NCBI GenBank assembly: GCA_017472965.1 | Contig: JAFUNR010000005.1 | Span: forward strand, 1 to 64,000 | Source of the DNA: Oscillospiraceae bacterium | Lineage (GTDB): Bacteria; Bacillota; Clostridia; Oscillospirales; Ruminococcaceae | Reading direction: 5' to 3' | DNA: 64,000 nucleotides | Part shown: positions 1-64,000 of the stretch, in pieces | Position numbering within the stretch: position 1 is the stretch's first letter | Layout: the number at the start of each line of letters is the position of its first letter | Translations under genes and position numbers: made by a program | Notes under the pieces: model-generated | Database searches by the model: none | What the model was told of the DNA's origin: nothing | The model's input: the letters and a program-made list of their open reading frames with translations, nothing else

Positions 1-222
1 ATCGTCGAAGATATAATCTTCCACGTCGGTCAGATCCTCATCGATGGCATCCAGCTCATCGTAGATCTGCTCCACATCGTCAGACAGATCGCTGACCGCA
101 TTGCACAGATCGTTGCACAGATCCAGCAGAGCGGCAATGACCTTGCCCTCCTTGGTGGTGGTATCCAGCTCCATCCCGTCCACGAGGCCGTTGATGTAAG
201 AAGCTTTTTCCGTCAGATTCAT
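1..222 (-). CDS. CD1247-like N-terminal domain protein (partial)
   Basis: The first 74 codons of a gene that runs off the left edge. It starts at an ATG at 222, preceded by an AGAAAGG ribosome binding site. The protein begins MNLTEKASYINGLVDGMEL and continues as an acidic, Asp/Glu-rich helical stretch ending in EDLTDVEDYIFDD. This matches what I know of the clostridial CD1247-type proteins: a short acidic coiled-coil-like N-terminus, often followed by a zinc-ribbon, whose function is not established. It lies 58 bp downstream of efp on the same strand, so it is probably co-transcribed. The C-terminus is outside the window. Confidence 0.65.
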   Translation of the reverse strand, partial: MNLTEKASYINGLVDGMELDTTTKEGKVIAALLDLCNDLCNAVSDLSDDVEQIYDELDAIDEDLTDVEDYIFDD

Positions 223-280
223 CCTGCATTCATCCTTTCTGCTGTTGGATTTTGATTTGTCTTTGGGGCGTCTGTTAAGA

Positions 281-838
281 TCAGGCGCGCTCCAGATACT
301 CGCCGGTACGGGTATCGATGCGGATCATGTCGCCCTCGTTGATGAACAGGGGCACACGGATCTCGGCACCGGTCTCCAGAGTGGCGGGCTTCAGGGTGTT
401 GGTGGCGGTGTTGCCGCGCACGCCGGGCTCGGTAGCGGTGACTTCCAGAGTCACGAACGTGGGGGGCTCAATGCCGAAGACCTTGCCCTTGTAGGACAGG
501 ATCTTGCAGACCTCGTTCTCCTTGACGAACTTGAAGTTGTCGCCCAGATCGGAAGCGTTGACAGGCTCCAGCTCGAAGGTCTCGTTGTCCATGAAGTAGT
601 ACAGATCATCCTCGTTGTAGCTGTAAGCCATCTCACGGCGCTCGATGGTAGCCTGAGGGAACTTGGCGGTGGGGTTGTAGCTGGTCTCGGTGACGGCGCC
701 GGTCATGACATTCTTGGTCTTGGTGCGCACGAAAGCAGCACCCTTGCCGGGCTTCACGTGCTGGAACTCGACGACCTGAAGAACCTTGCCGTCCTCTTCA
801 AAGGTAACGCCGTTGCGGAATTCGCCTGCAGTAATCAT
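281..838 (-). CDS. efp: Translation elongation factor P
   Basis: EF-P binds ribosomes stalled on polyproline stretches and promotes peptide-bond formation. The 185-residue product has the family's full length: an N-terminal KOW-like domain, then two OB domains ending in [17 protein letters not shown]. The domain I loop reads [17 protein letters not shown]. Its tip lysine is residue 32, the position modified in Bacillus EF-P. The start has a clear AAAGGAG site. The M24 peptidase gene lies upstream on the same strand across a 182-bp gap (839-1020), which is AT-rich near efp and may hold its own promoter. Peptidase-efp adjacency is common in Bacillota. Confidence 0.97.
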
Positions 839-1020
839 AAGAAATGATCTCCTTTATAAACGGTATTGATATTAACAGAAAACGATCGTATATATTTTAC
901 ACAAAATAACGGCAGAATGCAAGTGCTGCGGGGCTTTTTCTTGCATTTCCACACCTTTTTTCTGTAGCGGATACGCGGATTTGTGCCTTTTTTCCAAATC
1001 TCTCCGTCCGTGAGCGAATC

Positions 1021-2088
1021 TTACAGGACGATAAGCTCCTTGCTGGTGCGGCCGGGGATCTCGATGCCGTCCTCTTTTACCAGAACGGTGTCTTCGATCC
1101 GGACACCGAAACGGCCCGGCAGATAGATACCCGGCTCGATGGTCATAACGGTGCCGGCCTCCACAACAGCCTGCTCGGCAGCGGAGTAGCGGGGGCTTTC
1201 GTGGATCTCAATGCCCACGGAGTGGCCCAGTCCGTGACCGAAGCAGCCCTCATAACCGGCGGCGTTGATGATATCGCGGGCGACCTTATCCACCTCGCAG
1301 CCCTTCTGACCGGCTCTGGCAAAGGCGCAGGCGGCCAGCTGTGCCCGAAGCACGGTATCGTATACCTGCTTCATTTCATCGGTAACACTGCCGATGGCCA
1401 CAGTACGGGTCATATCGGAGCAGTAGCCATTGTAGTTCGCACCAAAATCCATCGTGACGAAATCGCCCTTCTGCAGACGGTTCTCGCCGGGGACGCCGTG
1501 GGGCAGGCTGGTTTTTGCACCGGCCACCAGAATGGTGGAGAATGCCAGCTTGCCGGCGCCGTTTTTGCGCATAAAGTATTCCATCTCGGCGGCCAGCTCA
1601 CTCTCGGTGCAGCCGGGCTGGAGGCGGGGCAGGATATACTCAAAGGCGGCATCCGTGATGGACTGCGCGGTGCAGATATTCTTCCACTCGGTCTCATCCT
1701 TGATGCGGCGGCAGGTATCCAGCGCACCGGACAGGGTCTCATCGCCCACCAGCTCCACACCGGACAGTGCAGCGGCAAGGCGGCCGTACTCGGCCAGCGT
1801 GGTGGTGCTCTCCAGCAGCAGGCGGGCGGCGCCGTGCTTTTTCAGCAGCTCAGCCACCTGCTCCAGAACCTTTTTCTGCAGCACCACCTCCGCATTTTTC
1901 ACCTCTTTTTCCGCGATCTCGATGTAACGGGCATCGATGATGAAATAAGCGGCATCGGGCAGCACCAGCAGGGTACCGGCATCGCCGGAATCAAAATCCA
2001 GCAGGTAGTAGCGGTTGACCTCGCTGGTGACGAGGGCGGCGGTGAAACCTTCGGGCAAGTGTTTGCGCAGTTTTTCAATGCGATCCAT
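1021..2088 (-). CDS. M24 family Xaa-Pro aminopeptidase
   Basis: A cytosolic metallopeptidase (355 aa) expected to remove N-terminal residues preceding proline. Residues 1-125 form the creatinase-like N-terminal domain, and the rest is the pita-bread fold. Dinuclear metal ligands are visible: both Asp in the segment TMDFGANYNGYCSDMTRT, His in GHGLGHSVGIEIHE, Glu in TIEPGIYL and Glu in GVRIEDTVLV. I place the start at the ATG at 2088 (MDRIEKLRKHL) because GGAAAGAG sits just upstream. An ATG 33 bp further out lacks a good site. It lies upstream of efp, an arrangement usual for this family (YqhT-like) in Bacillota. Confidence 0.93.
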   Translation of the reverse strand: MDRIEKLRKHLPEGFTAALVTSEVNRYYLLDFDSGDAGTLLVLPDAAYFIIDARYIEIAEKEVKNAEVVLQKKVLEQVAELLKKHGAARLLLESTTTLAEYGRLAAALSGVELVGDETLSGALDTCRRIKDETEWKNICTAQSITDAAFEYILPRLQPGCTESELAAEMEYFMRKNGAGKLAFSTILVAGAKTSLPHGVPGENRLQKGDFVTMDFGANYNGYCSDMTRTVAIGSVTDEMKQVYDTVLRAQLAACAFARAGQKGCEVDKVARDIINAAGYEGCFGHGLGHSVGIEIHESPRYSAAEQAVVEAGTVMTIEPGIYLPGRFGVRIEDTVLVKEDGIEIPGRTSKELIVL

Positions 2089-2150
2089 ACTATCACTCTT
2101 TCCGGGCAGAGCCCTGTTCATTTCTTTCTTCAGATTGGCTTTACGCCGCT

Positions 2151-3005
2151 TTACAGGGCGGCGTAATAGCGACTCATGGCGGCGGCATCCTCGCTTTGGG
2201 TACCGGCGCTTTCACAGATGACTGTGGGAGCAAGTCCTCTCTCGTACAGCAGCTCCATCAGCGGCTCATACCGGGGGCCGAACGTCGTATCTGCAAAGGT
2301 GAGATGCTGCTTTTCGCCGCCGGCGGTGTACTCGATCATGGAGAAATGGGCGTGGAAGTGCTTCGCACGGTCATCCTGCAGCACATCCGCCATGCGGTCC
2401 AGCACGGCAGCATAATCCGCTTTGACGGCAAGGCCGCCCTGTGTGCGGGCGTTCAGATGACCGAAATCGATGCAGGGCGTGATGCGCTTATCCACCGCGC
2501 ACAGCGCCAGCACCTCATCCAGCGTACCCAGCTGGTTGATCTTGCCCATGGTCTCGGGGCAAAGGGTCATATCGGCATAGCCGTTTTCATCCATTGCCTG
2601 TACAAAAAGGCGCATGGTATCCAGCGCAAGCTGCAGCGCCTGCTCCCGGCTCTGTTTGCCGCAGCTGCCGGAATGGAAAATGATGCGGCTGCCGCCCAGC
2701 TGACGCAGCGCGGCGGCGCTTTCCAGCACATAGCGCACGCTGCCGGTGCGTTTCTCCTCCTCCAGCGAGGACATGGAGATGAAGTAAGGCGCGTGGATGC
2801 TGTACCGCACCGGCCATATCTGCGCATTCTGCTTCATGGCCGCCAGCGTTTTGGCATTGACCCTGACACCGCGGCCGCACTGGTACTCATAAGCATCCAG
2901 TCCGAAGCCGGCCAGATACTCCGGCACCTGCGCCATATCCCGGAAGCCCTGCGCATCAAAGCTGTCGGCACGGCCGGCGGGACCGAACAGCGGTTTATCC
3001 GCCAC
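2151..3005 (-). CDS. Xylose isomerase-like TIM-barrel protein (AP endonuclease IV-related)
   Basis: A 284-residue protein with the AP_endonuc_2 pattern. It has strands with metal-ligand-like residues: IHAPYF near the N-terminus, IIFHSGS, LCPETMGK, PCIDFGHLNA, HFHAHFS and VICESAG. These His/Glu/Asp positions match the tri-zinc site of endonuclease IV-like barrels, so hydrolysis of abasic DNA is possible, but sugar isomerase-type relatives share the fold. The start is read as GTG at 3005 because AGGGGAGGGGAGC precedes it. An upstream ATG at 3029 would place this purine tract inside the gene. It overlaps the 3' end of the YqeG-type gene by 11 bp, implying translational coupling. Confidence 0.75.
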   Translation of the reverse strand: MADKPLFGPAGRADSFDAQGFRDMAQVPEYLAGFGLDAYEYQCGRGVRVNAKTLAAMKQNAQIWPVRYSIHAPYFISMSSLEEEKRTGSVRYVLESAAALRQLGGSRIIFHSGSCGKQSREQALQLALDTMRLFVQAMDENGYADMTLCPETMGKINQLGTLDEVLALCAVDKRITPCIDFGHLNARTQGGLAVKADYAAVLDRMADVLQDDRAKHFHAHFSMIEYTAGGEKQHLTFADTTFGPRYEPLMELLYERGLAPTVICESAGTQSEDAAAMSRYYAAL

Positions 3006-3525
3006 AGCGCTCCCCTCCCCTCTTATCATACAGAATCATCAGCGGTTTTTCAAGTACCCGTTTGAAGCGGATCAGCTTTTTATGATCGGGGGCCATCGGC
3101 TCCACCAGCAGCGCTTTGATGCCAAAAAGCCGTGCGCCCAGCACATCGGTGAAAAGCTGATCGCCGATCAGAGCCATCTGTTCCTTCGGCACGCCGAACT
3201 GCTGCTGTGCGCGCGCCAGCCCCCTGGGCAGAGGCTTGGCCGCATCGGCCACCCATTTGACGCCGATCTTCTGTGCAAAGGGCGCCACGCGGGGCTCGTG
3301 ATTGTTGGAGGCCACCGCAAACTGAAAGCCCTCCGCCTTGCGGGCCTCCAGCCACTGCGCCACATCGGCGGGCAGCTCGGGGCTGTCGTGAGTGGTGAGG
3401 GTGTTGTCGATATCCAGCACCAGCGCGGTGATGCCCCGCTCTTTCAGGAATTCCGGCGTGACGGCGGTGATGCGGGGAAAAACGGTATCGGGCAAAAACA
3501 GCCCGGGTTTCTTATTTGCATGCAT
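2995..3525 (-). CDS. YqeG-family HAD phosphatase
   Basis: A predicted cytosolic HAD-IIIA phosphatase of 176 aa. Motif I is VLDIDNTLTTHDSPEL (DxDxT). Motif II lies in FAVASNNHE, the conserved Lys follows in AAKPLPRG, and motif III is LIGDQLFTDVLGA. This layout is characteristic of the YqeG/GEP4 family; GEP4 dephosphorylates phosphatidylglycerophosphate, but the bacterial substrate here is not proven. The start at 3525 (MHANKKPGLFLPD) has AAAGGAG at good spacing. The 5' end overlaps the stop of the upstream membrane-protein gene by 14 bp, and the 3' end overlaps the TIM-barrel gene, so the three form a tight operon. Confidence 0.9.
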   Translation of the reverse strand: MHANKKPGLFLPDTVFPRITAVTPEFLKERGITALVLDIDNTLTTHDSPELPADVAQWLEARKAEGFQFAVASNNHEPRVAPFAQKIGVKWVADAAKPLPRGLARAQQQFGVPKEQMALIGDQLFTDVLGARLFGIKALLVEPMAPDHKKLIRFKRVLEKPLMILYDKRGGERCGG

Positions 3526-4978
3526 GGCTGCGCTCCTTTTGCAGTTTCCGACCGCTTCTGAACTTACCAATGTACCGATATATTCTTTCGATCGCCGAAG
3601 TATACAACAGCAGGAACACCGGAATCATATTGATCAAATAGCGGGACCGTGTTTCCCACACGAGCAGGAACAGGAAAATTCCCAGTACCGCCACACAGAG
3701 GCTCCAGTTCAGCTGATCTTTTGAAAATGCAGCTGCCAGCATGCCAAACGCCAGCAACAGCTGCACTCCTTTCATCACAAATCTGTAAATATAATACAAA
3801 TCGCCGTCTGAGGTAAACCATCGCTGAAGCACACCATCCTTCAGCGGGTCAATATTCAGCTTGTTCGGCACAAAATAAGTTCCGTCCGTCCATGTATAAC
3901 GGATTTTCCCAAAAAGGAACCGGAGATAGCCGCCGAAGGCATACTCTTTCAGACGGGTTTGTATCTCCTTCCAGTTGGCCGCCTCACGCTCTTCCACCGT
4001 TGCAAAAGAAGCAGAAAACATATGATCGTCCAAATTATATCCGCCAGTGCCTTTCAGCCCCATCATGATATAATGCGGGGTCGTCAGATGGTCATTTGAC
4101 AGCTCCGTCAAATCAATAACCCCGCTGTGCTGTTCCAAAGCGCCATACACCGCCACGGCCAGCAGCATGCTTATCACCGCTGCAAACAGATATTTCCAAA
4201 CCCTTTTTCCCTGCCAGAGAAGTGCACCGATCGCCAGGGCCAACGCCGGAACCAGACTGGTCGGCTTAATTTTGAATCCGACAAACAGCACTATGCCGGA
4301 TACCGCCGCAACCACAAATCTCCAACGACGCGGTATTTTTTCTTTGACATACAGAACGATTATGAACGCGCCAAAACTTGCAAACGGCATGGAAAGTGTA
4401 TCCGTATAAAAAATCGGAGCGCAGGTCAGCAGCGGAAGGAAGCACAGCACGCTGAACCCGAAAAAGGTACCTCTTTGCCACGAAAACCACAGATCTGCCG
4501 CAAGCATCAGCAACCCGCATCCCAGCACGATCGCTGCAATATTCAGCAGAATACCGGCCGCCAGAGGGCCAATCCCGAAAACAGAAAGCACTTTGAACGG
4601 GAACGCAAGGATCCATGCAAGGAAAAAGTTATTGTAACAGCTCATGAAGTATCCGTTTGTATAGGTCAGCCGCCCGTTTGTTGTGATATCCAGCACGCCC
4701 TGATACACCCGGCCAAAATCCCACGCCGGCTCCACTGCCAGCTGCCACGCAAGAACAGCCATGAACACTGTCTGCAGCAGGCAAAGAAGCACCTGCAAAC
4801 GGCGGCAGGTCGTATCACTGAGGGATTCTGTCAGGCGAAACAGCAAAACCGAAAGCACTGCTGCTGCTGCAGCAATGCCTGTTGTAAATGCCAGCTGACC
4901 ATCCACAAAAGTCAGCAAAATTACGACAAAAGCAGTAATAGCCATTCCCTGTGCGGCTTTTTTAAAAAAAACACCCAT
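3512..4978 (-). CDS. Multi-pass membrane protein, glycosyltransferase C-like
   Basis: An integral membrane protein of 488 aa with about eleven hydrophobic segments, beginning at residues 10-45 and running almost to the end. A large hydrophilic loop at residues ~270-370 includes FVPNKLNIDPLKDGVLQ. The pattern of many TM helices with an extracytoplasmic loop resembles lipid-linked-sugar glycosyltransferases (GT-C, ArnT/PMT-like), but I see no decisive DE/DD motif, so the function is open. The start at 4978 (MGVFFKKAAQG) has a GAGG site. Base composition looks visibly lower in GC than the neighbours, with AAA/TTT runs and less biased codons, suggesting relaxed selection or transfer. It overlaps the YqeG gene. 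Confidence 0.6.
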   Translation of the reverse strand: MGVFFKKAAQGMAITAFVVILLTFVDGQLAFTTGIAAAAAVLSVLLFRLTESLSDTTCRRLQVLLCLLQTVFMAVLAWQLAVEPAWDFGRVYQGVLDITTNGRLTYTNGYFMSCYNNFFLAWILAFPFKVLSVFGIGPLAAGILLNIAAIVLGCGLLMLAADLWFSWQRGTFFGFSVLCFLPLLTCAPIFYTDTLSMPFASFGAFIIVLYVKEKIPRRWRFVVAAVSGIVLFVGFKIKPTSLVPALALAIGALLWQGKRVWKYLFAAVISMLLAVAVYGALEQHSGVIDLTELSNDHLTTPHYIMMGLKGTGGYNLDDHMFSASFATVEEREAANWKEIQTRLKEYAFGGYLRFLFGKIRYTWTDGTYFVPNKLNIDPLKDGVLQRWFTSDGDLYYIYRFVMKGVQLLLAFGMLAAAFSKDQLNWSLCVAVLGIFLFLLVWETRSRYLINMIPVFLLLYTSAIERIYRYIGKFRSGRKLQKERSHACK

Positions 4979-5007
4979 TGTTTTCCTCACTTCATTATAC
5001 CGCAACA

Positions 5008-5043
5008 AAACAAAAAGGCGGGCCTTGGCAGACCCGCCTTTGT
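5008..5043 (-). terminator. Rho-independent terminator after rpsU
   Basis: On the minus strand a GC-rich stem (GGCGGGTC pairing with GGCCCGCC) is followed by TTTTTG. It lies 30 bp past the rpsU stop and separates rpsU from the membrane-protein operon. Confidence 0.85.
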
Positions 5044-5072
5044 TTGCGTTGGATGATACCCAACCCCGCCGC

Positions 5073-5249
5073 TCACTTATACTTGCGCTTGCGGGCAGCC
5101 TCGGACTTCTTCTTGCGCTTCACGGAAGGCTTCTCGTAATGCTCGCGCTTACGAACCTCGGCAAGAACTCCGGAGCGGGCGCAGGAACGCTTAAAGCGAC
5201 GCAGTGCGCTGTCCAGAGACTCGTTGTCCTTAACTCTGATTTCCGACAT
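5073..5249 (-). CDS. rpsU: 30S ribosomal protein S21
   Basis: A 58-residue basic protein starting [19 protein letters not shown] and ending in the lysine/arginine-rich tail [13 protein letters not shown]. This is full length for S21, which sits near the anti-Shine-Dalgarno region of 16S rRNA and aids initiation. The start is the ATG at 5249 with a GGGAGG site upstream. It stands alone between leuS and the terminator at 5008-5043. AT-rich DNA upstream of the start probably holds its promoter. Confidence 0.97.
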
Positions 5250-5367
5250 CTATATCCCTCCCTTAAAAGGAGTTTCGTTGTACAACACAACATTGGTATT
5301 ATAACCCATAATGCTCTGTATGTCAACAGAAAATTCCGAATATTTTTTGAAAATATCTGTAAAGGGA

Positions 5368-7773
5368 TCAGCCCTTGACAGCAATGTTGACCAGCTTGCC
5401 GGGAACGGCCACCTCTTTGACAACCGTCTTGCCGGCGATCTGGGCGGCGATGGTGGGATCGGCCTTGGCGGCAGCCAGCAGCTCCTCTTTGGTGGCATCG
5501 CTGGGGACCATCAGCTTGGCGCGCACCTTACCGTTGACCTGCACAGCGATCTCCACAGTGGAATCCACGGTCTTGGCCTCATCGTAGGAAGGCCACTCGG
5601 CGCGGGCGCACAGGCCGGTATTGCCCAGCAGTTCCCAGATCTCTTCGCACAGATGCGGGGCGAACGGGCACAGCAGGCGGGCAAAGATGCCCAGCTCGTC
5701 ATTGGTCAGGCTGCCCACCTCGGAGATCTCGTTGATGAGGGCCATCATCGCGGCAATGGCGGTGTTGAACTTCATCTCCTCGATATCCTGCGATACCTTC
5801 TTGATGGTCTTGTGGAAAGCGGATTCCAGACTGGGCGTGACACCGCTGCCGGACGCGATCTCATTCAGACCGGCCACACGGTCGAGGAAGCGCTTACAGC
5901 CCTTGACGGAGTTTTCGCTCCAGGGTGCGGCAGAGGCGTAATCGCCCATGAACAGGGTGTATACGCGCAGCACATCGGCGCCGTACACATCCACCACATC
6001 GTTGGGATCCACCACATTGCCCTTGGATTTGGACATTTTCTCGCCGTCCGGGCCAAGGATCAGGCCCTGTGCGGTACGCTTGGCATAGGGCTCATCCACA
6101 GGCACAGCGCCGATATCATACAGGAAACGGTGCCAGAAGCGGGAGTAGATCATATGACGGGTGACATGCTCCATGCCGCCGTTGTACCAGTCGACGGGCA
6201 TCCAGTAATCCAGTGCCTCCTTGCTTGCCAGTGCGTTCTCATTCTTGGGATCGCAGTAGCGCAGGAAGTACCAGGAGGAACCGGCCCACTGGGGCATGGT
6301 ATCGGTCTCGCGCTTTGCAGCGCCGCCGCACTTGGGGCAGGTGCAGTTGACAAAGCTTTCCACCTTGGCCAGCGGAGATTCACCGCCCTCGCCGGGAGCA
6401 AAGTTCTCCATATCGGGCAGGCGCAGGGGCAGTTTCTCATAGGGAACACCCACCATGCCGCAGACCGGGCAGTGGATGATGGGAATGGGCTCGCCCCAGT
6501 AGCGCTGACGGTTGAAGGCCCAGTCCTTCATCTTGTACTGGACACCCTTCTCACCCACACCTTTTTCGGCGAGGAAGTCCAGCATCTTTGCAATGGCTTC
6601 CTTTTTGGTGGCGATGCCGTTGAGGAATTCGGAGTTGACCATCTCGCCGTCACCGGTATAAGCGCCGACAGAGATATCGCCGCCCTTGATGACCTCAATG
6701 ATGTCGATGCCGAATTTTTTGGCAAAATCGTAGTCGCGCTCGTCGTGAGCGGGCACAGCCATGATGGCGCCGGTGCCGTATCCCATCATGACATAGTCGG
6801 AGATGTAAATGGGGATCTGCTTGCCGTTGGCAGGATTGACCGCGGTCAGACCCTCGATGCGCACGCCGGTCTTATCCTTGACCAGCTGGGTACGCTCGAA
6901 CTCGGTCTTTTTGGCACACTCCTCCTTGTAGGCATCCAGCGCATCGATGTTGGTGATGCGGCTGCGGTACTTCTCGATGACGGGATGCTCAGGCGCGATG
7001 ACCATGAAGGTGACGCCGAACATGGTGTCGGGACGGGTGGTGTAGATGCGCAGACTGTCATCGGTATCGGCGATGGGGAAATTGGCAAAAGCACCCTCGC
7101 TGCGGCCGATCCAGTTCTCCTGCTGCATCCGGACACTGGGCAGATAATCCACCTTGTCCAGACCCTGCAGCAGCTTATCGGCATACTCGGTGATGCGCAG
7201 ATACCAGACATCCTTGGATTTCTGGATGATATCGCTGTGGCAGATATCGCACTTGCCGCCCTGAGAATCCTCGTTGGAGAGGACTACCTTGCAGCTGGGG
7301 CAATAGTTGACCAGCGTGGTGGCGCGGAACACCAGCCCCGCATCGAACATCTTGCGGAAGATCCACTGGGTCCACTTGTAGTAATCCTCCTCGGTGGTAT
7401 CCACAACACGGTCCCAGTCGAAGGAGAAGCCCACGCGCTTGAGCTGAGAGGTGAACTTGGCGATGTTGTTATCCGTCACCTGACGGGGATGGATGCCGGT
7501 CTTGATGGCATAGTTTTCGGTGGGCAGACCGTAGGCATCAAAGCCGATGGGAAACAGCACATTGTACCCCTGCATCCGGCGCTTGCGGCTGACGACCTCC
7601 AGACCGGAATAGGCCTTGATGTGGCCCACATGCATACCGGCACCGCTGGGGTAGGGAAACTCCACCAGTGCGTAGAATTTGGGTTTGGAATGATCCTCGG
7701 TGGCTTTGAAAACGCCTTCGGCTTCCCATTTGTCCTGCCATTTTTTCTCAATGGCGCTGAAATCGTATTTCAT
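5368..7773 (-). CDS. leuS: Leucyl-tRNA synthetase
   Basis: Charges tRNA-Leu with leucine. The 801-aa class I synthetase has the HIGH-type motif HVGHIKAYSG near residue 50 and a zinc-binding knuckle (CPSC...CDIC) near residue 150. The CP1 editing domain spans roughly residues 220-420, including TTRPDTMFGVTF. The KMSKS loop is GEKMSKSKGNVVDP near residue 580. Anticodon-binding and C-terminal domains follow, ending PGKLVNIAVKG. The start at 7773 (MKYDFSAIEKKWQ) follows AGGAAAGGA. It ends a yhbY-yqeK-LCP-rsfS-leuS cluster. No T-box leader is visible in the 61-bp gap upstream. Confidence 0.98.
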   Translation of the reverse strand: MKYDFSAIEKKWQDKWEAEGVFKATEDHSKPKFYALVEFPYPSGAGMHVGHIKAYSGLEVVSRKRRMQGYNVLFPIGFDAYGLPTENYAIKTGIHPRQVTDNNIAKFTSQLKRVGFSFDWDRVVDTTEEDYYKWTQWIFRKMFDAGLVFRATTLVNYCPSCKVVLSNEDSQGGKCDICHSDIIQKSKDVWYLRITEYADKLLQGLDKVDYLPSVRMQQENWIGRSEGAFANFPIADTDDSLRIYTTRPDTMFGVTFMVIAPEHPVIEKYRSRITNIDALDAYKEECAKKTEFERTQLVKDKTGVRIEGLTAVNPANGKQIPIYISDYVMMGYGTGAIMAVPAHDERDYDFAKKFGIDIIEVIKGGDISVGAYTGDGEMVNSEFLNGIATKKEAIAKMLDFLAEKGVGEKGVQYKMKDWAFNRQRYWGEPIPIIHCPVCGMVGVPYEKLPLRLPDMENFAPGEGGESPLAKVESFVNCTCPKCGGAAKRETDTMPQWAGSSWYFLRYCDPKNENALASKEALDYWMPVDWYNGGMEHVTRHMIYSRFWHRFLYDIGAVPVDEPYAKRTAQGLILGPDGEKMSKSKGNVVDPNDVVDVYGADVLRVYTLFMGDYASAAPWSENSVKGCKRFLDRVAGLNEIASGSGVTPSLESAFHKTIKKVSQDIEEMKFNTAIAAMMALINEISEVGSLTNDELGIFARLLCPFAPHLCEEIWELLGNTGLCARAEWPSYDEAKTVDSTVEIAVQVNGKVRAKLMVPSDATKEELLAAAKADPTIAAQIAGKTVVKEVAVPGKLVNIAVKG

Positions 7774-7834
7774 TTTTCTGATCCTTTCCTGCTGTAAGCA
7801 GTTCACACGGCCCCTGCCGCAAGCGGCAAACGGC

Positions 7835-8188
7835 TCAATCTTCCTCCAGTTCGACTTCCACGGGTTCGGCATCGGCCCATAGTCGCTCCAGATTGTAGTA
7901 GGTGCGTGCGGTGGGATCAAACACATGCACGATCACGCTGCCGTAATCCAGCAGGATCCAGTTGCGGGAATCCTGTCCCTCCACGTGCAGCGGCTTGATG
8001 CCCTCCAGACCCAGCTGATACTCCACCTCATCGGCCAGCGCGGCCACCATAGTGGAGGAATTGCCGCCGGCGATGACGAAATAATCGCCGATGGCAGTCA
8101 GATCGCGGATCTTGAGGACACGGATATCCACGGCTTTCTTGCTGTCCAGCGCGTGGGCGATCCGTACGGCCAGTTCTTTGGATTCCAT
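7835..8188 (-). CDS. rsfS: Ribosomal silencing factor RsfS
   Basis: A 117-aa member of the RsfS/Iojap family, which binds L14 on the 50S subunit and blocks joining with 30S when nutrients are short. The family core is present: KKAVDIRVLKIRDLT, DYFVIAGGNSSTMV, EGQDSRNWILLDYGSVIVHVF and YYNLERLW. The start at 8188 (MESKELAVRIAHALD) has AAAGGACAG upstream. It lies between the LCP gene and leuS with short gaps, and the acidic tail VEVELEED is typical. Confidence 0.95.
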   Translation of the reverse strand: MESKELAVRIAHALDSKKAVDIRVLKIRDLTAIGDYFVIAGGNSSTMVAALADEVEYQLGLEGIKPLHVEGQDSRNWILLDYGSVIVHVFDPTARTYYNLERLWADAEPVEVELEED

Positions 8189-8222
8189 AGTATCTGTCCT
8201 TTCGTGCGGAGCGGCAAAAGCC

Positions 8223-9347
8223 TTACTCCACGATGATATTGATAAGGTATTTGCCGGTGTCGGCGATCTCGACAGGAGCAGCCACACCGGTGGGCACGCC
8301 CAGTTCCGCTGCGGGAACAGGATCGCCGTAGGGACGGAAGTAATCATTCAGCAGCGCAGCGGTGCGCTCGGGGTTGACAACGAACACCGACTGTCCGTTG
8401 ACCATGGTGGCGCCGCCCAGCAGCTTGGTGATGTAGATATCGGAGCCGTTGAGCCGCATCATGCTCATGGCAAGACTGGTCATCGTCTCAAAGGGCATAT
8501 CGGTGTTGACGCGGTAGGCCACCACGGGCAGCACATGACCGGTCAGGTCGGAAACGCTGCAGGTCTTGAACAGCTGGAAGCAGGCAGCATAGAAATACTG
8601 CTGGGTCTCCATGCGCTGAATATCCGCCTGTGCATAGCAGTGGCGCTGGCGTAAAATCCAGCGGGCAGTGGCACCGTCAATGCGGTGGGTGCCCTTGTCG
8701 ATACGGTTGCCCACATCATCCCACACATCGTAGGGAACATACATCTCGATACCGCCCATCAGGTCGATGATCTCGGTGAAGGCGGCGATATCCACGGTGG
8801 CGTAATAGTCGATGTTCAGGCCGTACTGCTGCTGCACCACCTCGGCCAGATTGGAGATGGGGTCCGTCTCCTTATACTTGCCGCTGCCATACAGAGCGTT
8901 GATCTTACCGGTGGAAACATGGCCCACCGAGGTATCATTGCCCACATAGGTATCGCGGGGGATCTGCAGCACGCTGACCTTGTTATTCTTGACATCGTAG
9001 CTGACATACATGATGATATCCGTCATGCCCACGCCATTGTATTCTTCGGGATAATCCAGGTCGTCGGGGTTGTTGGAAACGCCCGCCACCAGAATATTGA
9101 CCCAGTCGCCTTTGTACTCATCGGGGGTCTCCACGATGGTCTCCACCAGCTGGCCGGCCTGATCCTGCTTGATATAGGTCTCGGTGATGGTGTTGGAGAG
9201 CAGCTTCCAGGTGATGGCAGCGGCGGCCACCAGAACGCCGACGATCAGCAGCAAAACCAGCAGTACACGGCCGATCTTCAGCCCGGTCTTCTTTTTCTTG
9301 TTGGCGCGTGCGGCGGAAACGTAGCGGTATTCCTCGTTCTGACTCAT
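8223..9347 (-). CDS. LytR-CpsA-Psr (LCP) family cell-wall ligase
   Basis: Predicted to attach undecaprenyl-linked anionic glycopolymers to peptidoglycan outside the membrane. The 374-aa protein has a basic cytoplasmic tail (ARANKKKKTGLKIG), one TM helix at about residues 25-50 and an extracellular LCP domain from ~85 to 270. Conserved elements are GMTDIIMYVSYD, VLQIPRDTYV, INALYGSGK and, further on, ARWILRQRHC. The start is the ATG at 9347 (MSQNEEYRYVSAAR) because AAGGAGAATAAC precedes it. An ATG 18 bp upstream overlaps that site. It sits in the conserved yqeK-LCP-rsfS order. Confidence 0.93.
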   Translation of the reverse strand: MSQNEEYRYVSAARANKKKKTGLKIGRVLLVLLLIVGVLVAAAAITWKLLSNTITETYIKQDQAGQLVETIVETPDEYKGDWVNILVAGVSNNPDDLDYPEEYNGVGMTDIIMYVSYDVKNNKVSVLQIPRDTYVGNDTSVGHVSTGKINALYGSGKYKETDPISNLAEVVQQQYGLNIDYYATVDIAAFTEIIDLMGGIEMYVPYDVWDDVGNRIDKGTHRIDGATARWILRQRHCYAQADIQRMETQQYFYAACFQLFKTCSVSDLTGHVLPVVAYRVNTDMPFETMTSLAMSMMRLNGSDIYITKLLGGATMVNGQSVFVVNPERTAALLNDYFRPYGDPVPAAELGVPTGVAAPVEIADTGKYLINIIVE

Positions 9348-9378
9348 GTTATTCTCCTTGCACATTGGATTTTCATCC

Positions 9379-9987
9379 TTATTTTTCCAGATCGCGCAGG
9401 GCGGCCAGACTTTCGTCATCCAGTTCGCCCCCGCAGGCAGTGACATGCTCGACAGTGCTGTGCAGTGCACGGCGCATGGCGGCATCCAGATCCTGCATGG
9501 CCAGTATGCGCAGCTCCTCCACACCGGGAAAGCTGCGGTCATCACCGGTCATATCCGCCAGATACAGCACCTTGTCCAGCACGGACATTCCTGCCTTGCC
9601 GCAGGTGTGACAATCCACCGCACTGACGATCTGCGCATCACGCACACCGAAGCGTTCCGGTAAAATCAGCGCGGCACAGATGCCATGCCACGCGGCGCGG
9701 GAACGGCTGTGCAGCGGCAGCGCATTGCCATTACCGCTTATTATAACATTATCTGCGTAAATCTGCAACAGCTCTGCGTCTGAAGTTTCTTTCAGATAGT
9801 CGTGAAGCAGAGCGGCAAGCTCCGCTTTCTTCACATCCGCGCCCCAGCGCACTGCCAGCGCCGCCGCCTGACGGCGCACCGCACAGGTATGCAGCCAGCG
9901 CTTTTCGCTCAAATTGGCGCGCACCGCCGCGGTGATGTCCTCTGTGGAGGCCGGCTGCTTCTTTGTTGAAATGCTCTGCGTCTCCAT
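9379..9987 (-). CDS. yqeK: YqeK-type HD-domain Ap4A hydrolase
   Basis: A symmetrical bis(5'-nucleosyl)-tetraphosphatase-type HD hydrolase of 202 aa. The HD ligands appear in RWLHTCAVRRQA, LLHDYLKE and the downstream segments LPLHSRSRAAWHG and VDCHTCGKAGMS. The family member in other Bacillota degrades Ap4A. It starts at 9987 by a TGATG overlap with yhbY, which implies coupled translation. In most Bacillota nadD lies directly between yhbY and yqeK. Here it is absent. Confidence 0.92.
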   Translation of the reverse strand: METQSISTKKQPASTEDITAAVRANLSEKRWLHTCAVRRQAAALAVRWGADVKKAELAALLHDYLKETSDAELLQIYADNVIISGNGNALPLHSRSRAAWHGICAALILPERFGVRDAQIVSAVDCHTCGKAGMSVLDKVLYLADMTGDDRSFPGVEELRILAMQDLDAAMRRALHSTVEHVTACGGELDDESLAALRDLEK

Positions 9988-10292
9988 CACAGCAGGCACA
10001 GGTTCTTGAGATCGAACCTGGAATCTTTCTTCTTCTGCTGGAACAGCACGAATTTGCTGCCGATGATCTGCACGCTTTCGCAGCCGATGGCCTCGCACAG
10101 GGCTTCGGCGGCTTCGGCAGCGGTGTACTGGCTGTTTTCCAGCACCTTCATCTTGATCAGTTCGCGGGCGGCAAGGCAGCTGCGGGTGGATTCCACCACC
10201 TGCTCGTCGATCTCGCCCTTGCCGATCTGAAACACCACGGGCAGGGCATTGGCCTGACCGCGCAGGAAGGCGCGTTGTTTGCTGGTGAGCAT
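9987..10292 (-). CDS. yhbY: YhbY/CRS1-type RNA-binding protein
   Basis: A small CRM-domain protein (101 aa) associated with 50S ribosome assembly. It starts MLTSKQRAFLRGQAN and has the signature FQIGKGEIDEQVVES and the ...LIKMKVLENS strand. The GxxG loop is IGKGEI. The start at 10292 follows AGAAAGGA. The stop overlaps the yqeK start by one base. FtsY lies 30 bp upstream. Confidence 0.95.
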   Translation of the reverse strand: MLTSKQRAFLRGQANALPVVFQIGKGEIDEQVVESTRSCLAARELIKMKVLENSQYTAAEAAEALCEAIGCESVQIIGSKFVLFQQKKKDSRFDLKNLCLL

Positions 10293-10322
10293 AGTGTATA
10301 TTCCTTTCTTATATAAAAACGG

Positions 10323-11237
10323 TTATTCTTCGTCTTTCTTGAACAGGGCCTCGGCAAAATCGCGGGCATTGAACTCCATCAGGTCGTCCACACCCTCGCC
10401 CACACCCACATAGCGCACGGGCAGGCCCAGCTTGGTCTTGATGCTGATGACACTGCCGCCCTTGGCGGTGCCATCCAGCTTGGTGAGGATAATGCCGGTG
10501 GCACCGGCGGCCTCGATAAATTCGGCTGCCTGATGGATGGCGTTCTGACCGGTGACGGCATCCAGTACCAGCAGACTTTCCACACTGGCGGCGGCGTTGG
10601 CCTTATTGACCACGCGCCGCACCTTGGAAAGTTCGTCCATCAGGTGTTTTTTGTTGTGCAGACGACCGGCGGTATCGCAGATGACGATATCGCTGCCGCG
10701 GGCGGCGGCACTGGTGACCGCATCGAAGATGACGGCGGCGGGATCGGCGCCCTCGCCGGCCTTGACCACGGGCACATCCACGCGTGCTGCCCAGGTGCAC
10801 AGCTGCTCGGTGGCGGCAGCGCGGAAGGTATCGCCCGCGGCCAGCAGCACCTTTTTGCCCTGCGCCTTGTACAGGTTTGCCAGCTTTGCGATGGACGTGG
10901 TCTTGCCCACGCCGTTGACACCGATGACCAGGATCACCGCCGGATGACCGGACAGATCCATGGGGCCGTCGGCGGAAAGGCGGGTACACAGCAGCTCTTT
11001 GAGCGCATCCAGTGCTTCGGCGCCGGTCTTGAGCTTATTCTTTTTCACCACATCGCGCAGTTCATCCACCAGTTCCTCGGCGACATCTGCGCCGGTATCC
11101 GCAAGGATCAGCCGCTCGGTCAGTTCCTCGTACAGATCTTCGGTGATCTTGGGGGCATCCATCAGCTCGGTGATGGAGTCAAAGGAGGCCTTGCGGGTCT
11201 TTTTCAGGCCGAAGCCCAGTTTTTCAAAAAATCCCAT
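10323..11237 (-). CDS. ftsY: Signal recognition particle receptor FtsY
   Basis: The SRP receptor GTPase, which docks ribosome-SRP complexes at the membrane. At 304 aa it has only a short N-terminal segment ([20 protein letters not shown]) in place of the long acidic A domain of enterobacteria, as usual in Bacillota. It then has the N domain and the G domain with [15 protein letters not shown] (P-loop), [10 protein letters not shown] and [10 protein letters not shown]. The start at 11237 has AGAAAGGA upstream. It lies directly downstream of smc in the rnc-smc-ftsY order. Confidence 0.98.
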
Positions 11238-11277
11238 GAGGGTGAATCCTTTCTTATATAGAATAGAGACTGCCGGA

Positions 11278-14200
11278 TCAGGCTTCCGCACCGATCAGGC
11301 TGACATCCACATTGTTGGGGTCCAGACGGAGCACGCGGCTGACACCGTCCTCCTGCATGGTAACACCGTACAGCATATCGGCAGTTTCCATGGTGCCGCG
11401 GCGGTGGGTGATGACGATGAACTGTGTTTTATCCGAAATGCGGTGCAGATACTGGGCGTAGCGCACCACATTGACATCATCCAGTGCGGCTTCGATCTCA
11501 TCCAGCACACAGAAGGGTGAAGGATTGACCGCAAGAATGGCAAAGTAGATGGATACCGCCACCAGCGCCTGTTCGCCGCCGGAGAGACTGGTCAGATTTT
11601 TGATCAGCTTGCCGGGAGGCGCCACCGAGATATCGATGCCGCTTTCCAGAATATCATCCGGCTCGGTCAGTGTCAGACTGGCGGTACCGCCGCCGAACAG
11701 TTCGGCGAAAATATGGCCGAAGTTCTCGTTGATGCGGGCAAAGCTGACGGAGAAGATCTCTTTCATCTCGCCGGAAAGCTCCGCGATCAGGCGCAGCAGC
11801 TCGGCTTTTGCCTTCTCCACATCATCCACCTGCGCTTTCATAAAGTTATAGCGCTGGCTGACCTCGGCATATTCATCGATGGCGGCCACATTGACATTGC
11901 CCAGTGCCTTTATTTTGGCGCGGATCTCGGTGGCCTGTCGGCGCAGTTCGGTGATGTTTTCAAATTCAATGCAGCAGGCGGCGGCATCGGTGAGGGTCAG
12001 CTCATATTCTTCCCACAGCTTGTTGACATTGCTCTCGTATTCACTTTTCAGCGCGTCCTGCCGTTCGCTCAGGCGGGCGGTCTCACGGCTCATCTCCTCG
12101 CGGTGGGCGGTGAGAGTACGCTGCTCATTGGTCAGCGCCGTGATGCGGCCCTCGCGGGCGATGCGCTCCCGTCCAATGGCCTGTGTCAGCTCCTCCTGCT
12201 CCGCAATGCGGGCGCGGACGGATTCCTTCTGCTGCTCCACCAGCGCGATCTCGCGGCGGCTGCCCTCCACCAGCTGCTCCAGACGGCCGATATTCTCCAG
12301 ACGCAGCTCACGCTGCTGCTGACTCTGGCCGCTGCGCCCCTGCAAAGAGGCGATGGTCTGGCGGTGCAGTTCGATATCCTTACCGCAGCCGGCCTGCGCC
12401 AGCCGCAGCTCACCCAGCTCACCGGAAAGGCGGGTGTGCGTCTCGGCAAAGCTGCCGTCGCCATCCAGCACGGAAAGCTCTTCTTCCAGCTTACCCACCT
12501 CAGTGACTGCCTCAGCGGTCTGCTTCTCGGTGGACTGCTGCGTCTGCTGCGCTTTGGCAATGGTGTCACGCAGGCTCTCGCATTCACCATCCAGAAGCTC
12601 GGCTGCAGCATTCTGCTGCGAAAGTGCAGTTTTCAGGCGCTCCAGTTCCATTCCGCTGCGGATCTTTTCGCCCTTGCGGGTGATGATCTCGCTTTCGGTA
12701 GCGGTCAGCTCGGCGGTCAGGGCATCCACCTCGCCACTGAATCGCCGCACCTGTGCCTGCGCTTCCTTCAGCTTTGCATCCAGCCCGGTCAGCCGGGCGT
12801 TGGTCTCCTCAATCTCCAGCTTGCGGCTGAAAACGCCTGCGGATCGGCTGGAGCTGCCGCCGGTGTAAGAGCCGCCGGCATTGACCACCTGTCCGTCCAG
12901 CGTGACGATGCGGAAACGGTAATTGTTGGCACGGGCCAGTGCGCCGGCATCGTTCATATCCTCGGCCACAGCGATGCGCCCCAGCAGGTTGGAGACGATA
13001 TCCGCGTATTTTTCATCCGCTTCCACCACATCGCAGGCAAGCACAGCATCGCCTAGCTTTGCCCCCTGCAGCCGGTAGGGCTGCACGGTATCCAGCGGCA
13101 GGAAGGTGGCACGGCCGGCGCGCTCATCCTTCAGCCATGCAATGGCGGCCTTGGCAGCACTTTCGCCGGTAACGATGATATTCTGCAGCGCCGCGCCCAG
13201 CGCGGTCTCGATCGCCAGCTCATAGCCGGGTTTTACCTTCAGCAGGGAGCCGACGGTGCCGATGATGCCCCGCAGGCGGCGGTTTTCGCCCGCCTTGATG
13301 ACGGCCTTGACGCTCTCATGATAGCCGTCCATGCTGCGTTCCAGATCGCGCAGCATTTTGATGCGCTGCACGGCGGTCTGGATCTCGCGATCCACGGCGT
13401 TGGCGGCCTCCTGTGCTTTGGCAAGGGATGCCTTGCGGGAATCCAGCTTAAAGACAAGGCCCTCGCGGATATTGCCCAGACGGGTCAGCTCCTCGTCCAG
13501 ATGGGCATCCAGTGCAAGGGTATCGGCGTGATCCTGTGTCAGCGTGGTCACCGTCTCACGGGCGGCTGTCAGCTCCTCATTGGCAGCGGCAAGCCGCTGG
13601 GCGGCCATCTCGGCGCCGGAAGCAGCGGAGGCTCCCTCCACCTTCAGCTGTGTGATCTTATCGTTGAGCAGCGCCAGCGCAGCGGCAAGCTCATCGCGGC
13701 GCTCGCCGCTGGCACGGCTGCGCTCCATCAGTTCCTCCAGCAGGCGCTCCTGCCGGGCGATTTTTTCGGCATAGCCGGCGATGTCTTTCTCGCATGCGGC
13801 GATGGCGGCCTCGGCGGCGGCCACCTGCCCGGCAAGCTGGCCCTCATCCGCTTCATCGGCGGCGATAGCCTCACGCAGCTCGGCCACGGCAGCCAGATTG
13901 TGCTCGATATCGTTATTCAGAACGGCGATGCGGGAATCAAAACCGGCGGCCTCCTCCGCGATGGCGCGGATGGCACGGTTGGCATCGTCAGCCTGCACCA
14001 GCAGGCGCTCGATCTCGCCGCGCAGGGTCTCGATCTCGCCGTCCAGCTCATTGATCTTCCGGTCGTCGCTGTCATAATCGCTCTGGGCGATCTCCAGACG
14101 GCGCTGCTGCACGCGCACGGCATCGCGGGCGCGCTGGATCTCCTCCATCCAGAGGGTGACCTCCAGATCCTTGCGGCGGGCGGCGTATTCCAGATAGCTC

Positions 14201-14850
14201 TTTGCTTTCTGGCTTTCTTTTTCCAGCGGGCCGACACGGCTTTCCAGCTCACCCAGAATATCCCGCAGACGGGAGAGATTCTCCTCGCTGGCGGCAAGGC
14301 GGCGCTCGGCTTCGTTTTTGCGGTAACGGTAGCGGGCGATGCCGCTGGCCTCTTCAAAGATCTCGCGGCGCTCGCTGCTCTTGCTGGAGACGATCTCTGC
14401 AATACGGCCCTGCCCGATGATGGAGTAGCCGTCCCGGCCAAGGCCGGTATCCAGAAACAGCTCGTACACATCGCGCAGGCGCACCGCCTGTCCGTTGATG
14501 CTGTACTCGCTTTCGCCGCTGCGGTAGTATTTGCGGCCGATGGTCACCTCATCGGTATCCACATCGATCAGACGGTCGGTGTTATCCAGCACCAGACGCA
14601 CGCTGGCGTAACCCATGGCAGCACGGCGGTTTTTGCCGCCGGTACCGCTGAAGATGACATTTTCCATCTTGCCGCCGCCGCGCAGCTGGCGGGCGCTGGT
14701 CTCGCCCAGCACCCAGCGGATGGCATCGGAAATATTGGATTTGCCGCTGCCGTTGGGGCCCACCACACCGGTGACACCCTTGTCAAAATTGATGCGTATC
14801 TTATCAGGGAAGGATTTGAATCCCTGGATCTCCAATGCTTTCAGTACCAA
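11278..14850 (-). CDS. smc: Chromosome partition protein SMC
   Basis: The condensin ATPase that compacts and segregates the chromosome. At 1190 aa it is full length. The N-terminal Walker A is GPNGSGKSNISDAIRW. Two long coiled coils flank a hinge at about residues 500-680 (RLRGIIGTVGSLLKVKPGYE onward). The C-terminal head has the signature LSGGEQALVAVS and Walker B FCVLDEIEAALDD. The start is TTG at 14850 (MVLKALEIQGFKSFPDK), with AAAAAGGA upstream. The only nearby ATG is out of frame. The weak start codon may lower expression. Confidence 0.98.
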   Translation of the reverse strand: MVLKALEIQGFKSFPDKIRINFDKGVTGVVGPNGSGKSNISDAIRWVLGETSARQLRGGGKMENVIFSGTGGKNRRAAMGYASVRLVLDNTDRLIDVDTDEVTIGRKYYRSGESEYSINGQAVRLRDVYELFLDTGLGRDGYSIIGQGRIAEIVSSKSSERREIFEEASGIARYRYRKNEAERRLAASEENLSRLRDILGELESRVGPLEKESQKAKSYLEYAARRKDLEVTLWMEEIQRARDAVRVQQRRLEIAQSDYDSDDRKINELDGEIETLRGEIERLLVQADDANRAIRAIAEEAAGFDSRIAVLNNDIEHNLAAVAELREAIAADEADEGQLAGQVAAAEAAIAACEKDIAGYAEKIARQERLLEELMERSRASGERRDELAAALALLNDKITQLKVEGASAASGAEMAAQRLAAANEELTAARETVTTLTQDHADTLALDAHLDEELTRLGNIREGLVFKLDSRKASLAKAQEAANAVDREIQTAVQRIKMLRDLERSMDGYHESVKAVIKAGENRRLRGIIGTVGSLLKVKPGYELAIETALGAALQNIIVTGESAAKAAIAWLKDERAGRATFLPLDTVQPYRLQGAKLGDAVLACDVVEADEKYADIVSNLLGRIAVAEDMNDAGALARANNYRFRIVTLDGQVVNAGGSYTGGSSSRSAGVFSRKLEIEETNARLTGLDAKLKEAQAQVRRFSGEVDALTAELTATESEIITRKGEKIRSGMELERLKTALSQQNAAAELLDGECESLRDTIAKAQQTQQSTEKQTAEAVTEVGKLEEELSVLDGDGSFAETHTRLSGELGELRLAQAGCGKDIELHRQTIASLQGRSGQSQQQRELRLENIGRLEQLVEGSRREIALVEQQKESVRARIAEQEELTQAIGRERIAREGRITALTNEQRTLTAHREEMSRETARLSERQDALKSEYESNVNKLWEEYELTLTDAAACCIEFENITELRRQATEIRAKIKALGNVNVAAIDEYAEVSQRYNFMKAQVDDVEKAKAELLRLIAELSGEMKEIFSVSFARINENFGHIFAELFGGGTASLTLTEPDDILESGIDISVAPPGKLIKNLTSLSGGEQALVAVSIYFAILAVNPSPFCVLDEIEAALDDVNVVRYAQYLHRISDKTQFIVITHRRGTMETADMLYGVTMQEDGVSRVLRLDPNNVDVSLIGAEA

Positions 14851-14967
14851 ATGCGTATCATCCTTTTTCTGTAAGTATCAAAAGGGGATCGACAAGCCCA
14901 AAGGCCTGTCATCCTGCGGTTTCCGGAAATACTCCGGCGAGAATAACAGGACTTCGGGTGTGACGGT

Positions 14968-15651
14968 TCATTCCTCGGCCAGCCCCATCAGTTCCAGCGC
15001 TTCCTTTGCAGCCTGCTGCTCGGCTGCCTTTTTACTGTGACCGCTGCCGCGGCCGATACAGTTGGAATTGAGGTGCACCTCCACCACGAAATGTCTTGCG
15101 TGATCGGGGCCGGTCTGCTCCACCACCTCATAGCGCACGCGCTCCTCGGGGTTTTGCTGCACAACCTCCTGCAAACGGGTCTTGTAATCGCGCGCCGTGG
15201 CATGAGCAGCCCTGACATAAGGCAGGATAAAGCTGCGGGCAAGCTCCAGACCGCCGTCCAGATACAGCGCGGCGATCAGAGCCTCAAAGGCATCGGCAAG
15301 GATGGCGGGCCGGGTGCGGCCGCCGCTTTTCTCCTCGCCGCGGCCCAGACGCAGATACTCGCCCAGACCCAGCTGCATGGCGAAGCCGAACAGACTTTCT
15401 TCACACACCAGCGAAGCGCGGATGCGGGTAAGCTGCCCTTCCGGCAGATTACGGTTCTGGCTGAACAGGTATTCGCTGACCACCACGCTCAGCACGCTGT
15501 CGCCGAGGAATTCCAGCCGCTCGTTGTGCTGCGAACGACCTTTGTCCTCATTGGCATAGCTGGTATGGGTGAGCGCGGTGACCAGAAGCTGCCGGTCGCG
15601 GAAGGTATAGCCCAGCCGCTGCTCCAGTACCTCTGCTGCAATGCTCTCCAT
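14968..15651 (-). CDS. rnc: Ribonuclease III
   Basis: Cleaves double-stranded RNA in rRNA maturation and mRNA decay. The 227-aa product has the catalytic RNase III domain with signature NERLEFLGDSVLSVVVSE and second acidic patch ILADAFEALIAALY, followed by a dsRNA-binding domain (YKTRLQEVVQQNPEERVRYEV ... KKAAEQQAAKEALELMG). It starts at 15651 in a TGATG overlap with the plsX stop. acpP, commonly found between plsX and rnc, is absent. Confidence 0.97.
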   Translation of the reverse strand: MESIAAEVLEQRLGYTFRDRQLLVTALTHTSYANEDKGRSQHNERLEFLGDSVLSVVVSEYLFSQNRNLPEGQLTRIRASLVCEESLFGFAMQLGLGEYLRLGRGEEKSGGRTRPAILADAFEALIAALYLDGGLELARSFILPYVRAAHATARDYKTRLQEVVQQNPEERVRYEVVEQTGPDHARHFVVEVHLNSNCIGRGSGHSKKAAEQQAAKEALELMGLAEE

Positions 15652-16664
15652 CAGGCGTTCTCCTCCCCGGTTTTACCGGTCTTTGCGGCAGCGGAACGGA
15701 TCGCGCCCACCACATCGTTTTCCACGCAGGCCTTGGCCTGACGGATGGCGTTCTTGATGGCCTTGGCATTGCTGGAGCCGTGCGCCTTGATAACAGGGGC
15801 ACAAACACCCAGAATGGGTGCGCCGCCGTGCTCGGTGTAATCCATGCTGGCCTTGAATTCCTTCAGGGCGGGCTTGGTGAGCAGGTACGCCAGCTTGCCG
15901 GCAAAGTTCTTCAGGAACACGCCCTTGATCTTCTGATTCATCAGCTTGGCAACGCCCTCGGTCAGCTTGAGCACCACATTGCCGGTGAAGCCGTCGCACA
16001 CAGCCACATCACAGGCGCCGGCGTTCAGCTCGCGGGCCTCCACATTGCCCACAAAGTGCAGACCACTCTCCTGCAGCAGAGCATGGGCAGCCAGCTGCAG
16101 CTCACCGCCCTTGGATTCCTCGGTGCCGTTGTTGATCAGGCCCACCGTGGGATAGGCTGTGCCCATCACCTTTTCGGCATAGGCCGCGCCCATATTGGCA
16201 AACTGTACCAGCATCTCGGGGCGGCAGTCGGCGTTGGCGCCGCAGTCGCACAGCAGGTAGGGGCGCTCGATGCCGGGGATAACGGTGGCCAGCGCCGGGC
16301 GCTTGATGCCCGGTAGGCGTTTGACGATCAGTGTGGCACCCACCAGAATGGCGCCGGTGGAGCCGGCGCTGACAAAGGCATCGCCCTCGCCGTCACGCAG
16401 CATACGCAATGCCACGGCAAGGCTGGAATCCGGCTTTTTCTTCAGCACATCGGTGGGGTTGTCGTGCATGGTCAGCACATCCGGCGCATGGCGCACGGTG
16501 ATGCCCTCCATGCGGATATCGTTTTCGGCCGCACAGGCTCTGATCTGTTCCTCGTCGCCCACGGCGATGATCTCCACGCCCAGCTCTTTGACAGCAAGGG
16601 AAGCGCCTTCCAGTACAGCCTTGGGGGCGTTGTCGCCGCCAAAGGCATCTACGATGATCTTCAT
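15651..16664 (-). CDS. plsX: Phosphate acyltransferase PlsX
   Basis: Makes acyl-phosphate from acyl-ACP for phospholipid synthesis. It is full length at 337 aa, starting MKIIVDAFGGDNAPKAVLEG, with family blocks TMHDNPTDVLKKKPDSSL, FVSAGSTGAILVG, LCDCGANADCRPEML and DGFTGNVVLKLTEG. The start at 16664 has AAAGGAGA upstream. It is translationally coupled to rnc. The acyl-phosphate product would feed PlsY; a PlsC-type enzyme is encoded separately at 45.7 kb. Confidence 0.97.
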   Translation of the reverse strand: MKIIVDAFGGDNAPKAVLEGASLAVKELGVEIIAVGDEEQIRACAAENDIRMEGITVRHAPDVLTMHDNPTDVLKKKPDSSLAVALRMLRDGEGDAFVSAGSTGAILVGATLIVKRLPGIKRPALATVIPGIERPYLLCDCGANADCRPEMLVQFANMGAAYAEKVMGTAYPTVGLINNGTEESKGGELQLAAHALLQESGLHFVGNVEARELNAGACDVAVCDGFTGNVVLKLTEGVAKLMNQKIKGVFLKNFAGKLAYLLTKPALKEFKASMDYTEHGGAPILGVCAPVIKAHGSSNAKAIKNAIRQAKACVENDVVGAIRSAAAKTGKTGEENA

Positions 16665-16706
16665 AGTATGTCTCCTTTCCGGGTAAAGACGGTATGTGGG
16701 GAACGC

Positions 16707-18023
16707 TTACAGCGTCCGCAGATAATCCTCCAGAGCAGCCATGCCGCGCTGCGCCACAGCCAGATAGCGCAGGCGTTTATCGCGCACACGCTCCTCCATC
16801 GGCGGCAGCAGGCCCATATTGGCGCCCATGGGCTGAAAATCCTTGTTTTCGGTGGTGATATAGTTGAGCAGTGCGCCCAGCATGGTTTCAGCCGGCAGCT
16901 GCAAAGCATCCTGTCCGCGCAGGCGGCGCAGCATATTGTGGGCGGCCAGCAGCCCGCAGGCAGCGCTTTCCATATATCCTTCAAAACCGGTGATCTGACC
17001 GGCGAAGAACAGTTCCGGGCGGCTGCACAGCGACAGATCCCGCGCCAGCAGCTGCGGTGAATTCAGAAAAGTGTTGCGGTGCATGACACCGTAACGCACA
17101 AACTCGGCGTTTTCCAGACCGGGGATCATGGAGAACACCCGCTTCTGCTCGCCGAATTTCAGGTTGGTCTGGAAGCCCACCAGATTGTACAGCGTTCTTT
17201 CCGCATTTTCGCAGCGCAGCTGCACATTGGCCCACGGGCGGTGGCCGGTGTTCGGATCCACCAGACCCACCGGACGCAGCGGCCCGTAGCGCATGGTATC
17301 CTTCCCGCGGGAGGCCAGCACCTCGATGGGCATACAGCCCTCAAACACCGTCAGACCGGTATCCGCATCGTGCAGATGGGCGCGCTCGGCATTCACAAGA
17401 GCCTCGGCAAAGGCTTCGTACTCCTCTTTATTAAAGGGGCAGTTGAGATAATCATCCTCGCCGCGGCCATAGCGGCTGGCGGCAAAAACCTTTTCGTGAT
17501 CGATGCTCTCCGCCGTGATGATAGGGGCGGCGGCATCGTAAAAATACAGACGGCCATCACCGGTGGCCTGTGCAATGGCGGCGGCCAGCGCATCGGAGGT
17601 GAGCGGGCCGGTGGCGACAAGTGTCAGCCCCTGTGCCGCATCCGGCAGCGCGGTGACCTCGCCGTGCACCACCGTGATATCGGGATGGCCTTCCACCAGT
17701 GCAGTGACCTTGTCGCAGAAGGCATCGCGGTCCACCGCCAGCGCACCGCCGGCAGCCACACGGACGGTATCCGCCACCGGCAGCAGATGACTGCCCAGAC
17801 GGCGCATCTCTGCCTTGAGCATACCGCCGGCGGAATCCAGCCGGTCAGCTTTCAGAGAGTTGGAGCACACCAGCTCGGCATAGCCCTTGCGGGTGTGGGC
17901 GGCGCTTGTCTTTTCCGGCTTCTGCTCGTACAGTGTGACCTGCACGCCCGCATCCGCCAGCAGCAGCGCGGCCTCGCAGCCGGCCAGACCCGCGCCGATG
18001 ATATTTGCTTTCAGATTTTCCAT
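16707..18023 (-). CDS. trmFO: tRNA m5U54 methyltransferase TrmFO
   Basis: A folate- and FAD-dependent enzyme that forms ribothymidine at tRNA position 54, the Gram-positive alternative to TrmA. The 438-aa sequence has the Rossmann FAD motif NIIGAGLAGCEAALLLADAG, the family block YAELVCSNSLKADRLDSAGG, the region EGCMPIEVLASRGKDTMRYG and the end block GYMESAACGLLAAHN. The start at 18023 is 5 bp after the topA stop, so topA-trmFO form an operon, a common Bacillota pairing. Confidence 0.97.
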   Translation of the reverse strand: MENLKANIIGAGLAGCEAALLLADAGVQVTLYEQKPEKTSAAHTRKGYAELVCSNSLKADRLDSAGGMLKAEMRRLGSHLLPVADTVRVAAGGALAVDRDAFCDKVTALVEGHPDITVVHGEVTALPDAAQGLTLVATGPLTSDALAAAIAQATGDGRLYFYDAAAPIITAESIDHEKVFAASRYGRGEDDYLNCPFNKEEYEAFAEALVNAERAHLHDADTGLTVFEGCMPIEVLASRGKDTMRYGPLRPVGLVDPNTGHRPWANVQLRCENAERTLYNLVGFQTNLKFGEQKRVFSMIPGLENAEFVRYGVMHRNTFLNSPQLLARDLSLCSRPELFFAGQITGFEGYMESAACGLLAAHNMLRRLRGQDALQLPAETMLGALLNYITTENKDFQPMGANMGLLPPMEERVRDKRLRYLAVAQRGMAALEDYLRTL

Positions 18024-18027
18024 AGTA

Positions 18028-20120
18028 TCATTCCTTGGCAGAGGCCCGGGGCTTTCTGGCGGCAGCCTTGGTAAAGCCGCAGCCCTCGCGGCTGCAATGC
18101 AGGTTGCTGCCCTTTTTCAGCAGTGTGGCGCCGCACTCGGTGCATTTTTCCGCAGTGGGCTCATCCCATGTCATAAAACCGCAGGCCGGATTCTTTTCGC
18201 AGCCGTAATAGGTGCGGCCCCGTTTGGACTGGCGGGCCAGAATACGGCCGCCGCACAGCGGACAGGCACCGGGGGTCTCCTTGGTGATGGGTTTGGTATT
18301 ACGGCATTCCGGGAAGCCGGGACAGGCCAGAAACTTGCCGAAACGGCCGGTCTTAATGACCATTTTGCGGCCGCACTGCTCACAGATCTCCTCGGTCTCC
18401 TGTTCCGGCACCTTCACCTTTTTGCCGCCCATGCTCTCCTCCGCGGCAGCAAGACTCTTTTCAAAACCGCCGTAGAAATCGCCGATAACGCGCCGCCAGT
18501 TGGCATTGCCCTGCTCAACGGTATCCAGATTGTCCTCCATCTGGGCGGAGAAGCGCACATCCACGATATCGGGGAACTGCTCGCTCATCAGGTCGTTGAC
18601 CACAATACCCAGCGCGGTGGGCCGCAGCTGCTTTTTATCCCGCTCCACATAATCGCGGTCCAGCACGGTGCTGATGATGGGCGCATAGGTGGAGGGACGG
18701 CCGATACCGTTTTCCTCCAGCGCCTTGATCAGAGTGGCTTCACTGTAGCGGGCGGGCGGCTGGGTGAATTTCTGTTCTCCCTTCAGCTCATGCAGGCGCA
18801 GGGTCTCGCCCTCGGCAAGCGGGGGCAGCATACTCTCCTTGGCGGCCTTTTCATCCTGTGCTTCCTCGTACAGTGCGGTGAAACCGTCAAAGGTAACACG
18901 GAAGCCGCTGGCGCGGAAGGTACAGCCGGCGGCCTCCACATCCACGCTGACGGTATCCTGCAGACAGTCCGCCATCTGGCAGGCGATGAAACGGTTCCAG
19001 ATCAGCCGGTACAGCTTGGCAATATCGCCGCTGATGCTCTGCTCGGCGAGTTCCGGCGTGAGGGCCGGATTGGTGGGACGGATAGCCTCGTGAGCATCCT
19101 GTGCGCCGGCGCGACCCTTATACACACGGGCGGCGCCGGGCAGATACGCCTTGCCCCAGCGCTCCGCAATAAAGCTGCGGGCACCGGCAACGGCTTCGTC
19201 GGAAAGGCGCAGACTGTCGGTACGCATATAGGTGATCAGACCCGTGGTGCCCTGACCGGCGATATCCACACCTTCGTACAGGGTCTGGGCCGCACGCATG
19301 GTGCGGGCAGCGGTGAAGCCCAGCCGGCGGCTGGCCTCCTGCTGCAGGGTGGAGGTGATGAAGGGCGGTGCGGGAGTCTTGCGGCGCTTGCTTTCGGTGA
19401 CCTTTGCCACACGCCACACCGCATCGGCCAGACCGGCGCGGATCTTCTCCGTCTGCTGCTCGTTGGCCAGAGTCACCTTGCGGCCGTCCACGCCCCAGAA
19501 GTGGGCAGTGAATTTACGCCCCGCATCCGCAGAAAGCAATGCATCCAGATTCCAGTATTCCTCGGGCTTGAAATTTTCGATCTCCCGCTCACGGTCCACG
19601 ATCAGACGCACCGCCACGCTCTGCACGCGGCCGGCAGAAAGTCCGGGCTTGACCTTGCGCCACAGGAACGGGCTGAGCTTGTAGCCCACCAGACGATCCA
19701 GCACACGGCGCGCCTGCTGGGCATCCACCAGATCCATATCGATGCTGCGGGGCGCAGCCATGCCTTCACTGATGCCCTTGCGGGTGATCTCGCCGAAGGT
19801 GACACGGTTGGGCAGCGACGGATCCATCTTGAGAATATGCGCCAGATGCCAGCTGATCGCCTCGCCCTCGCGGTCCGGGTCGGTTGCGAGATAGACGAAA
19901 TCGCTGGCTTCAGCTGCCGCTTTGATCTCTTTGATCAGCTTGCTTTTGCCGGGGATATTGAGATAGCGGGGGCTGAAATCCTTCTGGATATCCACACCGA
20001 TATCCTTGGATGGAAGGTCACGGATATGACCCATGCTGGCGATGACCTCGTATCCTTCACCCAGATACTTACGGATGGTCTTTGCCTTGGCGGGCTCTCC
20101 ACGATGACTAGTTTGCTCAA
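18028..20120 (-). CDS. topA: DNA topoisomerase I, with an apparent 1-bp frameshift in codon 10
   Basis: Relaxes negative supercoils. From 20088 down to 18028 the frame is intact: Toprim residues DPDREGEAISWHL, the catalytic tyrosine block GLITYMRTDSLRLS, then three C-terminal zinc ribbons (CEQCGRKM, CPLCGGRI and CTECGATL types). The conserved N-terminal start MSKLVIVESPAKAKT is split between frames. A TTG at 20120, preceded by AGAGG, encodes LSKLVIVES. One base is then missing in the GCCCGCC run (20089-20096) before AKAKTIRKYLGEGYEV resumes in the next frame. The span is 2093 bp, one short of 698 codons. A base-call or assembly error is the simplest explanation, because this gene is normally essential. 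Confidence 0.9.
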
Positions 20121-20233
20121 TGCTGTTCAACCTCTTATCTTGTGAGAATGCGCGGAAGCCTTGGCTCCGCATTTATGTGCAGCCGCCGGAAAGGGCGGCA
20201 GATCATGCAAAGGAACAGACGCGTGAGGCTTTC

Positions 20234-21334
20234 TCACAGCGCCTTTTCAAAACGCCTGCCGGGACGCTGGCGCACAAGGCCCCGCATCTCCAGCCGGGTC
20301 AGGGTCGCCATCAGCCGCCCTGCGGCAAGGCCGGTGGCTTCACCGAGTGCAGCGGTATCCGCCGATTCGCCGGCAGCGGGCAGCGCCTTGTACACGGTGA
20401 GCAGATCGCCCGTCAGATCCTGTATAGAGGCGGGCGGCTTTTTCTCCGGCGCCTTCTGCGGGCGGGAAAGGCCGTACTCCTCCAGAATATCCTGCGCACA
20501 GGTCACAGGCTTGGCGCCCTCCTTGAGCAGCAGGTTGGTGCCCTCGCTCAGTTCGGAGAAAATGCTGCCGGGCACGGCAAAGATATCCCTGCCGTATTCC
20601 TCGGCATAGCGCACTGTACTCAGAGTTCCGCTGCGCAGCTTTGCCTCAGCCACGCACAGCCCGCGGGAAAGCCCCGCGATAATGCGGTTGCGCTGCACAA
20701 AACTCTCCTTGTAGCGGACATTTTCCACCCCGCAGGGATACTCGGAAAGCACCGCGCCGTTTTGGGGGATCAGATCCTGCAGCGGGCGGTTGCGTGCGGG
20801 AAAATAGTGTTCCAGATCGGTGCCCAGTACCGCAACCGTGGATTTATCATGGCGCAGCGCCGCCTTGTGAGCTTCACTGTCCAGCCCCTCGGCCAGACCG
20901 CTGACCAGCACCGCGCCGCCCTCGGCAAGACCGTCACAGATACTGCGGGTGGCCTCCACGCCGTAGGCGGAGGGATGCCGTGTACCCACCACACCGATGA
21001 GCAGCGTATTCTGCAGACAGCGCACATCGCCCCGGACATACAGCACCGGCGGCGGCGAAGCGATGGCACGCAGCTGGGCGGGGTAATCATCCTCGCCCCA
21101 GGTCAGGATACGGATATCCCTGCTTTCGTGCAGCTCGCGGCGGCGCATGGCATCATCGGCGGAAAAGCTGAGCAGCCGGTCGGACTGCCGGACAGTGATG
21201 CGTTTTTCCCGCAGCAGGTAGAGCCGATCCTCCCAGATCGCCTGCACACTGCCGTAGTATTCCCACAAACTGTGCCAGTCAACACAGGGGCCAAGGCCGT
21301 TTGCCAGCCAGAGCCACAGCTCGGTCTCGTTCAT
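20234..21334 (-). CDS. dprA: DNA-processing protein DprA
   Basis: Loads RecA on incoming single-stranded DNA during transformation. The 366-aa protein has a SAM-like N-terminal region, the Rossmann core with GVVGTRHPSAYG, LVSGLAEGLDSEAHKAAL, VAVLGTDLEHYFPARN, the segment FVQRNRIIAGLSRG and SGTLSTVRYAEEYGRDIFAVPG, and a winged-helix-like C-terminus (DTAALGEATGLAAGRLMATLTRLEMRG). The start at 21334 lies in a purine-rich context. It is followed by topA and trmFO, the usual dprA-topA-trmFO order in this phylum. Confidence 0.96.
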   Translation of the reverse strand: MNETELWLWLANGLGPCVDWHSLWEYYGSVQAIWEDRLYLLREKRITVRQSDRLLSFSADDAMRRRELHESRDIRILTWGEDDYPAQLRAIASPPPVLYVRGDVRCLQNTLLIGVVGTRHPSAYGVEATRSICDGLAEGGAVLVSGLAEGLDSEAHKAALRHDKSTVAVLGTDLEHYFPARNRPLQDLIPQNGAVLSEYPCGVENVRYKESFVQRNRIIAGLSRGLCVAEAKLRSGTLSTVRYAEEYGRDIFAVPGSIFSELSEGTNLLLKEGAKPVTCAQDILEEYGLSRPQKAPEKKPPASIQDLTGDLLTVYKALPAAGESADTAALGEATGLAAGRLMATLTRLEMRGLVRQRPGRRFEKAL

Positions 21335-21392
21335 CCCCGCACCTCCTTCCGGTGCTCACACATTTTTTCGCGTTTTTATCTGCGCTGCTTTT

Positions 21393-22163
21393 TCAGCGGT
21401 AATGCCACATCAGCACCGAAGCCGCCACTGCGGCATTCAGACTTTCCATGGCGGGTGCGATGGGAATGCGCACGCTCACATCGCACACGGCAGCCACCTC
21501 GGGACGGATGCCCTGCCCCTCACTGCCAACCACCAGCACCAGCGGTGCATCCTGCGCCGCGGCGGGCAGTTCTTCGCTTTCTTCCAGACGGGCGGCGAAG
21601 CAGGTGTAGCCCCGGCTGCGCAGCTGCCGCAGCGCTTCGGCCAGATCGTCGGTGCATGCCACCGGCAGCTTGACGGTGCTGCTCATGGCGGCGCGCAGTG
21701 CCTTGATACCGTAGGCATCGGCACAGCCCGGCCCCAGAAGCACGCCCTGCCAGCCAAAGGCGGCAGCGCTGCGCAGCACCGCGCCCAGATTGCCCGGATC
21801 CTGCACGCCATCCAGCGCCAGAATGCGTCGTCCGCTTAAATTCTGTGCCGCAGCAGGCGGGGTATCAAACACCGCCCACACGCCCTGTGTGGTGCGGGTG
21901 CGCGCCAGCTTTTCGGCCACATGCTCTGCCAGCAGATAGTGCTCGCCGCCAAGCGCCGCCAGTGCAGGATTTTTACGCAGAGCGGACTCGGTGTAATACA
22001 CCTCCAGCGGGGGCAGCACAGCGGCGATATCCGCGCACAGCTTGGCGCTTTCCGCCACAAAACAGCCGCTCTGCGCCCGCGCCGAAGCGTCATCCAGCAG
22101 GCGGCCGATACGGCGCACACGCTCATTGTCACGGCTGGTGATCCTTGTTTCCATTTCGCTCAT
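21393..22163 (-). CDS. SpoU/TrmH-family rRNA 2'-O-methyltransferase
   Basis: A 256-aa SPOUT methyltransferase. Residues 1-90 form a substrate-binding domain (ITSRDNERVRRIGRLL). The catalytic domain has LALDGVQDPGNLGAVLRSAAAFG, GCADAYGIKALRAAMSS, VVGSEGQGIRPEV and the knot-forming IPIAPAMESLNAAVAASVLMW. Relatives lie next to rplT in many Clostridia and methylate 23S rRNA ribose, but the exact nucleotide cannot be read from sequence. It is downstream of rplT, separated by a terminator-like hairpin. Confidence 0.9.
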   Translation of the reverse strand: MSEMETRITSRDNERVRRIGRLLDDASARAQSGCFVAESAKLCADIAAVLPPLEVYYTESALRKNPALAALGGEHYLLAEHVAEKLARTRTTQGVWAVFDTPPAAAQNLSGRRILALDGVQDPGNLGAVLRSAAAFGWQGVLLGPGCADAYGIKALRAAMSSTVKLPVACTDDLAEALRQLRSRGYTCFAARLEESEELPAAAQDAPLVLVVGSEGQGIRPEVAAVCDVSVRIPIAPAMESLNAAVAASVLMWHYR

Positions 22164-22201
22164 TCCCCCACGGATCGCTTATTTTTTAATGTCTATAAAT
22201 G

Positions 22202-22243
22202 CAAACAATGCCACACGCACGGGTGTGCGTGTGGCGGCGTTGT
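22202..22243 (-). terminator. Hairpin terminator after rplT
   Basis: A perfect 10-bp stem CCACACGCAC/GTGCGTGTGG with a 4-nt loop (22211-22234), extended by AACA/TGTT flanks and followed on the minus strand by a moderately T-rich tract. It is likely the end of infC-rpmI-rplT transcription. Confidence 0.7.
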
Positions 22244-22249
22244 TTATGA

Positions 22250-22600
22250 TCAGGCCTTCTTGGCGACCTCGACCAGCTCGGCAAAAGCCTTGGGGTCATG
22301 GATAGCCATCTCGGACAGCATCTTGCGGTTCAGCTCGATGCCGGCCTTCTTCAGGCCGTTCATGAAGCTGGAGTAGTTGATGCCCTGGGGACGGCAGGCG
22401 GCATTGATGCGGGCGATCCACAGGCGGCGGAAATCGCGCTTCTTCTGGCGGCGGCCAGCGAAAGCGTAGTTACCGCTCTTCATGACCTGCTGTTTGGCCA
22501 TCTTAAAATGCTTGGACTTGCTGCCGTAGAAGCCCTTGGCCAGCTTCAGAACTTTCTTTCTTCTTTTGCGAGTCATCATCGCGCCTTTTACACGTGCCAT
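22250..22600 (-). CDS. rplT: 50S ribosomal protein L20
   Basis: A 116-aa ribosomal protein that binds 23S rRNA early in 50S assembly. It starts [20 protein letters not shown] and has the family blocks [20 protein letters not shown] and [20 protein letters not shown]. It is third gene of infC-rpmI-rplT. In Bacillota this operon is autogenously controlled by L20 through its leader; the leader region here is described separately. Confidence 0.98.
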
Positions 22601-22649
22601 ATCGTTACTTCTCCTTTAAATCTCGTTGATGTTTCCGTTGTGTTCGATC

Positions 22650-22847
22650 TTAGCCGTAGGGCAGCATTCTCTTGATGGCGGCCACATTGGTCTTGTCGGA
22701 GTAAACGGACTTGCGGAAGCCTCTCTTCAGCTTGGTGGGCTTCTTGGTCAGGATGTGACGGCGATAGGCGCGGTTACGCTTGACTTTGCCGTTCTTGGTC
22801 AGTTTGAAGCGCTTCTTGGCGCCGGAGTGAGTTTTCAGCTTGGGCAT
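22650..22847 (-). CDS. rpmI: 50S ribosomal protein L35
   Basis: A 65-aa very basic protein starting [20 protein letters not shown] and ending [13 protein letters not shown], full length for L35. The start at 22847 is 13 bp after the infC stop with AAGGAG upstream. It is middle gene of infC-rpmI-rplT. Confidence 0.98.
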
Positions 22848-22860
22848 TGTTTTATCCTCC

Positions 22861-23406
22861 TTAATTTTGCTTCGCGTTCTTTTGCGCAGCGGTCTTCTGC
22901 TGGGGTGCCAGGAACATGGCCATGCTGCGGCCTTCCAGTTTGGGCTGTTTTTCCACAACAGCGCCTTCCACAGCCTCGGCAAAGCGGGTCAGAACCTCCT
23001 GACCGAGGGCGGTATGCGCCATTTCACGTCCGCGGAACCGGATGGACACCTTGACCTTATCGCCGCCCTTCAAGAACTTGGCGGACTGGGCAGCCTTGGT
23101 GTTGAAATCGTGCGTATCGATATTGAGGGACAGACGCACCTCTTTGATCTCGACCACGCGCTGATTTTTCTTGGCTTCCTTTTCCTTCTTCTGCTGCTCA
23201 AAGCGATACTTGCCGTAGTCCATGATCTTGCACACGGGCGGCACGGCCTGCGGTGCGATCTTGACCAGATCAAGACCCTTCTCCTGTGCCAGATGCCATG
23301 CATCGCGGGCGCTCATCACACCCAGCTGCTCACCATCGTCGGCAATGACGCGGATCTCTTTGTCGCGGATCTCTTCGTTCAGCTCCAGTTCCTTCTTCGT
23401 GCTAAT
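22861..23406 (-). CDS. infC: Translation initiation factor IF-3 with ATT start codon
   Basis: IF-3 prevents premature subunit joining and proofreads the start codon. The conserved N-terminus ([20 protein letters not shown]) can only be included by starting at an ATT at 23404-23406, preceded by GGAGGTG at ideal spacing. This gives 181 aa, the normal IF-3 length. A GTG at 23319 would delete 29 conserved residues. AUU starts in infC are the classical autoregulatory device, because IF-3 itself rejects them. The C-terminal domain includes [19 protein letters not shown]. It is headed by a consensus promoter and an attenuator-like hairpin. Confidence 0.96.
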
Positions 23407-23440
23407 GGGGAAACACCTCCGTCAAATTGGATTGGTTTTG

Positions 23441-23475
23441 TAAAAGAAAGAGCATGGCAGCGGCTGCCATGCTCT
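23441..23475 (-). terminator. Leader attenuator before infC
   Basis: A perfect 13-bp inverted repeat (23449-23461 with 23463-23475, core AGAGCATGGCAGC) is followed on the minus strand by TTTCTTTT. It lies about 35 nt before the infC start and about 110 nt into the transcript. A terminator inside the leader fits premature termination control as in Bacillota L20-leader operons, which is an inference. Confidence 0.85.
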
Positions 23476-23587
23476 GATATCAACACAGAAAACACCCAAT
23501 ACGAGCGTCATTCTTTCTTGATAAACCCGGGCGGGTACCGCCGCAAGGTGAGCCGGCATATGCCACACTGCTTCATTTCCGGATGCT

Positions 23588-23616
23588 ATTATACCACTTA
23601 CTGTGTCGGATGTCAA
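23588..23616 (-). promoter_or_regulatory. Consensus sigma-70-type promoter of infC-rpmI-rplT
   Basis: TTGACA at 23611-23616 and TATAAT at 23588-23593 with a 17-bp spacer, both perfect matches. The -35 begins only 4 bp from the stop of the DUF624 gene. Confidence 0.93.
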
Positions 23617-23619
23617 GCA

Positions 23620-24606
23620 TCAATTTTCGGTTTCCTGCCCGTTTTCCGCGGTATCGTCGGCAGTCTCCGCCTCTTCGGAATCCACGGCGGCGCCATCCTC
23701 CATCGCCTCGCGCTCGGCAAGGAAGGCTCTGGCCCACTCCTCCTCGGCGGAGGGCTTCGCCGCCTTCTTCGCAGCCTGCTGCTCGGCGGCCTGCTGCGCC
23801 ACCTGCTGCCAGTCCTTGCGGGCAGAACGGCGGGTGCGCGGGCCCAGATCCCGATCAATGAAAACCTGTTTGAAGCGGGGCCAGTAGATCAGATCGGTGG
23901 TCATGATGGTGATGGCGAATACGCCGAACAGCAGCACCGGCACAATGTAAACACCGAACAGCATGAACACCACCAGCAAAGCGATATCCAGAAGTGTCAC
24001 CACAACGCCGCGCCAGCCGGAGGCCACCACCAGAATGGCGGAGTTCTTGAAAATGGCGGAAAGCTTGATCTCAATGAGGGCGATCTGCTGGAACACGGTG
24101 TTGACCATAGAGAACCAGATATACACGCCGAGGAAAAGCACAGCCAGACTGAATGCGGTGATATTCTCCGGCAAAAGCAGCAGCATACTGGCATTGAGCA
24201 TGATGATATCCGCCAGCACGGCAAAGATCACCATGGCGATCGCGCCCTGTTTAAAATTCTCTTTATAGGATTTCTTGAATTCATGCCAGGTAAAGAACGG
24301 CACGTCGCGGCACATCTGCAGCGTCAGCCGGTGGGTGGCCGCCAGCGCCGGGCCCATGGGAACGGCGCACACGATATTCAGCACCAGCACCCACAGCCAG
24401 GGCATTCCCTCCAGTGCGGCCAGATAGAACACCGTACAGCACGCCAAAAACGGCAGCGAACAGACAAAGAACAGCACATTGGCCAGCAGCATCGCACCGA
24501 AATCGCGGACGAAGATCTCCCACCAGCGGAAAATACCTCTTTTCTCCGGTGCATCCTTATCTACGCCGGGGCCTTCCTTATCGAAATTAAAGTGAAAAAG
24601 CGACAT
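23620..24606 (-). CDS. DUF624 (YesL-like) membrane protein
   Basis: A 328-aa membrane protein with five to six predicted TM segments between residues ~35 and 245. Early motifs MLLANVLFFVCSLPFLACC and GPALAATHRLTLQMCRDVPF are typical of DUF624. The soluble C-terminus (~250-328) is rich in Lys, Ala and then Glu (KDWQQVAQQAAEQQAAKKAA), probably a helical cytosolic tail longer than in most YesL proteins. YesL homologues often sit with sugar ABC transporters, but none is adjacent here. The start at 24606 has AGAGGA upstream, and the gene has its own promoter at 24670-24698. Confidence 0.85.
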   Translation of the reverse strand: MSLFHFNFDKEGPGVDKDAPEKRGIFRWWEIFVRDFGAMLLANVLFFVCSLPFLACCTVFYLAALEGMPWLWVLVLNIVCAVPMGPALAATHRLTLQMCRDVPFFTWHEFKKSYKENFKQGAIAMVIFAVLADIIMLNASMLLLLPENITAFSLAVLFLGVYIWFSMVNTVFQQIALIEIKLSAIFKNSAILVVASGWRGVVVTLLDIALLVVFMLFGVYIVPVLLFGVFAITIMTTDLIYWPRFKQVFIDRDLGPRTRRSARKDWQQVAQQAAEQQAAKKAAKPSAEEEWARAFLAEREAMEDGAAVDSEEAETADDTAENGQETEN

Positions 24607-24669
24607 AATTTCTTCCTCTTTCCTCGCAAAAAGCCACAGCGAAGCGCCTTTTGCGTGTTATCAATGTAA

Positions 24670-24698
24670 AGTATAGCAGAATGACGCGGGTTTGCCAA
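24670..24698 (-). promoter_or_regulatory. Promoter of the DUF624 gene
   Basis: TTGGCA (24693-24698) and TATACT (24670-24675) with a 17-bp spacer, about 65 bp before the start codon. Together with 24783-24812 it forms a divergent promoter region. Confidence 0.75.
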
Positions 24699-24782
24699 CA
24701 GCGGCAATAAAATTTTTACATTTGTCCGCAAAAAGATAAAACGGGGCGTAAAAATTTCACAACCATTTTTTGTCCAAACCTC

Positions 24783-24812
24783 TTTACAAATTACTACGAA
24801 CAGTTGTATAAT
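24783..24812 (+). promoter_or_regulatory. Promoter with candidate operator for the S24 repressor gene
   Basis: TTTACA (24783-24788), an 18-bp spacer and TATAAT (24807-24812). An imperfect inverted repeat TACGAAC-A-GTTGTA (24795-24808) lies between the two boxes and resembles CGAAC/GTTCG LexA-type half-sites. Its position would let the encoded repressor block its own promoter. The operator role is inference. Confidence 0.65.
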
Positions 24813-24877
24813 AAAGATAGTAAGTTTTCTGCCCGCATCCACCGCCGGGCATCCACAGGAAAGGAAAGGTTGATTTT

Positions 24878-25465
24878 ATGTTTGGACAGCGCTTGAAGGA
24901 GCTGCGCAAGGCTGCCGGGTACTCTCAGACCCGTCTGGCCGAATATCTCGGCATCAGCCAGCAGGCCGTCGGCAAATGGGAGACGGGCCGCGCCACGCCC
25001 GACCCCAATACCATCGCCACCATCGCGCGGCTGCTGGGTGTATCGGCAGATACCATGCTGGGTACCGCCGGTACCGGCGGCATGGAAGCTCTGGTGCCCG
25101 TGGTAGGCAGCGTACGCGCCGGCTACGGTGCACTGGCGTTTGAAGAAGATTACGGCACCGAGCCCGCCAATGTGCGCGACCCGGAGAACTATCTGTATCT
25201 GATCGTCAAAGGCGACAGCATGGAGCCGCGCATTTTTGACGGCGATTATGCGCTGGTGCATAAGCAGAACACATTGGAAAACGGCGATCTTGGCGTGCTG
25301 ATCTACGGCGACGAGGAAGCCACCCTGAAGCGGTATATCCGCCGCGGCAACGCTGTCATTCTGGAGCCGTTCAACCCGGATTACGAGCCGCTGGTCATCG
25401 AAGGCGAAGCGCTGGAACACCTGCATATCGTGGGCAAGGTACGCGAGACCCGCACCAAATGGTGA
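24878..25465 (+). CDS. XRE-HTH S24 peptidase repressor (LexA/CI-like)
   Basis: A self-cleaving repressor of 195 aa. Residues 5-60 form an XRE helix-turn-helix (RLAEYLGISQQAVGKWETGR), and residues ~85-190 the S24 peptidase. An Ala-Gly cleavage site sits in SVRAGYGALA. The catalytic Ser is in VKGDSMEPRIFDGD, the Lys in EEATLKRYIRR. Such proteins control SOS-like or prophage genes when RecA filaments trigger cleavage. No phage genes are present, so it may be a chromosomal LexA-type regulator. The start at 24878 has AGGAAAGG upstream. It is the first gene of a plus-strand run to 29060 in an otherwise minus-strand region. Confidence 0.9.
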   Translation: MFGQRLKELRKAAGYSQTRLAEYLGISQQAVGKWETGRATPDPNTIATIARLLGVSADTMLGTAGTGGMEALVPVVGSVRAGYGALAFEEDYGTEPANVRDPENYLYLIVKGDSMEPRIFDGDYALVHKQNTLENGDLGVLIYGDEEATLKRYIRRGNAVILEPFNPDYEPLVIEGEALEHLHIVGKVRETRTKW

Positions 25466-25525
25466 GATTATCTGCCGCACTTTAAAGCTGCGCGGTACGG
25501 GCCATTCACAGGCCGGAGGCTTTTC

Positions 25526-25786
25526 ATGATCGAAACAAGATGCGGGCTGCTTTGCTCGGAATGCTCTTTCCGCGAAAACTGCGCCGGCTGCATTGCCACA
25601 GGCGGGCATCCGTTTCACGGGGAGTGCCCGGTGGCCCTGTGCTGCCAGAGCAAAGGACACACCCACTGCGGCGAATGTCCGCAGCTGCCCTGCGCACGGC
25701 TGACACAGTATTCCTGCGATCCGGTGCACGGGGACACTCCCCACGGCGCACGGATCGAGCAGTGCCGGAAATGGGCGGCACAGTGA
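25526..25786 (+). CDS. DUF3795-type cysteine-rich protein
   Basis: A small 86-aa protein with about twelve cysteines (TRCGLLCSECSFRENCAGC, then CPVALCCQ, CGECPQLPC) and the ending GARIEQCRKW. This matches DUF3795, a family of presumed metal-binding proteins of unknown role. Cysteine spacing suggests one or two Zn or Fe-S sites. It lies 60 bp after the S24 repressor and 67 bp before the NUDIX gene, so it is likely part of the same transcript. Confidence 0.85.
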   Translation: MIETRCGLLCSECSFRENCAGCIATGGHPFHGECPVALCCQSKGHTHCGECPQLPCARLTQYSCDPVHGDTPHGARIEQCRKWAAQ

Positions 25787-25853
25787 GTCCTGCCGGTGTA
25801 CCGGCACCGCAAAACAACGCTGTAACGACAGCGCAGAACGAAAAGGCAGCTTT

Positions 25854-26270
25854 ATGATAAAGGTCAGCTTTTACGATACAGCCGATGATGCCGCGCTGAA
25901 ATTCGCTGTCATCTGTGCAAAACACAAAGGAAAACGGGTGTTCTGCCGCCACAAGGAGCGCTCCGCATGGGAACTGCCCGGCGGTCACCGCGAGCCGGGC
26001 GAAGCTATTGCGGACACTGCCCGCCGCGAGCTGTGGGAGGAAACCGGCGCCGCCGCCTTCACCCTTGTACCGGTATGCATCTACGGTGTGCGCAGTCCGG
26101 ACGGATGCGAAACACTGGGGATGCTTTACACTGCGGAGATCAGCGACTTCGGTGAGCTGCCGCAGCTGGAGATCGCCGAGATCACCTGCACGGAAGCCCT
26201 GCCGGAAAGCTGGACCTATCCGCTGATCCAGCCGCTGCTGCTGGCTGAGGCCGAGCGGCGCAGCTGCTGA
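25854..26270 (+). CDS. NUDIX hydrolase
   Basis: A 138-aa pyrophosphohydrolase-fold protein. The Nudix box is GGHREPGEAIADTARRELWE, followed by ETGA, an intact G-x5-E-x7-REUxEE-x-GU motif at residues ~43-65. The substrate is unknown; candidates are damaged nucleotides or sugar-nucleotide derivatives. AAAAGG sits upstream of the ATG. It is in line with the S24 repressor and the radical-SAM gene, which is compatible with a nucleotide-pool or repair role (inference). Confidence 0.88.
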   Translation: MIKVSFYDTADDAALKFAVICAKHKGKRVFCRHKERSAWELPGGHREPGEAIADTARRELWEETGAAAFTLVPVCIYGVRSPDGCETLGMLYTAEISDFGELPQLEIAEITCTEALPESWTYPLIQPLLLAEAERRSC

Positions 26271-26428
26271 CCCTGCTTCTTCCGCTTCTCCGTTTTTGAA
26301 AATTTCTTTTCCCCCGCAAAACGGGCCGTCTGCCTGCTTTTTTCAAGCCGGCGGCGGGCGGCCCCTTCTTTTTTGCACCTTTTTTTGGATATCACCCGCC
26401 GCAGCAGCATACAGAAAGGAGCCGGCAC

Positions 26429-27739
26429 ATGGATACAATGGAAAAACTGACCATTCTGGCCGACAGCGCCAAATACGACGTGGCCTGTACCTCCAGCGGG
26501 GTGGACCGTGCCGATGCCAAAAGCAAGGGAGGTATGGGCAGCGCCGTGGCCTGCGGCATCTGCCACACCTTTTCGGCGGATGGGCGCTGCGTTTCGCTGC
26601 TCAAGGTGCTGCTGACCAATATCTGTGCCTACGATTGCAGCTACTGCGTCAACCGCCGCTCCAACGATGTACCGCGGGCTGCCTTTACCCCGCGGGAACT
26701 GGCCGATCTGACCATCGGCTTTTACCGGCGCAACTACATCGAGGGCCTTTTCTTATCCAGTGCGGTGCTCATCAGCCCCGACCACACCACCCAGCTGATG
26801 ATCAAGGCGCTGGAGCTGCTGCGGTTTGAGTACGGCTTCCGGGGGTACATCCACGCCAAGGCGATCCCCGGCACCGATCCCCTGCTTTTGCAGCAGCTGG
26901 GCACGCTGGCCGACCGCATGAGCGTGAATATCGAGCTGCCCAGCGCCGAAAGTCTTGGGAGGCTTGCGCCGGACAAGACGAAGGATGCGATCCTGAAGCC
27001 CATGGGACAGATCACCCGCGGCATTGCGCAAAACAGCCGTGAGCTGGTGCAGTACCGCCACGCGCCGAAATTTGTACCCGCCGGCCAGAGCACCCAGATG
27101 ATCGTGGGCGCCAGCCCCGAAAGCGACCACCGCATCCTGCAGCTGACGGAAGGTCTTTACAGAAAATACGAATTGAAGCGGGTGTTTTTCTCTGCCTATG
27201 TACCGGTGGTGGAAAGCACTCTGCTGCCATCCACCGATACCAAGCCGCCGCTGCTGCGGGAGCACCGGCTGTATCAGGCGGACTGGCTGCTGCGCTTTTA
27301 TCATTTTTCGGCGGACGAGATCCTCAGCGAGGCTGCGCCGAATTTCAACCCCTATCTTGACCCGAAATGCAACTGGGCCATTCACAATATGCACCTGTTC
27401 CCCATCGAGGTTTCCACTGCGGATTACGAGATGCTGCTGCGTGTGCCGGGCATCGGCCCCAAAAGCGCCAAACGCATCGTCGCCTGCCGCCGCGGTGCAC
27501 CGCTGAGCTTTGAGGGTCTGAAAAAAATGGGCGTTGTGCTCAAACGGGCACAGTATTTCATTCTGTGCCGCGGGCAGACCCTTGCCGGCCTGCATTTCAG
27601 CCCCGAAAGCACGGTGCGTGCACTGGTGGATCCCACCGCGTTCACACTGGGCGTGGAACAGACCAGTATGTTTGATGTGCCCGACCAGACCCGGCTGAAT
27701 GCAGAGGAGGCGGTGAAATGGCTGGCACAGGCGATGTGA
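26429..27739 (+). CDS. Putative DNA modification/repair radical SAM protein (TIGR03916-like)
   Basis: A 436-aa radical SAM enzyme. The [4Fe-4S] motif is CAYDCSYC near residue 71 (CxxxCxxC), with an extra upstream Cys-rich stretch (AVACGICHTFSADGRC). The C-terminal part has a helix-hairpin-helix DNA-binding motif, LLRVPGIGPKSAKRIVACR, and ends with a helical region. This architecture is that of the family named putative DNA modification/repair radical SAM protein, which is linked in genomes to a uracil-DNA-glycosylase-like partner. The substrate is unknown. The start at 26429 follows AGAAAGGAG. It overlaps the next gene by 22 bp. Confidence 0.9.
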   Translation: MDTMEKLTILADSAKYDVACTSSGVDRADAKSKGGMGSAVACGICHTFSADGRCVSLLKVLLTNICAYDCSYCVNRRSNDVPRAAFTPRELADLTIGFYRRNYIEGLFLSSAVLISPDHTTQLMIKALELLRFEYGFRGYIHAKAIPGTDPLLLQQLGTLADRMSVNIELPSAESLGRLAPDKTKDAILKPMGQITRGIAQNSRELVQYRHAPKFVPAGQSTQMIVGASPESDHRILQLTEGLYRKYELKRVFFSAYVPVVESTLLPSTDTKPPLLREHRLYQADWLLRFYHFSADEILSEAAPNFNPYLDPKCNWAIHNMHLFPIEVSTADYEMLLRVPGIGPKSAKRIVACRRGAPLSFEGLKKMGVVLKRAQYFILCRGQTLAGLHFSPESTVRALVDPTAFTLGVEQTSMFDVPDQTRLNAEEAVKWLAQAM

Positions 27740-28611
27740 TCTATCTGTATGACGGCACGCTGGAGGGTATGCTGTGCTGCATCTGGACCGCCTTTGAGCA
27801 AAAGGAAAACCCCATCGGCATCTGGTGCTTTGACGAAGAGCAGCCCACGCTGTACCGGCTGCGGCAGGTGGACACCGACCCCGTGCTGGCTGCACGGGTG
27901 CAGACCGGCGTGCGCCGCAGGCTGGGCGCACTGGCCGAGCAATGGGTGTACGATGCCTTTTACAGCGCACTGGAGCAGCGGGAGCTTGCCGCGCTGGAAT
28001 TTTTGAAGCTGGGCTTTGCCAAGGGGCCGGGGGTCACCTCCATGGTGGGTCACCCGCAGGTGGCGCCGCTGTTTGCCGCCAGCCGCGCTTTGCACAACGA
28101 GGTACACCTGCTCAGCGGGTTTATCCGTTTTTCCGATCACGATGGCGCACTGGTATCGGTCATCCGGCCCAAAAACTTCGTACTTCCCTTTCTGGAGCCA
28201 CATTTTTCCCGCCGCTTTCCCTATGAAAAATACATGATCTATGACGAAACGCACCGCTATGCATTGGTCGCCGCCGGCGGACAGAGCCGTCTGGTGGAAA
28301 CCGAAGCCGTACAGCTGCCGCCGCCGGATGCCGTCGAACTGCAGTACCGCGCTCTGTGGAAGCAGTTTTACAACACAGTGGAGATCACCGCCCGTCACAA
28401 CCCCAAATGCCGCATGACCCATGTACCCAAACGCTACTGGGCCTGCATGGACGAGCTGCGCGGCGAAAAAAAGCCGCTGCCGGTATCGGTGCGGCAGGCC
28501 ATCGCCGCCGGCGAGCTGACACTGCCGGATACCGACCCCGCATCCACCATCACCACCCCGACACAGGCCTCGCTGGAAAACGCCCGCCGCGCTGCACTGC
28601 CCGCAGAATGA
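27718..28611 (+). CDS. TIGR03915-type DNA metabolism protein (DUF4130)
   Basis: A 297-aa protein starting VIYLYDGTLEGMLCCIWTAF, with LLSGFIRFSDHDG, YVPVLPFLEPHFSRRFP-like segments and the end region TARHNPKCRMTHVPKRYWACM. This is the conserved partner of the radical SAM protein encoded just upstream. In many genomes it is fused to a UDG-family domain. At 297 aa no such domain is present here. Its start lies 22 bp inside the preceding gene with GAGGAGG at good spacing, so the two are translationally coupled and likely act together. The biochemical activity is not established. Confidence 0.87.
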   Translation: MAGTGDVIYLYDGTLEGMLCCIWTAFEQKENPIGIWCFDEEQPTLYRLRQVDTDPVLAARVQTGVRRRLGALAEQWVYDAFYSALEQRELAALEFLKLGFAKGPGVTSMVGHPQVAPLFAASRALHNEVHLLSGFIRFSDHDGALVSVIRPKNFVLPFLEPHFSRRFPYEKYMIYDETHRYALVAAGGQSRLVETEAVQLPPPDAVELQYRALWKQFYNTVEITARHNPKCRMTHVPKRYWACMDELRGEKKPLPVSVRQAIAAGELTLPDTDPASTITTPTQASLENARRAALPAE

Positions 28612-28652
28612 TGCGCCGGCCCGCACCGCCCTCTATTCACAAAGGAGATACC

Positions 28653-29060
28653 ATGAAACTGGATTTTTCAGCCCTGCAATACAATTTTCGCCACAAACCC
28701 CTGCTGATCGCCGGGCGTGCCATGGAATACTATGGTCTGCGCAAAGCCGGTGCGGATACCGACCTTGTGATCCATCCGGAGGATCACCGTCTGCTGGCAG
28801 AAAAGTATCCGGAGCACATCAAAGATCTGTACGGTGATATCGGCATCTGCGAGTTTGGTTTTGAAATCTGGAACCAGATCTGCACCTTCGATTATTTCTA
28901 TCTGAAATCCGGTGCGGCAGAGGAGGAAAACTGTCTTGTTGTCTCGCCGGAAAAGCTTCTGTTTTTAAAGGCTCTGGCCATGGAAGTTCCAAAGCATCAC
29001 CGCGATCTTGAGCTGATCGTCAAAAAAGTGCTGGATGATGCCTACCGGGAAAAAGTCTGA
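28653..29060 (+). CDS. Nucleotidyltransferase-like protein of unknown function
   Basis: 135 aa with strong AAAGGAG upstream of the ATG. The N-terminal segment LLIAGRAMEYYGLRKAGADTD resembles the GG/S-x-A-x-DxD start of minimal nucleotidyltransferase folds (AbiEii/MNT class), with Asp residues in the expected spacing. I see no partner antitoxin next to it, and the similarity is weak. It is the last plus-strand gene of the island and is followed by a strong terminator. Confidence 0.55.
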   Translation: MKLDFSALQYNFRHKPLLIAGRAMEYYGLRKAGADTDLVIHPEDHRLLAEKYPEHIKDLYGDIGICEFGFEIWNQICTFDYFYLKSGAAEEENCLVVSPEKLLFLKALAMEVPKHHRDLELIVKKVLDDAYREKV

Positions 29061-29079
29061 TCCGCCGCACAAAAGAAAT

Positions 29080-29116
29080 GAAGCTGCCGCAACTGTACGG
29101 CAGCTTCATTTTTTTG
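29080..29116. terminator. Bidirectional terminator
   Basis: A 10-bp stem GAAGCTGCCG/CGGCAGCTTC (29080-29089 with 29098-29107) followed by ATTTTTTTG on plus and ATTTCTTTT on minus. It ends both the plus-strand island and the convergent sulfatase gene. Confidence 0.9.
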
Positions 29117-29121
29117 TTGTA

Positions 29122-30504
29122 TCAATCCTCCGCGATGGGGGCGCGGCGGAAATAGATCTGGCTTTCGTTGAAATCCTTTGCCCTGCCGCAAAAGCGCATA
29201 TAATCATCACCGTTCAGGAATGCATCGGTGGACTCCACATGGGTACGCAGCCGCTCAAACAGCTCTTTGCGCAGCGGCTCCAGCGCCGGATCTCCCGCCA
29301 GATTCTTCATCTGGTACGGATCTTTTTCATTGTCGAACAGCAGCCACTCTGTACCGTCACCATGGGTGACATAGGTGTAACGGCCGGTACGGATGCCGCG
29401 CCATGCCTCCTGCCCTTTATCCGCCGCCTGATGACAGGCATACAGATCGTAAATGTAGCATTCCGCCAGACCTTCCTCGCCCCGCAGCGCCATACCGCTC
29501 AGGTCGACGCCATCCGTTTGGGCAGTGAAGGAAAGCCCCAGCAGCCCTGCCACAGTCACCGGCAGATCCACAAGGCCGATCAGGCCGCGGTTCACGCCGG
29601 TCGCAATGCGGCCCGGCCAGCGCATCAGCAGCGGCACGCCGATGGATTCTTCGTGAGGCAGCTGCTTATCCCGCTGACCGTGACTGCCCAGCATATCGCC
29701 GTGGTCAGCGGTATAGACGATCAGCGTATCATCCAGCACGCCTTTTTGGCGCAGAAGCTCCGTCAGCACGCCCACCTGCCGGTCGATGGCGGTGATATGG
29801 GCATAGTAGCCCCGCATCCGTTCCACCTGCTCGGCATGGGTGATGTATTGCTCCCGGTTGACCATGATGCTTTCAGGTGCATTGGGGCGCAGGGTGACCT
29901 CGCGCTCCCTGTACATTTCCATATACTCTGCACCGACCTTATCGTGGGGATCGTGGGGCGTGGCGAAGGAGAGAAACAGCGCGAACGGCTGCTGTGCACC
30001 GGCGTTTTCCGCAAGGAAATCTGCCGCAAGTCCACCGAAGATCTCCGGCTCGTAGCCCTGCACCGGATGCCGCACACCGTCCTCGTCATCGTACCAGCAA
30101 TCCAGATAATTGTGATTGCAGTTGGCTACCTTCCACGCGGCAAAGCCCAGCCGGCGCTCCTTTTCGATGGTCTGCCGCCGCGGCACGCCGCACAGGTGCC
30201 ATTTGCCGATATAGCCGGTATGATAGCCTCCGGCATTCAGGACATCGGCGATGCTTTCGATATCATACCGGACAGCCAGATCGTTGGTCAGCGCACCGTG
30301 GTGCGCCGCATGCAGACCGGTGAGCAGGGAGCCCCGCGCCGGCACGCACACCGGCGAATTGGAACAGCAGCCGGTGAAGCGCATCCCCTCCTGCGCAAGA
30401 GCATCCAGATTGGGGGTCATCACCTGCGGATTACCGCAGCAGCCCAGATCGAATTTGCGGTGCTGATCCGCAAAAATGAACAGCAGATTGGGGCGTTTTC
30501 CCAT
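29122..30504 (-). CDS. Formylglycine-dependent sulfatase
   Basis: A 460-aa alkaline-phosphatase-fold sulfatase. The metal-binding N-terminus is LLFIFADQHRKFDLG. The active-site motif CVPARGSLLTG (C-x-P-x-R) is the cysteine-type site that an anaerobic sulfatase-maturing enzyme would convert to formylglycine. HDPHDK and VYTADHGDMLGSHG supply further ligands. There is no signal peptide, so it probably desulfates imported sugars in the cytosol. No maturase is in the window. The start at 30504 has GAGGAGG upstream, and the gene has its own promoter. Confidence 0.92.
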   Translation of the reverse strand: MGKRPNLLFIFADQHRKFDLGCCGNPQVMTPNLDALAQEGMRFTGCCSNSPVCVPARGSLLTGLHAAHHGALTNDLAVRYDIESIADVLNAGGYHTGYIGKWHLCGVPRRQTIEKERRLGFAAWKVANCNHNYLDCWYDDEDGVRHPVQGYEPEIFGGLAADFLAENAGAQQPFALFLSFATPHDPHDKVGAEYMEMYREREVTLRPNAPESIMVNREQYITHAEQVERMRGYYAHITAIDRQVGVLTELLRQKGVLDDTLIVYTADHGDMLGSHGQRDKQLPHEESIGVPLLMRWPGRIATGVNRGLIGLVDLPVTVAGLLGLSFTAQTDGVDLSGMALRGEEGLAECYIYDLYACHQAADKGQEAWRGIRTGRYTYVTHGDGTEWLLFDNEKDPYQMKNLAGDPALEPLRKELFERLRTHVESTDAFLNGDDYMRFCGRAKDFNESQIYFRRAPIAED

Positions 30505-30545
30505 AACGGTGGCCTCCTCGCATCAAAAATGTATCAATTACATTC

Positions 30546-30574
30546 ATTTTATCACACGCAAACGCAGGTGTAAA
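30546..30574 (-). promoter_or_regulatory. Promoter of the sulfatase gene
   Basis: TTTACA (30569-30574), a 17-bp spacer and TAAAAT (30546-30551), about 40 bp before the start codon. Confidence 0.75.
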
Positions 30575-30589
30575 CCCTTGATGCAATTT

Positions 30590-31345
30590 TCAGCAGCCAC
30601 CTTCCTCCGTCACCGCACGCAGCTTCAGGCCGGTGTAATCCGGTGCAATGACCTCGCCCGGCTTCAGGATCAGAAACTCCCGGTCGTTCCATGTGCCGTC
30701 CGTCATCATGCGCAGCAGCCGCAGATCGTCGTGCAGTTCACGCAGCTTCCAGCCGCGGGTCTGCGCCTCCTGCCGGGCACGCTCCAGATCGGCAGGCGCA
30801 TCGTATACGGAGGAATGGATATACCCCAGCGTGGAGTAATTGCTCATCCAGCTGCTCTCCACCTCCAGCAGATAGTCGGCGTTTTCCTCGCCGAACTTTT
30901 CTGCGTATTCCAGCCAGCGGCGGCGCTGCAGATCCTCGGTATCAAACAGGTTCAGGCTGCGCTCCAGCCAACCGCAGTTGAGCCAGAAAGCCCCGCCGGA
31001 TTCACTGAACTCCTTGAAATACCTCTCCTGTGAGCCCATGAACAGCGCGATGCAGTCATCGGTGCGGGGCACCACGATGGGGATATCCCGGCAGCGTACC
31101 CCCACCACGCCGTTGGAGCAAAGCCCATAGCCCAGTACGATGTAATCCGGCCGGTATTCCAGCTCGCCGCTTTCCAGCTGCGCATACAGGTTATCCACCT
31201 CGTCGCTCAAACGGCGGCGCAGATCCTCCGGCGTGTTGTGCAGACCTCTGCCCACCCATGTGATATCCACCTGATGGGAGCTTTGTGCAGCAAGCCAGCT
31301 CAGTTCTCTGGCAAAAATTCTGCAGGCAATGATATGAATACGCAT
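30590..31345 (-). CDS. DUF1638 family protein
   Basis: A 251-aa soluble protein matching DUF1638. Diagnostic blocks are HIIACRIFARELSWL, YIVLGYGLCSNGVVGVR, IPIVVPRTDDCIALFMGS and GGAFWLNCGW, with several conserved Cys and His. Its relatives occur in methanogens and clostridia, often near corrinoid or methyltransferase genes, but the function is unknown and no such neighbour is here. It lies 15 bp downstream of the zinc-ribbon membrane gene, so the two form an operon. Confidence 0.85.
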   Translation of the reverse strand: MRIHIIACRIFARELSWLAAQSSHQVDITWVGRGLHNTPEDLRRRLSDEVDNLYAQLESGELEYRPDYIVLGYGLCSNGVVGVRCRDIPIVVPRTDDCIALFMGSQERYFKEFSESGGAFWLNCGWLERSLNLFDTEDLQRRRWLEYAEKFGEENADYLLEVESSWMSNYSTLGYIHSSVYDAPADLERARQEAQTRGWKLRELHDDLRLLRMMTDGTWNDREFLILKPGEVIAPDYTGLKLRAVTEEGGC

Positions 31346-31359
31346 CCTTTACACCCCAT

Positions 31360-31626
31360 TCACTCTTGCTCGTATAGATCCGTTCCGCAATCCGGGCAAT
31401 GGGTCATGGTCAGCACATTTTTATAACGCAGACCCAGCCGGCTGCCGCACGCCGGACAGCGGAAACCGAAAATCAGAACGCTCAGCCCGCCGATCAGCAG
31501 TACACCCGCCGGAACCGCCACAGCCAGCTTTGGCGTTTCGGCGGTGATAAAATAAGCTATCGCTGCCGCCAGCAGACCCGCCCCCAGCAGCAGGATCGCC
31601 AGCCATTTCACATGGTTCAGCTTCAT
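31360..31626 (-). CDS. Small membrane protein with zinc ribbon
   Basis: 88 aa: two TM helices (about residues 8-28 and 34-55, LAVAVPAGVLLIGGLSVLIFG) followed by a zinc ribbon CPACGSRLGLRYKNVLTMTH-CPDC. The four cysteines make a plausible Zn knuckle. The start at 31626 is preceded by TAAGGAG. It is not a recognised family; its role may be tied to the DUF1638 gene directly downstream. Confidence 0.75.
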   Translation of the reverse strand: MKLNHVKWLAILLLGAGLLAAAIAYFITAETPKLAVAVPAGVLLIGGLSVLIFGFRCPACGSRLGLRYKNVLTMTHCPDCGTDLYEQE

Positions 31627-31644
31627 AAAACGACTCCTTATATA

Positions 31645-31687
31645 CAAAAATCCTCTGCGGAATTCCGTTGCAGAAACCGCAGAGGAT
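31645..31687 (-). terminator. Terminator after ackA
   Basis: An 11-bp stem ATCCTCTGCGG/CCGCAGAGGAT (31650-31660 with 31677-31687) followed on the minus strand by TTTTTG. It partly serves as 5' flank of the next operon. Confidence 0.9.
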
Positions 31688-31701
31688 CTTTTTTAAACAA
31701 T

Positions 31702-32901
31702 TCAGCCTTCGACGATGGCCTTGGTGTCGCGGGCGATCATCAGCTCCTCATTGGTGCAGACGACCAGAACCTTGACGCGGGAACCCTCGGCGGAAATATC
31801 ATTGATCTCCAGACCGCGGACGGTGTTCTTCTCGGCATCGATGGCGACGCCCATGAACTCCATCTCCTTGCAGACCTCGGCGCGGACCTTGCCGTCATTC
31901 TCGCCGATGCCGCCGGTAAAGACGATGCAGTCCAGACCGCCCATGGCAGCGGCGTAGCCGCCCACATACTTGCGGATCTGGTAATTCAGCATATCGCTGG
32001 CCAGCTTGGCGCGCTCGTTGCCGGCGGCGGCGGCAGCCTCGACATCACGCTTGTCGCTGGAAACACCGGAGATGCCCTCCAGACCGGACTTCTTGTTCAT
32101 GACAGAGTCGATCTCGGCAGCGGACATACCGGTCTGCTTCATGATGTAGCCGGGGATGGAGGGATCCATATCGCCGGAACGGGTGCCCATGATCAGGCCG
32201 GACAGCGGGGTCATGCCCATGCTGGTATCCATGACCTTGCCGCCGTTGACAGCGGCGATGGAGCTGCCGTTGCCCAGATGGCAGGTGACGATCTTCAGCT
32301 CTTCCGGCTTCTTGCCCAGATACTCGGCAGCGGCCAGGCTGACATAGCGGTGAGAGGTACCGTGGAAGCCGTAGCGGCGCACACCGTACTTCTCGTAATA
32401 CTCGTAGGGCAGAGCGTACATATAGCTCTTGGCGGGCATGGTGGCGTGGAAGGCGGTATCAAAGACGATAACATTGGGCATATCGGCGCCGAAAGCCTCC
32501 TTTGCAGCACGCAGACCCAGCAGGCCGGCGGGGTTGTGCAGGGGGGCCAGGGGGCACAGCTCCTCGTAAACCTTGATGACTTCCTCGGTGACCAGGCAGC
32601 TCTCGCGGAACTTCTCGCCGCCGTGCACGCCGCGGTGACCGATGGCGCCGATCTCGGAAACATCGTTGATGACCTTGCCCTCGCCGGTGGTCATGCACTC
32701 AACGACCTTGGCAAATGCCTCGGTATGGGTGGGCATAGCGGACTCGATGGCCCACTTGCCGCCGTTTGCCTGATGGGTGATCTTGCTGCCGTCCATGCCG
32801 ATGCGCTCGCACAGGCCCTTGCACAGCAGATTCTCGTTGTCCATGTCGATCAGCTGGTACTTCAGAGAAGAAGAACCGCAGTTGATAACCAAAACTTTCA
32901 T
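31702..32901 (-). CDS. ackA: Acetate kinase
   Basis: Converts acetyl phosphate and ADP to acetate and ATP, the final substrate-level phosphorylation of acetate fermentation. At 399 aa it is full length. It starts MKVLVINCGSSSLKYQLIDM and has HRGVHGGEKF, GFHGTSHRYVS, CHLGNGSSIAAV and DCIVFTGGIGEN. The start at 32901 has AAGGAGG upstream. pta is not adjacent, and the gene appears monocistronic, between its own promoter and a strong terminator. Confidence 0.98.
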   Translation of the reverse strand: MKVLVINCGSSSLKYQLIDMDNENLLCKGLCERIGMDGSKITHQANGGKWAIESAMPTHTEAFAKVVECMTTGEGKVINDVSEIGAIGHRGVHGGEKFRESCLVTEEVIKVYEELCPLAPLHNPAGLLGLRAAKEAFGADMPNVIVFDTAFHATMPAKSYMYALPYEYYEKYGVRRYGFHGTSHRYVSLAAAEYLGKKPEELKIVTCHLGNGSSIAAVNGGKVMDTSMGMTPLSGLIMGTRSGDMDPSIPGYIMKQTGMSAAEIDSVMNKKSGLEGISGVSSDKRDVEAAAAAGNERAKLASDMLNYQIRKYVGGYAAAMGGLDCIVFTGGIGENDGKVRAEVCKEMEFMGVAIDAEKNTVRGLEINDISAEGSRVKVLVVCTNEELMIARDTKAIVEG

Positions 32902-32944
32902 TTGAAAAATCCTCCTTGTCCTCTTTGTTATTTCTCCAAATTGT

Positions 32945-32973
32945 AGTATAGTATAGGTAAGAAAAAATTTCAA
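32945..32973 (-). promoter_or_regulatory. Promoter of ackA
   Basis: TTGAAA (32968-32973), 17-bp AT-rich spacer, TATACT (32945-32950), about 40 bp upstream of the start codon. It faces the divergent tmcAL gene. Confidence 0.8.
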
Positions 32974-33049
32974 GGGTTTTCGGGACAATCTTCCTGACGA
33001 AAACGGAAAAATTCCGTTTTTACTCCCATTTTGCCGCAAGGAGCCGCCT

Positions 33050-34294
33050 ATGTCTACCGCTTTCATCATCGCCGAGTATCACCCCTTCCACAACGGCCAC
33101 GCCCACATGGCCGCGCAGCTGCACGCCGCAGGCTATGATACCGTTGCCGCTGTGATGAGCGGCAATTTTGTGCAGCGCGGTACTCCTGCGTTGCTGCCGC
33201 AGCAGGTACGCGCCGCCGCCGCACTGGCGTGCGGGGTGGATCTTGTGCTGCAGCTGCCCTGCCGTACCGCCGCCGCCAGCGCCGGGCGCTTTGCCGCTGC
33301 CGGTGCTGCCGCCGCCGTTGCCGCGGGGGCGGATGTGCTTGCTTTCGGGGCGGAAACGCCGGATACCGCCGCACTGCGCACCGTCACCGCTGCACTGCGC
33401 AATGAGCGCTTTTCCGCCCTGCTGCGGGAAGCGCTGGACACCGGCGTGCCCTTCCACACCGCCCGTGCCGCCGCCGCCGAAACGCTCTGTCCCGGCGCTG
33501 CCGCGCTGCTGGCCACCCCGAACAACATCCTTGCCGTGGAATACATTGCCGCGCTGGAAGCCATGTCTGCCGCCGGCTGCCGTGTGCCTGAGGTGCTGCC
33601 GCTGCCGCGGCTGGGCGCAGCCCACGACGGAGCCCCCGCACAGGGCATTGCCAGCGCCAGCTGGCTGCGCGGCCAGCCTCTGCCGGTGTGGCGGGAATAT
33701 GTGCCGCAGGCCGCCTTCTCCCTGTATGAAAAGGCCTTTGCGGCAGGTCAGGTGCTGGATCTCGCCCGCTGGGAGCTGCTGGCGCAGGCTCTGCTGCGCA
33801 GCCGCAGCCGCGAGCAGCTGGCCGCCGCACCGGATGCTGCCGAAGGACTGGATGCGCTGCTGTACAGCGCCATCCGCGAAAACACCTCGCTGGAGGCTAT
33901 CTGCGCCGCCGTCAAGAGCAAACGGTACACGCTTTCCCGCGTGCGGCGGCTGGTGCTGGCCGCCGCGCTGGGATGGAGCGCGCCGGAGACCGGAGCCGCT
34001 GCGTTTACAGCCGCCAAAAGCCCCGCCGAGGCCTGTCTTGCCGCCGATCTGCCCTATTTGCGGGTACTGGGCGCAAATACAGCCGGCAAGCGGATGCTTT
34101 CCGCCATGGCGCAGACAGCTCCCATACCGGTGTCGCCCTCGCTGGCGGCGCTGGAGCGGCTGGGCGGCGCTGCAGCGCAGGCCGCACGGCGCGAGGCCGC
34201 TGCCGCCGATCTTTACGCTCTGTGTCTGCGGCAGCCGCAGCCCTGCGGACAGGAGTACCGGCTGCCATTTCTGACCGACACCGCCCTGCGGTAA
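33050..34294 (+). CDS. tmcAL: tRNA(Met) cytidine acetate ligase
   Basis: Uses acetate and ATP to form N4-acetylcytidine at the wobble position of elongator tRNA-Met. The 414-aa protein has the nucleotidyltransferase HxGH motif AEYHPFHNGHAHMAAQL and AVMSGNFVQRGTPAL, the TmcAL hallmarks. A long Ala-rich helical middle and C-terminal RNA-binding region (VKSKRYTLSRVRRLVLAAALG) follow. AAGGAG lies upstream of the ATG. It is divergent from ackA, whose product acetate is the substrate here, a suggestive but unproven link. Confidence 0.93.
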   Translation: MSTAFIIAEYHPFHNGHAHMAAQLHAAGYDTVAAVMSGNFVQRGTPALLPQQVRAAAALACGVDLVLQLPCRTAAASAGRFAAAGAAAAVAAGADVLAFGAETPDTAALRTVTAALRNERFSALLREALDTGVPFHTARAAAAETLCPGAAALLATPNNILAVEYIAALEAMSAAGCRVPEVLPLPRLGAAHDGAPAQGIASASWLRGQPLPVWREYVPQAAFSLYEKAFAAGQVLDLARWELLAQALLRSRSREQLAAAPDAAEGLDALLYSAIRENTSLEAICAAVKSKRYTLSRVRRLVLAAALGWSAPETGAAAFTAAKSPAEACLAADLPYLRVLGANTAGKRMLSAMAQTAPIPVSPSLAALERLGGAAAQAARREAAAADLYALCLRQPQPCGQEYRLPFLTDTALR

Positions 34295-34338
34295 GCTGTG
34301 AGAAAACTGTAAATTTTTCCGAATTTGTCTTTCGCCCG

Positions 34339-34367
34339 TTGACCGCGCACCGCAAATGCGGTATGCT
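34339..34367 (+). promoter_or_regulatory. Promoter with palindrome for the sialidase-like gene
   Basis: TTGACC (34339-34344), 17-bp spacer, TATGCT (34362-34367). A perfect inverted repeat ACCGCA-AA-TGCGGT (34349-34362) fills the spacer and touches the -10 box, a position suited to a repressor operator. Confidence 0.75.
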
Positions 34368-34456
34368 GAAGATATACTGTAGTGTCTTTCCGCTTTTCGG
34401 ATGCAAAACGGGAACATTCAGTCTGCACTTATCCTGCTGCGAGGAGGGAAACGGCC

Positions 34457-36172
34457 ATGATCAACAACGACCCGCGGTTTATCAACAACGGCATCGAGAT
34501 CCCCACTGCCGGCGGCTACGCCGACCAGCCCAGTATCGTAGCTTTATCCGATGGGACCTTTGTGTGCGCCACTACCACCGGCACAGGTGAGGAGGGCGCA
34601 AAGGGCCAGTATGTTTCGGTGATGCGCTCCACCGATGGCGGCAGGAGCTGGAGCGAGGGAACGCTTGTGGAGGACCCCGCGTGGGAATCGGCCTATGCGG
34701 TGCTGGTTGCCGACCGGTTTGACCGCATCTACTGCCTGTACAACTACAATCTGGACCACTACAAAATCAGCGAATTCGACTGTCACCGGCTGGATATGGG
34801 CGGCACCTACTGCATGCGGTACAGCGACGACAAGGGGCTTTCCTGGTCGGAGCGCATCCTTGTGGATGTGGGCATCACCGCACTCGACCGGCAGTATCCG
34901 TATTTCCCCGGCGACGGCAGCAAGCAGTACCGCTTTATGTGGAATGTTGCCCGGCCTTTTATCCACGGGGACGATCTTTACATCATGGTGGGCAAGCCGT
35001 TTCTGGGCATCAAAAAGCTGTACGGCAATCTGGAGACCTCCCGCGGGGTGCTGCTGGTGGCAAGGGGGATCGTGCAGGATCCCCACGCACCGTTTGTCAC
35101 CCTGCCCGAGGGCGGCAGGGAGCTTTTGCCGCGCCCCGGCGACCGCATCACCGAGGAGCACTGCTGCGTGCGGCTTTCGGACGGCACGCTTTTCGTCACC
35201 TCCCGCACCGAAAGCGGATATCCGCTGGTCTTTGTCAGCCACGACGACGGCAGAAGCTTCACCGACGGCTTTCTTCCGCAGCACATCGGCGGGCAGACGG
35301 TAAAGCAGCCGCGGGCGGCAAACTTTCTGTGGAAGCTGAAAAACGGCAGATACCTGTACTGGTTTCACAATGCGGGCAACATGGGGTACGATTTCCGTAT
35401 GCCGGCATGGTGCTGCCCCGCCTTTGAAACAGACACCCCCGCCGGAAAGGAGCTGGTGTACGGCCAGCCGGAGATCCTTTTCTATCACACCGGCGACCGG
35501 CTTTCCATCAGCTATCCCGACCTGATCGAACACGAGGGCCGGCTGCTCATCACCGAAACGCAAAAGCAGGTGGCGCGCATCCACACCGTGAGCCGACGGC
35601 TGCAGGATGCGCTGCTGCATCAGGATACGGTCTGTGCAAGGCTTGCAGGCATTTCCATGGATGAGCTTGCGCACAGCGGTATGCCCGCACAGCAGTATTC
35701 CAAAGTGAACCACAGTGACCGCGAGGAATGGAAAGAGATCCCCGTGGACAGCGGTACCGCATGGCTCGTGGAAGGCTGCTTTGAAAAGAGCGGCAGCGTA
35801 TTCTGTGCATACGACCGGCGAAGAGGCGGCTTCCGGATGAATGTGACCGAAGACGGCACGCTTTGCTGCTTTGCCGCCGGTGAGGCCGCCAACTTTACGC
35901 TGGAAAGCTCCATTCCCGTCTGCGACGGCAAAAAGCACCACATCGCATGGATCACCGATGCCGCAGCCTGCATCAGCTATCTGGTCATCGACGGCATCTT
36001 TGACAACGGCGGCGCTGTGTATGAATGCGGCTGGCGGTTTGTGCCGCGTCAGCTGAGCTGCTTCCGTGCCGTGACGGAGGTACGCTTCGGCAAGGGTGTC
36101 AGCAATGTACGGCTGATCCCGCACGCGATCCTCACCGCAGATGCCATCGGCGACTGGCGGGCAGGGATGTAA
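34457..36172 (+). CDS. Sialidase-like BNR-repeat glycosidase with LamG-like C-terminus
   Basis: A 571-aa protein. Residues ~10-410 form a predicted six-bladed propeller with Asp boxes RSTDGGRSWSEG, YSDDKGLSWSER and SHDDGRSFTDGF, placing it in the exo-alpha-sialidase (GH33-like) group. Arginine-triad assignment needs alignment. Residues ~420-571 look like a concanavalin/LamG-type domain (VDSGTAWLVEGCFEKSGSVF onward). There is no signal peptide, so it would act on imported sialosides or is secreted by another route. The start at 34457 follows GAGGAGGG. Its promoter carries a palindrome. No nan genes are adjacent. Confidence 0.8.
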   Translation: MINNDPRFINNGIEIPTAGGYADQPSIVALSDGTFVCATTTGTGEEGAKGQYVSVMRSTDGGRSWSEGTLVEDPAWESAYAVLVADRFDRIYCLYNYNLDHYKISEFDCHRLDMGGTYCMRYSDDKGLSWSERILVDVGITALDRQYPYFPGDGSKQYRFMWNVARPFIHGDDLYIMVGKPFLGIKKLYGNLETSRGVLLVARGIVQDPHAPFVTLPEGGRELLPRPGDRITEEHCCVRLSDGTLFVTSRTESGYPLVFVSHDDGRSFTDGFLPQHIGGQTVKQPRAANFLWKLKNGRYLYWFHNAGNMGYDFRMPAWCCPAFETDTPAGKELVYGQPEILFYHTGDRLSISYPDLIEHEGRLLITETQKQVARIHTVSRRLQDALLHQDTVCARLAGISMDELAHSGMPAQQYSKVNHSDREEWKEIPVDSGTAWLVEGCFEKSGSVFCAYDRRRGGFRMNVTEDGTLCCFAAGEAANFTLESSIPVCDGKKHHIAWITDAAACISYLVIDGIFDNGGAVYECGWRFVPRQLSCFRAVTEVRFGKGVSNVRLIPHAILTADAIGDWRAGM

Positions 36173-36248
36173 CGGAGCACCCTTCCCATCTGTTCCGGAC
36201 TTTCAAGCGCTGTTTTCTTCAATAAATCCATTTACAAGGAGTATATTT

Positions 36249-36722
36249 ATGTCGATTTTCAACGATCCGAAGTTCAAAAGAATGGTGCTGCAGGCTAAAA
36301 TCGTCAAATGGTGGGGACTTGCCCGCTGCATTTACTGCTGGGCGCTGCTGTTCGGGCCGACGATGCTGTTCACCACGGTCATCAATGCCGGACTGCCGCC
36401 GGTGCTGGTGTGGATATATCTGCTGCTGATGCCGGTGTGCATAGCGGCAGGCGTTGTGGAATGGATCCGCGGTCTGACCACCCTGAATGCGCCCATCCAC
36501 TACCCCGCCAAGCGGTTTGTAAAAAAGCCTACGGAGGACCGGCTGCTGAAGATCTGCGCCGTGCTGGTTGCCAACCGCAAGGATCGCCGCTATCCTGCCG
36601 GCGATTACGATTATCTGCGGCAGGCCAACAGCATGATCAGCCGCGACCCTTCGCTGGTAAGCGCTGAAGCACGGGAATTCTATGTGCTGGTGCTGCGCAC
36701 CTGCAATGTAGCCGGTGTGTAA
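36249..36722 (+). CDS. Small two-TM membrane protein, unknown
   Basis: 157 aa. After a basic start (MSIFNDPKFKRMVLQAKIVK), hydrophobic segments at about residues 24-45 and 50-72 (VWIYLLLMPVCIAAGVVEWI) form a probable hairpin. The C-terminal ~80 residues are soluble and mixed-charge (NRKDRRYPAGDYDYLRQANS). I do not recognise the family. AAGGAG lies 8 bp upstream of the ATG. It is 76 bp after the sialidase-like gene and before a terminator, so it is probably co-transcribed with it. Confidence 0.7.
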   Translation: MSIFNDPKFKRMVLQAKIVKWWGLARCIYCWALLFGPTMLFTTVINAGLPPVLVWIYLLLMPVCIAAGVVEWIRGLTTLNAPIHYPAKRFVKKPTEDRLLKICAVLVANRKDRRYPAGDYDYLRQANSMISRDPSLVSAEAREFYVLVLRTCNVAGV

Positions 36723-36793
36723 AGGCGCACAGCTTTGCAGGCTTTCCTGTACATAAAGCCCGCCTGCCGGAAACCGTTCGCAAAAACATCATG

Positions 36794-36837
36794 AAAAAAC
36801 TGCACTGTGCCGGAAAGCGGCGGACAGTGCAGTTTTT
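36794..36837. terminator. Bidirectional terminator
   Basis: An inverted repeat AAAAAACTGCACTGT...ACAGTGCAGTTTTT with A/T runs on both sides, serving the plus-strand membrane gene and the minus-strand Cof gene. Confidence 0.9.
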
Positions 36838-36846
36838 CATTTTCTT

Positions 36847-37686
36847 TCAGGCATTCAGCACAAAGCGCTCCACCGCAGCAGCCACGCCGTCCTGCTCGTT
36901 GGTCAGGGTGACATGGGCGGCAATCTCCTTTATCTGCGGCACGGCGTTGCCCATGGCCACAGGGAAGCCCACCGCCCGCAGCATGGAAAGATCGTTGAGC
37001 TGATCGCCGCAGGCCATGATCTGCTGCGGCGGGATGCCCAGCCTTGCGCCCAATGCACACAGGGCATCGCCCTTGCCGCCGTCGGCGGCATTGACCTCCA
37101 GATTATGATCGCTGGCGCTGGATAAAATCAGATCGGTACGGTTTTGCAGCGCTTCTATGACCGCAGTGCGCTGCCCAGCTTCGCGGAACATCAGATTCAG
37201 CTTGACGATACAGGCGGCATTGACATCGATCCAGTCGTGCAGTTCCTGCACCGGTCTGCGATTCAGATAGACAAAATCCCGATCCTGCATAAAAGCACGG
37301 ATGTCGGCGATCTGTTCGGCGGGCGTATAGGAATGGCGGCCGCTGTAACATTCCGCCCAGCCGCCGCAGGCAACGGTCAGGTCCGCCACCTCATGGGCGA
37401 TGGCTGCAGGCACAGGGTTATAGACCAGCTCTTCGCCGCTTGCAAGATCATATGCCGCGCCGCCGCCTGAGCTGACGGCATAGCGCACGCCCTCCAGCTG
37501 CAGCACCTCCTGCGGGATGCTGTCCAGCGCACGGCCGCTGCAGGGCACCACAGCGACCCCCGCAGCCGCAGCGGCGGCCAGCGCCTGCCGGTTGCGGGCA
37601 GATACATGCTTTTCGCTGTTCAGCAGCGTACCGTCCAGATCCAGCGCGATCATGCGGATGGGGGTTTTCCTTTGGTGCAGCGACAT
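36847..37686 (-). CDS. Cof-type HAD-IIB phosphatase
   Basis: A 279-aa HAD hydrolase with a C2B cap. Motif I is MIALDLDGTLLNSEK, motif II lies in VVPCSGRAL, the Lys lies in NAADGGKGDAL and motif III is MACGDQLNDLSMLRAVG, followed by VAMGNAVPQIK. Family members dephosphorylate sugar phosphates or flavin precursors; the substrate is not readable here. The start at 37686 (MSLHQRKTP) follows AAGGAAAGG. It has its own promoter and is divergent from degV. Confidence 0.92.
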   Translation of the reverse strand: MSLHQRKTPIRMIALDLDGTLLNSEKHVSARNRQALAAAAAAGVAVVPCSGRALDSIPQEVLQLEGVRYAVSSGGGAAYDLASGEELVYNPVPAAIAHEVADLTVACGGWAECYSGRHSYTPAEQIADIRAFMQDRDFVYLNRRPVQELHDWIDVNAACIVKLNLMFREAGQRTAVIEALQNRTDLILSSASDHNLEVNAADGGKGDALCALGARLGIPPQQIMACGDQLNDLSMLRAVGFPVAMGNAVPQIKEIAAHVTLTNEQDGVAAAVERFVLNA

Positions 37687-37726
37687 AGTCCGATCCTTTC
37701 CTTCTTCAAAGCAGCAATACCACATA

Positions 37727-37755
37727 AGTATAATTTTTTCGCCGAAAAAAGTCAA
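37727..37755 (-). promoter_or_regulatory. Promoter of the Cof-type phosphatase gene
   Basis: TTGACT (37750-37755), 17-bp spacer, TATACT (37727-37732), about 40 bp upstream of the start. Confidence 0.8.
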
Positions 37756-37803
37756 TCACCGGCGCAGAGAAGCGTTTTTTGTACACTGAAAACCGTTTGT
37801 CCA

Positions 37804-37833
37804 TTGACAGAGAGCTTGTATACGCTGTATGAT
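37804..37833 (+). promoter_or_regulatory. Promoter of the DegV gene
   Basis: TTGACA (37804-37809), 18-bp spacer, TATGAT (37828-37833), about 40 bp before the start codon. Confidence 0.8.
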
Positions 37834-37873
37834 AGGTGTGATATCCCGTATTATGAAGAAAAGAGGATCAATC

Positions 37874-38719
37874 ATGAACATCAAGATCACCTCCGACAGC
37901 ACCTGCGATCTTTCCCGCGAGCTGCTGGAGAAATACGACATCACCCTGATGCCGCTGACCGTGGTCAAGGACGGTGTGGAATACAAGGACGGTGTCACCA
38001 TCACCCCCGCCGAGATCTTCGCCCATGTGGCCGCCGGCGGCGCACTGTGCAGCACTGCTGCGCTCAACCCGCAGGATTATGCCGAACTGTTCGGCCGGTA
38101 TGCGGACCGGTACGATGCGGTCATCCATATCAACATCGGTTCGGGCTTCTCCTCCTGCTACCAGAATGCCCGCATTGCCGCCGAGGAATTCGACAATGTG
38201 CGCGTCATCGATTCCAAAAACCTTTCCACCGGTCAGGGTCATGTGGTGCTGGAGGCTGCCCGTATGGCCGCCGAGTACAGCGATCTGGATCAGCTGTGCG
38301 CCGATCTGAACGATCTGACCGACCGTGTGGAGGCCAGCTTTGTGCTCAACCAGCTGGCCTACATGGTCAAGGGCGGGCGCTGCTCTGCTGTTGCCGCGCT
38401 GGGCGCCAACCTGCTGAACCTGAAGCCCTGCATCGAGGTGAAGGATGGCAAGATGTCCGTGGTAAAGAAATACCGCGGCAAATACACCCAGTGTCTGGCA
38501 AGCTATGTGCGTGACCGGCTGGCCGATCGCGATGATATCGTCCGCAACCGGCTTTTCCTGACTTATACGCCGGTGAGTGACGAAAGCCTTGCCGCCGTAA
38601 AGGAGGCCATTGCCGAGCACGGCCATTTTGCCGAGGTGTGCGAGACCACCGCCGGCTGCACCGTATCCTGCCACTGTGGTCCGGATACGCTGGGCGTGCT
38701 GTTTATCCGCAGCAAATAA
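37874..38719 (+). CDS. DegV family fatty-acid-binding protein
   Basis: A 281-aa DegV (FakB-like) protein. FakB proteins present fatty acids to the kinase FakA. It has the N-terminal block ITSDSTCDLSRELLEKYDI, the loop GGALCSTAALNPQDYAELF, INIGSGFSSCYQNARIAAEE and IDSKNLSTGQGHVVLEAA, and ends SCHCGPDTLGVLFI, in which the final Gly/His region lines the lipid pocket. The start at 37874 has AGAGGA upstream. FakA is not in this window. It is followed by a terminator. Confidence 0.95.
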   Translation: MNIKITSDSTCDLSRELLEKYDITLMPLTVVKDGVEYKDGVTITPAEIFAHVAAGGALCSTAALNPQDYAELFGRYADRYDAVIHINIGSGFSSCYQNARIAAEEFDNVRVIDSKNLSTGQGHVVLEAARMAAEYSDLDQLCADLNDLTDRVEASFVLNQLAYMVKGGRCSAVAALGANLLNLKPCIEVKDGKMSVVKKYRGKYTQCLASYVRDRLADRDDIVRNRLFLTYTPVSDESLAAVKEAIAEHGHFAEVCETTAGCTVSCHCGPDTLGVLFIRSK

Positions 38720-38732
38720 ACATTGTTTTTTC

Positions 38733-38766
38733 GATCCGGTACGCTTCGGCGCACCGGATCTTTTCT
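38733..38766 (+). terminator. Terminator after the DegV gene
   Basis: Stem GATCCGGT/ACCGGATC (38733-38740 with 38753-38760) followed by TTTTCTTTT. Confidence 0.9.
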
Positions 38767-38812
38767 TTTCCCCTCCTATTGACCAAATTCTTTTCGGATA
38801 CCGCATCCCCGC

Positions 38813-38842
38813 TTGACTTCCCCGAACGGCGTATGCTATCAT
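38813..38842 (+). promoter_or_regulatory. Intact promoter in front of the MFS remnant
   Basis: TTGACT (38813-38818), 18-bp spacer, TATCAT (38837-38842). It precedes a truncated gene, so it likely still produces a short transcript that reaches the hairpin at 39031-39065. Confidence 0.65.
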
Positions 38843-38877
38843 GGATAAAATCAACAACGGGAAAGGCGGCAGCTGCC

Positions 38878-39102
38878 ATGGCTTTCAGGGACCGTTTTTA
38901 CAATTCGGATTTCGCCCGTGTTTTCCATTTCAGAACAGAGGAAGCCAAGGGCCGTTCGCTGCTGCTGGTCAACAGTCTTCTTGCCAACATCGCCAATGTT
39001 TTTATCTCAAAGCATCAAACACTGTATCAAAAAGGGTGCGCCGCACTGCAAGCGGCACACCCTTTTTCTTTTTACAGGGAAAGAGCCAGATTCATCGCAT
39101 AG
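38878..39102 (+). pseudogene. 5' remnant of an MFS transporter gene
   Basis: The ATG at 38878 opens 74 codons. The first 44 (MAFRDRFYNSDFARVFHFRT, then GRSLLLVNSLLANIANVFIS) look like the start of a major-facilitator transporter of the type whose first TM helix follows a GRSLLL-NSLL block. After codon 44 (39009) the similarity stops. The remaining codons run into the terminator hairpin of the convergent nucleoside phosphorylase and end antisense to it. No downstream transporter fragment was found, so over 90 percent of the gene is missing. A GGAAAGG site and a promoter remain. The alternative is a small membrane peptide, which I consider less likely. Confidence 0.6.
39031..39068. terminator. 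Terminator of the nucleoside phosphorylase gene
   Basis: AAAGGGTG-C-GCCGC pairs with GCGGC-A-CACCCTTT (39031-39044 with 39052-39065). T runs on both strands make it usable in both directions. Confidence 0.88.
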
Positions 39103-39824
39103 CAAAGCACACGGCGGCGCAGCTCCGGTGTCATACGCCATGCCCACCGAGTATCCTCCTCGTGCAGTGGATGTACATCCGACACCATCAGCAGCGTCGC
39201 GGCGCGGATGCCCAGATACCTGCTGACACTCAACACGGCGGAGGTCTCCATATCCACACCGACAGCACCCTTCTGCCGCCAGAGCGCCTCCTTGGCAAAG
39301 GTCTGCCGATAAACGGAATCGGTGGTCACAGTGGATAGCTGTTTTCCCTCCGGCACAAAGGCTGCCGCCTTTTCAAACAGTTGTGTATCCGGCGCAAAGC
39401 TTTCAGTCTGCTCATAATAATGACAGGAGGTCCCCTCCTCTGAAAAAACCTGCGGCGGGATCAGGATATCCCCCACCTGTAGCCGCGCATCATAGCCGCC
39501 ACACATACCGACAGCGATAATGTTTTCGACTCCCATCACCGCAAGGGTCTCCACCGTGTCCACCGCCTGCGGCGCGCCGCGGCCGCCATCCAAAAAACAC
39601 ACCTGTGCCCCTTTGATACTATACAACGGACATTTGTTCAGAAAACGAGGAAAACGCTCGGTAAGCAGCTCGGTTTCATATTCCTGATGCAAATAACCAA
39701 GCCCGCCCATGAACAGAACCACCGCCGTTTTGGGCAGCATCAGTTTTTCACCGTGCAACGCGAACGTCGCTTGTTCCTTTGCAGTGATCACTGCTGCTGT
39801 ATGATCATTGCTGTCATACCACAT
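39072..39824 (-). CDS. Nucleoside phosphorylase (PNP/UDP family)
   Basis: A 250-aa phosphorylase-1 fold protein that should cleave a nucleoside to base and ribose-1-phosphate. Key blocks are ENIIAVGMCGGYDARLQVGD and IPPQVFSEEGTSCHYY, followed by the substrate block VGVDMETSAVLSVSRYLGI (the Met-Glu binds ribose) and LLMVSDVHP. Whether it prefers uridine or purines is unclear. I prefer the ATG at 39824 because GGAAGGAG then has 7-nt spacing; an ATG at 39830 is too close. It is divergent from fucO. Confidence 0.88.
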   Translation of the reverse strand: MWYDSNDHTAAVITAKEQATFALHGEKLMLPKTAVVLFMGGLGYLHQEYETELLTERFPRFLNKCPLYSIKGAQVCFLDGGRGAPQAVDTVETLAVMGVENIIAVGMCGGYDARLQVGDILIPPQVFSEEGTSCHYYEQTESFAPDTQLFEKAAAFVPEGKQLSTVTTDSVYRQTFAKEALWRQKGAVGVDMETSAVLSVSRYLGIRAATLLMVSDVHPLHEEDTRWAWRMTPELRRRVLCYAMNLALSL

Positions 39825-39864
39825 ACACATTCTCCTTCCGTTTTATGCCTTTTGTTTTCAAAAT

Positions 39865-39893
39865 AAAATAGCACAAACAAAACTACCTGTCAA
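39865..39893 (-). promoter_or_regulatory. Promoter of the nucleoside phosphorylase gene
   Basis: TTGACA (39888-39893), 17-bp spacer, TATTTT (39865-39870). Confidence 0.78.
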
Positions 39894-39940
39894 CCGCACA
39901 TGCATCGACTGAAAAAATCATTCAAATCAGCACATTCCCC

Positions 39941-39968
39941 TTTTCATTTCGCAAAAGTATGTTATAAT
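39941..39968 (+). promoter_or_regulatory. Probable promoter of fucO
   Basis: TATAAT at 39963-39968, with a weak -35 TTTTCA at 39941-39946 and a 16-bp spacer. The leader is about 70 bp long. The weak -35 suggests an activator. Confidence 0.5.
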
Positions 39969-40045
39969 AATAACGAAGCCCGAAAGAGCGGCGTTTGCGG
40001 CTCTTCTCCACCCCCATCATTTACACACGAAAGGAAACAACTGTC

Positions 40046-41194
40046 ATGGCCAACAGAATCGTACTGAATCCCGTATCCTACCACGGCAAGGGCGCGCTGG
40101 AGAACATCCTGCCCGAGCTGAATGCCCGCGGCTGCACCAAGGCATTTATCTGCACCGACCCCGATCTGGTAAAATTCGGCGTTGTCGCCAAGGTCACCGG
40201 CCTGCTGGATGCCGCCGGCTTTGCCTATGAGGTTTTCTGCGACGTCAAGCCCAACCCCACCATCGAAAATGTGCAGAGCGGCGTGGCCGCCTTCAAGGCC
40301 TGCGGCGCAGACTGCATCGTCACCATCGGCGGCGGCTCCGCTATGGATACCGCCAAGGCCATCGGCATCATCATCAACAACCCCGAGTTCGCCGATGTGC
40401 GCAGTCTGGAGGGCGTTGCCCCCACCAAGAAGCACGCGGTATTTACCATTGCCGTGCCCACTACCGCCGGCACTGCCGCCGAGGTCACCATCAACTATGT
40501 CATCACCGATGTGGAGAAAAAGCGCAAATTCGTGTGCGTGGATGTGAATGATATCCCCGAGGTCGCCGTTGTTGACCCCGACATGATGGCTACCATGCCC
40601 AAGAGCCTGACCGCCGCCACCGGCATGGATGCACTGACCCACGCCATTGAGGGCTACATCACCAAGGGCGCCAATGCCATCAGCGATATGTTCCATCTGG
40701 AGGCCATCCGCCTGATCAGCGCCAGCCTGCGCGGCGCTGTTGCCAACACGGCCGAAGGCCGCGAGGGCATGGCTCTGGGTCAGTACATCGCCGGCATGGG
40801 CTTCTCCAATGTGGGTCTGGGCGTGGTGCACAGCATGGCACACGGCCTGTCCGCTCTGTATGACACCCCCCACGGCGTGGCTTGTGCCATTCTGCTGCCC
40901 ACCGGTCTGGAGTACAATGCTCCCGTTGCCGGCGAGCGCTACCGCGCCGTTGCCAAGGCCATGGGTGTAGAGGGTACCGACGCCATGACCGATGCCGAGG
41001 CCGCTGCCGCCGCCATCGCCGCCGTCAAGTGCCTGAGCGCCGATGTGGGCATCCCCGCCGATCTGAAGGGCATTCTGAAGGAGGAGGATGTGCAGTTCCT
41101 TTCCGAGAGCGCCTTCGCCGATGCCTGCTGTCCCGGCAACCCCCGCGACACCAGCGTGGAGGAGATCGCCGCCATGTACCGCAGCCTGATGTAA
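40046..41194 (+). CDS. fucO: Lactaldehyde reductase / 1,2-propanediol oxidoreductase (Fe-ADH)
   Basis: An iron-dependent alcohol dehydrogenase, 382 aa, the length of E. coli FucO. The first 200 residues track FucO closely from recall: MANRIVLNPVSYHGKGAL, NNPEFADVRSLEGVAPT, VPTTAGTAAEVTINYVITD and ATGMDALTHAIEGYIT. Metal ligands are an Asp near residue 196 and His in GVVHSMAHGL and DTPHGVACA. It reduces lactaldehyde from fucose or rhamnose breakdown to 1,2-propanediol, regenerating NAD+. Other fuc or rha genes are not adjacent, so it may serve sugars catabolised elsewhere. The start follows GAAAGGA. Confidence 0.9.
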   Translation: MANRIVLNPVSYHGKGALENILPELNARGCTKAFICTDPDLVKFGVVAKVTGLLDAAGFAYEVFCDVKPNPTIENVQSGVAAFKACGADCIVTIGGGSAMDTAKAIGIIINNPEFADVRSLEGVAPTKKHAVFTIAVPTTAGTAAEVTINYVITDVEKKRKFVCVDVNDIPEVAVVDPDMMATMPKSLTAATGMDALTHAIEGYITKGANAISDMFHLEAIRLISASLRGAVANTAEGREGMALGQYIAGMGFSNVGLGVVHSMAHGLSALYDTPHGVACAILLPTGLEYNAPVAGERYRAVAKAMGVEGTDAMTDAEAAAAAIAAVKCLSADVGIPADLKGILKEEDVQFLSESAFADACCPGNPRDTSVEEIAAMYRSLM

Positions 41195-41238
41195 GCTGCT
41201 GTGCTGCAATCAAACGGTACGCTTATCAGCAACGAAGG

Positions 41239-41420
41239 GCGTGTTGCAAAATGAAAATTTTACAACACGCCACACGCGAAATTCCGTTTCGCGTGTAAAT
41301 TCCGCAGGAATTTGCTGCAACATTTGATGATTTTGGCTCTGTAAGAGCCAAAATGGCGGCCACGCCTGGGCCGCCAAATCAAATTTGACGGAGCTGTTGC
41401 AATTTTGCAACAGCTCCGTC
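41239..41420. repeat. Cluster of six tandem inverted repeats after fucO
   Basis: Within 182 bp there are six palindromes: 41239-41270 (GCGTGTTG arms), 41272-41296 (perfect 10-bp ACACGCGAAA), 41297-41313 (AAATTCC/GGAATTT), 41330-41354 (perfect 11-bp ATTTTGGCTCT), 41355-41375 (GGCGGCC/GGCCGCC) and 41387-41420 (perfect 16-bp, core GACGGAGCTGTTGCAA). The last is followed by CTTCTTTT and can terminate fucO. The others are not explained by termination. It fills most of the 271-bp gap between convergent fucO and the GH36 gene. Confidence 0.85.
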
Positions 41421-41465
41421 CTTCTTTTATACGCTTTGCTTTTTCGCTATGCGGCACATACGGCT

Positions 41466-43577
41466 TTACTGCGCCGGCTCGATTTTGATCGTGGCGGCGG
41501 CAGGGGCGGCATCCAGCAGCACCTCCAGTCCCTTTGCCAGTGCAGCGCCGTCGGCGACCAGCTCCAGCGCACAGCCGTAGCCGGTAAGACGGTATCTTTT
41601 CTCCAGCTGCAGGCCCTTGAGCGGCAGCGTGATCACCGGTTCATCGCACAGCGGACGGCGGTACACCTGTACAAAGCCCTCGCCGGTGACGGAATCGATA
41701 AACTCGTACGCCAGCGGGCAGGCATCGTCCACATTCCACTCCGTCAGCAGATAATAATCCGCATAGAAGCTCTTGTTGACGGCGCGCCACTCCTCCACAT
41801 AGGCACGGGCGCGCTCGCCCGCCTCACCCTTGTAAAGTCCCGGCTCGGTGTTTACCATGGTGAACGGTGTCAGGCAGGAACGCATATTGTATTCAAACAG
41901 CTCCGGCTTATCCGGCTCAAAGGCATAGCCGGATTTGAAGTAAGGATGCACGGTGAACAGCGCACTCTGCACCGCCTGCTGCCGGGACATATTCCCGATG
42001 AAAAAGTCGGTATAGTGCAGCGGCACAGCCCGGCGCATGGTCTCCAGATCGTTGCGGCGGCCGCCGGAAGCACAGCTGTCGATGATCATGCCGCCGAAAC
42101 GCTCGCGCAGCTTATCCCACAGGCGCAGATGGCCCACCATATACTTGTTTTCGGTGATGCCCTGACGGTCGGGGGTATCGGTGGCCTGCCAGAAGCCCAG
42201 CGGACGGATATTATGATCCTCGCGGTAGATGCCGATGCCGCCGCGCTCCAGCACGCCGGCGATGCGCTCGAACAGCCATTCTTCCGCCTCCGGATTGCCC
42301 AGATCCACAAAGCGGATGGGCATGACAAGATCGCCGTCATCGCGGGAACGGATGAGTTCCTCATATCCCTTGAGCAGCCATTCCTTTTTCAGGGTGCTGC
42401 CGTCATCCTTCAGCATATCCTCCTCCAGAGAGAAGCGCTCCGGCTCAAACCACAGCAGAGTATCGCCGCCGGTCTCTGCCATGCAATCGCTGATGGCCTT
42501 CATGCCGGTGGGAAAATCCTCACTGCGGGGCAGCCAATCGCCAAGAAACACATAGTCGTCCATGACAATAGGCTTCTTTTTGCCGTCCAGAGAGGTGTAA
42601 TGCCAGCCGGCATCCATCCACCAGTTATCGATGGTGATACCGCATTCCCGCAGGTCGCGGATGCATTCGATCTGATTTTCCTCGGTGGCAAAGCAGGTCA
42701 TGCCGGTGTGGCAGGCGGTGGAGCTGAGGGTGGGCCGGGAGATACTGCCATCCTTGCGGGGCATATTGCATTCCATCATAAAGCGCCGCCACAGGTTGAT
42801 GCGGCGGGCATCGTCGTCGCCCTCCATGAATACAAGGCAGGTCAGCGGGGTACGGATACGCTCGCCCGGATACAGAAAGGCATCCAGCGTCTGTTGACCG
42901 GTGGTCAGATGCACACCGTCACGGCCGGCGGTCAGCGATGCACGCCACTGGCCCGGCCAGCCGATGGCGACGGAAACATTACCGGCGGTGGTCTGGATAT
43001 TGAAATAGGGGTACTCGTGGTTGCAGCTGCAGCCGCCAACAGGGTGCAGCTCGGTGGGCAGCCCCATGGGCAGAGGGCGATCATAGGGCTCGTTGTTCAT
43101 GCCGTAGGTGGTGCCCGCTACGCCGTCCGCAGGAGTATTGCTCTCGTTGCGGGCATCCCCCAGAATGCCGCGGATGCGGGCGCGTACACCGGGCAGCACC
43201 GTATCACAGCCGTTGAGAGCGTGGATGCGGGGGCTGTTTTCCCTGGTTTCGTTGGAGAAATACAGCGTCCACTCGCAGGCGGCATGCTGCGGGTACAGTG
43301 TACACACGGCGGAAACGCTCAGCCCGCTGGGCATATGACGGAAAGAGAGCTGATCGGTGACCTTGTTCTCCCCTTCCTTCTGCAGCATAGACATCAGTTT
43401 AAAGTCATCGCCAAAACCGTGATACTCTTTTCCATCCAGCATGAACGAGCATGGAAACGCGGCGGGTGTTTCCACCATCGAATTGTAAAACGCGGCGGCG
43501 CGTTCGCATTCCGCAGCGCTTGCTGCCGTGTTGTGCACCGCGAAAGACACAGCGTTGTTTTTCTTGTAAATGCTCAT
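41466..43577 (-). CDS. GH36-like alpha-glycosidase
   Basis: A 703-aa protein with an N-terminal beta-sandwich (1-300), a TIM barrel (~310-600) and a C-terminal sheet domain, the GH36 architecture. Barrel landmarks are ITIDNWWMDAGWHY, LLWFEPERFS, the likely nucleophile Asp in GIGIYREDHNIRPLGFWQ and the acid/base Asp in IIDSCASGGRRNDLETMRR. The usual KWDxNR nucleophile motif is replaced by YREDHN, so specificity (alpha-galactoside or alpha-GalNAc) is open. There is no signal peptide, indicating cytosolic action. The start at 43577 has AAAGGAG upstream, and the promoter carries a large inverted repeat. Confidence 0.88.
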   Translation of the reverse strand: MSIYKKNNAVSFAVHNTAASAAECERAAAFYNSMVETPAAFPCSFMLDGKEYHGFGDDFKLMSMLQKEGENKVTDQLSFRHMPSGLSVSAVCTLYPQHAACEWTLYFSNETRENSPRIHALNGCDTVLPGVRARIRGILGDARNESNTPADGVAGTTYGMNNEPYDRPLPMGLPTELHPVGGCSCNHEYPYFNIQTTAGNVSVAIGWPGQWRASLTAGRDGVHLTTGQQTLDAFLYPGERIRTPLTCLVFMEGDDDARRINLWRRFMMECNMPRKDGSISRPTLSSTACHTGMTCFATEENQIECIRDLRECGITIDNWWMDAGWHYTSLDGKKKPIVMDDYVFLGDWLPRSEDFPTGMKAISDCMAETGGDTLLWFEPERFSLEEDMLKDDGSTLKKEWLLKGYEELIRSRDDGDLVMPIRFVDLGNPEAEEWLFERIAGVLERGGIGIYREDHNIRPLGFWQATDTPDRQGITENKYMVGHLRLWDKLRERFGGMIIDSCASGGRRNDLETMRRAVPLHYTDFFIGNMSRQQAVQSALFTVHPYFKSGYAFEPDKPELFEYNMRSCLTPFTMVNTEPGLYKGEAGERARAYVEEWRAVNKSFYADYYLLTEWNVDDACPLAYEFIDSVTGEGFVQVYRRPLCDEPVITLPLKGLQLEKRYRLTGYGCALELVADGAALAKGLEVLLDAAPAAATIKIEPAQ

Positions 43578-43615
43578 CTTCTTTTCTCCTTTTTCCTGTG
43601 AACGGCGGCAGACAA

Positions 43616-43665
43616 AGCACCGCCCGGTACAAGGTCAATATACCTTCTCCGGACGGTGCTGTCAA
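43616..43665 (-). promoter_or_regulatory. Promoter and candidate operator of the GH36 gene
   Basis: TTGACA (43660-43665), 17-bp spacer, TATATT (43637-43642). A 12-bp inverted repeat with one mismatch (AGCACCGCCCGG at 43616-43627, CCGGACGGTGCT at 43649-43660) brackets the -10 box, overlapping the -35 on one side and the transcription start on the other. Confidence 0.75.
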
Positions 43666-43739
43666 TGGTTCTGTGATGAAAAACAGCCGGAGAAAACAGA
43701 TTTCTCCTTATACTTTCTCTTTGCGTGGAATACGGGCGA

Positions 43740-44231
43740 TCAATAGCCGCCCTCGATCTCCAGGCTGGCATCCACATCCACCCATTCGCTCTGCACATCA
43801 AAGATACGGTACTCGGTATCGGTGATGCGCACGATCACCTTTTCAATGCCGGCATTGATCACCATGCGCTTGCACATGCTGCAGCAGCAGGGGTTCTGCA
43901 CATACTCCATATTGGGCAGATTGCGTCCGCACAGATACAGCGTTGCGCCCAGCATCTCGTGGCGGGCGGCGCTGATAATGGCATTTGCCTCGGCATGAAC
44001 GCTGCGGCACAGCTCATATCGCTGTCCGCGGGGAATATTCAGCTGCTCGCGGATGCAGCTGCCCATATCGGAACAATTCTTCCGGCCGCGGGGCGCCCCC
44101 ACATAGCCGGTGGAGACGATCTCATCGTTTTTGACGATGATGGCACCGTAGATGCGTCTCAGACAGGTGCTGCGCTTGGAGACGGTATCGGCGATATCCA
44201 GATAATAGTTGATCTTGTCGCGTCGTTCCAT
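43740..44231 (-). CDS. dCMP deaminase (ComEB-like)
   Basis: A 163-aa zinc-dependent deaminase. The zinc site is SVHAEANAIISAA (His and catalytic Glu) and NPCCCSMCKRMVINAG (two Cys). RSTCLRRIYGAIIVKNDEIV and STGYVGAPRGRKNC are typical of deoxycytidylate deaminase, which makes dUMP for thymidylate synthesis. The start at 44231 has AAAGGAGAGG upstream. It is divergent from cdd, so both pyrimidine deaminases share one 176-bp control region. Confidence 0.92.
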   Translation of the reverse strand: MERRDKINYYLDIADTVSKRSTCLRRIYGAIIVKNDEIVSTGYVGAPRGRKNCSDMGSCIREQLNIPRGQRYELCRSVHAEANAIISAARHEMLGATLYLCGRNLPNMEYVQNPCCCSMCKRMVINAGIEKVIVRITDTEYRIFDVQSEWVDVDASLEIEGGY

Positions 44232-44266
44232 ATTTGATCGGCCTCTCCTTTGTATGCTTTTCTTTT

Positions 44267-44295
44267 AGCATACACCATTCGGGGCGAAATGACAA
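44267..44295 (-). promoter_or_regulatory. Promoter of the dCMP deaminase gene
   Basis: TTGTCA (44290-44295), 17-bp spacer, TATGCT (44267-44272). A weaker plus-strand TTGCTT/TAGAAT pair at 44328-44355 could serve cdd. Confidence 0.75.
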
Positions 44296-44407
44296 GAAAA
44301 ATCCGCAGCTCGGCCCTGTTTTTCTCTTTGCTTTTGCCGCAGAATGTGCTAGAATAATATACAAATTCACCCCCGTACCGCCGCTTTGCCGGCAAGGAGG
44401 CTCCTCT

Positions 44408-44809
44408 ATGGAAAAAAACGAACTGATCGCACTGGCGTGGCAGGCCGCAGAAAAGGCCTATGCTCCCTATTCCAACTGGCAGGTGGGTGCCGCCGTGCTG
44501 GGCGAAAACGGAACGGTCTATACCGGCTGCAACATCGAAAATGCCAGCTACGGTCTGACCAACTGTGCCGAGCGCACCGCCATATTCAAAATGGTGAGCG
44601 ACGGCTGTCTGAAATTCACCGCCATTGCCGTGGTCAGCGGCGAGACCTGCAACGGCTATCCCTGCGGGGCGTGCCGTCAGGTGATGAGCGAATTTGCCGC
44701 CGGCGGCAGCGTGCCCGTGTACATCTCCGGAAAGGATGGCAGCTGTCTGACTGCCGCCATGAGCGATCTGCTGCCCTATGCTTTTGAAAAGGAAACCCTG
44801 CTGAAATGA
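44408..44809 (+). CDS. cdd: Cytidine deaminase
   Basis: A 133-aa homotetrameric-type enzyme converting (deoxy)cytidine to (deoxy)uridine. The zinc site is NCAERTAIFKM (Cys and catalytic Glu) and YPCGACRQVM. CNIENASYGLT completes the substrate site. The start at 44408 has AAGGAGG upstream. The stop overlaps the rsmA start (ATGA), so the two are translationally coupled. Confidence 0.96.
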   Translation: MEKNELIALAWQAAEKAYAPYSNWQVGAAVLGENGTVYTGCNIENASYGLTNCAERTAIFKMVSDGCLKFTAIAVVSGETCNGYPCGACRQVMSEFAAGGSVPVYISGKDGSCLTAAMSDLLPYAFEKETLLK

Positions 44810-45681
44810 GTGAGCTGAACAATCTGACGGATCTGGGCTATGTGCGCCGTCTGTGCGAAAAGCACGGCTTTGTGCTTTCCAAACAGTTCGGGCAGAATTT
44901 CATCGTCAACCCCGGTATCTGCCCCAAAATGGCGGAAGCCGCCGGCCTGTGCGAGGGCTGGGGCGCACTGGAGGTCGGCCCCGGCATCGGCGTGCTGACC
45001 AAGGAGCTTGCACTGCGTGCGGACAAGGTGGTAACGGTGGAGATCGACCGCCGCCTGCCCCCGCTGCTGGAGGAAAGCCTTGCCGGGCTGGACAATATCC
45101 GTCTCGTGATGGGTGATGTGCTGGAACTGGATCTGCACGCACTGATCGCAGAGGAATTCGCCGGCAAAAAGGTGGCTGTCTGCGCCAACCTGCCCTATTA
45201 TATCACCAGCCCCATTCTGATGAAGCTGCTGGAGGATCGCCTGCCGGTGGAGAGCATCACCGTCATGGTGCAGAAGGAAGCTGCCGACCGCATCTGTGCT
45301 GCCCCCGGCACCCGCGAGGCCGGCGCCATCAGTCTTGCGGTGCGGTATTACGCCAGACCGCAGGTGCTTTTCACCGTGTCGCCGGGAAGCTTCACCCCGC
45401 CGCCCAAGGTGACCAGCGCCGTGATCAAGCTGACTCTGCACGACACCCCGCCGGTACAGCCCAAAAGCGAGAAACGGATGTTCCGTATCATCCGCGCCGC
45501 CTTCAGCCAGCGCAGAAAGACCGCAGTCAACGGCATCTGCAGCGGTATGAGTCTGCCCAAGGAAGCGGTGCAAGCCGCCTTTGCCGCCGCCGGTCTTGCC
45601 CCCATGGCACGCCCCGAGCAGATGACACTGGAGGATTTCTGCGCACTAGAGCACGCCTTTGCCGATGCCGGTCTGGGCTGA
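44806..45681 (+). CDS. rsmA: 16S rRNA dimethyladenosine transferase
   Basis: Dimethylates the two adjacent adenosines in helix 45 of 16S rRNA. The 291-aa protein has SKQFGQNFIVNP, the SAM motif LEVGPGIGVLTKELA, the catalytic NLPYYI (in CANLPYYITSPILMKLL) and a C-terminal helical domain with IIRAAFSQRRKTAVN. It starts in the cdd stop codon. The plus-strand cdd-rsmA-plsC run is isolated from the usual ksgA neighbours. Confidence 0.97.
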   Translation: MSELNNLTDLGYVRRLCEKHGFVLSKQFGQNFIVNPGICPKMAEAAGLCEGWGALEVGPGIGVLTKELALRADKVVTVEIDRRLPPLLEESLAGLDNIRLVMGDVLELDLHALIAEEFAGKKVAVCANLPYYITSPILMKLLEDRLPVESITVMVQKEAADRICAAPGTREAGAISLAVRYYARPQVLFTVSPGSFTPPPKVTSAVIKLTLHDTPPVQPKSEKRMFRIIRAAFSQRRKTAVNGICSGMSLPKEAVQAAFAAAGLAPMARPEQMTLEDFCALEHAFADAGLG

Positions 45682-45738
45682 GCGCCGCTGCGCGAAGCAT
45701 TTTCAATTTAGCCTGTCAAAAAGGAGATTTTCCGTACC

Positions 45739-46467
45739 ATGCGAATGATCCTTGCCTGTCTGTATGCGGGCGCCGCCCTGCTCTATCTGTTTCCGCTGCA
45801 ATTGCGTGCCGTCTGGCTGAAAAAACACGGGCGTACTGAAGAATGCCGCCGTATCACCGATAAGTGGGTGCCCGTCTGGATGGGTACCATACTGCGCATC
45901 GGCGGGGTGCGGGTGGAGGTCTCCGGTCTGGAAAACCTGCCCGATTCCCCCGCGGTGTTCGTGTGCAACCACCAGAGTATGATCGATATTCCGGTGCTGC
46001 TCACCGCGCTGGGCCGCCCCCGCGCCCTGATGGCCAAAGCCGTGCTGAGCAGGATCCCGCTGCTGCGGGGCTGGATGCGGCTGTTTGACTGCATTTTTGT
46101 GCAGCGCAGCGACCCCAAAGAAGCACGGCGCTCCTATGAGGAGGGCGTGCGGCTGGTGAAGGCCGGCGGCGACCTGATCGTATTCCCCGAGGGCACCCGC
46201 TCCAGGGACGGCGAAATTCAGGAATTCAAGGCCGGCAGCTTCCGCATTGCCAGCACCAACGGTGTGCCCATTGTGCCGCTGCTCATCGACGGCAGCCGCT
46301 ATACACTGGAAGAAAACGGCTGTTGGATCTGCCCGGGCAAGGTATCGCTGCGGGTGTTTGCGCCCATTGACACCGCACAAATGAGCCGCGAGGAACTCAA
46401 AGCTCTGCCGGAAAGAATCCGCGCCCAGCTGACCGCCGCACTGAAGGAGATTCGCACCGCACAGTAA
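45739..46467 (+). CDS. plsC: 1-acyl-sn-glycerol-3-phosphate acyltransferase
   Basis: Acylates lysophosphatidic acid at the inner membrane face. The 242-aa protein has an N-terminal hydrophobic helix (residues 3-22), the catalytic NHQSMID (HxxxxD) near residue 75, the FVQRS block, the FPEGTRSRDG glycerol-phosphate motif and VPIVPLLIDGS. The start at 45739 has AAGGAGA upstream. The protein works downstream of PlsX, encoded at 15.7 kb. Confidence 0.93.
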   Translation: MRMILACLYAGAALLYLFPLQLRAVWLKKHGRTEECRRITDKWVPVWMGTILRIGGVRVEVSGLENLPDSPAVFVCNHQSMIDIPVLLTALGRPRALMAKAVLSRIPLLRGWMRLFDCIFVQRSDPKEARRSYEEGVRLVKAGGDLIVFPEGTRSRDGEIQEFKAGSFRIASTNGVPIVPLLIDGSRYTLEENGCWICPGKVSLRVFAPIDTAQMSREELKALPERIRAQLTAALKEIRTAQ

Positions 46468-46481
46468 AAAACGCATCGGAC

Positions 46482-46518
46482 ACCGCCGCCGGGCCTTACC
46501 GCCCCGCGGCGGTTTTTT
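46482..46518 (+). terminator. Terminator after plsC
   Basis: ACCGCCGC-C-GGG pairs with CCCCGCGGCGGT, followed by TTTTTT at 46513-46518. Confidence 0.85.
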
Positions 46519-46630
46519 GCGCTTTTGAAGATTTTCCGCACCCGGAAATGCGGTGATCCCTTCATTATTTATTCACAGAGTTTTAGCTGTTTCCTCACAC
46601 ATTCCATACAGATCCGCCACATTTTTTCCG

Positions 46631-47007
46631 TATAATAAAAGCCGTCAAAGGGGGAAGGCCCAGTGCCCGATCCCTTTTGGAGCCGGCAGCCGCCGGTTCA
46701 CAGCAATCCCTCAAAGTACCCATGCGAGGCCGTTTGGCCGGGTGCTTTGCGGCCATGGCGCGCAGGTCTCTGTGCGCGGCCGTAACTTATCCGCCGGCAA
46801 GGTGAAACGGAACGCGGCGCTCCCGCACTCCCACCGCCCCGGACCACCGGTTTCCTTTGCGCGGGAACGAGCTGCCCGCACAAAGTTCACATATTTCTTC
46901 CGCAAGAGTGTGTTCTTCGGAACAGATCATTTGCTGATTCTCCTCTTCTTTTCTTAAAACGGCAGCGGCGCATCCCCGCAAAAGGGATACGCCGCTGTTC
47001 GTTTTTT
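46631..47007 (+). ncRNA. Candidate structured non-coding RNA
   Basis: The 610-bp gap 46468-47077 has no credible protein. A TATAAT box (46631-46636) precedes a run of strong stem-loops: 46647-46677 (AAAGGG/CCCTTT), 46680-46699 (8 bp GAGCCGGC), 46712-46749 (10 bp CAAAGTACCC with an inner GGCC/GGCC), 46750-46782 (CGGCC plus GCGCGCAG arms) and 46855-46885 (CTTTG-GCGGG arms). A strong terminator follows at 46963-47007 (CAGCGGCG-ATCCC stem, then TTTTTT). The -35 is weak. I could not match tmRNA, RNase P, SRP or 6S hallmarks by eye. Strand is inferred from promoter and terminator. Confidence 0.55.
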
Positions 47008-47077
47008 ATGTCAGTCCGCCTTGCGGCAGTCCGCCGGAATACAGCCGAATGCCTTGACATCATGCAGTTCTTTCTTT

Positions 47078-47839
47078 TCAGCCGCCTTTTACCGAAGCGC
47101 AGTGCAGCGTTTCGCAGTGCACATCACCGCCCACATTGCCGCAGGTAACGCCATCACCCGCGCGCACACTGCCATCCACATCACCGCAGGTGACGCCGTC
47201 GCCGGCGGTCACATTGCCCGCGACGCTGCCCTGACAGTGGACACTGTCGCCGGCATCCACGCTGCCGCCGACCTCACCGCAGCGCACGCCATCGCCCGCA
47301 TGTACATTGCCGCTTACACTGCCGCAGTCCACACCGTCGCCGGCTGTCACATTGCCTGCCACATCGCCGCACACAGCACCGTCGCCGGCCTTGACATCGC
47401 CGTACACATTGCCGTGGATCTCCACGCCGAAATCGCTGGTCACACCGGCCACATCCCCCTGCAGCACGATGCGAAGCTCCTGCCGCTGACGGCTGTAACG
47501 CAGCAGCTGCAGATGGGAGAGCAGCGTATGTCCCTTACACACCACAGCGTACAGATTGCCGTCATCCGGCCAGGGCAGACCATCCATATAAAAGGGCTCC
47601 GGCTGCGGTACAGGCTCGGCAGGGGCCGCACGGCCGAACAACTCGTCAATGCTCACATCAAAGATCTCCGCGATGCGCGGCAGGAGCAGCACATCCGGAC
47701 AGGCAATGTCATTCTCCCATTTACTCACCGCCTGAAAGGTCACGCCCAGCTGCTCTGCCAGCTGTTCCTGCGTCATACACTGCGCCTTGCGCAGGGCACA
47801 GATCCGTGCACCGAGGGTGATGGTTTCGTTTTGTTCCAT
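47078..47839 (-). CDS. XRE-HTH protein with 15-residue Cys-containing repeats
   Basis: 253 aa. Residues 8-65 form an XRE helix-turn-helix (LAEQLGVTFQAVSKWENDIA), followed by a Pro-rich linker and a short strand-rich segment. From ~128 to 250 run about seven repeats of the pattern GxVxGxVxAGDGVxC, one Cys each. Such short Gly/Val repeats fit a right-handed beta-helix or bactofilin-like solenoid with a Cys ladder. DNA binding joined to a solenoid suggests oligomerisation, metal or redox sensing; this is inference. The repeats are visible as ~45-bp DNA repeats. The start at 47839 has AGGAGA upstream. Confidence 0.85.
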   Translation of the reverse strand: MEQNETITLGARICALRKAQCMTQEQLAEQLGVTFQAVSKWENDIACPDVLLLPRIAEIFDVSIDELFGRAAPAEPVPQPEPFYMDGLPWPDDGNLYAVVCKGHTLLSHLQLLRYSRQRQELRIVLQGDVAGVTSDFGVEIHGNVYGDVKAGDGAVCGDVAGNVTAGDGVDCGSVSGNVHAGDGVRCGEVGGSVDAGDSVHCQGSVAGNVTAGDGVTCGDVDGSVRAGDGVTCGNVGGDVHCETLHCASVKGG

Positions 47840-47952
47840 AGGGATCTCCTTTCTGCGCTTGCTGCGCAGCGGGCGCCGGCTGGCCCGGATTTATTTTTTC
47901 GGTCCGATGGGCACACTATAGCACGCTTTGACTGCCTTTTTCCATAACGCAT

Positions 47953-47996
47953 CGGTTGAATTCGCACTTTTCGGCACTCAACCAGCGGTTGAATGC
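47953..47996. promoter_or_regulatory. Palindrome and extra half-site upstream of the XRE gene
   Basis: GCACTCAACC-AGC-GGTTGAATGC (47974-47996) is a 10-bp inverted repeat with one mismatch. A third CGGTTGAAT half-site lies at 47953. It sits about 35-75 bp upstream of a TATAGT -10-like box (47915-47920, minus). Likely an autoregulatory operator. Confidence 0.55.
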
Positions 47997-48020
47997 TATA
48001 TTTTCCCCTTTTTGTCTGCT

Positions 48021-48830
48021 TTACAGGGTATCGGGACGGCGCAGATCACAGCCGACAGGCGCATCGAGCGCCATACTCCGTGGCATGATGAGGCAATCCA
48101 GCGCATGGATCTCCACACCGGCGGCAGCAGCCTGTACCACCGCCTCGCCAAAAGCGGCATGGGTAGCCCAGTTGGGAGAAAAGGTATGCACGCCCTTCAT
48201 CTGTATCACCACAAGGAGAACGGCTCGCCAGCCCTGTGCTGCCAGTGCAGCAAGTCCCTGCAGATGCTTTACGCCGCGCTGGGTGGGCGCATCCGGAAAG
48301 CGGGCGTGACCGTTCATTTCCAGCGTACAGCCCTTGACTTCGACTGCTACGGGGCGGCCATCCTGCTGCGCACAGAAATCAAAGCGGGAATCTCCCACCG
48401 TGCATTCGGGACGGATATTCTGCAGCGTGCCCAGCCCGCCGGCGGCCAGCCATTCGGCAGCGGCGGCATTGGGTGCGGCGGAATCCATATTGATGAGCAG
48501 CGCCGGCCCGGCCGGCACCGCAGGCGCGATCCACTCGCGTCCGTCCGTATCGGTACAGCGCACCTCCGGCAAAGCCTCTGCCGCAATGCTGCCCGGGCGG
48601 GTATCCTGCGGCGGCAGGCGTTTTTCCACACACACCAGATCGCAGGGCGTGCTGCGGGCGGGGTTTGTGCTGTATTCCAGCCAGACCCGCACACCCGGGC
48701 GCAGCAGCTCGGCACAGCGGCCCGTATTTTTCACATGGACACGCTCCAATGTTCCCTCCCGCCACACCAGCGCAATGAACCGGTTGGGCCGCGCCAGAAA
48801 CCGCGCGGGGCGGATATCGTGATACTGCAT
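48021..48830 (-). CDS. sfsA: SfsA family DNA/RNA nuclease-fold protein
   Basis: A 269-aa SfsA protein. An N-terminal OB-like half (RPNRFIALVWREGTLERVHVKNTGRCAELL) precedes a PD-(D/E)XK-type half with DSRFDFCAQQDGRPVAVEVKGCTL. Further conserved blocks are FPDAPTQRGVKHLQGL and LIMPRSM. E. coli SfsA was named as a sugar-fermentation stimulation gene and binds DNA; the physiological role is uncertain. It begins 13 bp after the stop of the rRNA methylase gene, forming a pair. Confidence 0.93.
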   Translation of the reverse strand: MQYHDIRPARFLARPNRFIALVWREGTLERVHVKNTGRCAELLRPGVRVWLEYSTNPARSTPCDLVCVEKRLPPQDTRPGSIAAEALPEVRCTDTDGREWIAPAVPAGPALLINMDSAAPNAAAAEWLAAGGLGTLQNIRPECTVGDSRFDFCAQQDGRPVAVEVKGCTLEMNGHARFPDAPTQRGVKHLQGLAALAAQGWRAVLLVVIQMKGVHTFSPNWATHAAFGEAVVQAAAAGVEIHALDCLIMPRSMALDAPVGCDLRRPDTL

Positions 48831-48842
48831 CGCTTTCTCCGT

Positions 48843-50219
48843 TCATTTCAGATTACGCAGGCCCTTGGGATAATGATTTTTCACCCGTCCGCCGCTGATC
48901 TTGCCTGCTCCCAGTGCAAAACCGTCCACGCATACGGCGCACCAGCCGCTGCCCGCTGTGCGGGCCTCGATCTCCTCACCACGCAGGTAGGCGGCGGTGC
49001 GGGGGTCGGCGGCAGTCAGCTCCTCGCGGTTGGCGCACTGAGCACCAAAGGCATGCATCAGGTGATGCGCCGGTGTAAAGCGATCCTTTTCCACACTGCC
49101 CAGCTGCACACCGCAGCGCACCAGATGCAGACCCGCCAGCGAAGGCAGCGGCTGCACAGGCGGCAGGTAGTAGGATTCCTTGAACTGCTGCAGCGGCCGG
49201 TCGAGCAGCTGCGGGAACAGCTGCCGCAAAAAATCCTGCAGCTGTTTGGGTACTTTGGCTGGGCGGGGTGCGGGATACATCGCCGCAGGCTGTGCTGCAC
49301 CCGAACGGCGCAGCTTCGCCACAAAATGACCCTCGCCGCCGTGACAGGGATAGATGCGGCGCACTTTGCTCACATCAATGGCGCCGTTCACACAGTGGCT
49401 CTCGTGCCCCGGGCAGCCGCAGGAAAGGCCGGTATCGATCAGCTCAAAATCCGGATGGGCCGCAAGAAATGCGCCGATCTGGCCCTCATCCTCCTGCGGG
49501 GAAAAGGTGCAGGTGGAATACACCAGCTCACCCCCCGGTGCAACGCAGCGGGCGGCGGCATCCAGGATCTCTGCCTGCAGCGCGGCACACTGCTCCACCA
49601 GCGCCTCGCTGTGCTGGGTGACAGCCTGCGGCTCCTTGCGGAACATTCCCTCGCCGGAGCAGGGGGCATCCACCAGCACTTTATTGAAATAACCGGCAAA
49701 GCACTGTGCCAGCCGCGGCACGCTGTCATTGGTGACGACCACATTGGGCGCACCCATGCGCTCGATGTTGGAAAGCAGAATGCGGCTGCGTGCGGCGTCA
49801 AACTCATTGCTGACCAGCACGCCGCTGCCCTGCAGTGCGGCAGACAGCTGGGCACTTTTGCCGCCGGGTGCGGCGCAGGCATCCAGCACGCGGTCACCGG
49901 GGTGCACATCCAGTGCCGCAGCGGCAGTGGATGCCGAAGGCTCCTGTCCGTAATAGACCCCGGCATGATGCCACGGGTGCAGTCCCGGACGGGCATCCGG
50001 CTGTACCAGACGGAAATTGGCACAGGCAAAGCCGCCCGCTGTCAGTGCAAAAGGCGGCGCGGCGGCGAATTCCTGTGCAGGCAGCAGACGGGTGTTGACC
50101 GTCACCCCGCGCACGGGGACTTCTTCCGCATACTGAAAAAGCTGATCGGCCTTTTCCCCCAGCAGCGCCTGTGTACGCTGCCAGAAATAGCTGTCCGAAG
50201 AAAGAGATGGATGGGACAT
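48843..50219 (-). CDS. NOL1/NOP2/Sun-family rRNA m5C methyltransferase (RsmF/YebU-like)
   Basis: A 458-aa SAM-dependent enzyme. The SAM-binding core is VLDACAAPGGKSAQLSAAL. The two catalytic cysteines are in LVDAPCSGEGMFRKE and LVYSTCTFSPQEDEGQ. The C-terminal extension (~300-458) with VKNHYPKGLRNLK resembles the PUA-like RNA-binding tail of RsmF proteins. The target cytosine is probably in 16S rRNA but cannot be read from sequence. The start at 50219 (MSHPSLSSDSYFW) has AAAGGAG upstream. Confidence 0.92.
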   Translation of the reverse strand: MSHPSLSSDSYFWQRTQALLGEKADQLFQYAEEVPVRGVTVNTRLLPAQEFAAAPPFALTAGGFACANFRLVQPDARPGLHPWHHAGVYYGQEPSASTAAAALDVHPGDRVLDACAAPGGKSAQLSAALQGSGVLVSNEFDAARSRILLSNIERMGAPNVVVTNDSVPRLAQCFAGYFNKVLVDAPCSGEGMFRKEPQAVTQHSEALVEQCAALQAEILDAAARCVAPGGELVYSTCTFSPQEDEGQIGAFLAAHPDFELIDTGLSCGCPGHESHCVNGAIDVSKVRRIYPCHGGEGHFVAKLRRSGAAQPAAMYPAPRPAKVPKQLQDFLRQLFPQLLDRPLQQFKESYYLPPVQPLPSLAGLHLVRCGVQLGSVEKDRFTPAHHLMHAFGAQCANREELTAADPRTAAYLRGEEIEARTAGSGWCAVCVDGFALGAGKISGGRVKNHYPKGLRNLK

Positions 50220-50348
50220 ACAAACTCCTTTCGGCGTGTATAACCGCCGCAAAAGCTGCAGATACTAGAACCGACGGAGCCGGAATACCGGCTTCGCCGC
50301 CGAATTGCACGAGGCGTGCGCGAATAAATTGATTTGGAGGATCTGACC

Positions 50349-50489
50349 ATGAGCGAGAACCGCAACACCAAGAATGCCAAAAATACCCGTACCGGCCGCA
50401 GCTGCAATGAGAGCAGCCAGTCTCAGTCCAAGCAGACCAACGAGAACAGCCGCTCTGAAAACACCCAGAACAACCGTTCCTCCCGCTGA
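50349..50489 (+). CDS. 46-aa Asn/Ser/Arg-rich small protein
   Basis: A short gene missed by length filters: ATG at 50349, TTTGGAGGATC upstream, stop TGA at 50487-50489. The product starts MSENRNTKNAKNTRTGRSC and ends NNRSSR, with Asn, Ser, Arg and Gln dominating, no hydrophobic core and one Cys. Similar disordered Asn/Ser-rich small proteins are common and unannotated in gut Clostridia (recall only). A spore or stress role is possible but unproven. It is flanked by hairpins and a terminator, so it is monocistronic. Confidence 0.75.
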   Translation: MSENRNTKNAKNTRTGRSCNESSQSQSKQTNENSRSENTQNNRSSR

Positions 50490-50531
50490 CGGGACGGAGC
50501 TGCCATAGGCGGCAGCTTCGTACATATACGC

Positions 50532-50572
50532 AAAAGAGCCGCCGCAGTTGAAAATTGCGGCAGCTCTTTTTC
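50532..50572. terminator. Bidirectional terminator
   Basis: AAGAGC-C-GCCGCA pairs with TGCGGC-A-GCTCTT, followed by TTTTTC on plus and TTTTG on minus. It separates the small protein gene from convergent mrnC. Confidence 0.9.
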
Positions 50573-50574
50573 AT

Positions 50575-51000
50575 TCAGTTCTGCTGCGCGGCATCGTGCG
50601 CTTCGGCCAGAGTCTGCCAGATGACATCGAACAACTCCAGAATGCGCTGCTGCCGGTTCTGCAGGTACAGCCAGCCAAACAGGGATTCCAGTGCGGTGGA
50701 AGCGGTATATTCCTCCCGGGTGGCATTCTTGGAAACACTTGCTTTTTCGGCGTTGCGGCCCCGGCGCACCACGCCGGCCTCCTGTTCGGTAAGCAGCGGC
50801 TCGATGGCATGCAGACCGGCGGCCTGATGACGGGCACTGACATAGCCCACCGTCATGGTGTGCAGCTTCTGCAGCGGCAGACGGGTGGTCTCCACCGCAC
50901 GCTGCCGCACCAGCAGCTCAAACACACCGTCGCCCACAAATGCCAGTGCCAGCGGTGACTGCTCGCGGATATCAAATTGGCTGTGCGTTTCAAACAGCAT
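50575..51000 (-). CDS. mrnC: Mini-ribonuclease III
   Basis: A 141-aa RNase III catalytic domain without dsRBD, used for 23S rRNA maturation in Bacillota. Features are SPLALAFVGDGVFELLVRQR, KLHTMTVGYVSARHQAAGL, RRGRNAEKASVSKNATREEY and the second acidic block ALESLFGWLYLQ. It normally lies after cysS; here it follows obgE by 11 bp and probably shares its transcript. Confidence 0.95.
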   Translation of the reverse strand: MLFETHSQFDIREQSPLALAFVGDGVFELLVRQRAVETTRLPLQKLHTMTVGYVSARHQAAGLHAIEPLLTEQEAGVVRRGRNAEKASVSKNATREEYTASTALESLFGWLYLQNRQQRILELFDVIWQTLAEAHDAAQQN

Positions 51001-51011
51001 GACGGGACCTC

Positions 51012-52280
51012 TTAGAACACGTAATCGAACTGGAACTCACCGATGCAGATGGTATCATCCTCTTCGACACCCTGACGCACCAGTTCATCCAGCACACCGC
51101 TGTCGGCCAACTGCCGCTGGAAATACTGCAGGCTCTCGTAGTCCTCCACATCGCTGCCCTCCAGAATGCGCTCCAGCCAAGGAGCCTCCACGCTGAAGAC
51201 ATGATCCTCCAGCTTGGTGACGGTGAAGCGTGCACCGTCGGCATTCAGCTCGGGCTTGACATAGTTCACCTCGAAGGAACCGACTTCCGGCAGAGTGCGC
51301 AGCACAGAGTAGACCGTGCCGGGCAGAGAATCCAGCCCCCTGCGGGTGGCAGCGCTGATGGGCATGAAGGTCAGGCCCTGCTCCTCAATAAAGGCGCGGA
51401 ATTCCTCCACCTGCTCGGGCGTGGCGATATCGCACTTGTTGCCCAGCACCAGCTGCGGGCGTGCGGCCAGCACGGGGCTGAAGCGCTCCAGCTCCTGATT
51501 GATCTTTTCAAAATCGTCTTTGGGATCCCGGCCCTCGCAGCCGGAGACATCCACCACATGCAGCAGCATGCGGCAGCGCTCCACATGGCGCAGGAAATCG
51601 TGGCCCAGACCGATGCCGTCGGAAGCACCCTCGATCAGGCCGGGGATATCGGCAGCCACAAAGCTGGCCTGCTCATCCACACGCACCACGCCCAGCACGG
51701 GGGAAAGGGTGGTGAAGTGGTAATTGGCGATCTTGGGACGCGCGGCACTGATGACGGACAGGATGGTGCTTTTGCCCACATTGGGAAAGCCGATCAGACC
51801 CACATCGGCGATCAGCTTCAGCTCCAGCTGCACTTCATATTCCTCGCCGGGCAGACCGGGCTTGGCAAAGCGGGGGATCTGACGGGTGGGGCTGGCAAAA
51901 TGCACATTGCCCCAGCCGCCGCGACCTCCTTTGGCCACCACCACCGGCTCATCGCCGGAGATATCAGCCATGACCGCACCGGTGGTCACCTCGCGGATGA
52001 CGGTGCCCTTCGGCACACGGATGACCAGCGGCTCAGCATTTTTACCGAAGCAGCGATTGCCGCGGCCGTTTTCGCCTGCGGGGGCCTGATACTTGGTTTT
52101 GTAGCGGAAATCCATCAGGGTGGACAGGTTGGGATCCGCCACAAAGATCACGTCGCCGCCGCGGCCGCCGTCGCCGCCATCGGGGCCGCCCGCCGCCACA
52201 TATTTTTCACGGCGGAAGGAAACCGCGCCGTCGCCGCCGCGGCCGGCCTTGATGCGGATCTTTGCAATATCGACAAACAT
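51012..52280 (-). CDS. obgE: GTPase ObgE
   Basis: A large GTPase for late 50S assembly and stress signalling. The 422-aa protein has the glycine-rich Obg fold (MFVDIAKIRIKAGRGGDGAV, then GGPDGGDGGRGGDVIF). The G domain has GFPNVGKSTILSVISAA, DIPGLIEGASDGIGLG and NKCDIA. A C-terminal OCT domain ends DTICIGEFQFDYVF. The start at 52280 has AGAAAGGA upstream. It follows rplU-rpmA beyond an internal terminator, so it has either read-through or its own promoter. Confidence 0.97.
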   Translation of the reverse strand: MFVDIAKIRIKAGRGGDGAVSFRREKYVAAGGPDGGDGGRGGDVIFVADPNLSTLMDFRYKTKYQAPAGENGRGNRCFGKNAEPLVIRVPKGTVIREVTTGAVMADISGDEPVVVAKGGRGGWGNVHFASPTRQIPRFAKPGLPGEEYEVQLELKLIADVGLIGFPNVGKSTILSVISAARPKIANYHFTTLSPVLGVVRVDEQASFVAADIPGLIEGASDGIGLGHDFLRHVERCRMLLHVVDVSGCEGRDPKDDFEKINQELERFSPVLAARPQLVLGNKCDIATPEQVEEFRAFIEEQGLTFMPISAATRRGLDSLPGTVYSVLRTLPEVGSFEVNYVKPELNADGARFTVTKLEDHVFSVEAPWLERILEGSDVEDYESLQYFQRQLADSGVLDELVRQGVEEDDTICIGEFQFDYVF

Positions 52281-52366
52281 AGCTTGTAAATCCTTTCTGG
52301 CCGCAGCCGCCCTTTTACAGAAAGTCTGCGGTGTTCTGACCGGAATATGCACCGGTCGCGGTCTCG

Positions 52367-52403
52367 AAAAAAATAGGGCAAACCGCGCTGGCGGCTTGCC
52401 CTA
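52367..52403 (-). terminator. Terminator between rpmA and obgE
   Basis: TAGGGCAAACCGC/GCGGCTTGCCCTA stem (52374-52386 with 52391-52403) followed on the minus strand by TTTTTTT. It is strong enough to uncouple obgE from the ribosomal genes. Confidence 0.92.
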
Positions 52404-52410
52404 CCGTTTT

Positions 52411-52662
52411 TTACTGCATGACGCTGACTTTCTTACGGTCGCGGCCACTGCGCTCGAACTTCACGGTACCATCGACCAGAGCGAACAGAGTATCGTCGCT
52501 GCCACGGCCAACATTCTCACCCGGATGGATGTGAGTGCCGCGCTGACGGACCAGGATGTTGCCGGCCAGAACGAACTGACCATCGGCGCGCTTAACGCCC
52601 AGACGCTTGGACTCGGAATCGCGGCCGTTCTTGGTAGAACCTACACCTTTTTTATGTGCCAT
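52411..52662 (-). CDS. rpmA: 50S ribosomal protein L27
   Basis: An 83-aa protein starting [20 protein letters not shown], placing the flexible N-terminal tail directly at the start. Most Bacillota L27 carry a short N-terminal extension removed by the protease Prp. No extension is present, and no prp gene lies between rplU and rpmA. The start at 52662 has GGAGG upstream. Confidence 0.97.
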
Positions 52663-52683
52663 ATCTGTTACACCTCCGCTCGA

Positions 52684-52995
52684 TCAACCGTTGATGGTTG
52701 CGATTTCAACTTTCGTATAGGGCTGACGATGACCCATGGCCCGCTTGCTGCCCTTCTTGCTGCGGTAGGTCAGGATGTTGATCTTCTTGCCCTTGCCGGT
52801 CTTGACAGCCTTGCCGACAACGCTGGCACCCTCAACAACGGGAGTGCCGACCTTGACGCCTTCGTCAGAGCCAACGACCAGAACCTGATCAAAGGTCACC
52901 TCGGCACCGTCTTCCACGTTCAGCTTTTCAACGTAGATGACATCGCCCTCGGCAACACGGTACTGCTTACCACCGGTTACGATTACTGCGTACAT
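52684..52995 (-). CDS. rplU: 50S ribosomal protein L21
   Basis: A 103-aa protein starting [20 protein letters not shown], with the C-terminal [21 protein letters not shown], full length for L21. AAGTGAGG lies upstream. It is first gene of rplU-rpmA. Only 21 bp separate the two, too short for the usual prp. Confidence 0.97.
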
Positions 52996-53082
52996 GAATT
53001 TACCTCACTTCTTATTTTGAGTCACGCTGACAGGGGGTGGGCAGATGTATTCTGCCTCTTGAAAGACCCGCATACAAGCGGC
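52996..53082 (-). promoter_or_regulatory. rplU 5' leader, possible L21-leader element
   Basis: An 87-nt leader holding a perfect 6-bp hairpin GGCAGA/TCTGCC and a GCCGC/GCGG hairpin near the 5' end. Bacillota often have an L21 leader here; assignment requires a covariance search. Confidence 0.45.
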
Positions 53083-53088
53083 TTATAG

Positions 53089-53117
53089 ATTATACCACAA
53101 CCTATATATAATGTCAA
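53089..53117 (-). promoter_or_regulatory. Consensus promoter of rplU-rpmA
   Basis: TTGACA (53112-53117), 17-bp spacer, TATAAT (53089-53094), both perfect matches. Confidence 0.93.
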
Positions 53118-53228
53118 GCTGTAAGGTCTGTAAAATTACAGAGGCAAAATCCGGTTTCTTCTGTACTTTTTGCCCGTTTCGTGGTAAAATGGTAGAGATC
53201 ATTTCCCTGTCAGGCAAAAAGGAGCACC

Positions 53229-53759
53229 ATGAAACACATATTCCGCGCAGCCCTTGCGGCTGCGATCCTGCTTTTGACCCTGTTTTCCCTGTGCGGATGC
53301 GCCTCTGCGCCCGCCGCAGCCCCCGTCCCCGGTGTGGCGGAATACGGCTTTACCCCGCCGGAGGGCTTTACCGCCGCCGAGGAACCCGCCGGTATGTACC
53401 GAAGTCCGGATTATCCCGGCGATGCATCCAATATTTACAGCGTGTGCGGTACATCCGACCCGTATTTTTCCGGCTACACCGCCGAAATGATGGCCGATGC
53501 GCTGAGCCGTATGCTGACAGAGCAGTACGGTACCGGGATCCCCGTAACGGTGGAAAGCTTCGGCTACACTGCAGTGGACGGTCTGCCCGCCTACCGGATG
53601 CGTACCAGCTACACCGTGGACGGTCTGCAGCTGCAGCAGCTGGTGGTGGCGGTGAACGCGGATGCGAACTACACCTTCACATGGACCTGTGTGGATGATG
53701 CCGGCTGGATGGATGCCTTTGAAAAAAGCGCCGACAGCCTGTGGTTCCGCACACAGTAA
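53229..53759 (+). CDS. Lipoprotein of unknown function
   Basis: A 176-aa protein with a signal peptide (KHIFRAALAAAILLLTLFS) and the lipobox LCGC, so it is anchored outside the membrane through Cys-24. The mature part (GFTPPEGFTAAEEPAGMYRS, then YTFTWTCVDDAGWMDAFEKS) resembles small LpqN/PsbP-like domains that follow lipid anchors in Bacillota; the function is unknown. The ATG has AAAGGAG upstream. It is convergent with the chromate transporter genes. Confidence 0.82.
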   Translation: MKHIFRAALAAAILLLTLFSLCGCASAPAAAPVPGVAEYGFTPPEGFTAAEEPAGMYRSPDYPGDASNIYSVCGTSDPYFSGYTAEMMADALSRMLTEQYGTGIPVTVESFGYTAVDGLPAYRMRTSYTVDGLQLQQLVVAVNADANYTFTWTCVDDAGWMDAFEKSADSLWFRTQ

Positions 53760-53795
53760 GTGTGGGCCTTCCGGCAGCTCGCAAAACAAAAATTC

Positions 53796-53839
53796 CTAAA
53801 AACTCTCCGGTACGGCATTCCAGCCTGCGCCGGAGAGTT
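53796..53839 (-). terminator. Terminator of the chromate transporter operon
   Basis: AACTCTCCGG/CCGGAGAGTT (53801-53810 with 53830-53839) followed on the minus strand by TTTTTAGGAATTTTTG. Confidence 0.85.
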
Positions 53840-53854
53840 CTTATGTACAGAAAA

Positions 53855-54424
53855 CTATACTGTCAGTGCGCCGCTTGCCCACTGCCACACGAGCCACAGC
53901 GCACCGCTTGCAAAAATGACCAGAATGGGACTGGTTTTACGGATGCGCAGCAGCAAAAAGGCGGCCAGAATGATCACAGGTCTGACCCATGAAAAGCCGG
54001 CTGCCGCCCCTTGCGAAAGCCCCAGCGCCCCCAGAGTGATGGTGAGTGCCGCACCCGCGATCAGCGCGACTGTGGCAGGGCGCAGGGTGCTCAGAACCGT
54101 CTGCAGGCCGCGGCTCTGGCCGTAGCGGCGGTACAGCACCGAAAGCACCAGCACGATGCAGCATCCGGGCAGAATGCTGCCCAGCGTGGCAAGCAGCGCA
54201 CCGGGTACACCTGCCACACGGATCCCCACAAAGGTGGCTGCATTGATGGCGATGGGGCCGGGGGTCATCTCGGCAATGGTGATAAGATCGGTAAATTCGC
54301 TCAGGGTAAGCCAGCTGTGTCGCACCACCACCTGATCCTGGATCAGCGGGATGGCAGCATAGCCGCCGCCGATGCTCAGCAATCCGATCTGCAGAAAGCT
54401 GAGCAGAAGCTCCAGATAGATCAT
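53855..54424 (-). CDS. Chromate transporter half (CHR domain), second subunit
   Basis: A 189-aa CHR-domain membrane protein with the block SIGGGYAAIPLIQDQVVVR, the EMTPGPIAINAATFVG motif and five to six TM helices. Short-chain CHR proteins function as pairs of opposite topology. The start at 54424 overlaps the stop of the first half by 4 bp (ATGA). Despite the name, many clostridial pairs are not shown to export chromate. Confidence 0.88.
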   Translation of the reverse strand: MIYLELLLSFLQIGLLSIGGGYAAIPLIQDQVVVRHSWLTLSEFTDLITIAEMTPGPIAINAATFVGIRVAGVPGALLATLGSILPGCCIVLVLSVLYRRYGQSRGLQTVLSTLRPATVALIAGAALTITLGALGLSQGAAAGFSWVRPVIILAAFLLLRIRKTSPILVIFASGALWLVWQWASGALTV

Positions 54425-55011
54425 TCTCTCTGCCCTCCCCCGCTCTTTTTTGCCGCAAGCACTGCCCGCAGCACGCCCAGAAGCGCGGTGCCCAGCACGA
54501 TGTACATCACATTGATCTTCAGCACCCACGAAAGCACAAAGGCCGTCAGCATGATGCCGATGGCAAGCCAGTCCCGCTTTTTGATAAGCGGCTTTGCCAG
54601 TCCGCAGGTGACATCCAGCAGCACAGCACCCACGCCCAGCTGCATCCCCTGCAGCAGTGTTGCCACGATCAGACTGTCGCGGAAGGCGGCATACACCAGC
54701 GAGATGACGGAAAGCAGTACCACCGGCGGCAGAACGGTCCCCAGCACTGCCACGGCGGCAGCAGGGCCGCCGCCCAGATAAAAGCCAACCTGCAGCGCCG
54801 CATTGACGGCGATCGCCCCCGGCGAGGACTGGGCGATGGCGGTCATATCCAGCATCTGCTCCGCACTCAGCCAATGGTATTGCTCCACGAATTTTTTCTT
54901 CATCAGCGAAACAATGACAAAGCCCCCGCCGAAGGTGCAGGCACTGATGACGAACATACTGGCAAAAAGCCGTCCGTAGGGCGGTTTCTTTTTCTCCGGC
55001 AACTGTTCCAT
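54421..55011 (-). CDS. Chromate transporter half (CHR domain), first subunit
   Basis: A 196-aa CHR-domain protein with SACTFGGGFVIVSLMKKKFV, AIAQSSPGAIAVNAALQVG and about six TM helices. Its start at 55011 (MEQLPEKKKPPYG) follows AAAGGAG. It forms a heterodimer-type pair with the downstream gene. The CHR core motifs (FGGG and PGP/PGA) are present in both halves. Confidence 0.88.
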   Translation of the reverse strand: MEQLPEKKKPPYGRLFASMFVISACTFGGGFVIVSLMKKKFVEQYHWLSAEQMLDMTAIAQSSPGAIAVNAALQVGFYLGGGPAAAVAVLGTVLPPVVLLSVISLVYAAFRDSLIVATLLQGMQLGVGAVLLDVTCGLAKPLIKKRDWLAIGIMLTAFVLSWVLKINVMYIVLGTALLGVLRAVLAAKKSGGGQRE

Positions 55012-55065
55012 GGGCAAAAACTCCTTTGCAGCAACGTTTTTCCTATCATACCACACCCGGTACAA

Positions 55066-55104
55066 AAAGTAAAACGGAGCCGCTGCAAAACTGCAGCAGC
55101 TCCG
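55066..55104 (-). terminator. Terminator after the FMN-binding lipoprotein gene
   Basis: CGGAGC-C-GCTGCA pairs with TGCAGC-A-GCTCCG (55075-55087 with 55092-55104), then GTTTTACTTTTTG on the minus strand. Confidence 0.88.
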
Positions 55105-55126
55105 CTCGGCATACTCGGATCAAGGA

Positions 55127-55570
55127 TCAGCCCTCAACGGGAACCAGGATCTCGGCGGTATCGCCCTTGGCAGCAGCCTCCAGAATGGCGTTGTACAGAA
55201 CGCGCACATTGGCAGAGGCATAGGTAGCACCGGCAACACCGGCAACCTTATCGGGGTTGGTACCGGCGGCGACCACGTTCTCGGACAGAGCGGGGATCCA
55301 CTCGGAGGGCAGCGGCTCCATGGGGTACTCCTCAGCGGTGCAGCTGCTCTTCTTCTTGCTGGGGTCGCCCTCAGCATAAGCATCGTACTCGGCGCTCACA
55401 GGCTCACCGCCCTCAAAGGTAACGGTCAGGTACTCAATGTAGCCGTGGCTGGCGGTCTCGAAACGGGCGGTGTAGGTGCCATCCTTCGGGCCGGAAGCGC
55501 AGCCGACCAGAGCAGTGCAAGCCAGAACAACGCACAGAGCCAGCGCCAGAATGCGGGTCATCTTCTTCAT
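55127..55570 (-). CDS. FMN-binding domain lipoprotein
   Basis: A 147-aa protein. The signal peptide ends at lipobox ALVGC; residues ~35-147 form an FMN-bind domain with ETASHGYIEYLTVTFEGG and the threonine motif VAGATYAS, the site where ApbE would attach FMN covalently through phosphoester linkage. It probably carries electrons at the outer membrane face, as RnfG does inside its complex. Similar lipoproteins serve extracellular electron transfer in Listeria (PplA); a role here is inference. The start at 55570 follows AAGGAG. No apbE is in the window. Confidence 0.85.
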   Translation of the reverse strand: MKKMTRILALALCVVLACTALVGCASGPKDGTYTARFETASHGYIEYLTVTFEGGEPVSAEYDAYAEGDPSKKKSSCTAEEYPMEPLPSEWIPALSENVVAAGTNPDKVAGVAGATYASANVRVLYNAILEAAAKGDTAEILVPVEG

Positions 55571-55715
55571 GGTGTGTTTCTCCTTGTGATTCAAATTATA
55601 ATCTTTCTGCCGGAGGCTTTCCGGCAGCGCCTGAACATAGTATATCCTGCATACACAGCGCTATGCGGTGCCGCGGTATTCAAAACAGACCTCTGCACTA
55701 TGATATACCTGCATT

Positions 55716-55744
55716 ACTTTACCACAAAACAGAGCGGGATGCAA
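55716..55744 (-). promoter_or_regulatory. Promoter of the FMN-binding lipoprotein gene
   Basis: TTGCAT (55739-55744), 17-bp spacer, TAAAGT (55716-55721). The leader is about 140 bp long; the rest of the 218-bp gap shows no other feature. Confidence 0.65.
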
Positions 55745-55788
55745 TAGGGTTTGTTAATTTTTCATCAAATCACGCTAATGAGCAGAAA

Positions 55789-56832
55789 TCACCCGGTTGT
55801 CTGGGATGAAAAACTGTTGAGCCATGCCTCGTTGGCGGCGGGATCATAATAAGGCGAGCCCATCAGATAGGGATTATCCGCACGGTGCGCGGTGTGAGAG
55901 ATCAGGTAATCGCGCCACGCCCGGTAGCCTGCCGCATTCAGATGCAGACCGTCACCGCCGTCAAAATCGGGGTTCAGATAGCCGTTGTCGGTGCAAAGCG
56001 CCTCCTGCAGGTTGACAAAATACAATCCGCGCACATACACCATCTTGGCCAGCGCATCGTTCAGCCGGCTGATGCGCTCCACCGAGAAATCCTGCCCCTT
56101 GGCGGCGCGTGCGGCGGTCTCATAGCTGGTAGCTGTTGGAATGGCCTGCACATAGATACGCACGCCCGGCAGCCGTGTGCCGATCTTATCCAGCAGCTGC
56201 TCGTAATACTTCAGGAAAACCTCATCCGTCTGGCTGACCAGTGCATTGGAGCCCAGCAGGATATAGATCTTATCCGGCGCTGTGGAAGCGATATACTCCA
56301 CCGCATCCACCGTGCTGCCGTCCGGCTGCGCCATCTGGTTCGTTACCAGCGTCATGGGAGAACAGCCTTTCCACGCCGCCAGGTCGGAATTGGGGAACGT
56401 ATTGTCATTATAGATCGCGATACCCTGTGTCAGCGAATCGCCAAGGAAGGTGACATCGTCAAAGTAAACCATATCCACGCGGCCGTTTTCCGGCAGCGCC
56501 ATCATACGGTGATCGGGATTGACCAGTGCGGCGGCATCCACCGTCTGCTGCACAGGCCCTTCATCCAGCACAGCGTGCACGCCGGGCTGCTGCGAAGGAT
56601 CCACCGTGATGAAATCCGGATCCAGCTGCTCCACGACCTCTTCCAGCGAATCCACCGGATAGAAATCCCCCGGCGCTTCATCCTGCGGATACAGGATAGC
56701 GGCCACCTTCACCACCAGATATGCCACGCCAAGGATCATTGCCACCAGCAGAATGAACATGGCAAAAAGCGCCAGCCGCTGACGACGGCGACGGCGGCGG
56801 GCACGCTCGCTGTATTCCCGGTAGGTTGCCAT
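55789..56832 (-). CDS. Membrane-anchored SGNH/GDSL hydrolase
   Basis: A 347-aa protein: basic cytoplasmic N-terminus (ERARRRRRRQRLALF), one TM helix at ~20-48, an extracellular linker and an SGNH domain from ~120. The catalytic Ser is in FLGDSLTQGIAIY, the Asn block is IYILLGSNAL, and the Asp/His pair is in GGDGLHLNAAGYRAW. Likely an extracytoplasmic esterase, possibly a deacetylase of cell-wall or capsular sugar; substrate unknown. AAGGGGGC lies upstream of the start. It is between the Rnf operon and the FMN lipoprotein but has its own promoter. Confidence 0.88.
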   Translation of the reverse strand: MATYREYSERARRRRRRQRLALFAMFILLVAMILGVAYLVVKVAAILYPQDEAPGDFYPVDSLEEVVEQLDPDFITVDPSQQPGVHAVLDEGPVQQTVDAAALVNPDHRMMALPENGRVDMVYFDDVTFLGDSLTQGIAIYNDNTFPNSDLAAWKGCSPMTLVTNQMAQPDGSTVDAVEYIASTAPDKIYILLGSNALVSQTDEVFLKYYEQLLDKIGTRLPGVRIYVQAIPTATSYETAARAAKGQDFSVERISRLNDALAKMVYVRGLYFVNLQEALCTDNGYLNPDFDGGDGLHLNAAGYRAWRDYLISHTAHRADNPYLMGSPYYDPAANEAWLNSFSSQTTG

Positions 56833-56936
56833 AGGGAAAAGCCCCCTTTCTGCGCCATATTTCTTTCAGGCGCTGCCGATATCGGAAGGCCGGCAGCAAA
56901 AAGCCGGCTCGGAACACATCAGACTGTTTACAGTTA

Positions 56937-56966
56937 AGTATAGCACACTTTCCGCATTTTCTTCAA
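56937..56966 (-). promoter_or_regulatory. Promoter of the SGNH hydrolase gene
   Basis: TTGAAG (56961-56966), 18-bp spacer, TATACT (56937-56942). Confidence 0.7.
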
Positions 56967-57027
56967 CCGTGCAGCACCACTTTTTTCCCAGTGTGAGCAG
57001 ATTTCATAATTTCTTAAGAGTTTGCAC

Positions 57028-57068
57028 CGCAAAAAGACGGCTGCAGCCGGAAAGCTGCAGCCGTCTTT
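57028..57068 (-). terminator. Terminator of the rnf operon
   Basis: A perfect 14-bp stem AAAGACGGCTGCAG/CTGCAGCCGTCTTT (57033-57046 with 57055-57068) followed by TTTTTG on the minus strand. Confidence 0.93.
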
Positions 57069-57093
57069 TACAGTTTTGAGGATACCGCAGGGA

Positions 57094-57930
57094 TCAGTCC
57101 TCTTTTTTGGCAGGGGCCTGATAGCCGACGGAGTGTCTGGGCAGGTTGATGGCATTGACCGGACACGCAGCGACACAGGCATGGCATCCGATGCATTTTT
57201 CCATATCGATATAGGCAAGGTTGTTGTCCATGGTGATGGCGTTCACCGGACAGGTACGCACACACTTGCCGCAGCCGATACAGCCGATGCTGCAGTTCTT
57301 GCGGGTGACGGCGCCGCGGTCATGGTTGGCACAGAACACCATGGGAGCTTCGCCCTCGGGCACGATGTGGATGATCTTATCCGGGCAGGTATCAGCACAC
57401 ATACCGCAGCCGGTGCACTTGTCCGGATCCACCTTTGCAACGCCGTCCTCCACGCGGATGGCATCAAATTTGCACACACGGGTACAGTCGCCGTAGCCCA
57501 GACAGCCGTAGCGGCAGTCGGTGGGGCCGCTGTACAGCATATTGACAGCGGCACAGCTGTGGATGCCCTCGTACGCATATTTGAAGCCGCGGCGGTCGGC
57601 GCTGCCCTGACAGGCGACCACAGCCTTGCGGGCAGGGCCGGTGGCGCCGGCCTCTTTGCCCATAACGGCAGCGGCGGCATCGGCAGTGCTCTGGCCGCCG
57701 GGGATACACTTGTTCAGCGGAGCATCATCCTGCACAATGGCCTTGGCGTAGTCGGCACAGCCGGCGTAGCCGCAGGCGCCGCAGTTGGCGCCGGGCAGAC
57801 ACTCCTGCACCTGACCGATACGGGGGTCTTCCTCCACCGCAAGGAACTTGGATGCGATCACAAGGATCAGCGCACCGACGATGCCGATGCTTACGACCAC
57901 TGCAGCAGCGATCATGATACTGGAAAACAT
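57094..57930 (-). CDS. rnfB: Rnf complex subunit RnfB (Fe-S)
   Basis: The electron-input subunit of the ion-pumping ferredoxin:NAD+ oxidoreductase. The 278-aa protein has one N-terminal TM helix (residues ~4-25), an Fe-S domain with the cysteines of LPGANCGACGYAGCADY, and ferredoxin-type clusters CTGCGMCADTCP, CIGCGKCVRTCP and CIGCHACVAACP. Ferredoxin is expected to donate here. It is last gene of rnfCDGEAB, with a 14-bp stem terminator 25 bp after it. Confidence 0.97.
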   Translation of the reverse strand: MFSSIMIAAAVVVSIGIVGALILVIASKFLAVEEDPRIGQVQECLPGANCGACGYAGCADYAKAIVQDDAPLNKCIPGGQSTADAAAAVMGKEAGATGPARKAVVACQGSADRRGFKYAYEGIHSCAAVNMLYSGPTDCRYGCLGYGDCTRVCKFDAIRVEDGVAKVDPDKCTGCGMCADTCPDKIIHIVPEGEAPMVFCANHDRGAVTRKNCSIGCIGCGKCVRTCPVNAITMDNNLAYIDMEKCIGCHACVAACPVNAINLPRHSVGYQAPAKKED

Positions 57931-57948
57931 ATCCGCATTCCTCCTTTC

Positions 57949-58545
57949 TTACACGCCGAAGATGGCCTCGATGATGCCGCCGAAGCCCATGAAGGACAGA
58001 GACACCAGACTGGCGGCCACCAGCGTGATGGGCAGGCCCTCAAAGCACTTGGGGGGCTTTGCCTCTTCAATGCGGCTGCGCACACCGCTGAAGAGCACCA
58101 TCGCCAGCAGGAAGCCGATGCCTGCGCCCGCAGAGCAGACCAGCGCTTCGGCAAAATTGTAGCCGTTATCGATATTCAGGATGGTGACACCCAGAATGGC
58201 GCAGTTGGTGGTGATCAGGGGCAGATACACGCCCAATGCGGCATACAGCGGGGGCAGGAATTTTTTGAGCACGGTCTCCAGCAGCTGCACCAGCACGGCG
58301 ATGATCAGGATAAACACAATGGTCTGCATATATTCCAGCTCGTTGGGAACCAGAATATAGTGGTAGATGGGCCATGTGGCGGCGGTGGCGATGACCATGA
58401 CTACGGTGACGGCCACGCTCATGCCCACGGCGCTGTTCAGCTTTTTGCTGACGCCTAAAAACGGACAGATGCCCAGAAATTTGCTGAGGACATAGTTGTC
58501 CACAAAGATCATGCTGAAAAAGATCGCAGCAAGTTTGACAGCCAT
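57949..58545 (-). CDS. rnfA: Rnf complex subunit RnfA
   Basis: An integral membrane subunit (198 aa) with six TM helices, the paralogue of RnfE. Blocks are FVDNYVLSKFLGICPFLGVS, LPPLYAALGVYLPLITTNCA and FLLAMVLFSGVRSRIEE. Rnf subunits A and E share an intramembrane [2Fe-2S] cluster through conserved Cys, seen here in GICPF and TNCAI. I place the start at ATG 58545; a GTG 9 bp upstream has too little room for the GGAG site. Confidence 0.96.
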   Translation of the reverse strand: MAVKLAAIFFSMIFVDNYVLSKFLGICPFLGVSKKLNSAVGMSVAVTVVMVIATAATWPIYHYILVPNELEYMQTIVFILIIAVLVQLLETVLKKFLPPLYAALGVYLPLITTNCAILGVTILNIDNGYNFAEALVCSAGAGIGFLLAMVLFSGVRSRIEEAKPPKCFEGLPITLVAASLVSLSFMGFGGIIEAIFGV

Positions 58546-58550
58546 ATCAC

Positions 58551-59336
58551 TCACTCTCCTTTCCCGGGTTCATCGGTCTTGACTTCGGTCTCAACGACCT
58601 GACCGGCAGCATCCTTTTCGCCGCCGGCGGAAGCGCCGCAGCCCTCGCAGCCGCCGGCACAGGCCTGCGCTTCGGGGCAGCAGGCAGCAGAGGGACAGCC
58701 GCCGCAGCCCAGCTTCACCTTTTTGCCGTCGATTTTTTCCAGAGCGATGGCGGCAGCCATGAAGCAGCCGAAAACGAAGAAGCCGCCGGGTGCTTTGGAC
58801 AGGATACCCATGGGCGGAATGGTGCCGGAGAGATCAAAGATAGGCTCCTCCAGCAGACCGGCCATCCAGGTGCCGCTGCCCAGAATCTCGCGCACGGTGC
58901 CCATCAGGGTCAGCGTCAGGGTAAAGCCCAGACCCATGCCCAGACCGTCCAGCGCGCTGGCCACCACGCCGTTCTTGGAAGCAAACATCTCGGCACGGCC
59001 GAGGATGATGCAGTTGACCACGATCAGCGGCAGGAACACGCCCAGAGCGGCATACAGATCGTACAGGAAGGCTTTCATCAGCATCTGTACCACGGTCACA
59101 AAGGTGGCGATGACGGTGATATAGCAGGGAATACGCACCTGCGACGGAACGACCTTACGCAGCAAAGAGATCACAACATTGGAGCAGATAAGCACAAAAG
59201 TAGCGGCCAGACCCATGCCCAGACCGTTGAAGGCCATGGTGGTGACGGCCAGCGTGGGACAGGTGCCCAGCACCAGCTTGAGAACAGGGTTCTCCTTCAG
59301 CAGGCCGTTGGTAACGATTTTCAGTTTCTCTTTCAT
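58551..59336 (-). CDS. rnfE: Rnf complex subunit RnfE with Cys-rich C-terminal tail
   Basis: A six-TM subunit paired with RnfA: GTCPTLAVTTMAFNGLGMG, LYAALGVFLPLIVVNCIILG and GGFFVFGCFMAAAIALE. At 261 aa it is longer than most RnfE. Residues ~212-245 add a tail of ten cysteines in the segments KLGCGGCPSAACCPEAQACA and GGCEGCGAS, followed by an acidic end. The tail could bind an extra Fe-S cluster or metal; this is inference. The stop lies 5 bp before the rnfA start. Confidence 0.96.
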   Translation of the reverse strand: MKEKLKIVTNGLLKENPVLKLVLGTCPTLAVTTMAFNGLGMGLAATFVLICSNVVISLLRKVVPSQVRIPCYITVIATFVTVVQMLMKAFLYDLYAALGVFLPLIVVNCIILGRAEMFASKNGVVASALDGLGMGLGFTLTLTLMGTVREILGSGTWMAGLLEEPIFDLSGTIPPMGILSKAPGGFFVFGCFMAAAIALEKIDGKKVKLGCGGCPSAACCPEAQACAGGCEGCGASAGGEKDAAGQVVETEVKTDEPGKGE

Positions 59337-59341
59337 ATTCC

Positions 59342-59908
59342 TCAGGCCCCCTTTCCGGTGATGGCAGCGTAGGCATCGATGGCGCTGTTGACAGCGGTCA
59401 CGGCGGCGGCGCTGGATACGGTGGCGCCCGCCACCTGCTGCACTTCACTGTTCAGGGTGACGGCCGCAGCAGTCAGGCCCTTGAACTGATCCTTGAAGGC
59501 AGGATCCTCGATCTTGGAGCCGAGGCCCTGCGTCTCTTCGGTGCCGGAGATCTCGATGCCCACGATGGAGCCCTCCAGATCAATGGCTACCATGACGGGC
59601 ACATCGCCGCCGTAGCCCTTGGTGATGCCGGTGATGATATAGCCGATCACGGCATCGCCGGTGACGACTTCATAGGCCTCGCTCACGCCGGCCCATTCGC
59701 CCTCCAGCTTGTTATAGCCCTCCGCCGGGAACAGTGCCAGGCGTGCGCCGTTGTTGCGCACCAGATCACCCTCGGCGATGATGGGCGCGGTGATATAGTT
59801 GGTCGCGGCCAGCGCGGCGCTGACACAGACACAGATAACAGTCAGCACGACCACGGGCTTGATCATCAGCGGCCAGTGCTTTTTCAGAAAAGACATCAGA
59901 TTTTTCAT
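59342..59908 (-). CDS. rnfG: Rnf complex subunit RnfG (FMN-binding)
   Basis: A 188-aa subunit with one N-terminal TM helix (PLMIKPVVVLTVICVCVSAA) and an extracytoplasmic FMN-bind domain. The threonine of QQVAGATVSS should carry covalent FMN added by ApbE. ISGTEETQGLGSKIEDPAFK is the family block. It starts inside the rnfD stop (ATGA). Confidence 0.96.
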   Translation of the reverse strand: MKNLMSFLKKHWPLMIKPVVVLTVICVCVSAALAATNYITAPIIAEGDLVRNNGARLALFPAEGYNKLEGEWAGVSEAYEVVTGDAVIGYIITGITKGYGGDVPVMVAIDLEGSIVGIEISGTEETQGLGSKIEDPAFKDQFKGLTAAAVTLNSEVQQVAGATVSSAAAVTAVNSAIDAYAAITGKGA

Positions 59909-60858
59909 GCGGGCTTGCCCTCCTTTTTGCGGGGCTGACGCTTCACACCCAGAGGCCGCTGACGGATACCGCGGTTGATGTAGGGCGTGACGATGTTCAT
60001 CAGCAGGATGGCATAGGACATCCCCTCCGGAGAGGTGCCGTAGAAGCGGATCAGGCAGGTGATGACACCGATGCCGATGCCGTAGATCAGCTTGCCCCAG
60101 CTGGTGTAGGGCGAGGTGACATAATCGGTGGCCATGAAGAACGCGCCCAGCAGCAGACCGCCGGAAAGCAGCTGCAGAAGGATCTCGTCCGGACGGCCGC
60201 ACACAAGGCACATCACCGCAACGGTGGCCAGTGTGGAGACGGGGATCACAGCGGAGATGGTACCGCTGAAGATCAGATACAGACCGCCCAGCAGCAGCGC
60301 AACGGCGCAGGTCTCGCCCAGAACGCCGCCGTGGGTGCCCAGCAGTTGCTCGACAACGGGGGTGCTGAACATCTTATCCGCAGCCGCCAGCGGGGTGGCG
60401 GAGGCCAGCGCATCGATGCCCACATCGGGGTAGCGGTAGGAGGTCATCTCGGTGGTAAAGCTGAGAGCCAGCACGATGCGGGCCACGATGGCGGGGTTGG
60501 CAAAGTTGAAGCCGATGCCGCCGAACAGCTGCTTGACGATGATGATGGCGATCAGATCGCCGATGATGAGCATCCACACCGGAAAATCCACCGGCACATT
60601 GAAAGCCAGCAGGATACCGGTGACCACAGCGGAAAGATCGCCGATGGTCTGCTCTTTTTTCATGATGATATTCCACAGAGCCTCAAAGCCCACACAGGCA
60701 GCGGCACTGACAGCGGTCAGGAACAGGCTTTCCCAGCCGAAGATCAGGCAGGAGGCGATCAGCGCGGGCAGACAGGCGATGCACACCTGTCCCATCAGCT
60801 TCGCCGTGGAGATCTTTTCATGAATGTGGGGTGCGGTGGTGACGAGCAGCTTACGCAT
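59905..60858 (-). CDS. rnfD: Rnf complex subunit RnfD (FMN-binding)
   Basis: A 317-aa membrane subunit with eight to nine TM helices. The flavinylation motif is SATPLAAADKM, where the Thr would bind FMN. Other blocks are GGIGFNFANPAIVARI and AFFMATDYVTSPYTSWGKLI. The start is in a TGATG overlap with the rnfC stop. Confidence 0.96.
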   Translation of the reverse strand: MRKLLVTTAPHIHEKISTAKLMGQVCIACLPALIASCLIFGWESLFLTAVSAAACVGFEALWNIIMKKEQTIGDLSAVVTGILLAFNVPVDFPVWMLIIGDLIAIIIVKQLFGGIGFNFANPAIVARIVLALSFTTEMTSYRYPDVGIDALASATPLAAADKMFSTPVVEQLLGTHGGVLGETCAVALLLGGLYLIFSGTISAVIPVSTLATVAVMCLVCGRPDEILLQLLSGGLLLGAFFMATDYVTSPYTSWGKLIYGIGIGVITCLIRFYGTSPEGMSYAILLMNIVTPYINRGIRQRPLGVKRQPRKKEGKPA

Positions 60859-62174
60859 CACTTCTTCCCTCCTTTCGCACGCTGCATGGCCTTGGCAAGG
60901 CGCATGGTCTGGGTAACGGGCCGCATGGCGGGGCACACAAAGCTGCAGGTGCCGCACTCCATGCACAGCTCGGCGTGCAGCTTATTCAGCTGCGCGACAT
61001 CCTCCTGCCGCCACGCCGCAGCGATCTGCACGGGAGCAAGCCCCATGGGGCAGGCATTGATGCAGCGGGCACAATGGATACAGGCGGTAGCCTCGGGCAC
61101 ATGGCTGTCCTTATCTTTGAATGCCAGAATGGCATTGTTCTGCTTGAGCACGGGGTAATCGGTGTTGGGCAGCGCAACGCCCATCATGGGACCTCCCATC
61201 AGCACCTTGCCCACATCCTCGCTGACACCGCCGCAGAAATCCAGCACCTCCTGAATCGGGGTACCGATGATGACCTCCACATTCTGGCGGCGGGCAACGG
61301 CCTCACCGTCCACCGTCAGACGGGTGGTGGTCAGCGGCATACCGGTGCGCAGGTATTTGGCGATGAAAGCGGCGGTGGCCACATTCAGCACAATGACACC
61401 GGCATCGGCGGGCAGACCGCCGGCGGGAACCTCGCGGCCGACAGCGGTCTCAACGAGGATCTTCTCCGCGCCCTGCGGATAGCGGCTGGGCAGCGGCTTG
61501 ACCTCCACATCCGGATCGCGGGCGGTCAGCTTGAACATACAGTCGATGGCATCGGGCTTGTTGCGCTCGATGCAGACAAGCGCCTTGGGAATGCCAAGGA
61601 ATTTCTGCACCGCCTTGATGCCCAGATACACATCTTCGCCATCCTCCAGCAAAGTGCGGTGGTCGGCGGTGATATAAGGCTCGCACTCGGCACCGTTGAT
61701 CAGCAGATACCGGATGGCCGAGGGATCCTTGGGCGAGAGCTTGACATGGGTGGGGAAGCCTGCGCCGCCCTGACCCACCAGACCGCTGGCACGCACCGCG
61801 GCAAGGAAGGATTCGGCATCGGTGACATTGGGCGGACATACGGCAGGATCCACCGTCTGGGCGCCATCGGGTGTGATGACAATGGCAGGAGTCTCGCTGC
61901 CGTTTGCCAGCATCAGGGTGATGATCTCTGCCACAGTACCGGAAACGCCGCTGTAGATGCCGGCAGAAACATAGCTGCCGGGCTGCGCCACCAGCGTACC
62001 CACATCAACATGATCGCCTTTTTTGACCACCGGCACGGCCGGTGCGCCGATGTGCTGACTGACAGGCAGCACGATACGGCTTGGCAGCGGCATCCGGACC
62101 GTTTCCATCGCCGCCGTGTTTTTGCGGTGGGGCACTGCAGCACCCAGCGCTGACCGCAACACAGATTTGCTCAT
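60858..62174 (-). CDS. rnfC: Rnf complex subunit RnfC (NADH/FMN/Fe-S)
   Basis: The peripheral NADH-binding subunit, 438 aa. The N-terminal region carries GLVGQGGAGFPTHVKLSP (flavin/NADH site) and NGAECEPYITADHR. The C-terminal part has two [4Fe-4S] motifs, CIHCARCINACP and CMECGTCSFVCP. It lacks the long repeat tail of enterobacterial RnfC. The start at 62174 has GGGAGG upstream. As first gene of rnfCDGEAB it likely sets the operon's expression. The 110-bp gap upstream holds a hairpin near 62193-62220 but no strong promoter. Confidence 0.97.
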   Translation of the reverse strand: MSKSVLRSALGAAVPHRKNTAAMETVRMPLPSRIVLPVSQHIGAPAVPVVKKGDHVDVGTLVAQPGSYVSAGIYSGVSGTVAEIITLMLANGSETPAIVITPDGAQTVDPAVCPPNVTDAESFLAAVRASGLVGQGGAGFPTHVKLSPKDPSAIRYLLINGAECEPYITADHRTLLEDGEDVYLGIKAVQKFLGIPKALVCIERNKPDAIDCMFKLTARDPDVEVKPLPSRYPQGAEKILVETAVGREVPAGGLPADAGVIVLNVATAAFIAKYLRTGMPLTTTRLTVDGEAVARRQNVEVIIGTPIQEVLDFCGGVSEDVGKVLMGGPMMGVALPNTDYPVLKQNNAILAFKDKDSHVPEATACIHCARCINACPMGLAPVQIAAAWRQEDVAQLNKLHAELCMECGTCSFVCPAMRPVTQTMRLAKAMQRAKGGKK

Positions 62175-62285
62175 TCCATGAACCTCCCAAAGAGAAAGGC
62201 AACACACACTGCCTCTCTGAATTTTTGAGTATAACCGCCGCGGCTGCCGGCAGAACTTCCTGTCGTACCGGCTGCTGCGGAATGT

Positions 62286-63641
62286 TTACAGTTTTACCTG
62301 CCCATGCATATACACAAGCTCCAGTCCTTCGATGGGGATACCGTGCATATAGGCATAGTTCAGCTCTTTCTGATCGCGGTTCTTTTCGATCCAGACCAGA
62401 TCCGCCGTATCTGACGGCGCAGCGCCCAGACGGCTGCGGCTTGCAAAGAAAACGCCGATGGCACGGTCGGTGATCTTCCGCAGCTGCCCGCCCCGGGGAC
62501 TGCATACATACAGGCCATCCTGCACCGCATCCTGTGCGGGTGCATACTGCTTTGACCACAGCAGCCGCAGACTGCCGTCCGCCATGGTGTGCAGTGCAGC
62601 GCCATACTCTGTGTCGGGATTCGCGCCGTCACACTCCGTTGAGCGGTCGATGACCGTCCGCTCGATGACCTCGCCGCCGCGCAGCCGCAGCACCTCCAGC
62701 GTTTTCTCCAGCTTTTCACCGGGGAAGAATTTATCCCGCATGAAATCCATCTGGACATTCACCGCCGAGTATACGAACAGCACATCACCGTTTTCATCAT
62801 AGGCACAATCGTGATTGAAAATACGCCCGCAGGTATCCTCCCGGTGAACGGCGACCTTCTGCGGCGCAAAGCCGGCGCTGCGCAAATCGGGGGAATACAG
62901 CAGATGCACCGTACGCAGCGCATAATCGAAGCGGTTGCCTGTCATCTGCTGCTTGTAATCCATCCAGTCCTTCCGGGTCTCGATGATATCCTTCAGACCG
63001 AACAGATATACCTCACCGCCGCGCATACAGATGTTGTGATAGCAGGAACGGTCGGAAAATTCCAGCGGCCCGCTGCGTACCGTAAAGTAATCCTTATCCA
63101 GCAGCGTGTAACAGTGCTCGCCCTCCGAGCCGGGGGGATAGTGGCCGTTTGTAAAAAGCAGATCGCCGGTCACGGTATCCACTGCGCTGCTGCGATAGGA
63201 ATGCTCGGCAAACCGGTAGGCGGGATCATCCCAGCGCAGAGTGACGCAGCGCACAAGGCGCGCCGGACCTTTTATATCAAATATATAAAGCTGCGGTGTA
63301 CTGGCAATGCTGCCGCCCGCATTGGGATCGGCCGGCTCGGTCTCATCACAGGGATTCACTGTTACGCCCAGCAGTCCTTCCCCCAGCAATGTGATGGGAC
63401 AGGGCTCCCGCTGAAAGCGGCCTTCGTCCACAAATTCTCTTTCCCATTCTCCGCCGCCGCGCTTTGCAAAAAGTTCAAGGCAGGTGGAGGTGAGCCCCGG
63501 CCGCGATTCGATCAGGCGGGTGTGTGTGACAAAAAGATCTTCTCCCCGACGCACGATGGTGGAACACCCCCAGCACCACAGCTGGTCGGGAACAGCCATG
63601 CGGGCAGGCGAAGAGGTAATCTTCTCAAACCGGAAATCCAT
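62286..63641 (-). CDS. Predicted beta-propeller protein, unknown (glycan-related?)
   Basis: A 451-aa soluble protein with no signal peptide. It contains regularly spaced strand/turn segments (WCWGCSTIVRRGEDLFVTHT, LLGVTVNPCDETEPADPNAG, DCAYDENGDVLFVYSAVNVQ, AALHTMADGSLRLLWSKQY) that suggest a propeller related to sialidase or glycoside-hydrolase-43/130-like folds, without clear Asp boxes. I cannot assign a family. The start at 63641 (MDFRFEKITSS) follows AAAAGGA. Its promoter at 63696-63723 has a doubled -35. Confidence 0.65.
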   Translation of the reverse strand: MDFRFEKITSSPARMAVPDQLWCWGCSTIVRRGEDLFVTHTRLIESRPGLTSTCLELFAKRGGGEWEREFVDEGRFQREPCPITLLGEGLLGVTVNPCDETEPADPNAGGSIASTPQLYIFDIKGPARLVRCVTLRWDDPAYRFAEHSYRSSAVDTVTGDLLFTNGHYPPGSEGEHCYTLLDKDYFTVRSGPLEFSDRSCYHNICMRGGEVYLFGLKDIIETRKDWMDYKQQMTGNRFDYALRTVHLLYSPDLRSAGFAPQKVAVHREDTCGRIFNHDCAYDENGDVLFVYSAVNVQMDFMRDKFFPGEKLEKTLEVLRLRGGEVIERTVIDRSTECDGANPDTEYGAALHTMADGSLRLLWSKQYAPAQDAVQDGLYVCSPRGGQLRKITDRAIGVFFASRSRLGAAPSDTADLVWIEKNRDQKELNYAYMHGIPIEGLELVYMHGQVKL

Positions 63642-63695
63642 ATCGCAATTCCTTTTATCGTTTTGGCACAAAATAATACAAGTCGCACATTTTCT

Positions 63696-63723
63696 ATTAT
63701 AACATTTTATCGGTCAAGGTCAA
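63696..63723 (-). promoter_or_regulatory. Promoter of the propeller-protein gene
   Basis: TATAAT (63696-63701) with TTGACC at 63718-63723 (16-bp spacer). A second TTGACC follows directly at 63712-63717, making a tandem repeat that could also be a regulator site. Confidence 0.7.
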
Positions 63724-63867
63724 TACGGACAGCTTCAAAATAAAATTTTAACAAACTTTTCTATAGACCGTGTCACAATTTTAGTGATCTGTGCCAGTTT
63801 TCAAAAAATTCCCCGCAGCGGTATTTATTACCGAAATATTAAAAATTATTAAGATTCGGTACATTTC

Positions 63868-63896
63868 TTGCACCGGTTCTTCAAGTGTGCTATACT
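63868..63896 (+). promoter_or_regulatory. Promoter of the gene at the right edge
   Basis: TTGCAC (63868-63873), 17-bp spacer, TATACT (63891-63896). It is divergent from the propeller-protein promoter; the ~145-bp AT-rich stretch between them shows no other element. Confidence 0.78.
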
Positions 63897-63940
63897 ATGA
63901 ATACTTCGTATTCTATCCTTTTTAAAGGAGGCTTTGTCCC

Positions 63941-64000
63941 ATGGCGGTGCTGGTCAATCATTCCCCTGCGGATATCGTAACGGAAACGCTGCCCGTCATC
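63941..64000 (+). CDS. 5' end of an unidentified gene (partial)
   Basis: An ATG at 63941, with AAAGGAGG upstream, opens a frame that continues beyond the right edge. Only 20 residues are visible (MAVLVNHSPADIVTETLPVI), too few to assign a family. Confidence 0.6.
   Translation, partial: MAVLVNHSPADIVTETLPVI

Follow-up and report, generated by a model that had tools for sequence, protein, structure and literature searches.

Does the 610-bp intergenic gap at 46468–47077, which lies between a plsC-like gene and a convergent gene for an HTH protein, specify a small RNA, or is it merely spacer DNA? The question was raised by a sequence-only reading of the window (the whole stretch of 64,000 nucleotides of Oscillospiraceae DNA analysed here), in which the gap was taken for the longest in the window and for the site of a highly structured non-coding RNA framed by a promoter and a terminator. 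The length of the gap was given correctly. Its rank is doubtful, as three larger gaps (1797, 661 and 646 bp) appear in our rough gene call, which is based on codon usage and may have left unscored genes in them. Seven ORFs tested in these gaps (3571–5367, 53760–54420 and 60212–60857) gave no Pfam match above cut-off.

To the reading that we prefer we would give about an even chance: the gap encodes a standalone small RNA, some 365 nt long and restricted to its lineage, a predicted transcript in which a CU-rich tract is the likely working part. We infer that transcription of the + strand would be initiated near 46642, as judged from the position of the −10 box, and would proceed to the terminator at about 47007. 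The 5′ part of the transcript would fold into four stable hairpins, and the single-stranded CU-rich tract ahead of the terminator would pair, in antisense fashion, with the purine-rich Shine-Dalgarno sites of mRNAs, blocking ribosome binding. The features involved are collected in Table 1.

Table 1. Features of the gap and of the genes that flank it (positions are those of the window)
Feature	Position	Strand	Basis
plsC-like acyltransferase gene	45739–46467	+	Pfam Acyltransferase match
Intrinsic terminator of the plsC-like gene, stem-loop then T6	46489–46520	+	Consensus scan
Perfect TATAAT −10 box, without recognisable −35	46631–46636	+	Sequence match
GC-rich block (0.66) with AT-rich flanks, beginning just past the −10 box	46642–46890	+	Base composition
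Hairpin 1, 9-bp stem and inner GGC/GCC	46646–46679	+	MFE and centroid
Hairpin 2, 8 bp, tetraloop	46680–46699	+	MFE and centroid
Possible multibranch domain, closing helix CAGCAA/UUGCUG (46701–46706 with 46931–46936)	46701–46936	+	Predicted fold
Hairpin 3, stem of 10 bp including a G-U pair, GGCC/GGCC stem nested within	46712–46749	+	MFE and centroid
Hairpin 4	46750–46782	+	MFE and centroid
47-aa frame with good Shine-Dalgarno site, probably chance	46787–46930	−	ORF and duplex energy
Pyrimidine tract predicted to be single-stranded, unpaired with a mean probability of 0.98	46937–46955	+	Predicted fold
Bidirectional intrinsic terminator, T6 on + side, T4 on − side	46956–47007	+	Folds of both strands
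Convergent HTH gene	47078–47839	−	HTH_3 above cut-off; Bactofilin match below cut-off

The Bactofilin match of the convergent gene product (26.3 bits against a cut-off of 27.9) falls in a repeat region which follows the XRE-type HTH domain. Of the matches listed from 148 family genomes, only the one in genome G031 is a near full-length relative of this protein, with 39% identity.

The base composition of the gap is uneven. The GC values are 0.40 in 46521–46641, 0.66 in 46642–46890 and 0.375 in 46886–46957, and the jump from 0.40 to 0.66 coincides with the predicted start, which we count in favour of the small RNA. As a point against it, GC-rich blocks of equal strength are present in four other gaps of the rough gene call, two of which are overlain by longer reading frames.

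Hairpins 1–4 form in the MFE and centroid structures alike, with small shifts between the two. The design claimed for hairpin 3 was borne out, the structure being present in the MFE and nine of its ten outer pairs being kept in the centroid; the segment which contains it, 46708–46785, has a z-score of −4.1 on the + strand (0/200 shuffles) and −2.78 on the − strand (1/200). Inside the possible multibranch domain only hairpins 3 and 4 are well supported. As a unit the 5′ block (46646–46785) beats all of 1000 shuffles on the + strand (z −3.96), while its reverse complement is ordinary (z −1.42, 81/1000 shuffles), which favours an RNA read from the + strand. This block was picked after folding; a run of 200 shuffles returned z −3.28 (2/200), and 46642–46791 scored −5.1 in a sliding scan that used only 16 shuffles. 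The raw energy of the 5′ block is −73.5; 250 segments taken from the window and matched for GC average −53.8 (sd 6.0), and none of them is as stable, two having a z-score of −3.3 or lower. The GC-rich block as a whole is less extreme (z −2.42 on the + strand, 1/250 shuffles; −0.33 on the − strand, 88/250). The description of the locus as highly structured consequently holds for hairpins 1–4 (46646–46782) and fails for 46786–46955, where z is −1.01 and 36/200 shuffles are as stable.

Much of the fold significance of the whole region is contributed by the terminator. The complete 367-nt stretch scores −5.17 on the + strand and −3.97 on its reverse complement (0/80 shuffles each), both strands being significant because the terminator folds on both; once the terminator is removed the values are −2.75 (1/80 shuffles as stable) and −1.12 (13/80). 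These figures bring in the main alternative, namely that the gap is an ordinary spacer in which GC-rich DNA folds by chance between the terminators of convergent genes, any RNA being read-through from plsC. We regard this as a serious contender, at somewhat less than an even chance. The share of the terminator in the z-score speaks for it, as does the finding that 120-nt segments between the two terminators do not go beyond a z-score of about −2.9 on the + strand, yet such a spacer would hardly be expected to hold a 5′ block more stable than every one of its shuffles on one strand only.

In an unbiased scan of 850 segments 46642–46791 ranked sixth on the + strand and 258th on the − strand. The five placed higher are two segments that carry evident terminators (56992 and 38992, both +), one with a row of perfect hairpins (41242, −), one from a stretch where no gene was called (3742, −) and one antisense to a called gene (33142, −). 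When the best segments of 21 gaps are compared, gap 46468–47077 comes third, owing to its terminator. Two other structures in the window deserve mention. The segment 33142–33291 (−), antisense to the called gene 33050–34294 (+), folds with −80.6 kcal/mol (z −5.3, 16 shuffles), and a 271-bp gap at 41195–41465 is packed with long perfect hairpins, strong on both strands (z −9.2 for 41315–41434, +), and looks like a cluster of terminators.

The strong intrinsic terminator announced by the sequence-only reading is present, with its hairpin at 46956–47005 and T6 at 47002–47007, even though a simple consensus scan missed it and listed the plsC terminator alone (1.5 expected by chance). The candidate RNA has in it a terminator of its own, which may instead serve the convergent gene. 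Since plsC has a separate terminator upstream, a transcript initiated between the two, where the TATAAT lies, would be the simplest account of the U6 terminator. For the spacer this + side feature is awkward, since its distance past the plsC terminator exceeds 400 bp and no client is obvious on that strand.

The other end of the frame was only half right. A TATAAT does precede the hairpins, but it has no −35 partner: the best hexamer 14–20 nt away matches at only three of six positions, and a consensus promoter scan found none on the + strand and one on the − strand (46648–46621). When the dinucleotides of the gap are shuffled and the + strand alone is counted, the hexamer arises in 54 of 2000 sequences; in the 64-kb window it occurs 20 times, counting both strands. 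A promoter belonging to the candidate RNA may be predicted from this one hexamer, and the missing −35 is a point for the spacer.

The tract proposed as the working part is predicted to be exposed, and its reverse complement is a purine tract resembling a Shine-Dalgarno sequence. Paired with the 55 gene starts of the window it gives a mean duplex energy of −8.78, compared with −7.91 for shuffled tracts (12/300 as low). Taken singly, its best pairing with a gene start is unremarkable, being equalled by 52/300 shuffled tracts, and a run of 18 pyrimidines or purines turns up in 43/2000 shuffles of the gap. Any target specificity is putative, and many other CU-rich sequences would pair likewise.

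One would wish to see such an RNA in related bacteria. Blastn in 100 genomes returned the own copy only, and blastn of 46600–47010 against phages and plasmids returned nothing useful. A one-sequence covariance model of 140 nt (R1) was run, with stricter filters throughout, against three overlapping sets: 297 family genomes, 41 relatives and 394 genomes of the order. In the first it matched at E ≤1 in seven genomes including the own. The strongest foreign hit, in G134, has E 6.0e-4 on a single-genome basis and is a terminator-type hairpin which covers half of the model. It was rejected, as were the other four of the five foreign alignments inspected (out of six), which are scattered and mismatched. 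The 41 relatives yielded the own genome alone; the order yielded three matches at E ≤0.05, the own included, and the two foreign ones (E 0.011 and 0.017) were compared by blastn only. R1 E-values hold per single genome, so that such figures are expected by chance. Exact 19-base patterns were found in six contigs of unrelated taxa and otherwise in none or in one viral contig, the matches being 19–25 bases long; a plsC pattern gave 41 matches in GTDB genome contigs and no relative; and 38 loci gathered in the relative searches, with the own copies excluded, gave a best E of 0.13 in a blastn comparison with the RNA. The locus, which the sequence-only reading had proposed to look for in related genomes, therefore has no convincing homologue by blastn or R1 in the sets searched.

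Gene order was compared in two genomes. In G001, the sole genome of the same genus in the 100-genome list, there is no match to plsC or ksgA; its contig C14 keeps the side of the window at 48159–52663, and the blastn match ends in sfsA and is followed by other genes, so that gene order is broken here and the locus is not comparable. G025 keeps ksgA (68% identity) and plsC (47% identity), after which stands another gene that we read from its translation as cheW-like, and the contig concerned has no R1 match. The want of conservation and these two gene orders count for the spacer, while the lack of a copy in relatives would fit a young RNA as well as no RNA at all.

Nor did the RNA match an Rfam family. 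At the gathering cut-offs of Rfam 15 the whole 64-kb window has no match, a permissive scan of 46470–47100 gave five matches with E of at least 0.26, each under its cut-off, and ARAGORN found neither tRNA nor tmRNA genes in the window. The covariance-model comparison advised for this locus has thus matched no Rfam family, and the earlier remark that it is not recognisable as tmRNA, 6S, RNase P or SRP RNA stands, for RNase P and SRP RNA by the Rfam scans only. The identity with 6S RNA (RF00013) was rejected on the absence of an Rfam match at the locus and on shape, a row of hairpins instead of a bulged rod. The only RF00013 match of the genome at E ≤0.001 is on another contig (L083, G000:C8:23607–23801); it stays below the cut-off (32 bits, 46.4 required) and may be the genome's own, divergent 6S RNA. 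The locus was not named in a limited literature search. It seems to us unlikely that the RNA represents a new class, large, GC-rich, with many hairpins and so far seen in one species, in which the structured 5′ domain would act independently, for instance in protein binding, besides the CU tract.

There remains the coding potential of the gap. All eight frames scored are negative by codon usage, whereas the 55 roughly called genes average +0.36 per codon with a minimum of +0.13, and a Pfam scan of three of the eight frames gave no match; the candidate RNA contains no coding frame on these measures, in agreement with what had been claimed. It is very unlikely, in our estimate, that 46787–46930 on the − strand is a gene for a small protein (47 aa) which is cotranscribed with the HTH gene, the terminator hairpin acting between both. 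Its Shine-Dalgarno site, 9 nt ahead of the ATG, has a duplex energy of −9.0, and of the four other pyrimidine runs of at least 17 in the window two are ribosome sites of − strand genes; against this, a comparable frame (at least 40 aa, ATG) occurs in 23/300 shuffles of the gap, the codon score, taken for the longer frame which encloses it, is negative, and NCBIfam, PDB, phages and plasmids gave no match. Matches at E ≤1 occur in 118 of 297 family genomes, the own included, and the best foreign one (E 0.0018) has an internal stop and is at chance level for so many genomes. The frame is probably a product of chance, without a convincing relative.

Hardly credible is a leader in which AAAGGGGG, resembling a Shine-Dalgarno sequence, precedes a GTG at 46663 that starts a peptide of 40 aa, the translation of which would switch hairpin 1 and the terminator, 46670–46679 being able to pair with the terminator loop and 3′ arm (46979–46988): the ribosome pairing of AAAGGGGG is strong (−10.9) and the long-range complementarity of 15/19 is equalled by 0/60 shuffles, but the codon score of the frame is negative, the convergent gene comes next after the terminator, leaving no + strand gene to be controlled, and the pairing of 5′ end and terminator was rejected as energetically unlikely, costing 16 kcal/mol when forced (−142.8 versus −159.2).

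The non-coding RNA of the sequence-only reading is in sum a plausible and unproven candidate, partly supported and ordinary in kind: the blank in Rfam, the codon scores and the strand bias of the 5′ part fit an RNA that ends in the terminator, and the comparison with other genomes gave no convincing homologue. To our knowledge few small RNAs, by estimate, have been mapped in this lineage. If the gap is transcribed, one orphan small RNA would be added to it and the general picture would be unchanged.

Among known systems 6S RNA, common in Firmicutes, is likewise a standalone RNA; it takes the shape of one long bulged rod, unlike the separate hairpins in a row of the candidate. Gram-positive bacteria also possess intergenic trans-acting small RNAs whose seed regions are rich in C and U, such as RNAIII, RsaE and LhrC. 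In general layout, as distinct from exact motifs, the candidate resembles these in being a standalone intergenic unit with hairpins, an exposed CU-rich stretch and an intrinsic terminator; it differs from them in having no Rfam match, an assumed seed and no target shown. Structured RNAs favour intergenic regions that are long and GC-rich, a tendency clearest where the GC content of the genome is strongly biased, and the GC-IGR pipeline goes on from there to comparative sequence analysis (PMC8632094). The GC content of the window is 0.59. Whereas that pipeline is comparative, our candidate is known from a single sequence; what it has in common with the structured RNAs described there is a long gap containing a GC-rich block.
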